Below, in pieces: positions 1 to 64,000 of a stretch of 64,000 nt of DNA. This DNA comes from Aurelia coerulea (Eukaryota > Cnidaria > Scyphozoa > Semaeostomeae > Ulmaridae): the NCBI GenBank assembly GCA_039566865.1, contig CM076957.1, forward strand, positions 8,007,896 to 8,071,895, in the 5' to 3' direction. The translations under genes were made by a program, and so were the position numbers. The notes under the pieces are model-generated. The model did no database searches. It was given only the letters and a program-made list of their open reading frames with translations, and had not been told where the DNA came from. The number at the start of each line of letters is the position of its first letter. Position 1 is the stretch's first letter.

Positions 1-230
1 GGGGTCTGTATCCTATCTTTTTCAGCGTATCAAACTGCGTATCCTTACCAAGTTTCATGCTAATATCACAATTTGCAGCAATATTATCATAACAACCACT
101 GTGAAGGCCTGGAAACGAGTACCCCAGTCTAAAAATAGCATTAGGGGAAATTTTTTCGAAGGGGTCTGCATCCTATCTTTTTCAGTGCATCAAACTGTGT
201 ACCCTTTCCAAGTTTCATGCTTCTATCACA
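1..230. repeat. Tandem duplication, period about 160 bp
   Basis: Bases 1-70 recur at 161-230 with about ten substitutions; both begin GGGGTCTG and share CCTATCTTTTTCAG and AAGTTTCATGC. The first copy may continue left of the window. No coding sense was recognised. Confidence 0.75.
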
Positions 231-584
231 ATGTGCACGATTTTTTCACTAACAGCCCTGACTATATTCCTTTTTGTGCGACGATGCGGATTGATCACTC
301 ACATTATGGTGCCAGTTGGAGAAATGAGCAACCTGGATGCTGAAGAAGAATATTTTTCAGGCTCGATTTCAAGTACTTCCACAAAAAAACTGTATATCAA
401 TAACTCTGAGAACCCTAAAGCGCTATTCGTCTAAAAGAGATTTGCGTTATCGATTGTGGGGTGAGTGGCCGAGCGGAGCGGCATAAACGGTTTCAGTGAG
501 GTGACTGAAGCTAAGCTTCGCTACGATCACACTATAAACACGATCACACTATAAATACCATAAATACGATCACACTATCAGGAT
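231..584. other. No gene seen
   Basis: A short imperfect repeat of CGATCACACTATAAA lies at about 524-580, just before the LINE begins. Nothing else was recognised. Confidence 0.5.
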
Positions 585-2505
585 TTAATAAAAGAGAATA
601 AAGATAACCCAAAAAGGATGTGGAAAGCTATCAACAAGGTGCTCGATAAGGACGCTGGCTCTACAGAGATTTTGAGCCTTGATGTGCAGGATAAAGTACT
701 ATCGAAAAAACGCGACATTGCCCAAGCACTTAATCATCACTTTGTCACTGTAGGCCCTAAATTATCGAGCAAAATTGAGTCGCGGCCGGGTGACGACCCC
801 GTTAGTCGCTTTAAAAGCCAAACAAACGATATGATTTTCACACCAACTAATGAAACCACTGTCCTGAAGGCCATTAAAAATCTTAAGAATGGCAAGGCAC
901 CTGGACCTGATAAAGTCTCTACATGTCAAAGATGCAGCAGACTTCAATTGTAAACGATTGGTGATGATCTATAATTCTTCCATGGAATATGGAGTTTTCC
1001 AAGACTTTTGGAAATTAGCAAAGGTGACCCCAATTTTCTAAGCTGGTAACAAAAGTGACGCAAAACAATCATAGGCCCATCTCAATCATTTCTGTTTTTG
1101 CAAGGATATTTGAAAAAATTGTGCACGATCAGCTGCATAAGTTTTTAACAACAAACAATATCCTGACACCTGCTTTTCGTAAACTTCATTCCACGATAAC
1201 ATCCTTGATAAATTGCACTGATAACAGGTATTGAAACATTGACAAAAAGCAATTGAATTTGTCGGTGTTTCTTGATCTGAAGAAAGCCTTTGATACTGTT
1301 GTAGATCACGAAATAATGGTCGACAAATTGAACGCCATTGGTGTCAGAGGCATTGCAGGTGACTGGTTTGCCTCGTACTTGAATAATAGCAAACAGTACT
1401 TTTCTTTAGGTGATCAAAAATCCAGTGATAGTTTAGTTGCATGTGGCATTCCTCAAGGATCTTGTCTGGGCCCGCTCTTATTCATCTTCTATCTAAATGA
1501 TTTTGAAAATTGCCTTAAGCTCTCTAAAGCGGGCTTGTACGCTGATGACACACATGTGACTTTGACGTCAGATAGCAAAGAACAGCTTTTTGAAAATGCA
1601 CGGGAGGAAATGACGAATATTTCGGAGTGGATGAGAATTAACAAACTAAGCATTAATCCACACAAAAACCGAATACATGTTAATTGGGCACCCACGAAGA
1701 ACGAACAAGATATCATCCCATGAGCCACTTACGTTGAATGGCTCAGAAATTAAGCATGTTAAGGAGACAAAATTGCTAGGTATCATTGTTGACGGGGGAT
1801 TAAATTGGAACGAACAATTCAAGGAAGTTAATGGGAAAGTCTCCGGTGGACTATGGTCTCTGAAAAATCTAATGAAAATCGTTCCGCAATCCCAGCTGGT
1901 TAACATTTACCATGCCCTTGTGGAGAGTCATTTACGATATGCAAACGTCATTTGGGGGTCTCTCTCCAACACAAAAGTAGAAGCCCTTCAACGTCTTCAA
2001 AACAGAGCACATTCTATTATAGAAAGGGCAAAAATCAAAGATCAGTGGTATAGTGACAGGTTGACGGGAGAACAACTAATAAAATTTGACCGATCGGTGA
2101 TGACCTATAAGATGATGAATAAGATTTGCCCTGAAAGCCTTTGGGATAGATATCAAACAAGAAACACGCACTCAAATTATAAAACAAGAAACTGCACGGA
2201 TATTCAAATTCCAAGATATAATCTTGAGTATTCAAAGAAAAGCTTTCATTATTCGGGTCTGAAAGCTTGGAACGAGATCCCTACTACCATCGGGGAGCTC
2301 TCTACTTTGCAACAATTTAAAAAACACCTCAAAATACATTTGAGGAGCTGAATTCAACTCAAACACGACTCCCTGGAAGATCAGCCCCACCCTAGAACAA
2401 TGAAATTCATTTTTTACATATTTTTTTGCAGGGTTTGTAGTTATGTATATTAAGTTTTGCTGAAGGGATTTTATCGTGTATAAATAATGTATATAATAAT
2501 AAAAA
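585..2505 (+). mobile_element. CR1/jockey-like LINE, 5'-truncated and degenerate
   Basis: The coding part begins within the linker upstream of the reverse transcriptase, so the endonuclease is missing. The 3' UTR starts with AACACGACTCCC and ends near 2505 in a short A-rich tail. The same UTR opening and protein sequence occur in the element at 15.4-17.4 kb, so both belong to one family. No target-site duplication was found. The left boundary is approximate. Confidence 0.85.
618..2351 (+). pseudogene. LINE reverse transcriptase, broken by frameshifts
   Basis: In life this would copy the element's RNA into DNA at a nicked target. Three open pieces are seen: 618-953 (linker, ending before RT motif 1), 1253-1723 (FLDLKKAFDTV, GIPQGSCLGPLLF and the catalytic YADD), and 1677-2351 (thumb and C-terminal LINE region with KLLGIIVD and GLKAWNEIPTTI). 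Between 953 and 1253 the frame is lost, an extra codon sits in the motif after FDTV, and near 1665-1680 a one-base slip moves the reading to the third piece. Compared with 15482-17179, the order of motifs is complete but the product cannot be made. The catalytic YADD is still present. It is a dead copy, with high confidence. Confidence 0.9.
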
Positions 2506-2690
2506 GCTCGGTTGAGTGAGGTCAAACTCCGGATGGGTGACCTCTCGGAGGCCTGGACCTTGCAATTCACTTGGCAGTCCTTCAGATGGGACGTTAAACT
2601 ATGGGTCCCATGCCTTGATACGGCATGCATGGTGGGCCTAAAGTAGCTCTAAGCAGTTAGAGATCCTGTCAGGCCACTTAAAATAAATTA
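2506..2690 (+). repeat. Possible 5S-rRNA-derived SINE remnant
   Basis: Directly after the LINE tail, GGATGGGTGACC at about 2532 matches a conserved internal stretch of animal 5S rRNA (promoter C-box area). A tail with GATGGGACGTTAAAC and GTTAGAGATCCTGTC follows. That combination suggests a 5S-headed SINE, but the 5' part of 5S is not recognisable. It could instead be an unrelated repeat. Confidence 0.35.
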
Positions 2691-2699
2691 CTGAAAAAA

Positions 2700-2938
2700 A
2701 CTTTGCAGAATTGCCAACTATCTAAAAAGTAGCAAAGACGGGCACACATTCAGATCAAATATCTTTCCGTGGTAGCATATTATGGAATTCTCTGCCTAAT
2801 GATACAAAAATTGCCACCTCCGTCTGTTCCTTCAAGTCATGCATAAAAAAATGGAATGGAGAGAATTGCCGTTGCAGAATATGTATATATTTTACGTTAC
2901 TTTTCATGAACTGTAATTTCGTTTGTTTTTGTAAATAG
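2700..2938 (+). pseudogene. LINE ORF C-terminal fragment
   Basis: Translation of 2774-2938 gives ILWNSLPNDTKIATSV followed by FKSCIKKW and the Cys cluster CRCRIC before a TAG stop. This is the typical end of a jockey/CR1-like ORF (compare the CSCRLC end at 36.8 kb). A one-base slip at about 2772 separates it from RSNIFPW upstream. Only this 3' piece remains, so it is a separate 5'-truncated insertion. Confidence 0.7.
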
Positions 2939-2989
2939 TTGGTCTTTATTAGTTCTTGTATTAGAGCTATTTTTTACAACCAACTTCAA

Positions 2990-3427
2990 ACAATTTCATA
3001 ATAATGATAATAGCGAGTGAATCCAAAATGGAAAGAGTGAATCCTTTTGTTATGTTGGTAAAGTTCGAAGCAGATCAACAGCCGGGAAACCTATTGTCAT
3101 GCGCGAGAATCTTCTTGTTCCTTTGTTAATCCTTGTTTGGATTGTGGTTCGATTCTCCGCCCACATTCTTTCCACAAACCATACATGCTTTCTGTGCATG
3201 ATCACAGGTTACCTTATTGGGGGATAAACGTTTGCTTGAACTTTCATGGTTCATATCCCCAACAATCTTAAAGATTGTAGCTTTCAAACCATTTTCTAAA
3301 TTTTTGTAAACTATCAATTCCAGTGCAGCTAGCATTTCAACCATGGCCAATAGAAAAGACACGCAACGTTAAAACTAAATACAATTAGGTACACTACGAA
3401 CGATTAAAACCTAACGGATACTATATT
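2990..3427. other. No gene seen
   Basis: A 78-codon minus-strand open frame at 3126-3362 has no recognisable domain and no splice or start context that supports it. It is treated as non-coding. Confidence 0.4.
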
Positions 3428-3765
3428 AGATTCTGTCTAACATTACATGTCGGGTCAAGTTTGTGATGAAATTTAAATCTCATGAGCGCAGCTCTTCATT
3501 GGTTTGATGTCGCAAACTATGCCTGGCATCTAATGTGAAACAGAACTTACAAAGAAACAGAACATTTAAATTAAGGGATTTGGCGGTTGCTTGGTACTGA
3601 AGTTACAAAAGATTTTAGTTAAACCGACCAGTTTCGTAAATGAAACGTAACGTCAATTCGAGTATATTTCTCTTCAAGTCATTAGAAACATCTTGATCAC
3701 CATATATTAAAAGCTGCGTCAGAGCATCATTTGGAACATCGGTGATTTGCACATATGGTCGTGGT
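3428..3765 (-). pseudogene. LINE 3' end (C-terminus and 3' UTR)
   Basis: Read on the minus strand from about 3765 to the stop at 3615-3617, the frame gives LTQLLIYGDQDVSNDLKRN and ends LRFIYETGRFN. This closely parallels the minus-strand LINE end at 61.3-61.5 kb. The region downstream of the stop (3428-3614) also matches 61116-61343, including an imperfect inverted repeat (ATTCTGTCTAACATTACATG at 3429 against the complement near 3547). Either the UTR itself contains this palindrome or a MITE inserted in the LINE before it spread. The rest of the element is missing. Confidence 0.7.
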
Positions 3766-3779
3766 AGTTTTAGATTAAA

Positions 3780-3860
3780 ACTAAAGTCTGTCTCAAATTA
3801 CATGCCATGGAAAATGTCTGCGATCGAAACAATTTAAGTGTTTGGATGGGTAGCCCTCCA
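3780..3860. repeat. Second partial copy of the LINE 3' UTR palindrome arm
   Basis: AGTCTGTCTCAAATTACATG at about 3785 and the following 60 bases match 61116-61190 (AGTCTGTCTCAAATTACTTA). It lies just upstream of the fragment at 3428-3765 and may derive from another truncated copy. Confidence 0.5.
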
Positions 3861-3865
3861 GCCTC

Positions 3866-4480
3866 ATGAAAGTAGAGAATAGAGTAAAAAGGCTAAATGA
3901 TAGTCCCAAGAGTATGAGATTATGCAGTTGCCTTCTCTTCATGTACCTCAGTGAATGTTTGACTCATTGAGGAACAGCATCAACATTTTAAAAGAAGCAA
4001 AATTGCTCGCACAAAGGCCAGGAACAACAAGAGATAAACAATGCAAGTAGAAACAAATTCAACTGCAACCATGCAATTTAGACATTCGAAGTGTCTACAA
4101 TTTCCAAAATTTTGCAAATACATGACTCTACCGTTTGCTAGTTGTTATAAATGAATAATGTGAACAGGTTGACTAACGGACGTGAAATTGAAAGGCGACA
4201 GCGTTTATTTAATCACCAGAGTGGAACCTTTGAAACATTCCCAGGCTTATTCTTAGGTAGAAGAAAAGGTTTGGAAAACGCCCTTATGTTTAAAACATCA
4301 CACATCGTGCCACTAGCATTTGATAAAATTTCTAGATTGATTTATAAATTTGTAACGAAATGAAATGAAAGGCATTCAAAAATTATTTCATCTTTACGAC
4401 AGGAGATCGACGCAAGCTCAGAGTTCAATTTTTGCATATAACTAACTACATCTTGAAATAAAGAGAGCTCGCTTGAAAAA
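3866..4480. other. No gene seen
   Basis: AT-rich sequence. A 70-codon open frame at 4151-4363 has no recognisable similarity. Confidence 0.4.
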
Positions 4481-4760
4481 ATGGGACCGATCATTTCTCC
4501 GGAACGAGCTGCCGTATTCACTAACCCTATTTCAACCCGGGAGGGCAGTTTTCGCCCCCTAACGGATTTTTTTAATAGCTCCCGAATGGTGCTAGCTATG
4601 ATGCTGAAAATTCCTGACTTTTAATAAAATTTAATTGGCAAAAAATCACTTTTTCACCCGGTTAAAATAGGGTTAAGGGCAGTAAACTCAGTAGAAACAT
4701 TTAAAACACTTTTGAAGGAATTTATCTTTCAAAGAAATTCGATGTATAATGATGTATGAT
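4480..4760 (+). pseudogene. LINE C-terminal fragment split by a MITE
   Basis: Left of the MITE the frame reads WDRSFLRNELPYS. Right of it the frame continues LRAVNSVETFKTLLKEF and stops near 4759. If the MITE and one TAA target copy are taken out, the two halves join in frame across the usual LINE motif NELP-SLR--NSVETFK. The rest of the LINE is absent. Confidence 0.7.
4525..4673. mobile_element. 149-bp MITE with TAA target duplication (Harbinger-like)
   Basis: The ends CCCTATTTCAACC and GGTTAAAATAGGG form an inverted repeat of about 14 bp. TAA flanks both sides (4522-4524 and 4674-4676), the 3-bp TWA signature of PIF/Harbinger insertions. There is no coding capacity. The 587-bp element at 29.6 kb has related ends (ACCCTATCTCACC). 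Confidence 0.75.
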
Positions 4761-6425
4761 GCGTTTTTAAGTACCTTAGCATCGAAGTATATAATGCGCC
4801 TATGATCCCTGTGGAAATACGGCGTAATAAATACCTGTGTCATTGTTATGATTATTACTATTACAGATCTACTCCTTTCATTTTAAATTTTCATTTTAAA
4901 TTCTTTATACACGGTGGCCCCATCAGCCAAGAGTGGCTGCTTTTCAGGGGGCCGTGGCAAAAACCTACTTACAATACTACCAAAATTAAAAATAAAAAGA
5001 ATATTTACAATGTTAAATTAGAATAAATGAAAAATTAAAAGCTATTTACATTTCAGTCTACATTTAAAAGTAGACAGAGAGGGGGCTAGCTTGACTTCAT
5101 GCTCCAACTCATTCCAAAGCTTTGATCCACGGAACGAAAATGCTTTTTGGCCATTGCTTGTTTTCATTCGTGGAGCAAGCAAGTCAGTCATGGAGCAAGC
5201 AAGTCAGTGAGAAGAGAAGAAGTAGAGAAGAAGTAGAAGAAGAAGTAGTTTTCAGAAACACAAATTGTTCAAAAATGTTAGACGCAGACAAAATGGAAAA
5301 ATAACTGATAGATTTGCAAATATGCAACAGCAAGAAACAAAGGGCCTTTGACAAAGAAAGATACCTATTATAAGAAATAAAAGCAATCTAAGATATGTAT
5401 CTATTCAACAATAAATTGAAGTAGATCTAATTTTCTCCCGAATAGAAGAAACAGACTTTGGAAACAACAAATATTACAGACTACTTGAACAATTGAACAC
5501 TAGGACAAAACAGAGATTTTTAGATTTATTCGCAAATTTGCAAGAGAAACACAGATTTTGAGATTTATTCACAAATTTGCAAGAGAAAACACTTTACAAC
5601 TAGGACGAAAGGAAATTCGAGATTGATTATTTGCAAATCTGCGAGAAAAAAAATTGTCTACAAGAACAAAAGTTGTGAAAGAATAGAAAGGGAAGCATTG
5701 GAAAATAGTTTAGCCGATTTAGAAATTAAGAAATGAGAAAGAAGTTTAAGATTTGTATCTTTCAAACAGAATATCTGCTAGCTAGCTCGATGGAACTTAG
5801 TAGCATGGTAAAATGCTGGCAATCTTTGATAAAACTAGCAATGTAATCATCGCTTGGATGAAAATTATGTGCTCAAAATTTCGGAAGTGAGCTTTCAGAA
5901 AGGGTAGGCATGACATCAACTTAGCAAGCATATCTCACAGTTAACTGAACTCTTATGTACATCTGTTTTATCTAGCTTTAAATTCAAGAAAGTTGGTTTG
6001 ACCTAGCAGGAAACACGTTTTCTCGTCAATTGGAACATTTGCATGAGTTCATTTCAATATATCCTCTTCCTGTTGAATTCCTACTAGCTAATTACCAACA
6101 GTGAATAAAGAAGCACACATCTCCTATAAAATGATGTAGAAGCAGCGTCGACATCAGATGTCTAACTCGAGCAATGCTATTGAACACAAGGGCCAAATAT
6201 CGCTTGTAAGATAAGGAAAATCTTTACAAGGGCTCACTCATTTTCAAAACGTCAGTTACCACTGCTTTCCTGGGAATATAAAGACTGCAAGTTGCGAAAT
6301 TACGAAATCATCAAAAGCAGCCAATATTACTTTTAATACTGAGATTGCTGGGTGACGTAGCTGTAAAAAATATGTAGTAATCATATAATACCAATTGTTT
6401 TAGGCATGTGTCTATTGCTTGGAAC
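4761..6425. other. Long non-coding stretch
   Basis: AT-rich. It contains an imperfect direct repeat at about 5505-5655 (TTTATTC-CAAATTTGCAAGAGAAA repeated two to three times) and purine-rich GAAGAAGTAGA repeats at 5205-5245. No exon with recognisable similarity was found. Confidence 0.5.
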
Positions 6426-7772
6426 CAGTGACGCATTTACCCATGGGCCCACTGGGCCCGGGCCCAGGGGCCCCCTAAAATTCTTAAATCTAGGGGGCCC
6501 CGAGTAAAATTTGAAAAAACCTATGAAGCGCTGTTTATTTCACTCTTGTGTTTGAATTGAGTGTTCACGTCTTCAGACAACACCATGGTTCATGGTTTCA
6601 TATATTGACAATACGTGATTGGTTAGCTGGGTAGAAATTGGACAATAACGTAAGTTTGTTCAAAAGCCTCTCAAAAAGTTCCTTGATAAAATGAGGAATG
6701 TCGTTGATACCGAAGCCGAAGTCCATAAAAAAAGGAAGAACTTGAAGAGGCGACAGCCCCATGAAACACAAAAAAGCCTATTTCGGATGATCTATTAGAG
6801 CAAATTGTGAAAGGAGATGAAGCTGCAACTTCCCAAAAGAGGCAATAACCGCACTTAGATTGTTGCTCAATGCAATGACCGCACTTTGCCATGCAGAGTT
6901 TCCTCCAGTGAAAGAAATTTCTCCCGGGGTTTCTCCATGCTGACCTGACAGGGTCAACCGGTCAAGAGTCAACTAAGGTCCACAATGTCATAAGAGCGCG
7001 TTGTTGCTTGTGCCTAATGAATGCCAGCAAATTTTGATGTCCTGAGGCAGTGGCGTGGCCACCGGGGGGGGGGGGGGGGTATGGGGGGCAATTGCCCCCA
7101 CTTTTGTCCAAAGATGGTCCTCGAGATTTCTTTACAACCGAAGAGAAACTAGCTGGGTATAGGTTGGGAAAGAACTTTCCGAGAAATGTCAGATCTTCCA
7201 TTTTACCACTAGCAACTATGGAATATGGAATCAGTGAATGCATTCTAAGCTAAAGTAAAGGATGCTTTCTTCAAAAAAAGATCCTCGTGCTCCGATTTGT
7301 AGGATAACCGTCACAAAATATTAAAGTTTCCTTGTCGCTGATGGCAAGCATGATATTCGGAGATGCATTCTAAGCCAAAGTAAAGGGCGTGGCCCCAAAA
7401 ATTTTCCCGCCCCACTTAATTTATCCTGGCCACGCCGCTGTCTTGAGGGTTTTAGACCCCAAGAAAATCATCCGAAATTTTGTAGCAGTGAAGGCAAGAC
7501 GAAAATAATGAAAAACCATTGGACAAGGGTAATTTTCTTGGGATTTTACCGAAATGAATACATTTGTACTCATTTTTTCGAGTTTTCCCCTGTCAAACTG
7601 TTGAGTTGATATTAACTTGTTTGGCTACGACTGAATCTGACTGAATCTGGCGGTCTTGTCCATACAGGCTAACAGGGTACCAAGTACTACGATACAAATT
7701 TTTTCAAGTATATTCTAAGGGGCCCCAACTATTTTTGGGCCCAGGGCCCCAACAAACTTAAATGCGGCCCTG
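6426..7772. mobile_element. hAT-like DNA transposon remnant, 1.35 kb, with nested MITE
   Basis: The termini read CAGTGACGCATTTA on the left and, as complement, CAGGGCCGCATTTA on the right; GGGCCC-rich subterminal sequence follows on both sides. A perfect 8-bp duplication CTTGGAAC lies at 6418-6425 and 7773-7780, the hallmark of hAT insertion. No transposase frame is open, so it is non-autonomous. A second copy lies at 35457-36686 with the same nested element at the same place. Confidence 0.85.
7048..7440. mobile_element. hAT-like MITE (CAGTGGCGTGG family), nested
   Basis: The ends CAGTGGCGTGGCCA and TGGCCACGCCGCTG are inverted repeats with one mismatch. The flanks TCCTGAGG and TCTTGAGG are an 8-bp target duplication with one change. 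A G-run at about 7064-7079 lies near the left end. Related copies are at 36030 (right end lost) and 21311. Confidence 0.85.
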
Positions 7773-7780
7773 CTTGGAAC

Positions 7781-8509
7781 ACATATTTGGCGGATTACTT
7801 TTAGACATCCATCGATATTAAGGTAATCTTGTGAATGTTTCCTTTGTTTCTCTGCGACATCGAAGAATCCATCTTTAAAATAACACATTCATCTTAAGAA
7901 ATAATGGAAAATCTGTTTGATATAACCTACTGAAAAAAACAGTACCAAATAGCCCTTTGAGAGAGAGGTTCATCTTGGAACATCAGGTAAAAATCGCAGT
8001 CTCGCGATAAATCGGAGGGCAAGCACGACGACAAATAGAATCATATTTGGTATACTAGGTACTATTTCAGCATATCTTTCCACTTAATCCATTTAAAAAA
8101 ATGACAAGTCTAAGAGTACATGACAAATCCAAGTGACAAATCCAAGAGACGAGTGGATAAGCCATAATTATATTAGGAAACATAAACGAGTGGCCTAAGC
8201 CATAATTATCGGATCAATTACAAGATCCATCATCAGCGTGTAAAAGTGGGCGAACTAACCATTAAATAGGGCAGTAACAAAAGGTACCAAAAAAGGCAAA
8301 AACGTCCAAAAATAACGAATAAGAGGCTCATCTTGTCCATACGTGACCCAAGCTCCTCAAAAAGAATTAATTTACAGTTCAAGCCTTCTCTAAACAACTA
8401 TTCATGCAACTTAATTATCTGAAATAATTCAATTGTGATGATTTCTAACGTTCAAGTGGAATTTGCACAGACTTATCTTATTTTATACTGTGCAAAAAAG
8501 TTCACATGA
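7781..8509. other. No gene seen
   Basis: AT-rich. There is a short local direct repeat (CATAATTAT and GAGTGG-TAAGCC around 8150-8215). No exon recognised. Confidence 0.4.
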
Positions 8510-9112
8510 TTGGCAGGCTGTGGAATAAAAGTATGACGTCGACATTCAAAACTGAAACGACAATCTATCAGTCAAAGGCTAGCTTAGATGTGAAATTTTG
8601 CTTTGTAAATCACTCATCATTAAGACACAGAAACTAGGAAAATGTTGATAAGAGATTTGTATCGGAATGAGGATTCCACATTCGATTCTGGTTCATGATG
8701 TACTTGCCATTCCCCCCTCATCTTCTTGCATTGTGTTCGTTAATTGTATTTCATTAATATTTTAAGTCTTTTTGTAGTTTAATTTTGAGTATATTTTGTG
8801 TTATTTGTGAGATTTGTATGTAGAGGAATTTTAAAATTAAAGGAACTGAACTGCCATTGAAATTCTATTTCTGAAACTGACAATTGTATTGAATTTAGAT
8901 TCCAATGGTAAATAAATCAAGTACCAGAATCAAATGTGGAATTCTCGTTCCAATACAAACCTCTTACCTCCATTTTCTGAATTCATGGGTCTACATGATG
9001 AGTGATTTCTCGAAACAAACCTTGCACAAATAAGTTAGCCTTTGACTGAAAGTTTAACATTTCAGTTTAGAACATTGGCAGCATATATTTCTTATTGCAC
9101 AGGCCTGCAAAC
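8510..9112. mobile_element. Foldback element, about 600 bp
   Basis: The left half (TGGCAGGCTGTGGAATAA, then CAGTCAAAGGCTAGCTTA, CACTCATCAT and GGATTCCACATTCGATTC) is complementary in order to the right half (GAATCAAATGTGGAATTC, ATGATGAGTG, TAAGTTAGCCTTTGACTG, TTGCACAGGCCTGCAA). The two arms span almost the whole element. A related copy is at 42460-42963. No clear target duplication and no ORF. Confidence 0.7.
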
Positions 9113-9411
9113 GCTTAAGCATTATTTTAATCACTCGATATGTGGTAAGTTCAAAGTCGAACATTACAATGAACGTGAGGCTTTAACCTATTTTGGGGCA
9201 AATTCATACAAAGTTAATATCACTTACAGTCAATGAATGTGACGCTCCCATCCACTTACCCTTTAGAAAACTGGTCAAGATTTTCGTCCAATGGGGGGCA
9301 GATGTGCCGTCTGTCTCATAAGACAAATAAAACGAGAAAACCCACTCCACAAATGGCGGCAAGATAAGGCAATAGAAAACATAACAAGAAACCAACAAAA
9401 ACTAACAATTA

Positions 9412-9571
9412 AACTAACAAAAAAGAATAACACATAAAATATAAAACTATGCAGAAATGCAAATAATTGAAAATACCTGATGTAGAAGCAAAATTGAACA
9501 AAAAAGAATAATACACAAAAATAAAACTGTGCAAAAATGCAAATAATTGAAAATACCTGATGTAGAAGCAA
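9412..9571. repeat. Two tandem copies of an 80-bp unit
   Basis: 9412-9491 and 9492-9571 are near-identical (both contain ATGCAAATAATTGAAAATAC and CTGATGTAGAAGCAA). It is a simple local duplication. Confidence 0.8.
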
Positions 9572-10910
9572 CATTGTATCTTTTTGAATATTGATTTTGG
9601 TCATTTTTATATGGCATCTGTAGACTAATCCTATTTTGAATGTAGTGAAATTTAAAATGAACATAATCATGAACACGAAAACTTGACCTATCTTTGGTCG
9701 TAGTTCGTAGTTATTGACCCTTTTGAAGACTTCTCCTTATTATTACTATCAGTGTGCCTCCAAACATATTGAATCCTTCCAATACATTCGACAAAAAGTA
9801 TGAAAGTCAAAAATAATGAAATTTCGAGGTGTGTAGGAAAGAGTGTCTATCCATTGTGAATCTTACTACAAAAAGTCCATACTGCTTTTGATCTCTGCTA
9901 GATAAATTCTATTTCCCTGCTTCTATCTCTACTTCTCATTGTATCTTTTTGTGAAAAAGTAATGTAGGTCTTTTTCTATATTCCATTAAAAAATTTTGCA
10001 AGACCAGTTACTTATAATGCTACCTACTAGTTACTTTGCGAAACACTATGCGGACGATAATACCAAGGGAAGCAATGACTATGGCAATTTTGCGGCAGTT
10101 AAAGAAACAAAAACTACGGAGTGAATCAGGAAAGATGTACCACACCCCCGCAAAGCCGCACCCAAAGAGCCACCCAACCGATTCGCGTAACTGGGTACGA
10201 TCTTATCCATGTGTCGAAAAGGCTTGGACAAAATTATGTCTAGACTAAAGTCAAGGAATTGAAGTCCACATCATAAAAGATTAATCATCGCTATAAGTAT
10301 GACGTTTGTATTAATTGACCCTTTGACCCATTTTGGCTGCCCCCTCTTATTAGATTCATTTTGGTAACCCTGCAAGAAGAAAGCTTATGGCAATGAAACT
10401 TTACTTTTTGCAGCTACCTATTGTGCCGCTACTAGTAAAGTTTTCTCGAAATATTTGATAAAGGGAAGGAGACAATATTCTCGAACTGACCCTGTCAAAA
10501 TAACAAATCCTTGAATCACAGTTTTCACACAAAAAAGTACCAAAATTGCTGCATTTGGGAAATTTGTTTTGCAGAATAATGTTATTTGATGTATTTTTGG
10601 GTGGAAACATTGTGCTCCAAATTTCTTTTAGTCGTATTTTGCCTAATTTTTACAAATGTTTTCACTTTTTTTAGCCATACAAAGAAAACTGCTGAACAAA
10701 CAATTACAATGGTTGATCGATCTAGTTGCTCTCCTTATTACTAGTCTAGAGTTAGACAGAACTAAAAATAGGACGTCTCATATAGCCCAACCACAATTGG
10801 GTTAAACGAACAGGAGCCTCTAAATTAATTAATCTCATACATGACTTTAAGATCAAAAAATGAGATTTGACCTATCTCTGACCCATTTCACAAAAACTAA
10901 TATGACTCAC
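9572..10910. other. No exon recognised downstream of the RIM PDZ exon
   Basis: The next RIM exon (rest of the PDZ domain) should lie on the minus strand below 10911. I could not find a stretch resembling the expected GDEVLEWNG region, so it is probably in unrecognised sequence here, further left, or outside the window. Confidence 0.4.
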
Positions 10911-11036
10911 CGACCATAAGCTTTATATTTTTTTCAGCAATACTATCAGGCACCACTTCCGAAATTATCGCAACCTGCTTGCCATCTTCGTTCTTTCTGC
11001 CGCCAAATACTCTGAAGCCAAGAGCAGCACAATAAT
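10911..11036 (-). CDS. Rim: RIM homologue, PDZ-core exon
   Basis: RIM proteins scaffold the presynaptic active zone, linking Rab3 on vesicles to Munc13, calcium channels and ELKS. This exon encodes DYCAALGFRVFGGRKNEDGK then QVAIISEVVPDSIAEKN and IKLMV. It holds the PDZ carboxylate-binding loop (LGF, matching LGL in vertebrate RIM) and following strands (compare LGLKVVGGKMTESGRLCAFI in RIM1). The acceptor is TTTTTAG and the donor is G|GTGAGT. The exon begins with two bases that complete the Asp codon started by the last G of the exon at 19470-19569, and it ends one base into a Gly codon, so both introns are phase 1. It lies 8.4 kb downstream of the previous exon. Assignment to RIM rather than another PDZ protein depends on its linkage with the zinc-finger exon. 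Confidence 0.75.
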
Positions 11037-11256
11037 CTAAAAACAAGAGAATAATCGTGGAAAATGAGTTGACGTATACCGTCAAAAAAATACTACAATT
11101 TATCAGCCGTTTGAAGCATTTTGATCTTGTAGATTACAAAACTTAGCATCCTCTGAAAAAAGAGTTCGTGCTTGACATGTTAGTGACTGTATCTGTTTAT
11201 GTGAACTATGTGTGAATGTATCTGTGTGTATGTTTGTATGTATGTAAGTTTTTATG

Positions 11257-12245
11257 TGTACGTGAGCATAGGAATCATTCGTCGTACATAGCCGATTGCT
11301 CGTGGCCCATGGTCGAAACCGCCAAAGCCTCATTTTCACGGACCAATCAGACGGCTAAAAAGCGAAGGAGACAAAAGAAACCCGTAAAGATTTTCTTAGA
11401 TTTTACCTACCTTCATAAAACGCAACCAGGACAAAAAACTGCTTGAGATTTCCCGAATTTTTTTAAAGCAATCTACTCTCCAGATGTTTGGGAGTAAAAG
11501 TTTGGATGCCCGTTAAAACATCTCCAGGATTGGTGGAGTTATGGCCACAAACAAACCGACAAAACACTGACCCTTGAACAATAGAGATTCTGGCCGGGAG
11601 ACAATAGTAATAACAATAGTGATTGTTGCAAGAACGACCCGAAAACGCCACAATCTGTGTTTTCAATTGTTGTTGCTATTGTCTTTCGCTAAATTTTCTT
11701 TTATTGGAGATCCAATGCCCCTACGGTTTCTATGTGAATTGAAAAAGTCTACAAAGGCTTGTTCGCGCATTTCAAGTCATGTGGCAATGCTCTAGGGAAG
11801 TTTCTGTATTGTACTACTTTTTACATTCATGGCAAAAGTTTGCTCGTTGCGAAATAACTTATAAAATTCAAAAGAGGTTTTATCAAGAGGCTTTATCACC
11901 TGACTTGAAGTGGCGTAAACAGATCGCGACAAGCCTTCGCCGATTTTGTCTATTGGAGAGGCAATAACTCCGCCAATGCTGAAGATATTTTAACCGGCAT
12001 CCAAACTTTTACTCCCAAACATCTGGAGAGTAGATAGCTTTAAAAAAATTCGGGAAATCTCAAGCAGTTTTTTGTCCTGGTTGCGTTTTATGAAGGTAGG
12101 TAAAATTCAGGAAAATCTTCACGGGTTTGTCTTCTTCGCTTTTTACCCGTCTGATTGGTCCGTGAAAATGAGGCTTTGGCGGTTTCGACCATGGGCCACG
12201 AGCAATCGGCTATGTACGACGAATGATTCCTATGCTGTGTACGTG
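11257..12245. repeat. Large inverted repeat (two 285-bp arms, 415-bp spacer)
   Basis: Arm 11257-11546 and arm 11960-12245 are reverse complements with only scattered differences. Shared landmarks are CATAGGAATCATTCGTCGTA, GGCCCATGGTCGAAACCGCC and CTCCAGATGTTTGGGAGTAA. The spacer is not symmetrical. High arm identity implies a recent or gene-converted foldback element. A TG-rich microsatellite-like run (11190-11256) abuts the left arm. It lies in the 8.4-kb RIM intron. Confidence 0.85.
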
Positions 12246-15200
12246 TGCATTAATCAAATCAATTTGATATATTTGAAATTGTAAATGTCATTCATAGTGG
12301 GAACTCACTGACAATATGTCCCCTCCCGCTATGGATGGCACGTAGTTTATAAATCTTGTTGTTTGTTTCTTTTAATTGTTTTCATAGAATAAAGAAAAAC
12401 AAATAACAAAAAAGATGGCTCCACAGAGCCATCCTCGTTCAATGTAATCATCGTTGACAACAAGTGGCAACCCTATCACAATTACCCAAGACAGACATTA
12501 ATTGGTAAAATTACTCTTCCAAAACACAATTTTATCAACTAAAACAGTACAATTAACTGAGCATCTCTTGGAGCCTTGTTTTATAAAAAAAAACCGAAAA
12601 TGGATCTTTGATCGGATGTAAAGATCATCTTCATCCAAGAAGTAACACCATCAGAATAGCTCAAAGATAAGGCCTGAATTGGCATAGATCACCTTCCCGC
12701 CCCTCTACAAAGATGTGGTGTTATCTGCTAAAGAAGAACCTTAAAATCTATCCATCCATCAACGGAAAAGAAACCTTCAATTGGGTGAAATTATCCCCAA
12801 AGATAAGAACGAATTTTTCGCAATTTCAAACAAATGGCTTAAGTTGGATCCGTCAGATTTGCCAGAATGTAACGGGCGACAAAAAAACGTCACGAGCTAG
12901 ATTGCGTTTAGCTTCCAGAAAACAAATATCATAATCACAAACAAGGTGACAGCATGTAGCTGAAGAGCTTAGCTAATTTTTAGATTTTGTTTGATCAGTT
13001 GAAGCTATAACTACACTCTGAAAATCCATTTTCAAAAATATGGTAATTCATTCATATCTCGGACGTTCCCGTCATTTTCAAGTCTATGTTTTGGAAGATG
13101 TGAAAAAGCCGAATTCAAATTTTACTTAGTGGCTTGGAATTGGAATAAGGAGCAGAGATTAGTCGTTTTACAATCAATCGATTTCCTTGGATGACTTCAA
13201 ACCATCTCTAAGTTAAGTTTTCACAAAGTGTTGACTGAAAAAGGGTAGCAATTATTTCATTCTAAATGAGAAATGTAGGATTCGAAATTTTCTTTCAGTC
13301 TCGTGTTTCGGTTAGTAATCATTGCATAACGTTATCCAGACTAGGGGGGGCACACCCCTAGTGAATTTTCCCGCACAGCTCATTGAGTATCTCCAGAATA
13401 GTCTAGTTTTTGTGTGACTTTTAGTTTCTATCTACGAGACGTCCTTTTATGTCAAATTCAAAATTTTTGACATTGATTCAGGGGGTCAAGACATAACTTA
13501 AAATTGGCTGCTCCGCAAAATAAATACCTTTTGAGTCATAACTTGTGAACCAATATTGCTGAACTATTCTTGGACGGGTTTTCGTTTGAATATTGAATTT
13601 TGATGACGTAAACAATAATTGGCTGTTGCGCAAGCGTACTCACGAAAAACCATGTAGGCTTCACTTTTCGAAAAGTGACTAACATCATATGATGCAGAAG
13701 GTCTCTTTATGTATATTTAGCATTTTTTGCTGTTTTCTAAAGCAATTTATAATTGATGATAGACAAAATTTCCTCCTTCTTGTTGCGTACAAAATAAATA
13801 AATGCTGACATCAGCAAAGATGTAAGTGTTACGAAACAACAATTACAAAATAAGAATTACAAGGATATAATCCTTCTACGTTTCAAATATCATATCAAAA
13901 TGTTTTATCGATTTGGATATACAACGCGACAAATTCCATGTGGTTTTACACAAAAATTAGTAACATTTGCTGACGTCAGCACTTAACCACGTAACAAAAA
14001 CAAATTACGTCATCTTGTTTGCATTATCGTGTTCATTGCTTGTGCCAAGTTTCACGTCTCTAGCACTTATGCTTCTGAGATTAAAGAGGGGTTGCCCTCT
14101 CAAAAATTGTTCACATATGAAACTGAAAAACTGAATTACCACTACATAGGTACAATGTTATTTGCAATCAAAATCCTTACAAACCTTGTACGCCTTAATC
14201 AACCAAAAGTGAGCTTTTGTTCGAATGCAATCATCACCGAAAACCGAGTAAGAAGACTTTTGCAACTGATCAATAGCCTGAACGGAACATTGAACAATCT
14301 ATTGAAATTCTACAGAATGTTATAACTTCTAAAACCAGATGTCATGACTTATAGAAACACAAACATGCGGAATACGAAATATCAACAAATTAACAGTTAA
14401 CAGGTAATAGTTAATGGATCTCTTTATGCGGTTTCAACAAAACTGTATTTTTCTAGCAGTAATCGATTCAAGCATTGTTTGGAACACTGTGCAGCTGAAA
14501 GTCACAATGGAATGAGCCAGCCGCTAAATTGATTCTATCGTGGCATTGAATAAAATCTTTAATGAAAGCTGAGGGTCAATGTAAATTTTTTGGAAACTAA
14601 TTATCATTAAAGCAATGTCGAGCCAAACTAGAATGATCACCTAAGTCCCATTGTATCCATGCGGTAAACCTTGCTCAACAGGGACTCACACTGTAACAGT
14701 AAACAGATGACCGTCCATAGGCCCATTCTTAACTATCACCTCGTATTAACGAAATGCACATTGTCGGTTAAGCTTGAATCCTAATGAGATTCATTGAATC
14801 TTCGAAGCTGATTGCTACAAGTTCTTGGACACGTTTTCACAGTAATAGTTAGAGTCTATTTCGACCAGAGTGACGTAAGATTTAGAGTCTATTTGACCAG
14901 AGTGACACCATTAAAGTCAAGAGCAGAGAGAGACGAGAGAATCAGGATTAAACGGGCAAAATAATACCGGATGTAACGTGAAAGCCATCCAAGTAAAACC
15001 AAAAACTATGTAGAGTAGAACGGTTTTTGGTGATAGAATTACCATCATTTTTAAACAAATTTTAGCGCGGAAGTGAATTTTTAAGCTTTATGAAATTTTG
15101 TTGATTTAAGGGGAACTATTTGTCCATTGGGAATTATTTGAAGCTTTGTGTTTATCATTCTTGCAAAACAAATTTAGCATCATATACAACTGTGATGCTT

Positions 15201-15414
15201 TCTGATTAGGAATCTGCAAGCAGAATACGATAAGAGTCCTTTCTAACGAAAAAGTGAGCTCCGTAATAGCCCCTGGTCGAGGTTATTTCTGTCAAATTAT
15301 ATCAAGAAACTATAGAAGCAAAAAACTGACCACAGTGTATTATGTGACAGGAAACGGTCAAACCAGTTACTCTTTGCCAAATCTAACTCCCTATTACTGT
15401 TTGCAAACACCTGC
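12246..15414. other. RIM intron, no exon or gene seen
   Basis: AT-rich non-coding sequence between two RIM exons. A direct duplication of about 30 bp (TAGAGTCTATTT-GACCAGAGTGAC) lies at 14851-14911, and a G-run beside CACACCCCTAG lies near 13344. The 98-codon open frame at 14029-14325 has no recognisable similarity. Confidence 0.5.
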
Positions 15415-17359
15415 ACTTTCGAATGATCTATAGGATGTTGGATAAATTTGTGATTCCTCTAAGGTACCAGTCACTAGCTTAAACTGCGAAGGCAAACTTT
15501 TAACTAATGACAGTAAAATTGCCAATGCGTTTAACAAGCACTTTGTCTCAGTTGGTCCAAAACTAGCAAAAGAAATCAGAACCGAACCGAATGATGACCC
15601 GCTTGTCACAATAAGTGGCAAAAATTCTACGATTTCGAATTTCAAGACAGTAGATACTCAATACATCTTAAGAGCACTAACAGAACTGAAAAACGGCAAA
15701 GCCAGTGGGCCAGATAGAATTCCTGTCGGACTAGTCAAAGATGCATCCGAATTCATCGCTCTCCCCCTTACTCTAATCTATAACTCATCGCTGGTCGCGG
15801 GAGTTTTTCCAGATATCTGGAAGGTTGCAAGGGTAACCCCAATTTTTAAGTCAGGTGCAAGGGATGACATGAATAATTACAGGCCTATATCCGTTCTATC
15901 CATATTTGCAAGGATTCTGGAAAAAATTGCTCATGATCAGCTGATCGACTATTTAAAAGAGAAACAGTTGCTAAAAACGAATCAGCATGCGTTTCGTAAG
16001 CTACACTCAACAATCACATCTCTAGTAAAGAGTACTAATGAATGGCATAACAACATTGATTCTCAAAAGGTCAATATGGCGATGTTTTTGGATTTAAAAA
16101 AGGCCTTCGATACGGTGGATCACAAAATACTGCTCGAAAAACTTTCTAGGTATGGCGTGCAGGGTAAGGTGATTAGCTGGTTTCGATCCTACCTCACTGA
16201 ACGAAAACAGTTTTGCAGAATCAATGGTAAATGTTCTATGTCTTTGGGGGTAACCTGTGGCATTCCCCAGGGTTCCTGCCTAGGCCCCCTTCTCTTCATC
16301 ATATACCTTAACGACTTTGAAGAATGTTTACAGTTTTCTTCGGCGAGCATGTATGCTGATGATACGCACACAACGATAGCCTCTGAAGATATTAACGAAC
16401 TTGCCGAGATGATGCAGGAGGAGCTACAGAACATTTCTGAGTGGATGAGGGTCAATAAGTTAAGTGCCAATCCAAAAAAGACTGAGTTTATGCTTATCGG
16501 CCATCCACGTAGAATTAACAAAATTGAACCTCTGGCTCCATTGAAACTTAATGGCACAGAAATAAAACGAGTGACAAAAACTAAATCACTAGGGGTTATT
16601 GTGGACGAGAATCTAAGTTGGAAGGAACACTTCAAATCCTTGAAAGGTAAAGTAGCAAGTGGTTTGTCTGCACTGAAAAAACTTAAAAACGTTCTTCCGC
16701 AATCTAAGCTATGTGAGGTTTACCATGCGCTGGTTGAAAGTCACCTCCGATATGGGAATGTTATCTGGGGTAGCCTGCCCAACACGAAGCTGCAAACGCT
16801 TCAGCGTCTACAGAACAGGGCCTTCTCAATTATTCAAAATGCTAGAATAAAGGACCCCTGGATCAATAACGGGCTGAACGTTGATCAAATCATCTATTTT
16901 GACAGATCTATCATGACACACAAAATAGTCCACAAGCAGTGCCCTGAGAGCCTCTGGAACAAGTATAGTCAGAGGAATGAAATTTCTAGGTATAACACAA
17001 GAAACAATAGAAATCTCGACATCCCAAAGTTTAAACTTGAGTGTACAAAAAAAAGTTTCCACCTTTCCGGGCTTAAAGCTTGGAATGAAATACCAATCGA
17101 AATAAGGGAAATCCCCTCGCTCTATCAGTTTAAAAGAAAATTGAAAACGTATTTAAAGAGCTCAGTAAACCCTAACTAAAACACGACTCCCAGGAAGATC
17201 AGATCTCAGCCTGGATCCAATCCTAGCTAATACCAAATTTTAAATTTTGTTTTTCATTTTTCATTTAAAACAAACTTGTAACTTTTGTAGTTTAATTTTG
17301 TACTGATGGGATATCGTGTAAAAATATGAATTAATAAAAAAAAAAAAAAAAAAAAAAAA
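15415..17359 (+). mobile_element. CR1/jockey-like LINE with poly-A tail, antisense in RIM intron
   Basis: It is 5'-truncated within the linker before RT and ends in AATTAATA followed by an uninterrupted A-run (about 17336-17359). The 3' UTR begins AACACGACTCCC as in the 0.6-2.5 kb copy. The long A-tail and long open frame indicate a fairly young insertion. No target duplication was recognised. It is opposite in strand to the RIM gene. Confidence 0.9.
15482..17179 (+). CDS. LINE reverse transcriptase ORF (5'-truncated, otherwise open)
   Basis: The frame is open from about 15446 to the stop at 17177-17179. The first Met at 15869 is internal, so the true N-terminus (with the endonuclease) is missing. 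In order it shows the pre-RT linker (FVSVGPKL, LKNGKASGPDRIP), NNYRPISVLS, FLDLKKAFDTVDH (RT motif A), GIPQGSCLGPLLF (motif B), MYADDTHT with the catalytic Asp pair near 16355 (motif C), KSLGVIVDENLSW (motif D/E) and a C-terminal GLKAWNEIPIEIREIPSL segment. It would reverse-transcribe LINE RNA at the target site. An in-frame TAA at 15443 and a reading shift at about 15430-15460 suggest one frameshift near the truncation point. Probably not autonomous. Confidence 0.9.
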   Translation, partial: NCEGKLLTNDSKIANAFNKHFVSVGPKLAKEIRTEPNDDPLVTISGKNSTISNFKTVDTQYILRALTELKNGKASGPDRIPVGLVKDASEFIALPLTLIYNSSLVAGVFPDIWKVARVTPIFKSGARDDMNNYRPISVLSIFARILEKIAHDQLIDYLKEKQLLKTNQHAFRKLHSTITSLVKSTNEWHNNIDSQKVNMAMFLDLKKAFDTVDHKILLEKLSRYGVQGKVISWFRSYLTERKQFCRINGKCSMSLGVTCGIPQGSCLGPLLFIIYLNDFEECLQFSSASMYADDTHTTIASEDINELAEMMQEELQNISEWMRVNKLSANPKKTEFMLIGHPRRINKIEPLAPLKLNGTEIKRVTKTKSLGVIVDENLSWKEHFKSLKGKVASGLSALKKLKNVLPQSKLCEVYHALVESHLRYGNVIWGSLPNTKLQTLQRLQNRAFSIIQNARIKDPWINNGLNVDQIIYFDRSIMTHKIVHKQCPESLWNKYSQRNEISRYNTRNNRNLDIPKFKLECTKKSFHLSGLKAWNEIPIEIREIPSLYQFKRKLKTYLKSSVNPN

Positions 17360-17691
17360 GTGAAGCAAAGAAGTTTCAAACCCTCCTTAAGTAAGTAAGC
17401 GAAATTTGACAATGCTTGCAAGGATCAAGTTCCACTTGCTAAATTCTTTAAAATGATATCCAATTTCATTATTTTGGAGAATAATCATAGTTCTAAAGTT
17501 CTAAGGCCAAAAAACGTTTTTACTCTTCATATTTTGTTGTTGTATTTTAAGTTTTACTGGCAATGAAAAATCTCAACAAAGGCTGGACAGGGAGAAGTAC
17601 GAAAAGTTGAGACGTTGACCTACACTTTCTATTTGTTCTGACTTCTTGAGAATGCTGCACTTATACCGGATTTGAAAACAAATGTAATAAG
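17360..17691. other. No gene seen
   Basis: Intronic AT-rich sequence after the LINE tail. Possibly a decayed part of the foldback family seen just downstream. Confidence 0.35.
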
Positions 17692-17890
17692 ATCTGGTTG
17701 GGCCTGGCGATGAGACATTAGCTAGAAGCAATAGGAAATAAGCAAAAGATTTCTCAATTGCTTATCTGAACTTAAATACTGTGTTTGTAGATATTGGTGC
17801 TTTGACAGTTGAGATACTAATCTCGACAGTCAAATTTGCCTCCACCTCCACACCAGAGCATTGGGTTTTGGTCAATAATGGATTCGATAA
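17692..17890. repeat. One arm of the GATTTGGTTGG foldback family, diverged
   Basis: GATCTGGTTGG, GCGATGAGA and TATTGGTGCTTTGACAG occur in the same order as in the left arms at 24978 and 38994. The complementary right arm was not found. Confidence 0.5.
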
Positions 17891-18335
17891 ATATTCACAT
17901 TACGTGTTCAAAAACTGTCATTGCTCATTATAAACATGACCCGATGAAAATAGCTGATGCCATATCCATCATTTTGTGCTGACATAATCAAATATGAATT
18001 TCTCATAACATGCGAGCCAGAGAAAAGTTCCCACTTTCGAAAATTGCTGGCACCAAGAGTACTTAATGGATTTGAATGAGTCAAATTTTAGTTGAAAGCC
18101 AAAAAAACTAAAATACTTTTAAGATTTTTCGCGTCAATATCAGCATTGGAAATATAGGTCATTTCGACTTTACGAAGTTTCTTGGAAGTGAAATGCCTGA
18201 ACATGGACCTGAAAAGCTTGCTCATCTCCTCAAAGAGAACAATACGCAAGGGCTTTTCACCAAACCCAAGAGTGATAAGAATAGATTTTGAACAAATTCT
18301 AAGATTTTCTATCTCATGGCAATAAATGTGCAGAT

Positions 18336-18612
18336 CCTGGGGGGGGGGTACATAACATGTTCAGGGTAAGGGTATGTGCCGCCCATATGGGTGGGATTTT
18401 GGGCCCGAAATTCTCTAAACGAGGGTCTTTTTTCGGCAGATTTTCCATAAACATGGGTGGGGTTTTGCTGAAACTCACAAAAATCGTTTAGAATGGGCAG
18501 TTTTCCGCCAAAATTCATCATAAAAATGGGTACCAAGGCAAGTTTCGGTAATTAGAAGAGGGTACCTTTCTGAAAACTGGGAGGCAGACCCCTGTCCATC
18601 CATAAGTCATGT

Positions 18613-18645
<33 letters not shown>
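18336..18645. mobile_element. 310-bp MITE with G-tract TIRs and 8-bp TSD
   Basis: The left end is CCTGGGGGGGGGTACATAAC and the right end, as complement, is G-rich then GGTACATGACTTATGG. The flanking duplication GTGCAGAT is at 18328-18335 and 18646-18653. A C-run of about 33 bases (18613-18643) forms the right terminus. The 8-bp duplication suggests hAT or a similar superfamily. No coding capacity. Confidence 0.8.
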
Positions 18646-18766
18646 GTGCAGATGAAACCTTTCATTCGTGAAGAACTACACTTTCTTTACTATTCTGTTC
18701 AAGGAGGTTTTTTATGATGTGATCATGTGTTTAAGGCCTTTCTCGGGCATTTCGCAACCTAAACTC

Positions 18767-19077
18767 GCGGAGGGGGGGATTTGACTTAAATTTGTACGGG
18801 GGTGTGCCCACGACAAAAATTTGTTTACCTTGCTCCAGACTGTTTCGCTCAAAATGATAACCCATTCTAGAACAAATTGGTGAAAAGTATACTCCAAAAC
18901 ATGAAAATTTGACCGAAAAACGACCCAATCTAACAAAATATCCCCTTTTGACATGATTCGACACCCGGCTCTAGAAAAATTGCCTTATTTTGATACCCTG
19001 TGCTGGAAAAGTGGTGAAAGCGATACCCTTAAAAACGGCACATCCCCGTCGGACAAATATACTAAGTACCCCCGGGC
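18767..19077. mobile_element. 311-bp MITE with G-tract TIRs and 8-bp TSD
   Basis: Left GGAGGGGGGGATTTGACTTA and right complement CCCGGGGGTACTTAGTATAT begin imperfect inverted repeats of about 40 bp that include ACGGGG-TGTGCC on both sides. CTAAACTC is duplicated at 18759-18766 and 19078-19085. Length and terminus resemble the MITE 120 bp upstream, although the interior differs. Confidence 0.8.
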
Positions 19078-19085
19078 CTAAACTC

Positions 19086-19469
19086 AATAACAAAGGATTT
19101 ATTAGTTGAGTATTCACCATGCCTTTAAGCTTTATTGGCTGGTTTTTTAACGAATAAAGGGAGCCAGATCGTTATCATCGCATTTAACTTTTGATAGCCT
19201 CTACATTTTGAAAAGTTAGTAAGTTTCAGCAGTCTACATGCTAGCTCCTTACGGTAAGGGCTGAGCATCATGATGCATCATTATCCCCTTCCCCCAGTAA
19301 AATAGGACCAATTTCTAATGCACTAATATTCCCAGATATGGCATCACCATATAAGTCAACCAGCGATAATATAATTGTACCATATCCGAGAGATCTTCAG
19401 TGCTTGATGTAACCAAATCTGTTACTGGGTTGTGTACGATGCAACTGAATAGGAAAATAAACCATTTAC
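19086..19469. other. RIM intron, no feature seen
   Basis: Ordinary AT-rich intronic sequence up to the donor of the 19470-19569 exon. Confidence 0.4.
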
Positions 19470-19569
19470 CTGTATACTGTTTGTTACCATCTGGGTTCAA
19501 GCTAATAAGTACATCCCCAATACATTTATCATCATTGTCTGGCGGAGACCATTTCATCTGAATTGATGG
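19470..19569 (-). CDS. Rim: RIM homologue, exon at start of PDZ domain
   Basis: The acceptor TTCGCTTGACAG and donor CAG|GTAAAT bound 100 bases encoding PSIQMKWSPPDNDDKCIG, then DVLISLNPDGNKQYT, plus one base. It matches the lead-in and first strand of RIM PDZ domains (vertebrate form W-PS-EGD-LIGR-IL). It starts in phase 0, as the end of the 25595-26149 exon requires, and ends in phase 1, as the 11036 exon requires. This three-way phase match is the main evidence that the exons belong to one gene. Introns on either side are 6.0 and 8.4 kb and loaded with transposons. Confidence 0.7.
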
Positions 19570-20197
19570 CTGTCAAGCGAAAAAAAATTGTTACTCAATA
19601 CATCAAAATAAATGACTCCCTTTCAAAAATGGGAGTTAAAGGCAAATGACGGATATATAGCGCCTAGTTTAAAAATAGAACAAAAGATAGCTTAGTGCTT
19701 TCATTTGTCTAATTGATTTGCTAACCTCTCAATATCATCAAATACAATGGAATACAATAGGTTATATTTAGATTGCCCGGGCCCCTGATTTAAGTCACCT
19801 TATATCTCCGTCATTTGTCTTTAAATCAACATTACTGTTTCAACTGCGTTAAACTTAGCAGGACATAACATCCTCTGAAGCAGAATTTGATTTTGCATTA
19901 ACGTACTGATAGACGGTTGTGCTCATGATGGTCTCAGGAAATATTTACCACGATTCTTCGCGTCTCTTGTTGGCGGGACGAAGCGCTAACCCTATTGCTT
20001 TGACACATTCTGTTTCAGTTTCTTTTTGCGCGAATCAACGTTGGGCTCAATACGCCATGTGTATGGATGCTATTGTTTCTTCTCTCATTTTTCAATGTAA
20101 TTAAAGTAAATCGTTACTGTGAATGCGATTTGGTAGACTGATTCTATGTTCGTAGGTTATCGCTATTGATAGACTGATGGACGCTATAACGACCTCA
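19570..20197. other. RIM intron, no feature seen
   Basis: AT-rich. A 61-codon open frame at 19919-20104 has no recognisable similarity. Confidence 0.4.
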
Positions 20198-20275
20198 ACT
20201 GGAGCGACAACAACAACATCAATTCACTTCAATTAGATTAGCGTAAGTTGAGGGTCCTTGTGTAGTGAGGCTAGC
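20198..20275. repeat. Dispersed repeat, also at 34208-34285 inverted
   Basis: GCGACAACAACAACATCAAT, GATTAGCGTAAGTTGA and GGTCCTTGTG-AGTGAGGCTA occur here and, as reverse complement, at 34208-34285. The full extent of the parent element is unknown. Confidence 0.6.
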
Positions 20276-20359
20276 GATTTGGGGGCTTTGGGGGGGGGGT
20301 CATTGAGGCTCACAACTTAGCCTAAGTATCATAAACTCTCAAACTAATCATATCGCAGA

Positions 20360-20610
20360 CATCACACTTATTCTTTTTTTGAACAGACAATTAGAGAGTC
20401 AACCAAGGCGTTCACACAGACATGGAAGGCGCAGTAAGAAAGTGATAAAAATAAATAGAGGGAGACCGACAAGAGCATGGCTGGATGACGTTAAGACGCC
20501 GCAGAAAGTGCGACCTGGATGTCAACAAAAAGAACAGATTGAAATGGATGTTGGAGAGGCCATCAGTTAGCAACAGCCTGAACGATGAAGGTAGCGAACA
20601 GTAAGGATTT
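20360..20610 (+). pseudogene. LINE C-terminal fragment (GRP-W-DDVK motif)
   Basis: GRPTRAWLDDVKT is followed, after a one-base slip, by RRRKCDLDVNKKNRLKWMLE and a stop near 20605. This is the usual end of several LINE ORFs (GRPK-RW-DDV----C-LD---A-DR-KW). Nothing upstream is recognisable. Confidence 0.6.
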
Positions 20611-21094
20611 TTTGTCCTCTCTTCATGTCTCTTTGGTTGACGATATGGAAACTGGAAACTATCAGGCCCGTAGCACCTATTGGGGCCGGTCAGGCCCGGG
20701 CCCCCCCCCCCCCCAATAATTTCCAGATGTTGAATTTTTTATTCTTCATAACAACGTAGAAAACTGATCATCAGTGACAGGCCATTGGCACTGAAGCGAG
20801 TCAAGACCTATCTAAATTCATCATCAGCAAACTACCGCCACAGATGGCGCCAGGGAAGAAATGCTAGGGGGGCAAATACTGCCAGAGTGCCGACAGTCAG
20901 AATTTTTTTATGAATGAGTTCAATTCAAGTTCACTGAGATGACAACGCAGCAAAGAAATCTGGAGGTTTAGGTTATGAAAATGCCGACAGTAGGTAGAGA
21001 TTGTCGAAAATTTAAGTGCCGATGGGGGGAGGGGCTGAGTGAAATTTTGGGGGGGGGTCCTGCCCCCCCTAGCACCCCCGCTGGGGCCATCCCT

Positions 21095-21300
21095 GACTAC
21101 CGCCTCAACCACCTAATGGTGAAACATGTGCACAACGACAGAGTTGATAAACTCAACCTTGTCAGCATCGTAAACGAATTTGTCATAGATTCCCATGCAA
21201 GAAAATTTAACTTTCGAAAGCTCAACCCTTTTGACATCAGAAGCACTTCGTCAAGTGAGGCGAAAAGTACCCAGACTTCAGTAATCAATAATCATATCTA
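21095..21300 (+). pseudogene. hAT transposase C-terminal (dimerisation) remnant
   Basis: The frame reads YRLNHLMVKHVHNDRVDKLN then LVSIVNEFVIDSHARKFNF. This resembles the end of the hAT dimerisation region (RLN-L-LL-IH-E--D-L----I-NEF). No upstream catalytic or zinc-finger part is readable. It supports the hAT assignment made from the ends. Confidence 0.65.
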
Positions 21301-21310
21301 AACCAACGAG

Positions 21311-21632
21311 CAGTGGCGTGGTCCTCGACACCCCTCAAAAACCGAAGGGAAAAAAGCTGGGTATAGCTGGGAAAGAATTTTCCAAGAAATGTCCGTCTTC
21401 CTTTTAGTATTGGCAAATATGGAATCAGGGGATGCATTCTAAGCCAAAGTAAAGGATGTTTCTTCAATGTCACAAAACTATCAAAGTTTTCTTGTCGCTA
21501 ATGGCAAGCATGATATTGGGAGATGCAATCTAAGCCAAAGTAAAGGGCGTGGCCCCAAAAATTTTCCTGGGGCTTCCCCCAGACCCCCTCATTTCAATTC
21601 CACCCATTTAATTTACTTTGGCCATGCCATGG
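21311..21632. mobile_element. CAGTGGCGTGG MITE, nested in the hAT remnant
   Basis: It starts CAGTGGCGTGGTCCTC. The interior (GCTGGGTATAG, CATTCTAAGCCAAAGTAAAG, AAAGGGCGTGGCCCCAAAAA) matches the copies at 7048 and 36030. The right end GGCCATGCCATGG is degraded, so no target duplication can be read. Confidence 0.7.
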
Positions 21633-22164
21633 CTTTCGTAGGAGGCCATGAAATTTTGTGATGACTTTTGTAAATCAAATATCAAGTAAATCTTACACAA
21701 TGCTCTTGACAAAGTATTCTTATCTTGTCGTAGTTTGATTTTAGCTAGCCTGTTTGAAATATATTTGGATTCGTAAATTTCCTATTTTTGCTTCAGGACC
21801 TCCGAGCATAAAATGCCCTTTCAGCAATGCACAGAAGGGCGTTGCCAAAAGTAAAGAGGGCATGGACCGAACAATTTTCCGGGTGCTTGGCCCCCGGACC
21901 CCCGGGAGCTTTAGTACCCCTTCAGTGTGAATTAGTGCCCCTCCAATCTGAGAAACGCTCCTACGGGCCTGAAACTATTGTTTATTGGTCAATACAAAAT
22001 AAATGCAGCAAATGATGAATGATTGCGCTAATGATGGCCTGCTGGAACACTTTTTACCATGCTGGTGAAGGTGACGGTGAAGTTGCGGTTTTGGCACTAA
22101 GCGCTGGAATCGCAGAACTAGAATAAGCCCAATAGAGTCCGCGACCCCTTGTCATGACGCTCAA

Positions 22165-22257
22165 GTGGTGGGGCTATACCTGGGATCGAACCCTGTCCGC
22201 CTGATTGTTCTGGCTGCAACGTCAGAGGATTACACTTCTGCGCCAGAACACTGCGTC
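22165..22257 (-). repeat. tRNA-like (SINE head?) sequence
   Basis: On the minus strand a TGGCGCAGAAGTG block resembles a pol III A box and GGTTCGATCCC resembles a B box about 45 bases further. A complete tRNA cloverleaf could not be formed. It is best read as a tRNA-derived SINE head or decayed tRNA. Confidence 0.4.
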
Positions 22258-22636
22258 ACATGCTGTTTTTGTTTTCAAAAAAATTTCGCTTGATTCAGTT
22301 GTTATGGTCAAAATCTTCCTCGCGTCATCCTTAGCGAAAAAGCAAGGGTGAATTTTGTAAAACAAATGATACAGTTCTGTTTAAGATAAAGTGATTTGGC
22401 ATCCTCGAGAATAGACTTCACAACAGGCAGTAGGAAACTCTGAATTGAATGTAAGATTGGTGTATGATACATGGAGTCTTTGCAGTTTAATTCGTTTCTG
22501 ACATATCAAAATCTCAAGCAACAATTTTATTCCACACGCGTGACTTAGGGCCTGTTTACATGAGACGGGCTGGTCCGTTAGCGAGCTGCCTCGCCTCCAA
22601 GCCAGCTCGGTTTTATATGAGACATTCGATAGTGAG

Positions 22637-23512
22637 GGGATGTTCTTTTAACCGGACCCTACGACCCTACGACCCCGGACAATACGACCACCGACCATAC
22701 GACCATACGACCATACGACCGCACGACCCAAGTTTTACAAAATGTTATCATTATTTATGACTATTTAGTTTCATTTATATTTGATTATTTAGAATTTATT
22801 TTGCTGTGATGGAGATCTATCAAGCGAGGATGTTGCATATGTGTGCATGCAGTTTTCAAACGTAAACATTTTACATAACTGCGCACCAGTGACCTTTGTC
22901 ACGCGAACAATTTGACTGGTTTCCAGTCAGTGAAATTATATTGTAAATGAGAGAAAATGTTGCCCTGATACTGAGTAGAAGGCTGCGACTGAGCGACCTT
23001 ATATTGTGTAAAATTCAGCCCACTTGGAAAATTCCAGTTGCTTTTATGGCCTTAAAACTTGCACATTCATAAGTTTGGTTTCTTTTATTTGATTCAAGCA
23101 AATAAGTCTATACATTGGATTTTAAAGGGAATCTAAGCATATATAAGCCCTCGATGAAAATAGCCGTGCGAAGACAATAGGCTATGACATTCTATGTTCA
23201 TTTATTGGAAGTTTTGTTTACAAAGGCTGGGTTATTAATTTCTGGTTTCATTCTTTGCTCTGTCCGAGTTCATCGAATTCGCCTAGCCAGGTAACATTGA
23301 CACCTAAAGATGTCTAGTGTGTTCACCAATCAACCATCAGTGGGTCCTCCAATACAAGCATCACGTGGCTCTTTTTTGCTAATCTCTATCATAGCAAAAT
23401 AAATCTAAATAATGAACTTGGGTCGCAGGGTCGTAGGGTCGTATGGTCCTGGGTCGTATGGTCCGGGGTCGTAGGGTTGTAGGGTCGTAGGGTCCGGTTA
23501 AAAGAACATCCC
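22637..23512. mobile_element. Nested TIR element with 9-bp TSD and minisatellite arms
   Basis: The termini GGGATGTTCTTTTAACCGGA and its complement are perfect. Inside them each arm is built of short TACGACC-type repeats (22667-22732 on the left, about 23418-23490 on the right). GATAGTGAG is duplicated at 22628-22636 and 23513-23521. A 9-bp duplication points to a Mutator-like element, without protein evidence. Confidence 0.75.
22912..23045. mobile_element. Diverged copy of the 161-bp CAGTCAGTGGAATTT MITE
   Basis: TTTCCAGTCAGTGAAATT, GAGAGAAAATGTTGCCCTG and TGTGTAAAATTC follow the order of the MITE at 28323-28483. It lies inside the element at 22637-23512. Confidence 0.6.
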
Positions 23513-23860
23513 GATAGTGAGCCAGCCCCGAGCCAGCCCGGCCTTTGGGTGCCACGTGCCGTCTTTCTTTTGTGTAAATTTGAAAGAATGCGGAAATCAT
23601 TTCCTGTTCTTCCAATCTGCTAGATTCTGCGCGTGTGTACAGGTGGGCTAGCCCCTTTCTTCCGTTCATATGAGAAAAGTCCGCCCGTTTGAGGAGGGAT
23701 CCTGGCACTCGATAACGAGGATCTCGGCAAGACGGGCCAGCCCGGTATACATATAAACGCAAACTGCTGTTTACAAAGCTGTGACCAAGTAAGTAGGATC
23801 TCACCTGAAGGCGAACCAGCTCGCTAACGGGCCAGCCCGCCTCATATAAACAGGCCCTTA

Positions 23861-24972
23861 GACAGAGCCATTATGTCACTTAAGTGTGGTCAAATTGAGT
23901 TTCCGTTTGAGTGGCATAATTGCTCGAAGGCCCTCAAGGTCACGCCAATCTGCTAGGCGCGGGGAATCAAATGATACTTTCGCAGGCAGGAGAGGTAGAG
24001 ACAGAACGAGAAGATAAATTATGACTCTCTCGGCAAGTGTAAAACGCAGGTTTGCAGATTGGTAAAACGCAGGCTTGCGGGTCGGTAAAACACAGGCTTC
24101 AGGCCAAAGGGCTCTGGCTAGAGGCGATGGGCCTGCTATTCAAAGCCACTCATGTAATTGAGTTTTGTAGAGCAATGGATGAGCCTGAAAAGCTGTTGCC
24201 CTGACTGAAGCAGCAGGAGGTGGGCGTTGCATTGGTTACTGTGGTTATTGCAAACAATCGACTTTTGAAGGTAAATTATCAACGTTTTTCCTTTTCTGTT
24301 CAAACTTGGCGATTTGGTTAAAAAAACTAATCGAAGGCGACGAGGATGCACAACGCTGGTATGATAATGACGTACAACGGATCATGTCAAATGGGCATTT
24401 GGTGTGCAACATCCAACGAGAAATGTATCGTCATGCTTCGTTTTAGAATAGGCAAGCTGAAGGAAATTTGCCCCTCAGAGAACTGTGTGCAGTTGGCAAT
24501 GCCACTGAAAACCCTTGTGGATTTCGAAGTTTCCTACCTTAGAAACGCGGGTCAGGCCATAGTAATAAGTTTCTTAAATCAAACATGAAAGTTTTCGCAT
24601 TTTGCATTTTGATACTAAAGGTTTCTAAATTGTTCCTAGTTTTGAATTCATGAATTGTCATATAGTCAGAAGTCTTCAACTATAGTCAAGATTTTGCAAT
24701 AAACAAAGAAGCGCCCTTTCTCTTTTCAGGAATTGCCCCTTTAGTTTAAGTTTAATAAAAAAGATGCCCCATTAATTGGTGCACCATGCTAATGTGGTGT
24801 AATAAGGTAGATGAGACCTGATGAAGCTGCGACAAGTTGTGCACATCAAATTTTGCAGCATTAAAAGGATTGTGACTGACATTTTCATATTGGCGGAATC
24901 CAGATTTGAAACAAAAGGTTCAATTTGATGAGTTTTCATTATCAATTCTACCAAGTGTTCCAGAAATAAATG
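23861..24972. other. RIM intron, no exon seen
   Basis: It includes three tandem 22-23-bp units (GTAAAACGCAGG-TTGC) at 24039-24104. The open frames at 24136-24351 and 24346-24588 have no recognisable similarity. Confidence 0.45.
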
Positions 24973-24977
24973 ATGTA

Positions 24978-25505
24978 GATTTGGTTGGATCCAGCGATGA
25001 GAATTTACCTTTATTAGATGACTAATCAATTTAAAAAAATTCCTCAATAGTTAACTTCAACATGGGTACGTCGTTTGATGATACTGGTGCTTTGAGAGAT
25101 CAAATATCAATCTTGAAAGTTCAAAGTTGCTGTTACCTAAAGAACAAGAGCTTTTGCGTTTTGGCCCAAGCAAATTCTTGAAGCACAGTGAATAAATCAA
25201 CATTATCCTTGATAATGTTTTGCTTTTTACTTTTAAGTTTGCTAGAAGTCACCCATTGTGTCGTTATTTTTTCATTTTTCTCTATTTTCAGTTTAAAATC
25301 TCGATGTGCTCCATGAATTTTGCTCAGGCCAAAAGGTCAAAGCTGTGGTTTGAACATGGGGCAAATTTGAACTTTCAATTTTAACATTTTATCAAAGCAC
25401 CAACAAAAGAGATACTTATGTTCCGATTGACTATCGAGAAACATTTTGAAATTGGTCAGCCATTGATTAAAGTAAAATTCTCATCACTGAAACCAACCAA
25501 ATCTG
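24978..25505. mobile_element. Foldback TIR element, 528 bp, TA target
   Basis: Left GATTTGGTTGGATCCAG and the complement of the right end GATTTGGTTGGTTTCAG start arms of about 180 bp that also share GATGAGAATTT and TGGTGCTTTGA. TA flanks both sides (24976-24977, 25506-25507). It ends 89 bp before the donor of the RIM exon on the minus strand. Copies are at 38994-39552 and, partly, at 17692. Confidence 0.75.
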
Positions 25506-25594
25506 TATACCGTTTCCTTGGACATCCGTTATAAGTTGTCAAAGAGAATGAATCCTTCAAATCTCATTTTCAGTTTGGTGAATAGACTTCTTAC

Positions 25595-26149
25595 CTCGCC
25601 ATTATCATTTTCATCATGTAATATTCCTTTAGGCTCCATTCCGTTTTGCTTCTCTACGTCTTGAATATACTCATCGTGTGTATGAATAAGATCATTTTCA
25701 CCAAAAGTCACCGTCTTTTTCTTAGAAGGAACATCTCCTGAAATACTACTGCTGTCACTATTGTCTGATCGATAATCTCTTCCTTGTCGCCTGCTTGATA
25801 TAATTTCACTTGAATCTAGCGATTTTGTGTGGACTAAAATAGGTTTCGTTACTTCAGGGCTGGACCCTCCGCTGTAAATCGATTCATTCCCTGGTTTAAG
25901 AACACTCCTGTTGCCATGATCAGGTCTGCTTTTCCGAACGATAATAGGCGATAATGCAGATTTTATAGGCTTGTTCAATTCAGAATTCTTCAATTTTCGA
26001 TGAATCGGAGATTGCGTTGGGGGAGTGTGCAATTCCGCCTCAATTTCTTCGATTGTTGATTTAACTTTAGATTCTTTGCCGTGAAACCAGGATCCTGTTT
26101 TAGCCAGGAGCTCTTGTTTCTTTCTGCATATCACGCACAGCCAGTAAAT
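25595..26149 (-). CDS. Rim: RIM homologue, exon with end of zinc finger and linker
   Basis: The exon opens after acceptor TCTGCTTTCAG with IYWLCVICRKKQELLAKTGS followed by WFHG. This matches the final Cys pair and following helix of the RIM Rab3-binding zinc finger (vertebrate WVCNLCRKQQEILTKSGAWF). A low-complexity Ser/Lys/Pro-rich linker follows, with KKKTVTFGEND and KGILHDENDNGE before donor GAG|GTAAGA. It is 185 codons, phase 0 at both ends. Translation runs past the donor to 25529, but that part is intron. The protein would tether Rab3 vesicles at presynaptic release sites. The earlier Cys pairs of the finger must lie in an upstream exon (above 26149) that I could not find. Confidence 0.8.
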
Positions 26150-27345
26150 CTGAAAGCAGAAGATTCATTGAAATCATCTAACGAGAATTCAAGGTAGGCT
26201 ACTTCAATTTTCTATCACTTACAATAGATGAGTTAATAAAGTCACCAGTGCTTGAACAACCATACAATGGAATCAGCCAGTGTTTGAACAACCGTACTAT
26301 AGAATCAACCAACTAATCGTAAAATCCATTTGAACGATTTGTACGAACAAACTAAACTAGATTCTCTAATGAATTTGAAGAATGATCTAGACCAATTTCT
26401 TCGAATTTCTTAAAGCTGAAAGCAAGGATTACAATTGATGCCTTGTTCTTGCTCTCCCGGTGTAAACATTATTTTAATTCATTTTAGTGAAAAAATTCTT
26501 CTGAATGCACTTCAAATCAAGAAGAAGGTCTTATCTTAAAACATCATACAAGATAAGTCTCGAAAATTTCAAATTATATTAGACAAAAAACCAGCTGACA
26601 AATGATAATTTTTCGGCATGTAAAGGGAAAATGAAGCATTTAATTAGTCTTAACTTAGTTTATTGTATGTTCTTTAAGAAATGGCCTCTGGGTAGTCGTG
26701 ATTTTATGCTCCCCGGCTATCGTCCTTGTGGTGTTGTTGAGTAATTTGTATTGTCTTAGATAATTTGCCTTTGCAATAAAATTTAAAACAATTTACTTTA
26801 TATTTTCTCATCGATGTAAGTGGCCATTGTAGTTGGAACTCGGTGACATCACGTCCTTTCTAGCTATGGCAGCCAAAGAACATAATTGTAAAATTGTCAG
26901 CAGACCTTACAACTGAAAAATGCTATGAACGACTGCAATTAAATAAATACTCATTACGTTGATGCAGTAAATGTTCACATCTGAGTTGGCCTTTCCAATA
27001 AAAAAAGATTTCATGCTGCTTGATTTAATGGTTTGAAAGGGCCTTTAGGTACTTTGCTATAATTGTTATTGACGATCTATGACATCTTGATCACTTTCAG
27101 GATTACAGCTTTTTTGTGTCTCACTCAATTTTGAGGTTGTGACGTCTTCAAATCGCAAAATCGCCAACCTGAAAAACCACAAATATTTGCATACCACCAC
27201 ATGGAAGACAAAAACTATGGTCTCCTTGAAGATCGCATCTTTCTTCCCCCAGTAATTTAGGACTTGCGATGATTCAATTTTTTTCAAAATTTTTCATGAA
27301 GTTTTCAAAAAAAAAGAATAACGTCATAATTCAGAGAATACTCAC
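26150..27345. other. Probable RIM intron, no exon assigned
   Basis: The missing first half of the zinc finger was sought here on the minus strand and not seen. GGAACTCGGTGACATCA at about 26836 resembles GGAACTCACTGACAATA at about 12299, a possible dispersed repeat. Confidence 0.35.
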
Positions 27346-27366
27346 GATAAAATTCGCCAACATAGA
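27346..27366 (-). CDS. Candidate 21-bp micro-exon
   Basis: Bounded by TTTGTTTTCAG and GTGAGT, it encodes SMLANFI in phase 0 at both ends. It follows the candidate exon at 27523-27582 in phase and would join in phase to the RIM exon at 26149 or, alternatively, to VGDFAI-stop after an acceptor at about 27168. No homology was recognised. Chance splice signals are a real possibility. Confidence 0.25.
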
Positions 27367-27522
27367 CTGAAAACAAACGAGCAGAATGAAGATTTGACAG
27401 CCATGCTATCATTACCATAGAATATTTTAGCAATAGCGAGGAGGGCTCTCCTTACTCATCCAGTGTTAAATTGTTGAAGCATTGAATTTACACACACACA
27501 AAAATGAGAACACACTACTTAC

Positions 27523-27582
27523 TTCTACTCCAGTCGTGATTGCTTTAATATCTTGTACTAAGGTGAAAAATGATCTTGGCGA
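27523..27582 (-). CDS. Candidate 60-bp exon
   Basis: A good acceptor (CATTTCTTTTCAG) and donor (GAA|GTAAGT) frame 20 codons, SPRSFFTLVQDIKAITTGVE, phase 0 at both ends. The other two phases contain stops. The product is not recognised. It could be an upstream RIM exon or part of a separate minus-strand gene. Confidence 0.3.
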
Positions 27583-27599
27583 CTGAAAAGAAATGGAAT

Positions 27600-28322
27600 T
27601 TAGTTAAACCGAGGGTAGAATTTGATATTTAGAATCGGAAATATGCATACAAGTAAAGAAATAATCACAAGGTTTCTTCGATAAGACATATATAATTTAA
27701 CAAAGAATTTCAAAAATCATGCTGAATTTTTCAAAAATTTTTATCTGTGATTCTTATCAATAAACCTTCGAGTTCACTGATACAGATCGTTGATTGAAAA
27801 CTTTTAAATGTTTGCTAGTTTTAAATGTTTGTAAATATGCCAGAGGAGGATTTCACCAAACTTGATGAAAATGCAAATAATATATGTCCCAAGAGACGGA
27901 GATTAGTGACGAAGAAAATAGTTGGTCTTACAATAAAAAAACGTGCAAAATATGGAGACATTTTGACAAGTTTTTGAACTTCAGCTTCTGCAAGTTGAGT
28001 GCACAAGAACGTTAAGCATTTCCCAGGGAATTATATGTGACAGAAGCATCACGACATTTGATAAGATTTGGTAATTTGTATAAAAACAGATGACTTAATG
28101 GGCCGTCAGAAGCAACAACTTTCAGAAACTGGCTTCTCTCTCTATTAAATGAAATAAGAAAACCCATTTTTAATCGGCAGTTATATCTAGAGATGGAGGG
28201 CAAGCATTAAAGGAGCTCGGTCTCCAAATTGAAAACAAATATCTAAGCAGCATTGATTTAGGCCTGTTTCTGTTATTTTCTGCAATTTGTTAGGTGGTTT
28301 CAAGCAAACCACCCAAACGTAA
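27600..28322. other. No gene seen
   Basis: Two minus-strand open frames of about 60 codons (27821-28006, 28012-28203) have no recognisable similarity. Confidence 0.35.
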
Positions 28323-28483
28323 AGGCTGATTTCCAGTCAGTGGAATTTTCCGAGCGGGCGGAATTTCTGTTGTATTCGAGAGAAAATGTCGCTCTGGCAT
28401 TGAATAGAAAGTTACGGCTGAGAGACCTTTTATTGTCTAAAATTCCGCCCGCTCGGAAAATTGCAATGACTGGAAATTAGCCT
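28323..28483. mobile_element. 161-bp MITE with TAA target duplication
   Basis: The ends AGGCTGATTTCCAGTCA and, as complement, AGGCTAATTTCCAGTCA extend into matching TTTTCCGAGCGGGCGGAATT. TAA flanks both sides (28320-28322, 28484-28486), as in PIF/Harbinger MITEs. It has no ORF. A diverged copy lies at 22912-23045. Confidence 0.85.
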
Positions 28484-29640
28484 TAACTGTCAAAAAAATC
28501 CGCTTATAGCCGAGAAATCATGAGAGGTATTAATGTTTCGTTTCGTTCTCTGTGAATTACAAAGATTTATCCTCCAAATAACACTTTCATTTTGAAAAAA
28601 AAATACGAAAAGTCTGTGTCATAGTGTCTTTCAAAAACTGGAAAATCAACACAAATTTGCAAAACTAGGCCTCTTTAAAAAGGCTGCGCCACATGAAATA
28701 TTGCATTTAGCACATCGGTAACAGAACGAGAAATTTGATGGGATCCGCATAAAGCCTCGTACTTTCTCCTAATTTGAGCTATTCTTATGGTCATATTCTT
28801 TGCGAGAATTTGATGCATTATCTCACATTTTATCACATAGCTTTGAATTATCGCATTTTCTCACAGCATTATAATGCGAAAATTACTCGTTAGTGCTTGT
28901 TAAACTGCCAGCTTGCTCGATAAAAGCAGAGGATAAGTCGGATCAGTGTCTGATATGAGTTATAAGCGACATGACCTACATCTACTTATCATTTGACTCA
29001 GAGCGTAAACGGTGTATTTCTGGAATGGTGACCGCAGATGAAAATGAAGTTCAAGTTTCGTCATTGTAGTCAGCTGCGTCTTAATGTTAGCACATATTTT
29101 TTCATTTCATAATAAATTAAAAACTAATTAATATAAATAAATAAATACTGTACTGTCTTTAGCGTGGGAAGACAGAAGGTCATCTGGCCTCCAAAAAAAA
29201 CGGTACTTACAATTCTACAAATCCAACTTCAAGACGAAGGAATAAAATGAAACAAGGAACAAGAGACAACATACAAATGATCAAAAGAAAAGAAGGAGAC
29301 CGGCAGTCCCATACCAAACCATGCAGTTCGATTCCAAACGATAGCACATTATATGCTATCGGGAAATATAAATTGTTATTGTGTTCATAGGCGTGACTCT
29401 TATTCCAAATAGAATAATACGTGTAATGGCATTGAAGTCATTACTGTGGCACAAACATGAAATACAAAATTTGGTCGTCGTTTTAGGGTGCTTACTATTA
29501 TTATAAATAAGCTTTCTCGATAAAATCCCTCATAGCTTCGAAAAGGATTGACCGAACAACAAAGACTAAAATTCTGAATCCAGTTGGCAGTTAAACATTT
29601 GAAAATTTCTTTACTACGATACTCCTTGAACAATATCTAG
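28484..29640. other. No gene seen
   Basis: AT-rich. A direct run of ATAAATTA-type repeats lies at 29110-29145. No recognisable exon. Confidence 0.4.
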
Positions 29641-29643
29641 TTA

Positions 29644-30230
29644 ACCCTATCTCACCTAGGCGTTTTGAAGCGGCCAATACCTGAGGGGGGTGGGGGTGGA
29701 TTCCACCCCCCTCTCTTTCTTCGCTGTTTAATAGCTATGTTTATAGTAGCTATAGTCTTTAAACTTGTCAAATAGATGCACTTTGATGCAAACAATGAAA
29801 ATCACATGATTGAATTAAATTATCTCTATTGTTCTCGTTGCTATAACAATAAGAAGATTTTAAGTTATGATTATCATGATTATCACCAGCATGATTGAAA
29901 CAATGAAATGAGGCACTAAATTGATTTTATTTTTTTCCAAATTGAGTTGGATATCATCAAAATATATGTAAGCATAATTTGGAATATATTTGAGATTAAT
30001 ATCTGCAACAATTAAAAAAAGGTATACAAATTTTGTTGACTGCACAGTAAAACATTGGTTGCCATGGTTACAATGTTATATTTAGCATCTTGAAATTTTC
30101 CTCATTCGACACAGTATAGATATAAATTTAAAGTAGGGGAGTCTTGGCATCCTGCATTGCATATTTTAGCATTGGTGAATAAAGCTTGGTTGGAGAGGCG
30201 GACCCCCCCCCCCCCCCAGGTGAGATAGGG
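29644..30230. mobile_element. 587-bp TIR element, TTA target duplication
   Basis: Ends ACCCTATCTCACCTAGG and, as complement, CCCTATCTCACCTGG are inverted repeats. TTA flanks both (29641-29643, 30231-30233). Short C- and G-rich hairpin-like blocks (GGGGGGTGGGGGTGG with CCACCCCCC at 29686-29712) lie inside the left end and a C-run inside the right. The ends resemble the MITE at 4525-4673. Confidence 0.75.
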
Positions 30231-30233
30231 TTA

Positions 30234-31831
30234 GCAGGACGGTTTTTAATAATTTGAATTATTCGATAATTTTCAAATATAATAACTTCTTTCTTTGACG
30301 TTGTCCATGGACAAAATTGATGCTTGAGACTTCGTAAAAAACCATCACTCAAAATGCGTAATTTCTTTATGGGAAGCGAAACAGACTGGAAGATCAAAAT
30401 ATCATAAAATTGGTTCTTAGCGGAAATGATGGATCACAGTGGGATTCCGACTTTGAGAGAAAGTTAAAGCATATGAATAACCAGACCAGATGTTAATTCC
30501 CATGACCAAAAGAGAGAAAAATACGAATGTTCTAGCACTGGTTAAGCTAATAGCGAAATGTGGGGAAGACCGTCGGCAACATTGAAAGATGAAAATTGCT
30601 TCAATCGGTCATCAAATTTGCAAATCCACTGATAAGATTTCTGGAATATTTATAAGAAATTTTGGTCATATAATGTCTAGCTTAATATGCTTAGATCTCG
30701 GCTAATGTTAACAGGTCAGGAACTTCCATAGCAGCCTACTTTCATAAATCAAGCATTGCAGAGACGAACCACGGAGAAACTTCTCAAATGTTGACGTCCG
30801 CAAGTCTACACAAGAAGATTCACTGCTCACTGGTTTAAAAAGTTTTTTACAAGGCTCTGATCACTATTCAAAACATAATATTGATAGAGCAACAAATCAA
30901 TTTTAAAGAGTCACCAGAATTTGGTTTCATTACCGATTTTGGCTTAGTTTTATCGTCATTAAGTTTGTTATTAAGGTAGAAGACTAAATTAATCTTGGAG
31001 GTATTGCCAAGTGCCGGTTGTCAAAAAAAACTGTGTACAGGCTTACAAATAATCTGACGTCACAAGTTTCAACGAAACTATTCCAACATAATCCTTATTT
31101 CAATCTCCAATGGATAAAAAAAATTCAATTCACTACTTTTTTATGATCCAAGTTTCAGAGCAACAAAGCTTTACTCTTGGAGAACTCAACTAAATTACTT
31201 TGGGTTAAATGAAATGAAACATAACGACAGTTAGTGTATCTACTATATATGGTGTCTGAATATCTCAAACTTGCACACGAGCAATTGTCGTCGCCCAACT
31301 CCCGTGCAGCACATTATAACTGATCAATTTCTAAATCTCTCAACCACCACGAAAACAGTTTCCTTTCTGTCTATTCCTGTCCAATCTTTAGAAAAGTTGA
31401 TCAGTACTTTCTGAGTCATTTTTTGGTGTTTTCGAGAATGAAAATTTTAACAAATTTGGTTCTATCTCAAGGAACAATAAACAAACAAAAAATTGATGCA
31501 AAATTAGAATCAAATTATGGATTTCCGCCAAGGCTTAAGTAGTAAATCTTCAAAACTGTTCACTGTGTGATTTATCGTGGCCTGTCAAGCGTGGATGGAT
31601 ATCTTTTGGCGCACTCGGTAGGTCAAATTCTTAGTTTCTTCAAAAATCCTCAAAATATCCTTTTCATTTCAAGTTCTTTTTACACAATGTCTCTCGAATA
31701 TGAAACAGATTTTAGCCTAACGGAAAACTACTGTTCTTCCAGGGATTAAAGATAGGAAGCTCCCTGATACTTATAGGGATTTCATTCCACACAATACTAG
31801 CTGAATAGGAAAATCCGCTTCTAGCATACTC
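30234..31831. other. No gene seen
   Basis: AT-rich without recognised repeats or exons. Confidence 0.4.
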
Positions 31832-31833
31832 TA

Positions 31834-32433
31834 CAGGGTGAGTCAAAAAAAGAATCCCTGTTTGAAAGATCACAGATCCCTCGATATTGAGACAATAATG
31901 TTGGCAAATATGTCATTCAATAGCGAACCCGTTCAAATATATTCTAAATTTTACCTGCCGGAAATCAGCCACTCCGTTTCGAAATTATAAGAGATTTTCT
32001 GGAGACTTCCAAAAACTGCTTAAAATCACGATCCAATTTCTCGTATGTCTATGCCTTATAGCAATGGCTTTGGCACGTATTATCCCTTTGGGAGATGAAA
32101 ATGTCATCCCTGGGGGCAAAAAAGATCATTCCTGATGATTTCATCTTCCCAAGAGGATAAAACGTGTTAGAATGTGCTGAGCTCATTGAGATAACGCAGA
32201 AAACTCGGAAAATGCTGGTCGTTGTTTTGAGCCTGTTTTGAAGATTTCTCGAAAGGGCTTTCTGCAGAAAATCCCTCATAACTTCAGAATGGAGTGGCTA
32301 ATTTCAGTCAGGTAAACATTGAGGTCCATTTCAACATGTCTGCTGTTAAACATTATGATTCCCAATATCATCATCTTGATATTCAGGGAATGGTGATTTT
32401 TCAAACATGGATTCTTTTTATTGACTCACCCGG
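31834..32433. mobile_element. 600-bp mariner-like non-autonomous element
   Basis: Left CAGGGTGAGTCAAAAAAAG and the complement of the right end CCGGGTGAGTCAATAAAAAG begin TIRs of over 40 bp (both continue AATCC-TGTTTGAAA-ATCAC). TA flanks both sides (31832-31833, 32434-32435). Extended internal symmetry (CGATATTGAGAC against GATATTCAGGG) supports a palindromic MITE. No transposase. Confidence 0.8.
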
Positions 32434-32435
32434 TA

Positions 32436-35431
32436 GATTGTACATTGGAATCTGAAGATCTCTACAAGATTGCGTGTTAGAATGGAGTATTTTTTCCCAT
32501 TCCATTAAAAATTCACAAACATGTACTAATTTCAATATCTACAAACTACAGGGAGCGAAATACTGTCTACCGTCGGGCTATTCAAGAGAAATTAAAAGCT
32601 ACATAAAACTACACCTTAACTACTATTTTCAAATATAAACAGGAAACGAAGGTAGGGATGAAGGTAGCTTGCAACCAAATACAGTAACTGCAACTGGGGT
32701 ATTGGGATCTTTGTTGAAATTTACTCCTGGCATTTTCTGGACAGAGTCTGTCCATGATATTATAAGTTATAACGCGTCACACCATGTCAAATCCTGTATG
32801 GATAAATGAGATCAAAATCAATGCTTTCAAAGATGCTCTGGAGATACTTTATTGAATCAGCAGGAAATTCATATCAGTTTATACCAAATTACCATGGCAT
32901 ATAGATCATCATTATCATATAAGGCCAACTATCGTTTTAGCAATGAATATCAAATTTCTTATTGTCTCCATAAGCACCTGCTCTGTAATCATAGAGGCGT
33001 CATATCACTAAAAGGATAAGTACTTATCAACTTTTACTGTTAGATGATCTTGTCAAGGAATCCACGGACTGTAGGGAATGTTGAATTGTAACTAAGATTT
33101 ATGTATAATACACTGCAGCTTCTTGGTCCATTATTACTTTTCTCATATGTCGAGTCGTCATTTTAATGCCCACCGCACAGGTTCCAAATCCTTAAAAGGT
33201 TGGTGTAAAATTATGTGAATGATATGTGAAAATCATTCTTTAAACTGAATTCCCTCAATGAAACTTCAGATATTTCGCTATAATTCTACCGGTGTACTTT
33301 TCTGAAAATTTCAATATTTTGAGAATTAGAGTACATTTCTCACCCTAGGTAATGTATTCGCAGCATTGTGGAGGGGGCGAAGTATTGTGGAGTGTGTGGA
33401 GTAATGTGGAGAGCTATCATAAGTAACCGTGGCGGGTTATCTTGAGTAATGTGGAGGGTGCCAAGTAATGTGGAGGGCACAAACAGAGTATATTCCTTCT
33501 TTCTTCAGCATTCAAGATGATTTTTGAAAAAAATTTTAAACCGTCGTAATTTCTAAAATGTCTGAATAATGTTCAGAAAAATTTCAAAAAAAAACTTAGG
33601 GAATCTATTAATGTTTACAGTATGGTATCATCCAAAAGTCTTTCACTCTTCTGGTTTACGATTTAAACATTTGATGACGCCACACCCTCAAATGACTTGA
33701 AATATAAAATATTGTGTCATTTAAAAATATTCAAGATTCCTGAAAGTCCAGTTGTAGAATTTTAGCAAAGTAGAGGGTGTCCTTCGGGGAATTACTTTCA
33801 CATTTTTGTTGAAAGAAACTTTTCCTACAAATCATACAGATTTTAATTAGTGTATTTTGAAACAGCACATATCACATATAAAAGTAACAACATTAAATTT
33901 AATGCTATTCTTGCAAATTCTTAACAGACGGGAGAGTGGTAGTTGTATTTAATGTGAAGTGGTTTTGGGCTCCATAAGGCAGAATATCTTATTCAGGAAG
34001 TTTCATCAGCACCAAATCGGATCATACTGTTCCCGACCATTATTACCTTTTGGACCATCATTACTACAGTCATACTGATCTGGACCAATATAGCCCTCAA
34101 CAAAATGTGGGTCATATTGGTCCATAGAGGGTCACATTAATCCAATCAGAAATGCCGAACACGAGGCTATCTAGCACAATGGGGCCTGGAAACTAATTTA
34201 TGTGAGCATAGCCTCACTCCACAAGGACCTTCAACTTACGCTAATCACATTGAATTGATGTTGTTGTTGTCGCACCAGTGAGGCTTCGAGAAAATATAGC
34301 AGGTGATTGAGGCCTAGTTGTTTAGGGCATATAGAGTCAGCACGAGGCTAATCCATTTTTGCAAGTGTAGGGAAATGAGTCGTAGTTGTAGGTTTGTAGC
34401 GGTTAGAGTAGGGAAGGGTAAATGGGTCTACGGGGTAAAATGGATCTTTTAAACTTTGTGCTAAAATATCCTTCCTCGTCAAATTAATGAAAGGTTGGCT
34501 ATGTTTCTTGTGACGTCAACACAATAAGCTGCTACTTTATGTGAAAAATTCATCTTAGATTTATCTCAATTCATCTTAGAAAAATATTTGACTGAAGGGC
34601 CTACTGTGGAAGAATTGTAGGCCTAGAAAAAATTCCCCTGCAACTATTATTTTGCATTTCTGGCTCATTAAATAAACATGAGGTGAAAGTTTGATTATTT
34701 ACAAATGAAATAACGTATATTTGAAAGTCACTCAAGCGCTAGTTCTTTTCTGTATCTTTTTTTAAATGTGAAAAGAGCTTTGCGTTCACTGCCATTGCTG
34801 TCTTGTAACCATTAAATGGGTGCAACCAAAGTGCAAATGTCTTTATTTTATCGTTAGAATGAAATTCGATCTCAGGCTTCCAAGTCAAAACGATGGCGAA
34901 TCAACGCATACGGACAGTAGTTTTACTCTCATCGTGGAAACGGGGATGCATGCGCACTGCGATATAAAGCAAAGATTAGGAGTTTATCGAATATAAAATA
35001 GTTGGGGAATATGATTCCATAAATTTTTGTAATCATGTACTTTAACATTGCCTTGTTATAAAAGTTTTGCAAATAGACCCACTTTTCTCGCTCGTTGTGA
35101 AACGTGGGCCTATTTTGTTGTCTAAAAAGATCAGTTGTGAAAATATGTAACTGCGTCTATCAGAGCTGAAATAGTTTAGGAAGAAACATCAAGCATTGAA
35201 TGTTAATTAAACGAAAAGTTTGAAAGTTTTTGTACCTTGCTGACATGTTACCAGCTATGTATTTTAAGATTTTACTCAATTTAGACCCACATTACCCGCA
35301 CCATATCCTATCAGCTTAGTAAAAAAGCATTGAGTTTGTGACAGGCGTTGAGTATAATGCAAAATATTATGAATCAAAGTGCGAATGTGTGTTAAATTTT
35401 GGCGAAAGCAGGATGGTAGATGGGAACTCTC
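32436..35431. other. Non-coding stretch with small repeats
   Basis: A degenerate minisatellite built on TAATGTGGAG(GG) lies at 33368-33480. The dispersed repeat shared with 20198-20275 is at 34208-34285 in opposite orientation. A cluster of GGACCA and TGGTCC words lies at 34035-34145. No exon recognised. Confidence 0.5.
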
Positions 35432-35456
35432 GGAAATAATAATATAATAATAATAA

Positions 35457-36686
35457 CAGTGACGCATTTACCCATGGGCCCACTGGGACAATTCTTATAT
35501 CTAGGGGGCCCCGAGTAAAATTTGAGAAAACCTGTGAAGTGCTGCTAATTTCACTCTTGTGTTTGAATTGAGTGCTAACTTCTTCAGAAAACACCATGGT
35601 TTCATACATTAACAATACGTGATGGGTGAGCAAAGCAGAAATTCGGCAATAACGAAAGTTTGTTCAAAAGCCTCTCAAAAAGTTCCTCGATTAAAGGAGG
35701 AATTTCGTTGATACCAAAGCCCAAGTCCATAGAAAAAAGAAAGAACTTGAAGAGGCGACAACCCCATGAAACACAAACGCCTATTTCGGATTATCTACCC
35801 TGTTAGAGCAATTTGTGAGAGGAGATGAAGCTGCAACTTCCCAAATGCAATAACCGCACTTAGATTGTTGCTCAATGCAATGACCGCACTTTGCCATACA
35901 GAGTTTCCTCCTGGTTAAAGAAGTTTCTCCAAGCTGACAGGGTCAAGAGTCAACTGATGTCCACAATGTCACAAGAGCACGTTGTTGCTTTGTGCCTAAT
36001 GAACTGCAGCAAATTTTGATGTCCTGAGGCAGTGGCGTGGCCACTGAAGTGGGGGCAGGGGTATGGGTACGGGGGCAATTGCCCCCACTTCTGTCCAAAG
36101 ATGGTCCTCGAGATTCCTTTAAAACAGAAGAGAAACTAGCTGGGTATAGGTTGGGAAAGAACTTTCAGAGAAATGTCAGATCTTCCATTTTAGCACTGGC
36201 AAGTATGGAATATGGAATCAGGGAGCGCATTCTAGGCCACAGTAAAGGATGTTTCTTCAAAATTTGTCCCCGTGCTCCAATTCGTAGGATAACCGTCACA
36301 ATATATCAAAGTTTCCTTGTCGCTAATGGCAAGCATGATATTTGGAGATGCATTCTAAGCCAAAGTAAAGGGCGTAGCCCCAAAAATCTTCAAGGGGCTT
36401 CGCCCCCCAGGCCCCTCGTTTCATTCTCTCCCCACTTAATTCACCCTGGACAAGGGTGGTTTTCTTGAGAGTGTACCAAAATGCATATATTGTATGTAGT
36501 CATGTTTTCGAGTTTCCCCTGTCAAACTGTTTAGTTAGTAGTAACTTGTTTGGCTACGACTGAGTCTGGCGGTCATACATGCCAACAGGGTACCGAGTAC
36601 TATGATACAAATTTTTTTCAGTTATATTCTAAGGGGCCCCAAATAGTTTTGGGCCCAGGGTCCCAATAGACATAAATGCGGCCCTG
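35457..36686. mobile_element. hAT-like composite element, second copy (1.23 kb)
   Basis: Ends CAGTGACGCATTTACCCATG and, as complement, CAGGGCCGCATTTATG match the element at 6426-7772 throughout. It sits inside an AAT microsatellite (35436-35456 on the left, 36687-36703 on the right) that is the tail of the minus-strand LINE at 36.7-37.5 kb, so the target duplication cannot be distinguished from the repeat. The nested MITE is at the same internal position as in copy 1. Confidence 0.8.
36030..36455. mobile_element. Nested CAGTGGCGTGG MITE, right end deleted
   Basis: It begins CAGTGGCGTGGCCACTGAAG after GATGTCCTGAGG, as in copy 1. The right end stops at CACCCTGGACAAGGG, where the terminal CCACGCCGCTG and about 90 bp of adjoining host element present in copy 1 are missing. 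Confidence 0.75.
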
Positions 36687-37530
36687 AATAATAATAATAA
36701 TTTCTTTCTTTAAGGTTGGCTCTTTTCTAGCTGAATGCTAATCAATACCAACCGAAACCTTATAATAAATTAAATCTATATTACAAAGAGTGTATACAAC
36801 TAAAAACTACAACTATAAAAACCCTAAATTATCAACATACAATTTACATAGTCTACAGCTGCAACCAAAATCGTAGTTTTTAATTTTTCGTTTGAAGTTG
36901 CTTAGTGTCTGGGACTCTTTTATGGAGCATGGCGTTGCTTGCCATATCCTAGATCCAAGAAAACGTGCATTTTCAATACCACACCCTGTTGTTTTTGGTT
37001 TTGGTGCCAAAATATTTTTGCCACTACGAAGGGTGTATGGTATATCTTTTTCGACGAAGATTTGTTTCATGAAACTAGGATTGAGATCGTTTTGAGTTTT
37101 AAAAAATTCCGCAGCAAGCAACTGTAAATTTCCCTGGTGAATGTACACTGATTCTGCTTTCTTCAATAAATCCTCCAAACTTGAACAACTATCTTTGTAT
37201 GCGATTCTCAGGGCTCTCTCGTGGATTTTGTTTATCTTCTTATTAAGCGACCTATCATGGAACATCCAAATAAGTGGACAATAGCTAAACTGAGAGATAA
37301 CGAAAGTGTTCATCATAATCCTCAATTTCTCAACATCCATGTAATTTGAAATACGTGCTAGTGCATGCAACTTTTGTCCAGCTTTTTACACAGTACTTTA
37401 GCATGGTTTTTTAAATCAAGGTTCTTGTCCAATGTTACTCCCAAAAGTTTTTCTTCAACTGATTCTGCTATCGTAGTCTCACTTATATGTATTGATACGT
37501 CAGTGTTCAGTGCACTAGAAGTCTATTGAC
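36687..37530 (-). pseudogene. Jockey/CR1-like LINE 3' end, frameshifted
   Basis: Read on the minus strand from about 37527, LNTDVSIHISETTIAE then VEEKLLGVTLDKNLDLKNHA belongs to the end of the RT and thumb. A one-base frameshift at about 37368 (KLDKSCMH-stop against KLHALARI) leads into the open 185-codon piece 36813-37370 with FSYCPLIWMFHDRSLN, INKIHERALRIAYKD and LRSGKNILAPKPKT. It ends in the Cys cluster GCSCRLCKL and NLGFL. The 3' tail is an ATT/AAT microsatellite interrupted by the hAT at 35457. Everything 5' of the RT motifs is missing. Confidence 0.85.
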
Positions 37531-38160
37531 TCTGATGAAAACATCCAAGTTCGACTAGGGTACTTATTACATGATTAAATAGAAATAAGAAGGTCGAGAT
37601 AGTAGAAGTTATTTTAGAATGTAGAAATAGATATTCACTGAGGTAGGAAATTTAAAAAAATTCAAAGCTGATTTAGCTGTTTTCAGTCGCCATTTTGAAA
37701 AAGATTGAGAGTGAGGCTGGTTTCTAAGGGCCAAACTGGTCCAGAAGTGGTCATATTGGTCAAACAGGTCATTTTGGTTTGGAACAATGCCATAAAGCAT
37801 GAAATAAAACTTTTGCGTTAGGGATGTTGGAGTTCGTTGGAGGAGAAAAATGAGAAAATTTGAGACACACTTGATGACATTTGCAATTTGGTGCAACATA
37901 CACAAAGGTGATTGCTCTGGTCTTCAAGGAGAAAGAACTGTGCCTCGATTGCTGGTGCTAAGTTCTTGTTATGACTAGAAGTACATTGTTTTTTCAATAA
38001 AATAAAGCTCAAAATCGTTTCCTTCAGGAGTCAATTTAATCATCTTCCTCATCAGGAACAAAACGGTCATCTTTTCCAATATTGATTTGGCCATTGACCT
38101 AATTGAGCCAACAGAAATTTCAAATGTACCCTGAGATTCATTTGAAATCAGAAATGTGCT
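37531..38160. other. No gene seen
   Basis: The 98-codon minus-strand frame at 37609-37905 is not recognised. This region may be part of the element carrying the hammerhead-like motif that follows. Confidence 0.35.
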
Positions 38161-38169
38161 ATAAATATA

Positions 38170-38211
38170 TAGATTACTGATGAAGGCTTGCGCCGAAACG
38201 TTTAACGAATG
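38170..38211 (+). ncRNA. Hammerhead-ribozyme-like motif, probably degraded
   Basis: CTGATGA (38177-38183), one extra base, a 3-bp stem GGC/GCC with loop TTGC, then GAAACGTT give the core of a small type-I hammerhead. Stem III is reduced to A-U around CG, as in the copies in the satellite array. Stem I can form only about 3 bp (TTA with TAA), and the cleavage triplet would be GTT. It may be a fossil of a Penelope-like element. An (AT)n run follows at 38231-38250. Confidence 0.45.
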
Positions 38212-38255
38212 TGTTTTTTCTTGAGTCTATAGATATATATATATATATATAATTA

Positions 38256-38868
38256 TACCGAAAGAGCCAGAAAAAATTTCCTGCTTTCGAAAATTCATGG
38301 CACCACAAGTACTGCATGGATTTGAATGATTCAAATTCTATTTAAAAACCAAAAGATCGAAGTATCTTCTTACGAGCACTGCAAATATAGGTAAATTAAA
38401 CTTTACAAAATTTCATGATTGCAAAATGACTGAAAAGGGGCCTAAAACACTTGATCAAATTGTTAGGACTATCCCCACACAGAAAAATACGCACAGGCGT
38501 TTCACCTCTCTCAAGAGTTATAAGACACAGATTCTCAAACACATACTAAAGATTTTCAATCCCATGACAGTAAATGTGCAGACGATATCTCTCACCCCTG
38601 AGAAATTGAATTTTCTCTATTGTTCTAAGCGAGGAGTCCTTTATGATTTGATCAAGTATGTTAGGCCTTTTTCAGTCATTTTGCAACCACCAAGTTTTTG
38701 CAAACTTGAATTTACCAATGTTTCCAGTGCTGATAAGAAGGCGAGAAAAATCACAAAAATACTTCCATCTTTTGGCTGTCCAGCAAATATTAATTCATTG
38801 ACATCCATCCAGTACTCTTGATGCTATGAATTTTCAAAAGTGGGAACTTTTCTCTGGTTCACTCGGTA
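38256..38868. mobile_element. 613-bp TIR element in (TA)n, copy B
   Basis: Left TACCGAAAGAGCCAGAAAAA and the complement of the right end TACCGAGTGAACCAGAGAAA continue as inverted repeats to GAAAATTCAT-GCA (about 48 bp). TA flanks both ends, and AT microsatellites lie outside on both sides (38231-38255, 38869-38890). A 131-codon open frame at 38426-38821 is not preserved in copy A (18006-19110), so it is probably chance. Confidence 0.75.
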
Positions 38869-38993
38869 TAAATATATATATATATATAATAAAACATGTT
38901 TTCTGACTCATCAGGCATAGTTTTGAGTTGCTCTAAGATTGCACAGAATTACATCATAGACATGTTTATTAAGAACAGGCATCCCAACAAATA

Positions 38994-39552
38994 CAGAGAT
39001 TTGGTTGGATGTAGCGATGTAAATTTAGCTTTAATCAATAGGTAATCACTTTCAAATTGTTCCTCGATAGTTCATTTGAACATAGGTAGCTACCTCGTTT
39101 GTCGGCATTGGTTCTTTGAGAGCAGAAATAGTCAAATTGAAAGCGTCAATTTGTGTCCACGTCTAAACATGAGCTGTGGCGTTTTGGACCGAGCAAATTC
39201 TTGAAGAACATCAAATAAATCAACGACAGTCTTGATAAAATTGGGAAAATATTAGATCATATTGTTATCATGTTTGCTAGAAGTCACTCATTGTTCAGCT
39301 TCTCCATTTTTATTTAACTTCAGTTTTTAATTTCGATGTGCCTCTAGAATTTACTAAAGCCAAAATTCCAAAGCTCTGGTTTGGACGTGGAAGTAAATTT
39401 GAACTTTCAAGATCAATATTTTTGCTCTCAAGCACCAATACCAACAAACGAGGTATCTGTTTTCAAATTAAAATCAAAGAAAAATGTTGAGAGTGAGTGG
39501 CTAGACAATGATTAAAGCTAAATTCACGTCGCTGGGCCCAATCAAATCTGTG
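38994..39552. mobile_element. Foldback TIR element, 559 bp, TA target
   Basis: Same family as 24978-25505. Left CAGAGATTTGGTTGGATG and right complement CACAGATTTGATTGGGCC lead into complementary arms (AGCTTTAATCA, CCTCGTTTGT-GGCATTGG). TA lies at 38992-38993 and 39553-39554. No ORF. Confidence 0.75.
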
Positions 39553-39555
39553 TAC

Positions 39556-41219
39556 TTTTTTCTGAGACACACGGTCTTTAAGCTATGTAAGAAAAACTGA
39601 GATCTAATGTTAACCGTCCAGCAGAGTCAGATGAAGTTTGATGGTAAACGCACCTCGTTATAACTTGAATATTAAATTTAGGTTAGCGGCTTTGAGATAA
39701 AATAATTAAACAAATTAAAACTGTGCACAAACATTATGGAAATGTTTTCGAGATAAACCTGAGTGTAAACAAGACAACGAACTGTCAGCTGCCTCTTGCT
39801 CAAACAAGCTTATTAAATGCGCAATAAAAATCAGCCTATAGAAACGTGTCATTTAGTAGGCTTACCCTGTTGGAGAGGTACTTGGATTTAGAATTGCTCA
39901 GTAATGTATTGATCAATATTATTTTACACAAACAGCGTCTAAAATGTCAAATTCAAGCAGTTTACTTCTCGCAATCATTCGTCTTCTCCTGTAGTTTGAT
40001 GTTTTGCCAGATATCACTCAACATACTAGCCTAATTGTTCTTCAAGTAATGTTTCTTAACTGAAATTCACATATGGAAGTTAAAATACCTGTCGCTGAAA
40101 AGAAGGCACAAAAGTCGAAGTCTGAGATAAAGAAACTAAAATTTTTCGCTTTAAAGGACACCAGTAAATTAGATATGTGCAGCTGAAATTCCTAGGCACA
40201 TTGGACATCAACACCCAAATGGCAGCGAAAATATTGTAAGAAAAGTTCTGCCCAACAAAATTATTTGTCTTCACTATCGATGTGCATAAATCGAGCAGAC
40301 AAGAACTAAAACAATATTCACCTCAGTGGAGGACTGCAGTATCTTTGACTGAAGCTATTGCCAATCAAATCTCCAACTATCAAATCCAAGTCGTGCTATC
40401 TTAACTCGAAAATCATCAACAATCTTTGTTGACACAAATGCTGGAGCGAGGAGCGAGTTATCAAAGACCCAGACAAGAAATCTTGATCTTGTTTTCCTTT
40501 GCACTGCTATCCAAGAGAATCTAAAACTCTGTCGAAACCGCTCAGTAACTAAGAGCAACCATTGACGAGGTGTAACAGGTGAATTGACTCACTCTTCTTC
40601 TCTGATGTCATTTTTAAATACTGCAACTCAAAGGGGAATCCAGAACTTAATGAAATTAAGAATATATATGACCTTCAGTTGGACAACGCCTCGATGCATA
40701 TCACAACACATCTGAAAGCTTTCACGAAAGACAAACAAGATTTGAGCTCAGACCATGAGCTGATGTTCAATAGTGATGTCGTCTCATGGGATTTAAATGT
40801 ACCACGCTCAATGTTTTCTTGCAAAATTGACATGCGAACAAAAGATAGTCCATAACGCGAGCCTGTTTACTTTGGAAAATCACAATAATGATAAAAACAA
40901 TAGGGCGAAAGATGGGCTGAGAAAACACCTCAGAGTTCTAAGTAAGGCAGCTGCATTTCCAAGCTATCACCTGGTATTGCTTGTGTGAATATATTAAATA
41001 AGCGAGAGAAATTTCATCAGCTTTCGTTCAAGTGATGAATCTTGAGAATTGCACTCCATGAAGTAATTTCTGCAGCAACAAAGTCGCATTACATGCTAAG
41101 ATATTTAATTACGTTGGCACCATGTATTATCATTCACTGTGGAATTAAAATGTGCGCCATCACAAGGGCTGCCATATGTTTCATAAATCAAGTAAGATCC
41201 TTGGGAATTGCGGGGATTC
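39556..41219. other. No gene recognised
   Basis: Minus-strand frames at 40080-40274 and 40355-40558 and the plus-strand frame at 40797-40988 show no recognisable domain. An unrecognised exon cannot be ruled out. Confidence 0.35.
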
Positions 41220-41690
41220 ATAATTTTACAGATATCACCAATTCTGTTTAAAAATGCGCGTTTGTCTCGCCTTTAGGTCAAAGAGAATTGTTTTTGAAAG
41301 TTCGTAAACAAGACCCTCTTATCATCACACGTTGCTCAGCAATTAATTTTACTTAACTTGACTTGACTTAAATATTTAACTTTAAGATTTGTAATTTTAC
41401 AGGATCGACAATTGTGTTTAAAAATGCTCCCGTGTCTTGCTTTTAAGTCAAGGGCTTTTGAAACTTCCTAAACAAGGATCACTTATCATCACACATTGCT
41501 CAACAATTAACTTTACTTAACTTGACTTGATTTAAATATTTAACTTTGAGATTTGCAATTTTACAGGAATCGACAATTGTGTTTAAAAATGCTCATGTAT
41601 CTTGCTTTTAAGTCAAGGAGAAATGCTTTTGAAACTGTGCAATCAAGGCTCATTTGTTATTAAACTTTGCACGATACTTAACTCAGACAC
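41220..41690. repeat. Three imperfect tandem copies of a 168-bp unit
   Basis: AATTTTACAG followed by CAATT-TGTTTAAAAATGC recurs at about 41222, 41391 and 41558; each copy also has CTTATCATCACA-GTTGCTCA and TTAACTTGACTTGA-TTAAAT. The third copy is incomplete. Confidence 0.8.
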
Positions 41691-42459
41691 TTTCTGAAAA
41701 GCATCAAACACGGCAAGAAGATGCAAACAATCATAACAAGTTATTTGAAATGCATCATCATTATATATTACCGGTTTCGATTTCAAGCAAGTATGGTACA
41801 GTTATACGAGATATTCAGAACAAATCTGAGTTCCAGAACGTTTCCTTTGTTGACAATGCCTGTTGGAACTCTCTTTGCAATATATTGAGCGCACAATTTG
41901 ATTTCTTTTACCAAGAATCCCAAAGTAGTTTCAGGACGTTGTGAAGCTAGCCTTATCGAAGCAATCTCCTCATTCTTCCTCTCGATGTGACCAAACCTCA
42001 TGATTCCGTTATCCTATAGTTCCGGAGAGTTGGCAGCTCTCCTCACACTACACAGCAGGCTTGACAAGAATATGACTCAAAACACTAACCGTCACGTTGG
42101 TAGTCAATGGTGCTTCACTGAGCCATTGCTGCTGATCTATCAAAGTGCACATTTTCAAAAGTTATTGATGTCAAACTGAAAAAACCCCAGGCTAAAGGGC
42201 AGCGACGGAAAAGAGAAATTGAAAGCGTACCCATTGTTAAAGTGTTTCCCAACTGTATTAATTGTAGTAAGAAATGATATACATATGCTATATCTGGTGA
42301 GTAAAGAGGAATTCTTAAATATTTGGAACGCCACAAAATTTAAAATAATAGAACAGTTTAAGTGGGTGGAAACCAACATATAGACAGTGGAGGTCGACAA
42401 ATCTTCTATATCGCTTTAAACTTCACCAATAACAGCAAGAAGGGCTACATCAATTGTAA
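41691..42459. other. No gene seen
   Basis: Overlapping open frames at 41654-41944 (+) and 42115-42400 (-) have no recognisable similarity. Confidence 0.35.
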
Positions 42460-42963
42460 CGGGTGAGTCAGAGAAAGTTAACACATTTGGAAGGCTCTGG
42501 AATAAAACGTACACGACCGATATTGAAAACGGACATTGCAATATATCTGTCAAAGGATGATTTGAATACGATATCATGTTTGGAATAGTCATCCATCATC
42601 TAGACCCACATACATTAGGGAAATGTGGCTAAGGGTTTTGTATGGGAACGTTTCCGCGCTCCTTTCTGGTCCATGATTTACTTGCTATTGAGATCTAAAT
42701 TATATTTCTGAAACTGAGAATTGTATTGGATTTCAATGTCAATGGCAAGCAAATCATGGACCAGAATTGAACGTGGATTTTTCGTTCCCATGCAAACCCC
42801 TTACCAACATCTTCCTTTTTTCAATCTATAAAAGGTTAGTGATTAACCAAACAAACTTTTACATGTAAGTGAGCCTTTGAGTCAAAAGTTTGACTTTGAA
42901 TATCGGCTGGGTTCTTTTTTTCAGAGCCCGCCAATTGTGTTAGCTATCTTTCATTTACCCACA
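42460..42963. mobile_element. TIR/foldback element, about 500 bp
   Basis: ACGGGTGAGTCAGAGAAAG then TTAACACATTTGGAAGGCTC on the left is matched by the complement of the right end (GGGTAAATGAAAGATAG then CTAACACAATTGGCGGGCTC). Interior TGGTCCATGATTTACTTGCT and its complement show further symmetry. It is related to the foldback at 8510-9112. Exact ends are uncertain. Confidence 0.65.
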
Positions 42964-45359
42964 TGAGCGAAGGGAAAGATAAAATTTGGAGGGGTTGCCC
43001 TACAAAAAATCAATTGTTGAGAAAAAGTTTTGCCCGAGTTAATGCGGATTTCTGCCCGATTATGGCCGATTTTTGTAAATTTGTCCAACGGTTGGGGGCT
43101 ACAGCCCCCCAGCCCCCTTTCTCCTACGACTATGTTTACCCAGTAAAGCTGATATGAATCAAGAAGACGTTCCATTGTTTGATAACGTGCAGTACAATCA
43201 ATTGCCGCGAAGCAGCATAATATTCGCGCTACATGGTTTCGTAATAGATTCTGTTGGACTGTTTGTCTGTCTTTTCGTATTCAAACATTTTTGGAGATAA
43301 ATTGCAGTTATCAAATTATATCACTGCGGTTACCACAGACATGGGCAGTATGGAAAATATGATCATGATAACTTTTCGTTCGACAGCAATTTCGGGACTT
43401 TAGAGGATTCTTACATGAAGACTTTGCCTGGAAAAGTTGCTCTTGACAACAATCGTAAACATTGTGACAAAGTCTTTGTGAGTAAATACAATACGCAACA
43501 TTCCCAAACTATCGTTATTGTTGGTTATTAGTGCTAGTTATTAAGTGTTTACTAATTTCAGAATTGATAATGATCAGTAATGCATGATATACATCAAATG
43601 CGTGATGTGTAAGGAGAAATTTGCTCGATGCTTATATTGCAGCAAGCTTGGCAATAAAGCAAAAAGTTGGAATATATAAAAAAGCTTTAAAGCATAAAAA
43701 ACGATTGTTCTGGATGCTAAGAACTCCGCCCCATTGTAGATCACAATGTAAAACACATTCACTCTTCTGATTGGCTTGCTGATCAACGGAATAGGCGAAT
43801 ATCTTTTGGGCGAGCGTATATGAACAAATAAAGGACGATAACCCTGAAATTGCTACCACGCAGAATCCAACGATCTTAGACGGGAGTCTGGCTCTTCTGG
43901 AGAAACCCAGCCAGACTTACACTGGTAGTATCCCGAAGAAATGAACAACCCAAAAAATCTGGGTGGGCCAAGGCAATCCTAGGATACTCTCGAAGCAGCA
44001 ATGATATTGGCAAGCAATGCCAATCTATTTCTATTGTCACTAGCAATCACAAGTGAGAATAGAAAAAGTTTCTTTGGCCTGAAGAAAGTAAAAGCCTGAA
44101 AATTGAAGGGCTAGCTAAAAAAGAAGAGATTGAAAACTAAACTTGATCACTTGCACTAACTTAAAATTTGCTAGACTGAACTGGCAATGATGAGAAATTC
44201 CTATGGCAATACCAGTAGGCTCGGAAGTTTAACGGTATGTATAATTCCGAAGAAGCGAGGTTGAGAGCCAACGATTATGCAAAGAAACACATTGTGCTTA
44301 AAATGGATTATCAAAAATTTCTGTTAAGTACTTGTAAAGCAGATACTTATCTGTATTCTTAAAGAGACAAAATAGGGCCTATACTTATCTTTACGAAGTA
44401 ATAGCCGAGCAAACTTAATTAAAGGAATTACTGGCATCATTTGCTGGTGTGACAGTGTCATACATAGAATTACAACCACCAATGCTCTGGAACACGATCG
44501 CAACCGATTCGCATGTTGGAAACAATGTCAACAGTGCTTTTGCTTAAAGGGAATCTAAGCAAAACTAAGTGGTTCAAGCTACTCGAGGTCCAATCCTAGC
44601 CAATCAGATATCAGTATTTCTGGTTGACGCAGGTCAGTCACCCAAATATTGTGCGCCACATGTCATTGCATATGGTCTTTGCATTATTATTTTTATCAAA
44701 GGCTTATGTATGCTTTGATTCCCTTTAATATTCTTTAACATAGACGATGGCTTAGGGAAGGAAACACAAGAAGCATTTTTCGCACAGTAGAAATCCAGTT
44801 TTCAAAAACAAAGAGGGCAGCTTTAAGGATTCCTATAAGAGCATGCAGAATGCAGATAATACCAGAATGCCAGAGTGCCATATTACCAGAATGACTCGCA
44901 ACCCGACACAACTTTGCCTAGATAGCCGTGACTGAAATATTTCGCGATTAACGTTGCCTCACGTTACTTCATTCCAATGAAGAATAAAGCACTTAGGTCA
45001 GCTCAGGGTATTGATAGGAGCGTCCTCTCAAACTTTAACACATCTCAGGTACTCATTTTATAGGTTTTGTCAAGGTTAAAATTCTTCATTGGCACAGAGA
45101 AACACTATCTAAAAATATCCAATTCAAATCGAAGGTACATGCAAGCCATGAACAATGGATAGCCAAAGAAAGTATTCTGTGTCTGAGGCTTTCTTTGTTC
45201 CATTTATATATGGCTTATTTGCCATTGTACATTCATTTCATTCCAAATTAATTTACGGGAAGAAATGAGACTTTTGAAATTAGAGATGAATTATGTGTAG
45301 GAAGAGGAACTGCAACAAAACTGTGTTTAGAATTGCAGCCGCTCGGGGAACAGAAAGGA
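42964..45359. other. No gene recognised
   Basis: It contains a GC-rich hairpin GGGGGCTACAGCCCCCC at about 43094, of the type seen inside the hAT MITEs. Otherwise ordinary sequence up to the satellite array. Confidence 0.4.
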
Positions 45360-47953
45360 CAGTGATGAAAGCAAGCAGAAAGGAAGTTGTCAATGACATG
45401 ATGAAGGAGCAACAACAACAATGTTCATCTAACAATAGAGGCAGATTTAATTACGATAAGCATTACTATAAGAGCAAGCAGAACGGAGCGTGTGGCAAAT
45501 GCATGCTTGAGAAACAACAACAACAATATCAATCTAACAATAGAGACCGATTTAGTTACAATAAGAATTAATATAAGAGCAAGCAGAACGGACAGTGTGG
45601 CAAGTGCATGCTTGAGAAGCAACAACAACAATATCCATCTAACAATAGCAGCAGATTTGTTACAATAAGAATTAATATAAGAGCAAGCAGAACGGAGAGT
45701 GTGACAAGTGCATGCTTGAGAAGCAACAACAACAATATCGATCTAACAATAGCAGCAGATTTGTTACAATAAGAATTACTATAAGAGCAAGCAGAACGGA
45801 GAGTGTGACAAGTGCATGCTTGACAAGCAACAACAACAATATCGATCTAACAATAGCAGCAGATTTGTTACAATAAGAATTAATATAAGAGCAAGCAGAA
45901 CGAAGCGTGTGGCAAGTGCATGCTTGAGAAGCAACAACAATAATATCGATCTAACAATAGCAGCAGATTTGTTACAATAAGAATTACTATAAGAGCAAGC
46001 AGAACGGAGAGTGTGGCAAGTGCATGCTTGAGAAACAACAACAACAATATCGATCTAACAATAGCAGCAGATTTAGTTACAATAAGAATTAATATAAGAG
46101 CAAGCAAATCGGAGAGTGTGACAAGTGCATGCTTGAGAAACAACAACAAAAATATCGATCTAACAATAGCAGCAGATTTAGTTACAATAAGAATTAATAT
46201 AAGAGCAAACAAAACGGAGCGTGTGGCAAGTGTATGCTGGAGAAGCAACAACAACAATATCGATCTAACAATAGAGGCAGATTTAGTTACAATAAGAATT
46301 AATATAAGAGCAAGCAGAACGGAGCGTGTGGCAAGTGCATGCTTGAGAAACAACAACAAAAATATCGATCTAACAATAGAGGCAGATTTAGTTACAATAA
46401 GAATTAATATAAGAGCAAGCAGAACGGAGAGTGTGACAAGTGCATGCTGGAGAAGCAACAACAAAAATATCGATCTAACAATAGCAGCAGATTTACTTAC
46501 AATAAGAATTAATATAAGAGCAAGCAGAACGGAGAGTGTAGCAAGTGCAGACTGGAGAAGCAACAACAACAATATCGATCTAACAATAGAGGCAGATTTA
46601 GTTGCAATAAGAATTAATATAAGAGCAAACAAAACGGAGAGTGTAGCAAGTGCAGACTGGAGAAGCAACAACAACAATATCGATCTAACAATAGCAGCAG
46701 ATTTACTTACAATAAGAATTAATATAAGAGCAAGCAGAACGGAGAGTGTAGCAAGTGCAGACTGGAGAAGCAACAACAACAATATCGATCTAACAATAGA
46801 GGCAGATTTAGTTACAATAAGAATTAATATAAGAGCAAACAAAATGGAGAGTGTAGCAAGTGCAGACTGGAGAAGCAACAACAACAATATCGATCTAACA
46901 ATAGAGGCAGATTTAGTTGCAATAAGAATTGATATAAAAGCAAGCAGAACGGAGAGTGTGACAAGTGCAGACTGGAGAAGCAACAACAACAATATCGATC
47001 TAACAATAGCAGCAGATTTAGTTACAATAAGAATTACTATAAGAGCAAACAAAACGGAGAGTGTAGCAAGTGCAGACTGGAGAAGCAACAACAACAATAT
47101 CGATCTAACAATAGAGGCAGATTTACTTACAATAAGAATTAATATAAGAGCAAGCAGAACGGAGAGTGTAGCAAGTGCAGACTGGAGAAGCAACAACAAC
47201 AATATCGATCTAACAATAGAGGCAGATTTAGTTGCAATAAGAATTAATATAAGAGCAAGCAGAACGGAGAGTGTAGCAAGTGCAGACTGGAGAAGCAACA
47301 ACAACAATATCGATCTAACAATAGCAGCAGATTTACTTACAATAAGAATTAATATAAGAGCAAGCAGAACGGAGAGTGTAGCAAGTGCAGACTGGAGAAG
47401 CAACAACAACAATATCGATCTAACAATAGAGGCAGATTTAGTTACAATAAGAATTAATATAAGAGCAAACAAAATGGAGAGTGTAGCAAGTGCAGACTGG
47501 AGAAGCAACAACAACAATATCGATCTAACAATAGAGGCAGATTTAGTTGCAATAAGAATTGATATAAAAGCAAGCAGAACGGAGAGTGTGACAAGTGCAT
47601 GCTTGAGAAGCAACAACAACAATATCGATCTAACAATAGAGGCAGATTTGTTACAATATGAATTAATATAAGAGCAAGCAGAACCGAGAGTGTGACAAGT
47701 GCAGACTGGAGAAGCAACAACAACAATATCGATCTAACAATAGAGGCAGATTTAGTTGCAATAAGAATTAATATAAGAGCAAACAAAACGGAGAGTGTAG
47801 CAAGTGCAGACTGGAGAAGCAACAACAACAATATCGATCTAACAATAGAGGCAGATTTACTTACAATAAGAATTAATATAAGAGCAAGCAGAACGGAGAG
47901 TGTAGCAAGTGCAGACTGGAGAAGCAACAACAACAATATCGATCTAACAATAG
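45360..47953. repeat. 105-bp satellite array, left block
   Basis: Unit landmarks in order are GCAAGTGC, GGAGAAGCAACAACAACA, ATATCGATCTAACAATAG, GCAGATTTAGTTACAATAAG, AATTAATATAAGAGCAAGCA and GAACGGAGAGTGT. Most units are 105 bp; those with GATTTGTTAC in place of GATTTAGTTAC are 104 bp. The first units (45360-45570) are the most diverged. Because 105 is a multiple of three, long open frames run on both strands (46013-47671 plus, 45880-47622 minus); they are not taken as genes. From about 46540 on, blocks of six units repeat with a 630-bp period (compare 46838 and 47468). Confidence 0.95.
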
Positions 47954-47954
47954 C

Positions 47955-50387
47955 ATCAACCTTCTGAATTATAACTCTAGTACACCTATCACAAATTATG
48001 TTAATTTCCTTTTCTCAAAACAATTCCTACCATACATCATTCATCCATCTAGAGTATCTGCACATTCTTCTTCTCTTATTGACAATATTTTCTCAAACAT
48101 CACAGATAATGAAACCATAAGTGGCAATATTTTGACGCAAATAACAGATCATTTCCCTCAATTTTTAATTGTCAAACATGCTGGCATCACCTATAAGAAT
48201 CTGTCATATTTCCAACATGATTTTTCTCACTTCAATGAAGAAAATCTCCTAAATGATTTTGCAAACCTTGACATTTCATATTTAAATGACAGTGCTTCAG
48301 ATGTAAATGTAAAGTTCAATAGACTCCTATCCAGCCTTGATGAATTGGTCAAAACCCATGCTCCCTTGAGAAAACTTACAAAGAAAGACATAAAGTTCAG
48401 GAACAAACCATGGATAAATGGCAAGATTCAAAAAATGATGCGCATCAGAGATCAGATACTCAAAAAGCTTAAAAAGAACAACAACCAAGCTCTTATCGAT
48501 CTTTACAAAAAGTTTAGAAATCGGGTTTCGGTCTCCTTGAATGAAAGTAAGGCTAGCTACTTCTATAACTACTTTCAAAAGAACAGTAACAACATGAAAC
48601 AATTATGGTCAGGAATCAAATCAGTTATTGATGTCAAAAAATCAAGTAATATAAATGTGATAAATAAGCTTAAGGACTCAAATAGTAACATTACATCAGA
48701 TCCCGTGGTCATTGGAAACGTATTCAATAAATTCTTTGTTAATGTTTCTCATGATATCACCAAAAATATACCAAGATCCAACAAGTCCCCAGTGGATTCC
48801 ATGGGGGACAGAGTTGGAAATTCTTTTTTCATTGCCCCTTCAGTTCCCTTTGAAATATCTGATATAATATCTGCCCTAAAATCTGGAAAATCTCTTGGTC
48901 CAAACAGCATTCCCATGAAGATTTTAAAATGTCTTTCCCCATTGATCTCCTCTCCACTTTCTCAAATCATAAATGAATCATTTCAATCTGGAATATTCCC
49001 TGACAAGATGAAGTTGGCTAAAGTAATCCCACTTTTTAAGAAAGGCTGTCCACTAACAGCACCAAATTATAGACCCATTTCTCTTCTCTCTGTCTTCAGC
49101 AAAATTACAGAAAAGGTCATGTATGAACGTCTCTATAAATTCCTAGAAAAGCATGAAATCTTATATTCATTACAATTTGGTTTTCGGGCTAGCCATTCCA
49201 TTAGCCATGCACTGGTTAGTCTAACAGAAGCAATCAAAAGTTCATTAGACAATAGAAAATTTGGTTGTGGAATATTTATAGATTTGCAAAAGGCTTTCGA
49301 CACAGTGAATCATGATATTCTTTCAATGAAACTAGAACATTATGGAATTAGAGGAACTGCTCAAGATTGGTTTAAATCGTATCTTTCAGACAGGAAACAG
49401 TATGTTTCAATAAATGGATCTAATTCCAGCTATCTCAATGTTACCTGTGGGGTTCCACAGGGTTCTGTTCTTGGTCCTCTCCTCTTCTTAATTTACATTA
49501 ATGATTTACCTCTTGCATCTTCAAAACTCGCCTTTTACTTATTTGCTGATGATACTAACATCTATTATGAAGCTGAAAGTCTTGCTCAATTGCAGAATGT
49601 GGTTAACAAGGAATTGAAAAAAGTGAAAATGTGGCTTGATGTCAACAAGCTGTCACTCAATATTGATAAAACCAATTTTATAATTTTTAAGTCTCCTCAA
49701 CATTCTTCTCATGAAACTGTCAGCATCAAAATTGGAAACCTTCCTGTAAAGCAGACTTGTTATGTCAAATTTCTTGGTGTTCTTTTGGACGAAAACCTGT
49801 CATGGAAATATCACCTAACTGAGCTGTCTAAAAAACTTGCTAGGACTTGTGGTATGTTTTTCAAAGTGAGACATTTCCTACCCATCAATGTTTTGATCTG
49901 TCTTTATAATTCTTTATTTTCACCTTTCCTGCAATATGGAATTTTGGTTTGGGGTCTCACCTACGAGACATATATCAATCCAGTATTCTTGTTGCAGAAA
50001 AGAGTTGTTAAAGCAATTTCATTTGCAAATTTTACTTCACCTTCTACACCTATTTTTTCTGACTTAAAGATTTTAAAATTGCATGATCTCTTCCAACTGA
50101 AACTGCTTAGTTTTGTATATGATTGTGTGAATAGGATCTCTCCTTCTTGTTTTCATTCTTTCTTTGACTTAGTTGAATCCGTTCATCGATATGGTACACG
50201 GCAAGTCACCAAAAATGATATTTTCCTAACCCAAAAAAATACCCTGCAATATGGTATCAGGTCAGTGCGCTATTGCGGAGCTAAATGCTGGAATGACATT
50301 CCTGTGGATATAAAGAAATCACCCTCTGCTAATATTTTTCGACGAAAACTCAAAGCCTTCCTCTTTCAAAACCACTACCAAAGTTGA
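47955..50387 (+). CDS. LINE ORF2-like protein: endonuclease end plus reverse transcriptase
   Basis: The frame is open from the insertion junction, so the first Met (48132) is internal and the native start is lost. Before it, SSSLIDNIFSN and then ITDHFPQFLIV match the last motifs of the AP-like endonuclease. Counting from 48132: linker to about residue 300, FKKGCPLTAPNYRPISLLSV (about 300-320), FIDLQKAFDTVNHD (about 380, motif A), GVPQGSVLGPLLF (about 438, motif B), FADDTNIYYE with the catalytic Asp pair (about 470, motif C), VKFLGVLLDENLSWKYHL (thumb), and an end with WNDIPVDIKKSPS. No stop or frameshift interrupts it. It could still encode an active RT domain but lacks a complete endonuclease, so it is unlikely to move by itself. 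Confidence 0.9.
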   Translation: MNLLNYNSSTPITNYVNFLFSKQFLPYIIHPSRVSAHSSSLIDNIFSNITDNETISGNILTQITDHFPQFLIVKHAGITYKNLSYFQHDFSHFNEENLLNDFANLDISYLNDSASDVNVKFNRLLSSLDELVKTHAPLRKLTKKDIKFRNKPWINGKIQKMMRIRDQILKKLKKNNNQALIDLYKKFRNRVSVSLNESKASYFYNYFQKNSNNMKQLWSGIKSVIDVKKSSNINVINKLKDSNSNITSDPVVIGNVFNKFFVNVSHDITKNIPRSNKSPVDSMGDRVGNSFFIAPSVPFEISDIISALKSGKSLGPNSIPMKILKCLSPLISSPLSQIINESFQSGIFPDKMKLAKVIPLFKKGCPLTAPNYRPISLLSVFSKITEKVMYERLYKFLEKHEILYSLQFGFRASHSISHALVSLTEAIKSSLDNRKFGCGIFIDLQKAFDTVNHDILSMKLEHYGIRGTAQDWFKSYLSDRKQYVSINGSNSSYLNVTCGVPQGSVLGPLLFLIYINDLPLASSKLAFYLFADDTNIYYEAESLAQLQNVVNKELKKVKMWLDVNKLSLNIDKTNFIIFKSPQHSSHETVSIKIGNLPVKQTCYVKFLGVLLDENLSWKYHLTELSKKLARTCGMFFKVRHFLPINVLICLYNSLFSPFLQYGILVWGLTYETYINPVFLLQKRVVKAISFANFTSPSTPIFSDLKILKLHDLFQLKLLSFVYDCVNRISPSCFHSFFDLVESVHRYGTRQVTKNDIFLTQKNTLQYGIRSVRYCGAKCWNDIPVDIKKSPSANIFRRKLKAFLFQNHYQS

Positions 50388-50707
50388 TTGTAAACTTATT
50401 GATATAGAAAGTCACCATCAGCCCATAGTTTCTTTTATGCCTAAAATAATCAAATTTGTATGAGAAATTTTAGAAACGGGGGGTGCTCTCTCCTCGATTA
50501 GTTTAACTACTGAGAGAGCTCCTCCTTTAAGTAATTCCCCCCATGCAATTTATCTTATTCTTTGTTCGGTATTCGTATGTTGTATTAATTTTAGGTGCAT
50601 TATTGTTTATATTGTAGTTTAGTTAATTGTTTGTATTAATTGGTTTTGTTATGATAAATTGTATGTGGAGAATTTAAAATATGAAACTGAACTGAACTGA
50701 ACTGAAC
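50388..50707 (+). other. LINE 3' UTR
   Basis: It contains GAGAGAGCTCCTCCTTTAAG with a complementary-looking partner just upstream (GGTGCTCTCTCCTC), possibly a small hairpin recognised by the RT, then the ACTGA repeat tail. No poly-A. Confidence 0.6.
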
Positions 50708-51029
50708 TGATTTACTTACAATAAGAATTAATATAAGAGCAAGCAGAACGGAGAGTGTAGCAAGTGCAGACTGGAGAAGCAACAACAACAATATCGATCT
50801 AACAATAGAGGCAGATTTAGTTACAATAAGAATTAATATAAGAGCAAACAAAATGGAGAGTGTAGCAAGTGCAGACTGGAGAAGCAACAACAACAATATC
50901 GATCTAACAATAGAGGCAGATTTAGTTGCAATAAGAATTGATATAAAAGCAAGCAGAACGGAGAGTGTGACAAGTGCATGCTTGAGAAGCAACAACAACA
51001 ATATCGATCTAACAATAGAGGCAGATTTG

Positions 51030-52490
51030 TTACAATATGAATTAATATAAGAGCAAGCAGAACCGAGAGTGTGACAAGTGCATGCTGGAGAAGCAACAAC
51101 AAAAATATCGATCTAATAATAGCAGGAGATTTGTTACAATAAGAATTAATATAAGAGCAAGCAGAACGGAGCGTGTGGCAAGTGCATGCTTGAGAAGCAA
51201 CAACAAAAATATCGATCTAACAATAGCAGCAGATTTACTTACAATAAGAATTAATATAAGAGCAAACAAAACGGAGAGTGTAGCAAGTGCAGACTGGAGA
51301 AGCAACAACAACAATATCGATCTAACAATAGAGGCAGATTTAGTTACAATAAGAATCAATATAAGAGCAAGCAGAACGGAGAGTGTGGCAAGTGCATGCT
51401 TGAGAAACAACAACAACAATATCGATATAACAATAGAGGTAGATTTGTTACAATAAGAATTACTATAAGGGCAAGCAGAACGGAGAGTGTGACAAGTGCA
51501 TGCTGGAAAAGCAACAACAAAAATATCGATCTAACAATAGCAGCGGATTTGTTACAATAAGAATTAATATAAGAGCAAGCAGAACGGAGCGTGGGCAAGT
51601 GCATGCTTGAGAAGCAACAACAACAATATCGATCTAACAATAGAGGCAGATTTAGTTGCAATAAGAATTGATATAAGAGCAAGCAGAACGGAGAGTGTGA
51701 CAAGTGCATGCTTGAGAAGCAACAACAACAATATCGATCTAACAATAGAGGCAGATTTGTTACAATATGAATTAATATAAGAGCAAGCAGAACCGAGAGT
51801 GTGACAAGTGCATGCTGGAGAAGCAACAACAAAAATATCGATCTAATAATAGCAGGAGATTTGTTACAATAAGAATTAATATAAGAGCAAGCAGAACGGA
51901 GCGTGTGGCAAGTGCATGCTTGAGAAGCAACAACAAAAATATCGATCTAACAATAGCAGCAGATTTACTTACAATAAGAATTAATATAAGAGCAAACAAA
52001 ACGGAGAGTGTAGCAAGTGCAGACTGGAGAAGCAACAACAACAATATCGATCTAACAATAGAGGCAGATTTAGTTACAATAAGAATTAATATAAGAGCAA
52101 GCAGAACGGAGAGTGTGGCAAGTGCATGCTTGAGAAACAACAACAACAATATCGATATAACAATAGAGGCAGATTTGTTACAATAAGAATTACTATAAGG
52201 GCAAGCAGAACGGAGAGTGTGACAAGTGCATGCTGGAAAAGCAACAACAAAAATATCGATCTAACAATAGCAGCGGATTTGTTACAATAAGAATTAATAT
52301 AAGAGCAAGCAGAACGGAGCGTGGGCAAGTGCATGCTTGAGAAGCAACAACAACAATATCGATCTAACAATAGAGGCAGATTTAGTTGCAATAAGAATTG
52401 ATATAAGAGCAAGCAGAATGGAGAGTGTGACAAGTGCATGCTTGAGAAGCAACAACAACAATATCGATCTAACAATAGAGGCAGATTTAG
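51030..52490. repeat. Higher-order repeat of seven units, period 730 bp
   Basis: 51030-51760 and 51760-52490 are almost identical, including private markers CTAATAATAGCAGGAG (51111 and 51841), ATCGATATAACAATAG (51421 and 52151) and GAGCGTGGGCAAG (51588 and 52318). Parts of the same seven-unit order recur at 53390-53900, 55640-56190 and 59300-59940. Confidence 0.85.
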
Positions 52491-52693
52491 TTACAATAAG
52501 AAATAATATAAAAGCAATTAGAACTGAGATTGTAGCAAGTGTATGCTGGAGAAGCAACAACAACAATATCGATCTAACAATAGAGGCAGATTTAGTTACA
52601 ATAAGAATTAATATAAGAGCAAGCAGAACGGAGAGTGTAGCAAGTGCATGCTTGAGAAGCAACAACAACAATATCGATCTAATAATATAGGCA

Positions 52694-52955
52694 AAAATTG
52701 ACAAAACAACAACAACAACAGCAAGAAGGACGAAACTTAAACGTTTTATGAAGAACCGGAAGGACCTTATATGGACATAAATTCTTGTAATTAAATTGTT
52801 TGACTATAAATATAGGTTGACTTCTTAAAATTATCCAGTTGCTCTGAAGATGCCCTTGTGGGCGAAACGTCAGCACTGGAAAAGAAAAAGCGCAAAAGAC
52901 CAAACAGATGCCTGTTTCTTTGAGTAGTTAGGCCCTCTTCTAACCGTACACTATA
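52694..52955 (+). mobile_element. 262-bp hammerhead-bearing insertion, copy 1
   Basis: Non-satellite sequence from AAAATTGACAAAAC to CCGTACACTATA splits a unit. It is flanked by a 14-bp duplication of unit sequence (TAACAATAGAGGCA, one or two changes on the left in this copy). The size and target duplication fit a short retroposed fragment of a Penelope-like element. Its ribozyme is annotated separately. Confidence 0.8.
52835..52879 (+). ncRNA. Small type-I hammerhead ribozyme, copy 1
   Basis: Stem I is CCAGTTGCT paired with AGCACTGG (8 bp with one bulged T). The core CTGAAGA is followed by one extra base, stem II GCCC/GGGC with loop TTGT, then GAAACGTC. Stem III is just A-U around CG. Predicted cleavage is after the C of GTC at 52871. 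Such variants, associated with Penelope-like elements, are known to cleave best as dimers. All conserved core bases are present. Confidence 0.75.
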
Positions 52956-54225
52956 TAACAATAGAGGCAGATTTAGTTACAATAAGAATTAATATAAGAG
53001 CAAGCAAAACGGAGAGTGTGGCAAGTGCAGACTGGAGAAGCAACAACAAAAATATCGATCTAACAATAGAGGCAGATTTGTTACAATAAGAATTACTATA
53101 AGAGCAAGCAGAACGGAGAGTGTGACAAGTGCCTGCTTGAGAAACAACAACAAAAATATCGATCTAACAATAGCAGCAGATTTAGTTACAATAAGAATTA
53201 ATATAAGAGCAAACAAAACGGAGAGTGCAGCAACTTCAAACTGGAGAAACAACAACAACAATATCGATCTAACAATAGCAGCAGATTTAGTTACAATAAG
53301 AATTAATATAAGAGCAAACAAAACGGAGAGTGTGGCAAGTGCATGCTTGAGAAGCAACAACAAAAATATCGATCTAACAATAGCAGCAGATTTACTTACA
53401 ATAAGAATTAATATAAGAGCAAACAAAACGGAGAGTGTAGCAAGTGCAGACTGGAGAAGCAACAACAACAATATCGATCTAACAATAGAGGCAGATTTAG
53501 TTACAATAAGAATTAATATAAGAGCAAGCAGAACGGAGAGTGTGGCAAGTGCATGCTTGAGAAACAACAACAACAATATCGATATAACAATAGAGGCAGA
53601 TTTGTTACAATAAGAATTACTATAAGGGCAAGCAGAACGGAGAGTGTGACAAGTGCATGCTGGAAAAGCAACAACAAAAATATCGATCTAACAATAGCAG
53701 CGGAATTGTTACAATAAGAATTAATATAAGAGCAAGCAGAACGGAGCGTGGGCAAGTGCATGCTTGAGAAGCAACAACAACAATATCGATCTAACAATAG
53801 AGGCAGATTTAGTTGCAATAAGAATTGATATAAGAGCAAGCAGAACGGAGAGTGTGACAAGTGCATGCTTGAGAAGCAACAACAACAATATCGATCTAAC
53901 AATAGAGGCAGATTTAGTTACAATAAGAAATAATATAAAAGCAATTAGAACTGAGATTGTAGCAAGTGTATGCTGGAGAAGCAACAACAACAATATCGAT
54001 CTAACAATAGAGGCAGATTTAGTTACAATAAGAATTCATATAAGAGCAAGCAGAACTGAGATTGTAGCAAGTGCATGCTGAAGAAGCAACAACAACAACA
54101 TCGATCTAACAATAGAGGCATATTTAGTTACAATAAGAATTAATATAAGAGCAAGCAGAACGGAGAGTGTAGCAAGTGCATGCTTGAGAAGCAACAACAA
54201 CAATATCGATCTAACAATAGAGGCA

Positions 54226-54487
54226 AAAATTGACAAAACAACAACAACAACAGCAAGAAGGACGAAACTTAAACGTTTTATGAAGAACCGGAAGGACCTT
54301 ATATGGACATAAATTCTTGTAATTAAATTGTTTGACTATAAATATAGGTTGACTTCTTAAAATTATCCAGTTGCTCTGAAGATGCCCTTGTGGGCGAAAC
54401 GTCAGCACTGGAAAAGAAAAAGCGCAAAAGACCAAACAGATGCCTGTTTCTTTGAGTAGTTAGGACCTCTTCTAACCGTACACTATG
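54226..54487 (+). mobile_element. 262-bp hammerhead-bearing insertion, copy 2
   Basis: Same length and ends as copy 1, with the flanking duplication TAACAATAGAGGCA at 54212-54225 and TAACAACAGAGGCA at 54488-54501. The identical insertion point within the unit shows that it was copied with the array rather than inserted anew. Confidence 0.8.
54367..54411 (+). ncRNA. Small type-I hammerhead ribozyme, copy 2
   Basis: Identical over all 45 bases to copy 1. Predicted cleavage is after 54403. Confidence 0.75.
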
Positions 54488-56804
54488 TAACAACAGAGGC
54501 AGATTTAGTTACAATAAGAATTAATATAAGAGCAAGCAGAACGGAGAGTGTGGCAAGTGCAGACTGGAGAAGCAACAACAAAAATATCGATCTAACAATA
54601 GAGGCAGATTTGTTACAATAAGAATTACTATAAGAGCAAGCAGAACGGAGAGTGTGACAAGTGCCTGCTTGAGAAACAACAACAAAAATATCGATCTAAC
54701 AATAGCAGCAGATTTAGTTACAATAAGAATTAATATAAGAGCAAACAAAACGGAGAGTGTAGCAACTTCAAACTGGAGAAACAACAACAACAATATCGAT
54801 CTAACTATAGCAGCAGATTTAGTTACAATAAGAATTAATATAAGAGCAAACAAAACGGAGAGTGTGGCAAGTGCATGCTTGAGAAGCAACAACAACAATA
54901 TCGATCTAACAATAGAGGCAGATTTAGTTACAATAAGAATTAATATAAGAGTAGCAGAACGGAGAGTGTGGCAAGTGCATGCTTGAGAAGCAACAACAAC
55001 AATATCGATCTAACAATAGAGGCAGATTTAGTTACAATAAGAATTAATATAAGAGCAAGCAGAACGGAGAGTGTAGCAAGTGCAGACTGGAGAAGCAACA
55101 ACAACAATATCGATCTAACAATAGAGGCAGATTTAGTTACAATAAGAATTAATATAAGAGCAAGCAGAACAGAGAGTGTGGCAAGTGCATGCTTGAGAAG
55201 CAACAACAACAATATCGATCTAACAATAGAGGCAGATTTAGTTACAATAAGAATCAATATAAGAGCAAGCAGAACGGAGAGTGTAGCAAGTGCAGACTGG
55301 AGAAGCAACAACAACAATATCGATCTAACAATAGAGGCAGATTTAGTTACAATAAGAATTAATATAAGAGCAAGCAGAACGGAGAGTGTGGCAAGTGCAT
55401 GCTGGAGAAGCAACAACAAAAATATCGATCTAACAATAGAGGCAGATTTAGTTACAATAAGAATTAATATAAGAGCAAGCATAACGGAGAGTGTGACAAG
55501 TGCATGCTGGAGAAGCAAAAACAAAAATATCGATCTAACAATAGCAGCAGATTTACTTACAATAAGAATTAATATAAGAGCAAGCAGAACAGAGAGTGTG
55601 GCAAGTGCATGCTTGAGAAGCAACAACAGCAATATCGATCTAACAATAGAGGCAGATTTGTTACAATATGAATTAATATAAGAGCAAGCAGAACCGAGAG
55701 TGTGACAAGTGCATGCTGGAGAAGCAACAACAAAAATATCGATCTAATAATAGCAGGAGATTTGTTACAATAAGAATTAATATAAGAGCAAGCAGAACGG
55801 AGCGTGTGGCAAGTGCATGCTTGAGAAGCAACAACAAAAATATCGATCTAACAATAGCAGCAGATTTACTTACAATAAGAATTAACATAAGAGCAAACAA
55901 AACGGAGAATGTAGCAAGTGCAGACTGGAGAAACAACAACAACAATATCGATCTAACAATAGAGGCAGATTTAGTTACAATAAGAATTAATATAAGAGCA
56001 AGCAGAACGGAGAGTGTGGCAAGTGCATGCTTGAGAAACAACAACAACAATATCGATATAACAATAGAGGCAGATTTGTTACAATAAGAATTACTATAAG
56101 GGCAAGCAGAACGGAGAGTGTGACAAGTGCATGCTGGAAAAGCAACAACAAAAATATCGATCTAACAATAGCAGCGGATTTGTTACAATAAGAATTAATA
56201 TAAGAGCAAGCATAACGGAGAGTGTAGCAAGTGCAGACTGGAGAAGCAACAACAAAAATATCGATCTAACAATAGCAGCAGATTTGTTACAATAAGAATT
56301 AATATAAGAGCAAGCAGAACGGAGAGTGTGGCAAGTGCATGCTTGAGAAACAACAACAAAAATATCGATCTAACAATAGAGACAGATTTAGTTGCAATAA
56401 GAATTGATATAAGAGCAAGCAGAACGGAGAGTGTGGCAAGTGCATGCTTGAGAAGCAACAACAACAATATCGATCTAACAATAGAGGCAGATTTAGTTAC
56501 AATAAGAATTAATATAAGAGCAAGCAGAACTGAGATTGTAGCAAGTGTATGCTGGAGAAGCAACAACAACAATATCGATCTAACAATAGAGGCAGATTTA
56601 GTTACAATAAGAATTCATATAAGAGCAAGCAGAACTGAGATTGTAGCAAGTGCATGCTGAAGAAGCAACATCAACAACATCGATCTAACAATAGAGGCAG
56701 ATTTAGTTACAATAAGAATTAATATAAGAGCAAGCAGAACGGAGAGTGTAGCAAGTGCATGCTTGAGAAGCAACAACAACAATATCGATCTAACAATAGA
56801 GGCA

Positions 56805-57066
56805 AAAATTGACAAAACAACAACAACAACAGCAAGAAGGACGAAACTTAAACGTTTTATGAAGAACCGGAAGGACCTTATATGGACATAAATTCTTGTA
56901 ATTAAATTGTTTGACTATAAATATAGGTTGACTTCTTAAAATTATCCAGTTGCTCTGAAGATGCCCTAGTGGGCGAAACGTCAGCACTAGAAAAGAAAAA
57001 GCGCAAAAGACCAAACAGATGCCTGTTTCTTTGAGTAGTTAGGCCCTCTTCTAACCGTACACTATA
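56805..57066 (+). mobile_element. 262-bp hammerhead-bearing insertion, copy 3
   Basis: Same ends, length and 14-bp flanking duplication (56791-56804 and 57067-57080, both TAACAATAGAGGCA). A few substitutions separate it from copies 1 and 2. Confidence 0.8.
56946..56990 (+). ncRNA. Small type-I hammerhead ribozyme, copy 3
   Basis: Core unchanged. The stem II loop is TAGT instead of TTGT, and one outer stem I pair is lost (CACTAG instead of CACTGG), so it may be weaker. Predicted cleavage is after 56982. Confidence 0.7.
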
Positions 57067-60050
57067 TAACAATAGAGGCAGATTTAGTTACAATAAGAAT
57101 TAATATAAGAGCAAGCAAAACGGAGAGTGTGGCAAGTGCAGACTGGAGAAGCAACAACAAAAATATCGATCTAACAATAGAGGCAGATTTGTTAAAATAA
57201 GAATTACTATAAGAGAAAGCAGAACGGAGAGTGTGACAAGTGCCTGCTTGAGAAACAACAACAAAAATATCGATCTAACAATAGCAGCAGATTTAGTTAC
57301 AATAAGAATTAATATAAGAGCAAACAAAACGGAGAGTGTAGCAACTTCAAACTGGAGAAGCAACAACAACAATATCGATCTAACAATAGAGGCAGATTTA
57401 GTTACAATAAGAATTAATATAAGAGCAAGCAGAACGGAGAGTGTAGCAAGTGCAGACTGGAGAAGCAACAACAACAATATCGATCTAACAATAGAGGCAG
57501 ATTTAGTTACAATAAGAATTAATATAAGAGCAAGCAGAACGGAGAGTGTAGCAAGTGCAGACTGGAGAAGCAACAACAACAATATCGATCTAACAATAGA
57601 GGCAGATTTAGTTACAATAAGAATTAGTATAAGAGCAAGCAGAACGGAGAGTGTGGCAAGTGCATGCTGGAGAAGCAACAACAACAATATCGATCTAACA
57701 ATAGAGGCAGATTTAGTTACAATAAGAATTAATATAAGAGTAGCAGAACGGAGAGTGTGGCAAGTGCATGCTTGAGAAACAACAACAAAAATATCGATCT
57801 AACAATAGCAGCAGGTTTAGTTACAATAAGAATTAATATAAGAGCAAGCAGAACGGAGAGTGTAGCAAGTGCAGACTGGAGAAGCAACAACAACAATATT
57901 GATCTAACAATAGAGGCAGATTTAGTTACAATAAGAATTAATATAAGAGTAGCAGAACGGAGAGTGTGGCAAGTGCATGCTTGAGAAACAACAACAAAAA
58001 TATCGATCTAACAATAGCAGCAGGTTTAGTTACAATAAGAATTAATATAAGAGCAAGCAGAACGGAGAGTGTAGCAAGTGCAGACTGGAGAAGCAACAAC
58101 AACAATATCGATCTAACAATAGAGGCAGATTTAGTTACAATAAGAATTAATATAAGAGCAAGCAGAACGGAGAGTGTGACAAGTGCATGCTGGAGAAGCA
58201 ACAACAAAAATATCGATCTAACAATAGCAGCAGATTTGTTACAATAAGAATTAATATAAGAGCAAGCAGAACGGAGAGTGTGACAAGTGCCTGCTTGAGA
58301 AACAACAACAAAAATATCGATCTAACAATAGCAGCAGATTTGTTACAATAAGAATTAATATAAAAGCAAGCATAACGGAGAGTGTAGCAAGTGCAGACTG
58401 GAGAAGCAACAACAAAAATATCGATCTAACAATAGCAGCAGATTTGTTACAATAAGAATTAATATAAGAGCAAGCATAACGGAGAGTGTGGCAAGTGCAT
58501 GCCTGAGAAACAACAACAAAAATATCGATCTAACAATAGCAGCAGATTTACTTACAATAAGAATTGATATAAGAGCAAACAAAACGGAGAGTGTGGCAAG
58601 TGCAGGCTGGAGAAGCAACAACAAAAATATCGATCTAACAATAGAGGCAGATTTAGTTACAATAAGAATTAATATAAGAGCAAGCAGAACGGAGAGTGTA
58701 GCAAGTGCAGACTGGAGAAGCAACAACAACAATATCGATCTAACAATAGAGGCAGATTTAGTTACAATAAGAATTAATATAAGAGTAGCAGAACGGAGAG
58801 TGTGGCAAGTGCATGCTTGAGAAGCAACAACAACAATATCGATCTAACAATAGAGGCAGATTTAATTACGATAAGAATTAATATAAGAGCAAACAAAACG
58901 GAGAGTGTAGCAAGTGCAGACTGGAGAAGCAACAACAAAAATATCGATCTAACAATAGAGGCAGATTTAGTTACAATAAGAATTAATATAAGAGCAAGCA
59001 GAACGGAGAGTGTAGCAAGTGCAGACTGGAGAAGCAACAACAACAATATCGATCTAACAATAGAGGCAGATTTAGTTACAATAAGAATTGATATAAGAGC
59101 AAGCAGAACGGAGAGTGTGGCAAGTGTATGCTGAAGAAGCAACAACAACAATGTCGATATAACAATAGCGGCAGATTTAATTACGATAAGAATTACTATA
59201 AGAGCAAGCAGAACGGAGAGTGTGGCAAGTGCATGCTGGAGAAGCAACAACAACAATATCGATCTAACAATAGAGGCAGATTTGTTACAATAAGAATTAA
59301 TATAAGAGCAAGCAGAACCGAGAGTGTGACAAGTGCATGCTGGAGAAGCAACAACAAAAATATCGATCTAATAATAGCAGCAGATTTGTTACAATAAGAA
59401 TTAATATAAGAGCAAGCAGAACGGAGCGTGTGGCAAGTGCATGCTTGAGAAGCAACAACAAAAATATCGATCTAACAATAGCAGCAGATTTACTTACAAT
59501 AAGAATTAATATAAGAGCAAACAAAACGGAGAGTGTAGCAAGTGCAGACTGGAGAAGCAACAACAACAATATCGATCTAACAATAGAGGCAGATTTAGTT
59601 ACAATAAGAATTAATATAAGAGCAAGCAGAACGGAGAGTGTGGCAAGTGCATGCTTGAGAAACAACAACAACAATATCGATATAACAATAGAGGCAGATT
59701 TGTTACAATAAGAATTACTATAAGGGCAAGCAGAACGGAGAGTGTGACAAGTGCATGCTGGAAAAGCAACAACAAAAATATCGATCTAACAATAGCAGCG
59801 GATTTGTTACAATAAGAATTAATATAAGAGCAAGCAGAACGGAGCGTGGGCAAGTGCATGCTTGAGAAGCAACAACAACAATATCGATCTAACAATAGAG
59901 GCAGATTTAGTTGCAATAAGAATTGATATAAGAGCAAGCAGAACGGAGAGCGTGGCAAGTGCACGCTTGAGAAACAACAACAACAATATCCATCTGACAA
60001 TAGAGGCAGATTTAGTTGCTATAAAAGCAAGCAGAACGGAGAGTGTAGCA

Positions 60051-61115
60051 AGTGCTAGGAAACGACCTGCTGCTTGAATAAAAGATGAGGAGTGAAATAT
60101 AACAAAGCAAGTAAAATGGTGTGATTAAAAATTGATGCACAAATCAGCTAAAAGATGGCGATTACTTAAGAGGAAACTAATCAATTCCGTAATACCATGA
60201 TTCCTAGTGCGAATATAATACATTATATTAGGCTTATCTCTACGCTGTCCGAGAAAAAGGCTGTCTAAATTTTCTTTATCGTTTATAAAACACAACTTCA
60301 AGAACAAGTTAAAGTCTACAGTGACTGTAGAAGCTAAACTTTCGAGAAACAATTACTCACTGTCCCCAATGCTGGCATGATAAATTGAAACATGAACACG
60401 CTCGTGGTAAGATAACCCTGTCTCTAATATTTTGAAAGAATTTAGATACCAGAACCTTACAAATCCGTTGAAAATGCACCGAGTTGCGAGTTTTGAAAGA
60501 TGAAAAATATGCGACAGCAGAACCAGAGAACACTAGATGACTTGTAATGCAAAAAAAACTCCAAGATCGCCGTAAAAGAAGGTTATCCAATGTCATACCT
60601 CTCGTTAATATCAGAGCCAACCAAATAGTACTTCGAAAATAATTTAATTCTTATAACTATCGTCAACATTTGCTTCAAAATGCATATATCAAACAACATC
60701 AATAGGCCATTCCCAAAATTACGTCATCACCCATGCAGCGCGCATTGCATTGTAGTACAAGTAGTTAAAAATCTGATGTCGTGTTGTGATTTGTATGGAG
60801 TTGTAAGGAACTGTGCGGAAGTAAGTGGTTAATGTGATAAATATAGAAGAAACACATGGAAAGATCTGCTGAATTTACCGATGAGCATGCCCCTAGTTTT
60901 TTTCAAAACTCTAGTATGGGGATCAGTGCGACAGAATTACAGATTTGAGAACTTTTAGCGGAGGAAGAAGACGAATGTTCTTTTTTGATATCCACTAAAA
61001 TATTACTTACACTACCTACTAACCTACAAATTACTTTGCAATACTGCGATACCCCGAGGAGCAAAAGGCTGTGACTACCCCGAAGCCATTTAGACATGGA
61101 GCTAAAAACTACTAT
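60051..61115. other. No gene recognised
   Basis: Minus-strand frames at 60125-60352, 60357-60620 and 60903-61139 show no recognisable domain. Confidence 0.35.
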
Positions 61116-62130
61116 AGTCTGTCTCAAATTACTTACCACGAAAAATATCGGCGATCAACTTGACTGAAGTGTTTTGGATAGGTAATTTAGGCATTTCGCA
61201 AATATTGCGTGGCATCTGATTTGAGATTGACGTTAAAATACACGACTTAACCAAAGAAAACAAAGAAATAGAATGAGATAAAATGGGACATGCAACATGG
61301 TGGTTGTTGTCGAGTGGCTTCGAACGGAGTTCTTTGGAATTTTCTAACCAAATCGACCAGATTTGTGGATAAATCTTAGAGTTAGCAGGAGTATCTTTTT
61401 GTTAAGTTTGCTGGGAAAATCTTATCACCATACAATAAAATCGGCATTAGAACAATATTTTGGAGATAGGTATATCGCTATGGTCGTAATAAACCAAAAA
61501 ATCCAGCGAGAAGATCTCTGCGTGGTACTGCAAGGGAAGGGCACAGCAACAAAAAGTGTTCTGTATCGTCGATACCATTGTTTGTAGGGCACATTGGGTT
61601 TACGGTATCCCTAAAACTGTGCTTGAATTTATGAACATTTCATTTGCTGAGACAAACCCTGAGTTGAGTGAGATAGGATAAACATGTTGGGTCATGAATG
61701 CCAAATATGGATCTTACAGGGGGTCTGATTATTGATAAACAGCAACAGATGGTGCAAGTCTAATCTCAAGATCAAGTTTATTCCATTCAGATAAGCAACG
61801 AGGATGTAGACTTAAATATTTTTGTTCTGGCCTTTTTTCACCCAATGACATCCTGGTTGCCAAAAGAGTAATGTCACTGTTGAAGTAGTGGGATTGGATC
61901 CTTAGTATAAACGGGAGTTAGATTATTAAGAATCTTGTAAAACAAAGTAAGGCGTCTGCTCCACCTCTGCTCCACCTTCGGCAGCTTAGTGATTCCCAAC
62001 CAAGCTCTGTGTACAGCTTTTCTCGCGATTTTCCTCTCCATGTTCTTGTAATTGTGCGCGTAACTGAATACTGAACAGACTCTAATTTTTCCATTGGGCA
62101 AACGTTCAACACGGCCTAGCGTCAACATAC
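61116..62130 (-). pseudogene. LINE C-terminus with 3' UTR, degenerate
   Basis: On the minus strand from about 62130: RLTLFYKILNNLTPVYTKDP, then RCLSEWNKLDLEIRLAPSV, KFKHSFRDTVNPMCPTNNGI, DDTEHFLLLCPSLAVPRRDL and an end with ILLYGDKIFPANLTK and RFIHKSGRFG before the stop at 61344-61346. These are the C-terminal zinc-knuckle-like region and tail of a jockey/CR1-type LINE, spread over several frames. The 3' UTR (61116-61343), with its imperfect inverted repeat, matches 3428-3614. Confidence 0.75.
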
Positions 62131-62243
62131 TGAGCAGACTCTAATTTTCCATTAGGCAAATGTTCAACACGGCCTAACATCAACCTGGTCAACGTGAATG
62201 AATAGGGGCTATGAGAAGTGACAGCTATTGTTGGAGGAATCAC

Positions 62244-62546
62244 ATGCAGTGTGTTCCTGACTGCTTTAGCAATAGTAAACGGAATCCAGAACTTTCATTT
62301 TACAATTTTCCCAACGGAAAGAATGCAGACAAGTAGGAACTGCGAAAGAAATGATTGCACATGATTTCGCGAAAGGATTTCAAGGACCCAGGGTTGGGAC
62401 ACAGAGTGTGCTCAAAGAATTTTGTTAAACGACAAAAAACATACATGAATAATATCCCAATTATTGTTCCAAAAACTAAAAACAAGAAAAAGCACAAAGA
62501 GAGGGCCACCATTAAATCAAGGAACAGAGGATTTGTGCCAAAATGA
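62244..62546 (+). pseudogene. THAP-domain pseudogene
   Basis: THAP domains are C2CH zinc fingers found in transcription factors and in P-element-like transposases. One frame from ATG 62244 reads MQCVPDCFSNSKRNPELSFY then NFPN, a TAG stop, ELRKK, a TGA where the conserved Trp is expected, LHMISRKDFKDPGLGHRVCS, KNFVKRQ and NNIPIIVPKTK. The first Cys pair (CVPDC) and the third Cys are present; the zinc-binding His is replaced by Asn (VCSKN for VCSKH). Two stops and the lost ligand make it non-functional. No transposase region is readable downstream. Confidence 0.75.
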
Positions 62547-64000
62547 TTGCTGGTCAAGTTCTATTGCATCTTGCATTTCAGCTTGGCTTAATGTCCTGTT
62601 TTGGTTTACCGGCTCTTTTCTTCGGCATACGACATTTTGGCACAAATGATAGATTCACCTCACCACCAAAAGTTGTGCAGAAGACAATGGACACATGTGG
62701 AAAACAATATAGATTATGGAGATAACAAGTTTGTTTACGGTTACGTGACCCAGCTCTTTTTAAGACAACTTTAATCAAGTATGGAATTTTCAAGTGCGCT
62801 TTCAAAGACTCCAACGTTTTAACTTCATTGTAACCTTAACATGTCTGGCCAATCTCACTTTACAATATCGAATGCTCAGATCTTCATACCTTGACTACCA
62901 AACATTCAGCCCTTTAACCACTCCAGTAATCTACCATTTTTACATATCAGCAACCTATTAGCCAAAATTTCCAACTACTTGACAAGCCAAATAAAAACTG
63001 TGTGATGTTTAAAAATTTCCGAAGCGTTTTCATATTGATCTTTAAAATGTCTCCTTGTGCACTTGAGTTGTAAAATTACTTTTGGTTTATGATATATTGA
63101 AAAAAGACTACAAATATTTCTGAATTTGTTAAACAAGCGTGTTAAACTTGCTTCACACATCAGTAGAGACACTTTACAGTTGAGATCTCACTTTTTCTAA
63201 ACTTGTTTTAAACGCAGTTTTTAGTGAGTTATCGCTTCTAACAGGAATCAAAACTGGTTTTATTCCATCCAAATTCGTAAGGAATCGCCAATGAAATGTC
63301 ACATTAGAGCTAACATAACCGGCGATAAAAAACAGCATGAATGAGTAGTATATGCATTTTGTTTTGCTCTTCATATTCTCAACCTTTGAAGGTACATCTG
63401 CATTATTGGCACGTTACTGACTGTCATCCGAACGGGGAACAAAATTTGAGCAAACTGCCCAATTGAGTGGCGCAACCGCTCAGCACCGCATCGATCAGAC
63501 ACGTGCCAATAATCAGGACAGTCAGGACCGCGCTATCAGAGAAGAGAGCGAGAAACTAGAGTGTCTATGCAGGACAATTTTTCAATAACTATTCTACAGA
63601 AGAGTTTGGATTTAGCAACGTTTTTGTACATTTTGATACGAAATGTTCGATAGAATGGCGTTAGAGCTTCTATCGTCTTTGTGCATTCGAAAATTCTATC
63701 AACTTCATCAAAATGTCGTTCGATTCAGATCCTTTCAAAGAATAGCTAAAAGGCTTATCATTAAAAATAAGTTTTCAGTCCATCACTTCACCATATCCTT
63801 CCGTAGGAGCAAACAAACAATCATCTTAGAAACCAGTTCGGTCTTGACACAATGGTACATTAGCATTATCATTATCAATATCATCAATTTCTTTTTCGTT
63901 CGCTTAAAAAATAATAGCTAAAAATAGTTAGCTAATTAATTCCAACATTAAAATGCATAAAGAAACTATTTTTATACCTGTCTATCCCCTACCGAGTTAT
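62547..64000. other. No gene recognised
   Basis: An inverted pair ATTTGTGCCAAAATG (62531) and CATTTTGGCACAAAT (62632), and another, ATTATTGGCACGT (63402) with ACGTGCCAATAAT (63501), are seen. They may be remnants of TIR elements. The open frame at 63643-63921 is not recognised. Confidence 0.4.

Follow-up and report, generated by a model that had tools for sequence, protein, structure and literature searches.

An array of a 105-bp satellite in the genome of Aurelia coerulea is interrupted at one and the same point of the repeat unit by three nearly identical 262-bp inserts. We consider it likely that they descend from a single fragment of the pseudo-LTR (pLTR) of a Penelope-like element (PLE), which would have entered the satellite once and would then have been multiplied together with the array. 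The evidence comes from the window, i.e. the entire 64,000-nucleotide stretch of DNA that was analysed, and from comparison with published elements.

Three inserts in a satellite array

Tandem repeat analysis by TRF delimited about 106 units of 105 bp, which form two blocks without strand assignment and are interrupted by the three inserts. The left block (45370-47953; TRF period 105, 24.7 copies) is free of inserts, and the right block (50709-60024; TRF rows 50709-52693, 52956-54225, 54488-56804 and 57067-60024) contains all three. To see whether the array might be the core of a larger inverted-repeat transposon, its edges were scanned separately for inverted repeats; two pairs (26 and 23 nt) were found at the left edge and one (12 nt) at the right edge. 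An exon at the array edge was considered and rejected, because no homologue was found for the frame 45290-45565.

The inserts are located on the plus strand at 52694-52955, 54226-54487 and 56805-57066, where an earlier note on this DNA had placed three 262-bp segments, and differ from each other by 2, 2 and 4 mismatches in pairwise comparison. Each is a single copy flanked by 105-bp units, and head-to-tail tandem monomers are not present. When insert 1 was compared with the window by BLAST, the matches listed comprised the three inserts, followed by short matches only (best 26 bp at E 0.013), and among these matches the 262-bp segment is confined to the right array block. A phage collection contained no match to the segment.

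Comparison of the flanking 14-mers on the plus strand revealed a duplication around every insert. The left and right copies are TAATAATATAGGCA (52680-52693) and TAACAATAGAGGCA (52956-52969) for insert 1, with 2 mismatches, TAACAATAGAGGCA (54212-54225) and TAACAACAGAGGCA (54488-54501) for insert 2, with 1 mismatch, and TAACAATAGAGGCA on both sides (56791-56804 and 57067-57080) for insert 3, without mismatch. The earlier note had described a common break point in the 105-bp unit and an identical 14-bp duplication; the former was found in all three copies, while the latter is exact in copy 3 and deviates by one base in copy 2 and by two bases in copy 1.

The sequences beyond the inserts are also shared. 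In blocks of 105 alignment columns, the right flanks are identical to 98.1, 100, 99.0 and 98.1% between copies 1 and 2, to 100, 98.1 and 98.1% between copies 1 and 3, and to 98.1, 98.1 and 99.0% between copies 2 and 3, compared with a background identity among 91 monomers of 91.8% (SD 3.2). On the left side, copies 2 and 3 agree to 99.0, 99.0, 96.2 and 99.0%, and copies 1 and 2 to 97.1% and, after skipping one unit, to 99.6% across the next 500 bases; between copies 1 and 3, high identity is limited to the first block (98.1%) and falls to 91.4% thereafter. Thus, the shared position in the unit, the shared 14-bp duplication and flanks with 98-100% identity against the 91.8% background point to one insertion followed by duplication within the array, as the earlier note had proposed. 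Three independent insertions were rejected on the basis of the shared flanks.

Alternatively, the 262 bp could be an old, inherent component of a higher-order satellite unit, in which the 14-bp duplication arose by recombination and not by retroposition. The restriction of the segment to this array inside the window is in line with such an origin, but the unit is interrupted precisely, the duplication is found at both ends and is exact in copy 3, the insert has a promoter-like and hammerhead-like signature of its own, and the 262 bp are missing from the array stretches 45370-47953, 50709-52693 and 57067-60024, which makes this origin quite unlikely. Under the preferred reading of a captured pLTR fragment, a Penelope-like retroelement would have left one short copy, consisting of the pseudo-LTR and the first approximately 106 nt of its ORF, in one unit of the 105-bp satellite, where a 14-bp target duplication would have been formed. 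Unequal exchange would then have duplicated the insert together with neighbouring units, giving rise to three inserts.

Resemblance to Penelope-like pseudo-LTRs

Insert 1, the putative pLTR with the start of an ORF, contains on its plus strand a TATA box, TATAAATA, at 52805-52812 and an initiator-like CCAGTT at 52835, about 30 nt further on. An ATG at 52850-52852, which coincides with A9-U-G of the hammerhead-like motif, opens a frame of 25 codons that ends with TAG, and the 3' end of the insert lies 106 nt from the ATG. Every insert carries a putative TATA/initiator-like promoter directed along the plus strand, and each minimal type I hammerhead-like motif would also hold the AUG of the element.

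This arrangement resembles published PLEs in several respects. According to the Adineta report (PMC3846280), the Adineta pLTR consists of 218 bp plus a 31-bp tail and includes the first 12 codons of the ORF (22 with the tail), and Adineta Penelope likewise has a TATA box and an initiator-like site. In Anolis PAc, the hammerhead is located at the start of the ORF and the AUG at the beginning of stem II (PMC11167929), as appears to be the case here; an ATG placed exactly at A9-U-G is our reading of the text of that paper. PLE copies end 36-118 nt into the ORF in these two papers (PMC11167929, PMC3846280), and short target duplications are a further common feature. PLE hammerheads usually lack helix III, and the motif of the inserts is a minimal type I hammerhead-like motif without a helix III loop, as in Penelope-like pLTRs, with an extra U as a caveat. 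In its anatomy, the 262-bp insert agrees with the pseudo-LTR end of a PLE, and the TATA box, the initiator-like site, the ATG-bearing minimal hammerhead and a 3' end located 106 nt from the start of the frame support the Penelope-like source that the earlier note had suggested.

There are also differences. In contrast to Anolis PAc and Adineta Penelope, no Penelope reverse transcriptase (RT) or GIY-YIG endonuclease was found in the insert, whose 262 bp are too short to carry an ORF for both, and the pLTR is captured in a satellite. The duplication comprises 14 bp instead of the 8-10 bp reported for Adineta, where several solo pLTRs are described with no target duplication at all (PMC3846280). 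Because the frame stops at codon 26 in copies 1 and 2 and already at codon 3 in copy 3, which contains two additional stop codons, we infer rather than observe that the element's ORF starts at this ATG. The predicted cut is located 22 nt into the frame as compared to 26 nt in PAc. The missing RT and GIY-YIG domains, the early stops, the length of the duplication, the displaced cut and the left-flank divergence between copies 1 and 3 beyond the first block are observations that weigh against a captured pLTR fragment. Six ORFs of the window were compared with Pfam, which yielded three matches to RVT_1, one to FYVE_2 below the cut-off and none for the remaining two; a LINE protein search retrieved 2364 relatives.

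The hammerhead-like motif

The 45-nt motifs occupy 52835-52879, 54367-54411 and 56946-56990 on the plus strand, with predicted cuts after 52871, 54403 and 56982. The C of GTC is found at precisely these three positions, in agreement with the earlier note, and the GTC sites are spaced by 1532 and 2579 nt. All letters of the hammerhead consensus core (C3 U4 G5 A6 N7 G8 A9 ... G12 A13 A14 A15.1 ... U16.1 H17) are present, reading CUGAAGA ... GAAA ... GUC in 3/3 copies. Stem II (GCCC/GGGC) is separated from A9 by an unpaired extra U, stem III consists of AC/GU alone and has no loop, with a self-complementary strand half ACGU, and stem I contains one bulged U and has no loop I. Motif 3 differs by one change in loop II and one in stem I, by which a pair is lost, while motifs 1 and 2 are still competent for pairing. 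The description of an intact hammerhead core in the earlier note therefore applies to the core letters, but not to the extra U, the loopless helix III and the damaged stem I of copy 3. A published rule for rejecting hammerhead candidates demands that paired positions adjoin the core at 10.1-11.1, 1.1-2.1 and 15.1-16.1 (PMC3088659). Positions 1.1-2.1 and 15.1-16.1 are A-U pairs; due to the extra U, no such pair adjoins the core at 10.1-11.1.

These features also bear on the possibility that the insert is the monomer of an animal retrozyme, a non-autonomous retroelement mobilised through a small circular RNA that ribozymes cut, and not a Penelope pLTR. Its 262 bp are within the range of 170-400 nt, and the low GC content (37%), the type I layout and a target duplication of more than 4 bp are shared with animal non-LTR retrozymes (PMC7229834). 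However, those retrozymes are arranged as tandem dimers or multimers with canonical hammerheads, which in most invertebrates are reported to have a stable helix III (PMC7229834). Most type I hammerheads in invertebrate genomes are reported to have such a helix and to cut as monomers. The inserts are single, carry the extra core U and do not display a canonical hammerhead with helix III and contacts between loops I and II. We rejected a retrozyme because of the missing helix III loop and the non-tandem layout, and assign it a low probability.

Whether the resemblance to a hammerhead could be fortuitous was evaluated by several scans. The pattern CTGANGANGNCN{3,10}GNCGAAACGT occurred four times in the window, in the three inserts and at 38177, and 0 times in 100 shuffles. 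Both stems of the motif at 38177 are 3 bp long, and this motif fails both the looser and the stricter scan; the ORF behind it has four short relatives, all of which lack Pfam domains. The looser descriptor, which all three copies pass, was matched in 12 of 150 simulated windows, so the bare motif is in itself weak evidence and chance gains some support. The stricter descriptor (stem II of at least 4 bp, stem I of at least 8 bp, one bulge allowed) is passed by copies 1 and 2 and failed by copy 3; simulation of 4472 windows of 64 kb under a first-order model produced 13 matches to it. Letter-pattern matches were found at 86 loci of viral and prokaryote contigs, none of which had both stems with at least 4 bp, unlike all three copies here, and two of the scans of these contigs for relatives of the motif returned no matches. 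Considering also that the ATG placement and the promoter spacing agree with known PLEs, a chance resemblance is very improbable and was rejected on the 0/100 shuffles, the 13/4472 rate and the 0/86 loci. The 45-nt motif folds better than its shuffled versions (z -2.33), and the whole 262-bp insert does not (z 0.2). The covariance search suggested in the earlier note gave no support: Rfam scans, run with no minimal PLE hammerhead as positive control, yielded 0 matches in the window at gathering thresholds and 6 matches in 52600-53060 up to E=10, with no hammerhead family among them.

Possible cleavage, related systems and significance

Transcripts of the parent element would carry the motif at their 5' end, where translation starts; in the satellite, it is most likely a passenger. 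By analogy with PAc, the predicted motif may possibly cleave satellite RNA, but probably inefficiently without the protein of the element. The earlier note proposed that the inserts act as ribozymes, by which plus-strand satellite RNA would be cut into pieces of about 1.53 and 2.58 kb, and that several copies per transcript could favour this. Every CUGANGA/GAAA/NUH letter is in place, the half ACGU of stem III is self-complementary, which the dimer model requires, each insert has a TATA box, and a review states that tandem copies of the minimal PLE hammerhead may cleave themselves in dimeric form. Against this stand the extra core U, the loopless helix III and the damage in copy 3, as well as the PAc hammerhead, which cleaves only in the presence of protein and at whose cut site no RNA-seq ends were found (PMC11167929). 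Moreover, the predicted folding energy of a double hammerhead in cis, with a linker of only 30 nt, is -30.6 kcal/mol versus -34.2 kcal/mol for two separate hairpins, so the double form is not favoured. Working ribozymes of this kind thus appear unlikely. It is very unlikely that the TATA box of one insert starts a plus-strand transcript that is trimmed by the hammerhead of the next insert together with a Penelope protein made elsewhere, generating satellite RNA ends and products of approximately 1.53 and 2.58 kb.

The locus is a further example of an already known kind of event. Hammerhead motifs repeated within tandem DNA are also found in satellites of newts, cave crickets and schistosomes, where the hammerhead belongs to the satellite monomer, whereas the hammerhead-like motif described here is carried by three inserts among about 106 units. 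In rye, tandem repeats were co-amplified with nearby transposons (PMC4857426), which is similar in that transposon sequence was multiplied along with a tandem array; the rye case concerns subtelomeric blocks of a plant, and the opening part of its abstract does not mention ribozymes.

The Aurelia locus provides a clean record of an apparent Penelope-type end fragment that entered a satellite and was multiplied with the array. With two pairing-competent copies next to a damaged copy with extra stops, it offers a small natural test of selection on such motifs. Capture of this type would be a way for satellites to acquire promoters and motifs that resemble ribozymes, and if satellite RNAs do end at the GTC sites, the processing of satellite RNA would be tied to the ribozymes of retroelements.

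Insertion into the 105-bp array

The three 262-bp inserts are present at 52694-52955 (copy 1), 54226-54487 (copy 2) and 56805-57066 (copy 3), as claimed in the earlier note, and differ pairwise by 2, 2 and 4 bases. All of them interrupt a 105-bp tandem array that covers 45370-47953 and 50709-60024 (approximately 106 units by summed TRF copy counts). A BLAST comparison of insert 1 with the window revealed the three inserts and then, among the matches listed, just short ones, the best spanning 26 bp at E 0.013. The 14-mer TAACAATAGAGGCA is found on both sides of every insert; this duplication is exact in copy 3, with one mismatch in copy 2 and two in copy 1.

The flanks were compared in blocks of 105 columns, moving away from each insert and leaving anchor columns out of the count. 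In successive blocks on the right, copies 1 and 2 have flanks that are 98.1, 100, 99.0 and 98.1% identical before falling to 89.5%, those of copies 1 and 3 are 100, 98.1 and 98.1% identical (then 91.4%), and those of copies 2 and 3 are 98.1, 98.1 and 99.0% identical (then 91.4%). On the left, copies 2 and 3 share 99.0, 99.0, 96.2 and 99.0% before dropping to 93.3%. Copies 1 and 2 start at 97.1% in the first left block and then drop, and skipping one 105-bp unit restores 99.6% over the next 500 bases. Copies 1 and 3 share 98.1% in the first left block and then 91.4%, and no such one-unit shift was found for them. Pairwise identity among 91 monomers averages 91.8% (SD 3.2), and at least 98% is reached in 4.1% of pairs. 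Three separate insertions would each have had to hit one and the same base, in units whose neighbours also agree, which is not reasonable. Judged from the common unit position and from right flanks of 98-100% identity over three blocks versus the 91.8% background, the inserts go back to one insertion followed by duplication within the array, in line with the earlier proposal.

The array itself displays further features. Its two blocks are separated by a LINE that encodes an RVT_1 domain and terminates in (AACTG)n (47954-50708; frame 47877-50387), at whose junctions a target duplication was not obvious by eye. A CGKC motif lies in an open frame (45290-45565, + strand) that runs across the left edge into the first repeat units, as if the satellite had arisen from an exon-like stretch; a search for homologues of the frame found none. 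As the 105-bp period is divisible by three, the array stays open on both strands (45944-47671 +, 575 codons; 45880-47733 -, 617 codons). These frames look non-coding, since shorter units shift the frame: of 99 anchor spacings, 29 measure 104 bp. Elsewhere, the window contains a run of 30 C (18614-18643) and an ORF (25532-26164, - strand) that perhaps belongs to a host gene and weakly matches the FYVE-type zinc finger PF02318 (E 0.0069, below the curated cut-off).

The hammerhead-like motif

The 45-nt motif reads CCAGUUGCU CUGAAGA U GCCC UUGU GGGC GAA ACGU C AGCACUGG in copies 1 and 2, which are identical throughout it. It comprises a stem I made of two 4-bp segments separated by a bulged U, a stem II of 4 bp with a 4-nt loop, and a helix III consisting of a self-complementary ACGU without a loop. 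The letters of the supposedly intact core are present (CUGAAGA, GAA-A, GUC), but an extra U lies between A9 and stem II, and copy 3 carries one changed base in stem I besides one in loop II. A viroid hammerhead with an extra core nucleotide at the same place is reportedly a precedent. In the best ViennaRNA fold, the extra U pairs with G12, a catalytic residue that would thereby be sequestered. The best fold weakens from -17.1 kcal/mol (copies 1 and 2) to -12.0 kcal/mol (copy 3), and relative to shuffles z is -2.33 for the motif, -1.39 for the 121 nt from the motif to the insert end and 0.2 for the whole insert. A published hammerhead filter rejects mispairs that adjoin the core, although active natural core variants are reported in that paper too (PMC3088659). 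Rfam returned no hammerhead in the window at gathering thresholds, and none with E values of up to 10 in the 461 bp around copy 1, which is weak evidence against one because the search had no minimal Penelope hammerhead as positive control.

The hammerhead letter pattern occurs four times in the window and in none of 100 shuffles. A strict descriptor, which asked for at least 4 bp in stem II and at least 8 bp, with one bulge, in stem I, is passed by copies 1 and 2 and failed by copy 3; it matched 13 times in 4472 first-order simulated windows. A looser one, passed by all three, was met in 12 of 150 simulated windows. Among 86 viral and prokaryote loci matching letter patterns, stem II reached at least 4 bp in 14 and stem I at least 3 bp in 4; both stems were at least 4 bp in none, versus all three copies, and the best stem total was 7 versus 8 in the inserts. 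The fourth letter match, CTGATGA-A-GGC-TTGC-GCC-GAAACGT (38160-38201, + strand), has TATAAATA 17 nt upstream, one extra base before stem II as in the inserts, and stems of 3 and 3 bp; it fails both scans.

Likeness to Penelope pseudo-LTRs

In insert 1, the TATA box TATAAATA at 52805 precedes an initiator-like CCAGTT at 52835, where the motif begins, and A9 and the extra U, together with the G that opens stem II, make up an ATG at 52850; the insert ends 106 nt past the A of this ATG. One Penelope pseudo-LTR (pLTR) of Adineta is 218 bp long with an optional 31-bp tail; its TATA box and an initiator-like sequence lie 20 bp apart, and it includes the first 12 codons, or 22 when the tail is counted. 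The target duplications given there are 8, 9 and 10 bp, and several solo pLTRs have none (PMC3846280). Helix III is, according to reviews, usually absent from hammerheads of Penelope-like elements (PMC6155905, PMC7761336). Because the anatomy of the insert resembles that of these pLTRs, the extra U is most simply read as the cost of placing an AUG at that position. The Anolis element PAc appears to share the A9-U-G register, as deduced from its text rather than its figure. Against a Penelope origin, the insert shows neither reverse transcriptase nor endonuclease, and the ATG opens a frame of just 25 codons in copies 1 and 2, while in copy 3 a stop already occupies codon 3.

Co-amplification of transposons and tandem repeats has been published (PMC4857426). 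Among the best-ranked literature matches, none described a satellite that had multiplied a Penelope pLTR along with itself, which is not proof of absence.

Possible cleavage and the proposed parent element

One review calls dimer cleavage by minimal Penelope-like hammerheads possible (PMC7761336). With a 30-nt linker in place of 1.5 kb, two copies folded as a double hammerhead in cis are predicted at -30.6 kcal/mol when stem III is included and at -30.9 kcal/mol when it is not, compared with -34.2 kcal/mol for two separate hairpins. Since the double hammerhead scores worse even with this short linker, the modelling does not support the suggestion that several copies in one transcript favour cleavage in cis, though they still might. 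The PAc hammerhead showed no cleavage when protein was absent, mutating it left insertion in vitro unaffected, and RNA-seq reads beginning or ending at its cleavage site were not found (PMC11167929). In the parent element, the TATA box would start the transcript right at the motif, which would itself be placed at the start codon; within the array, the inserts are probably passengers.
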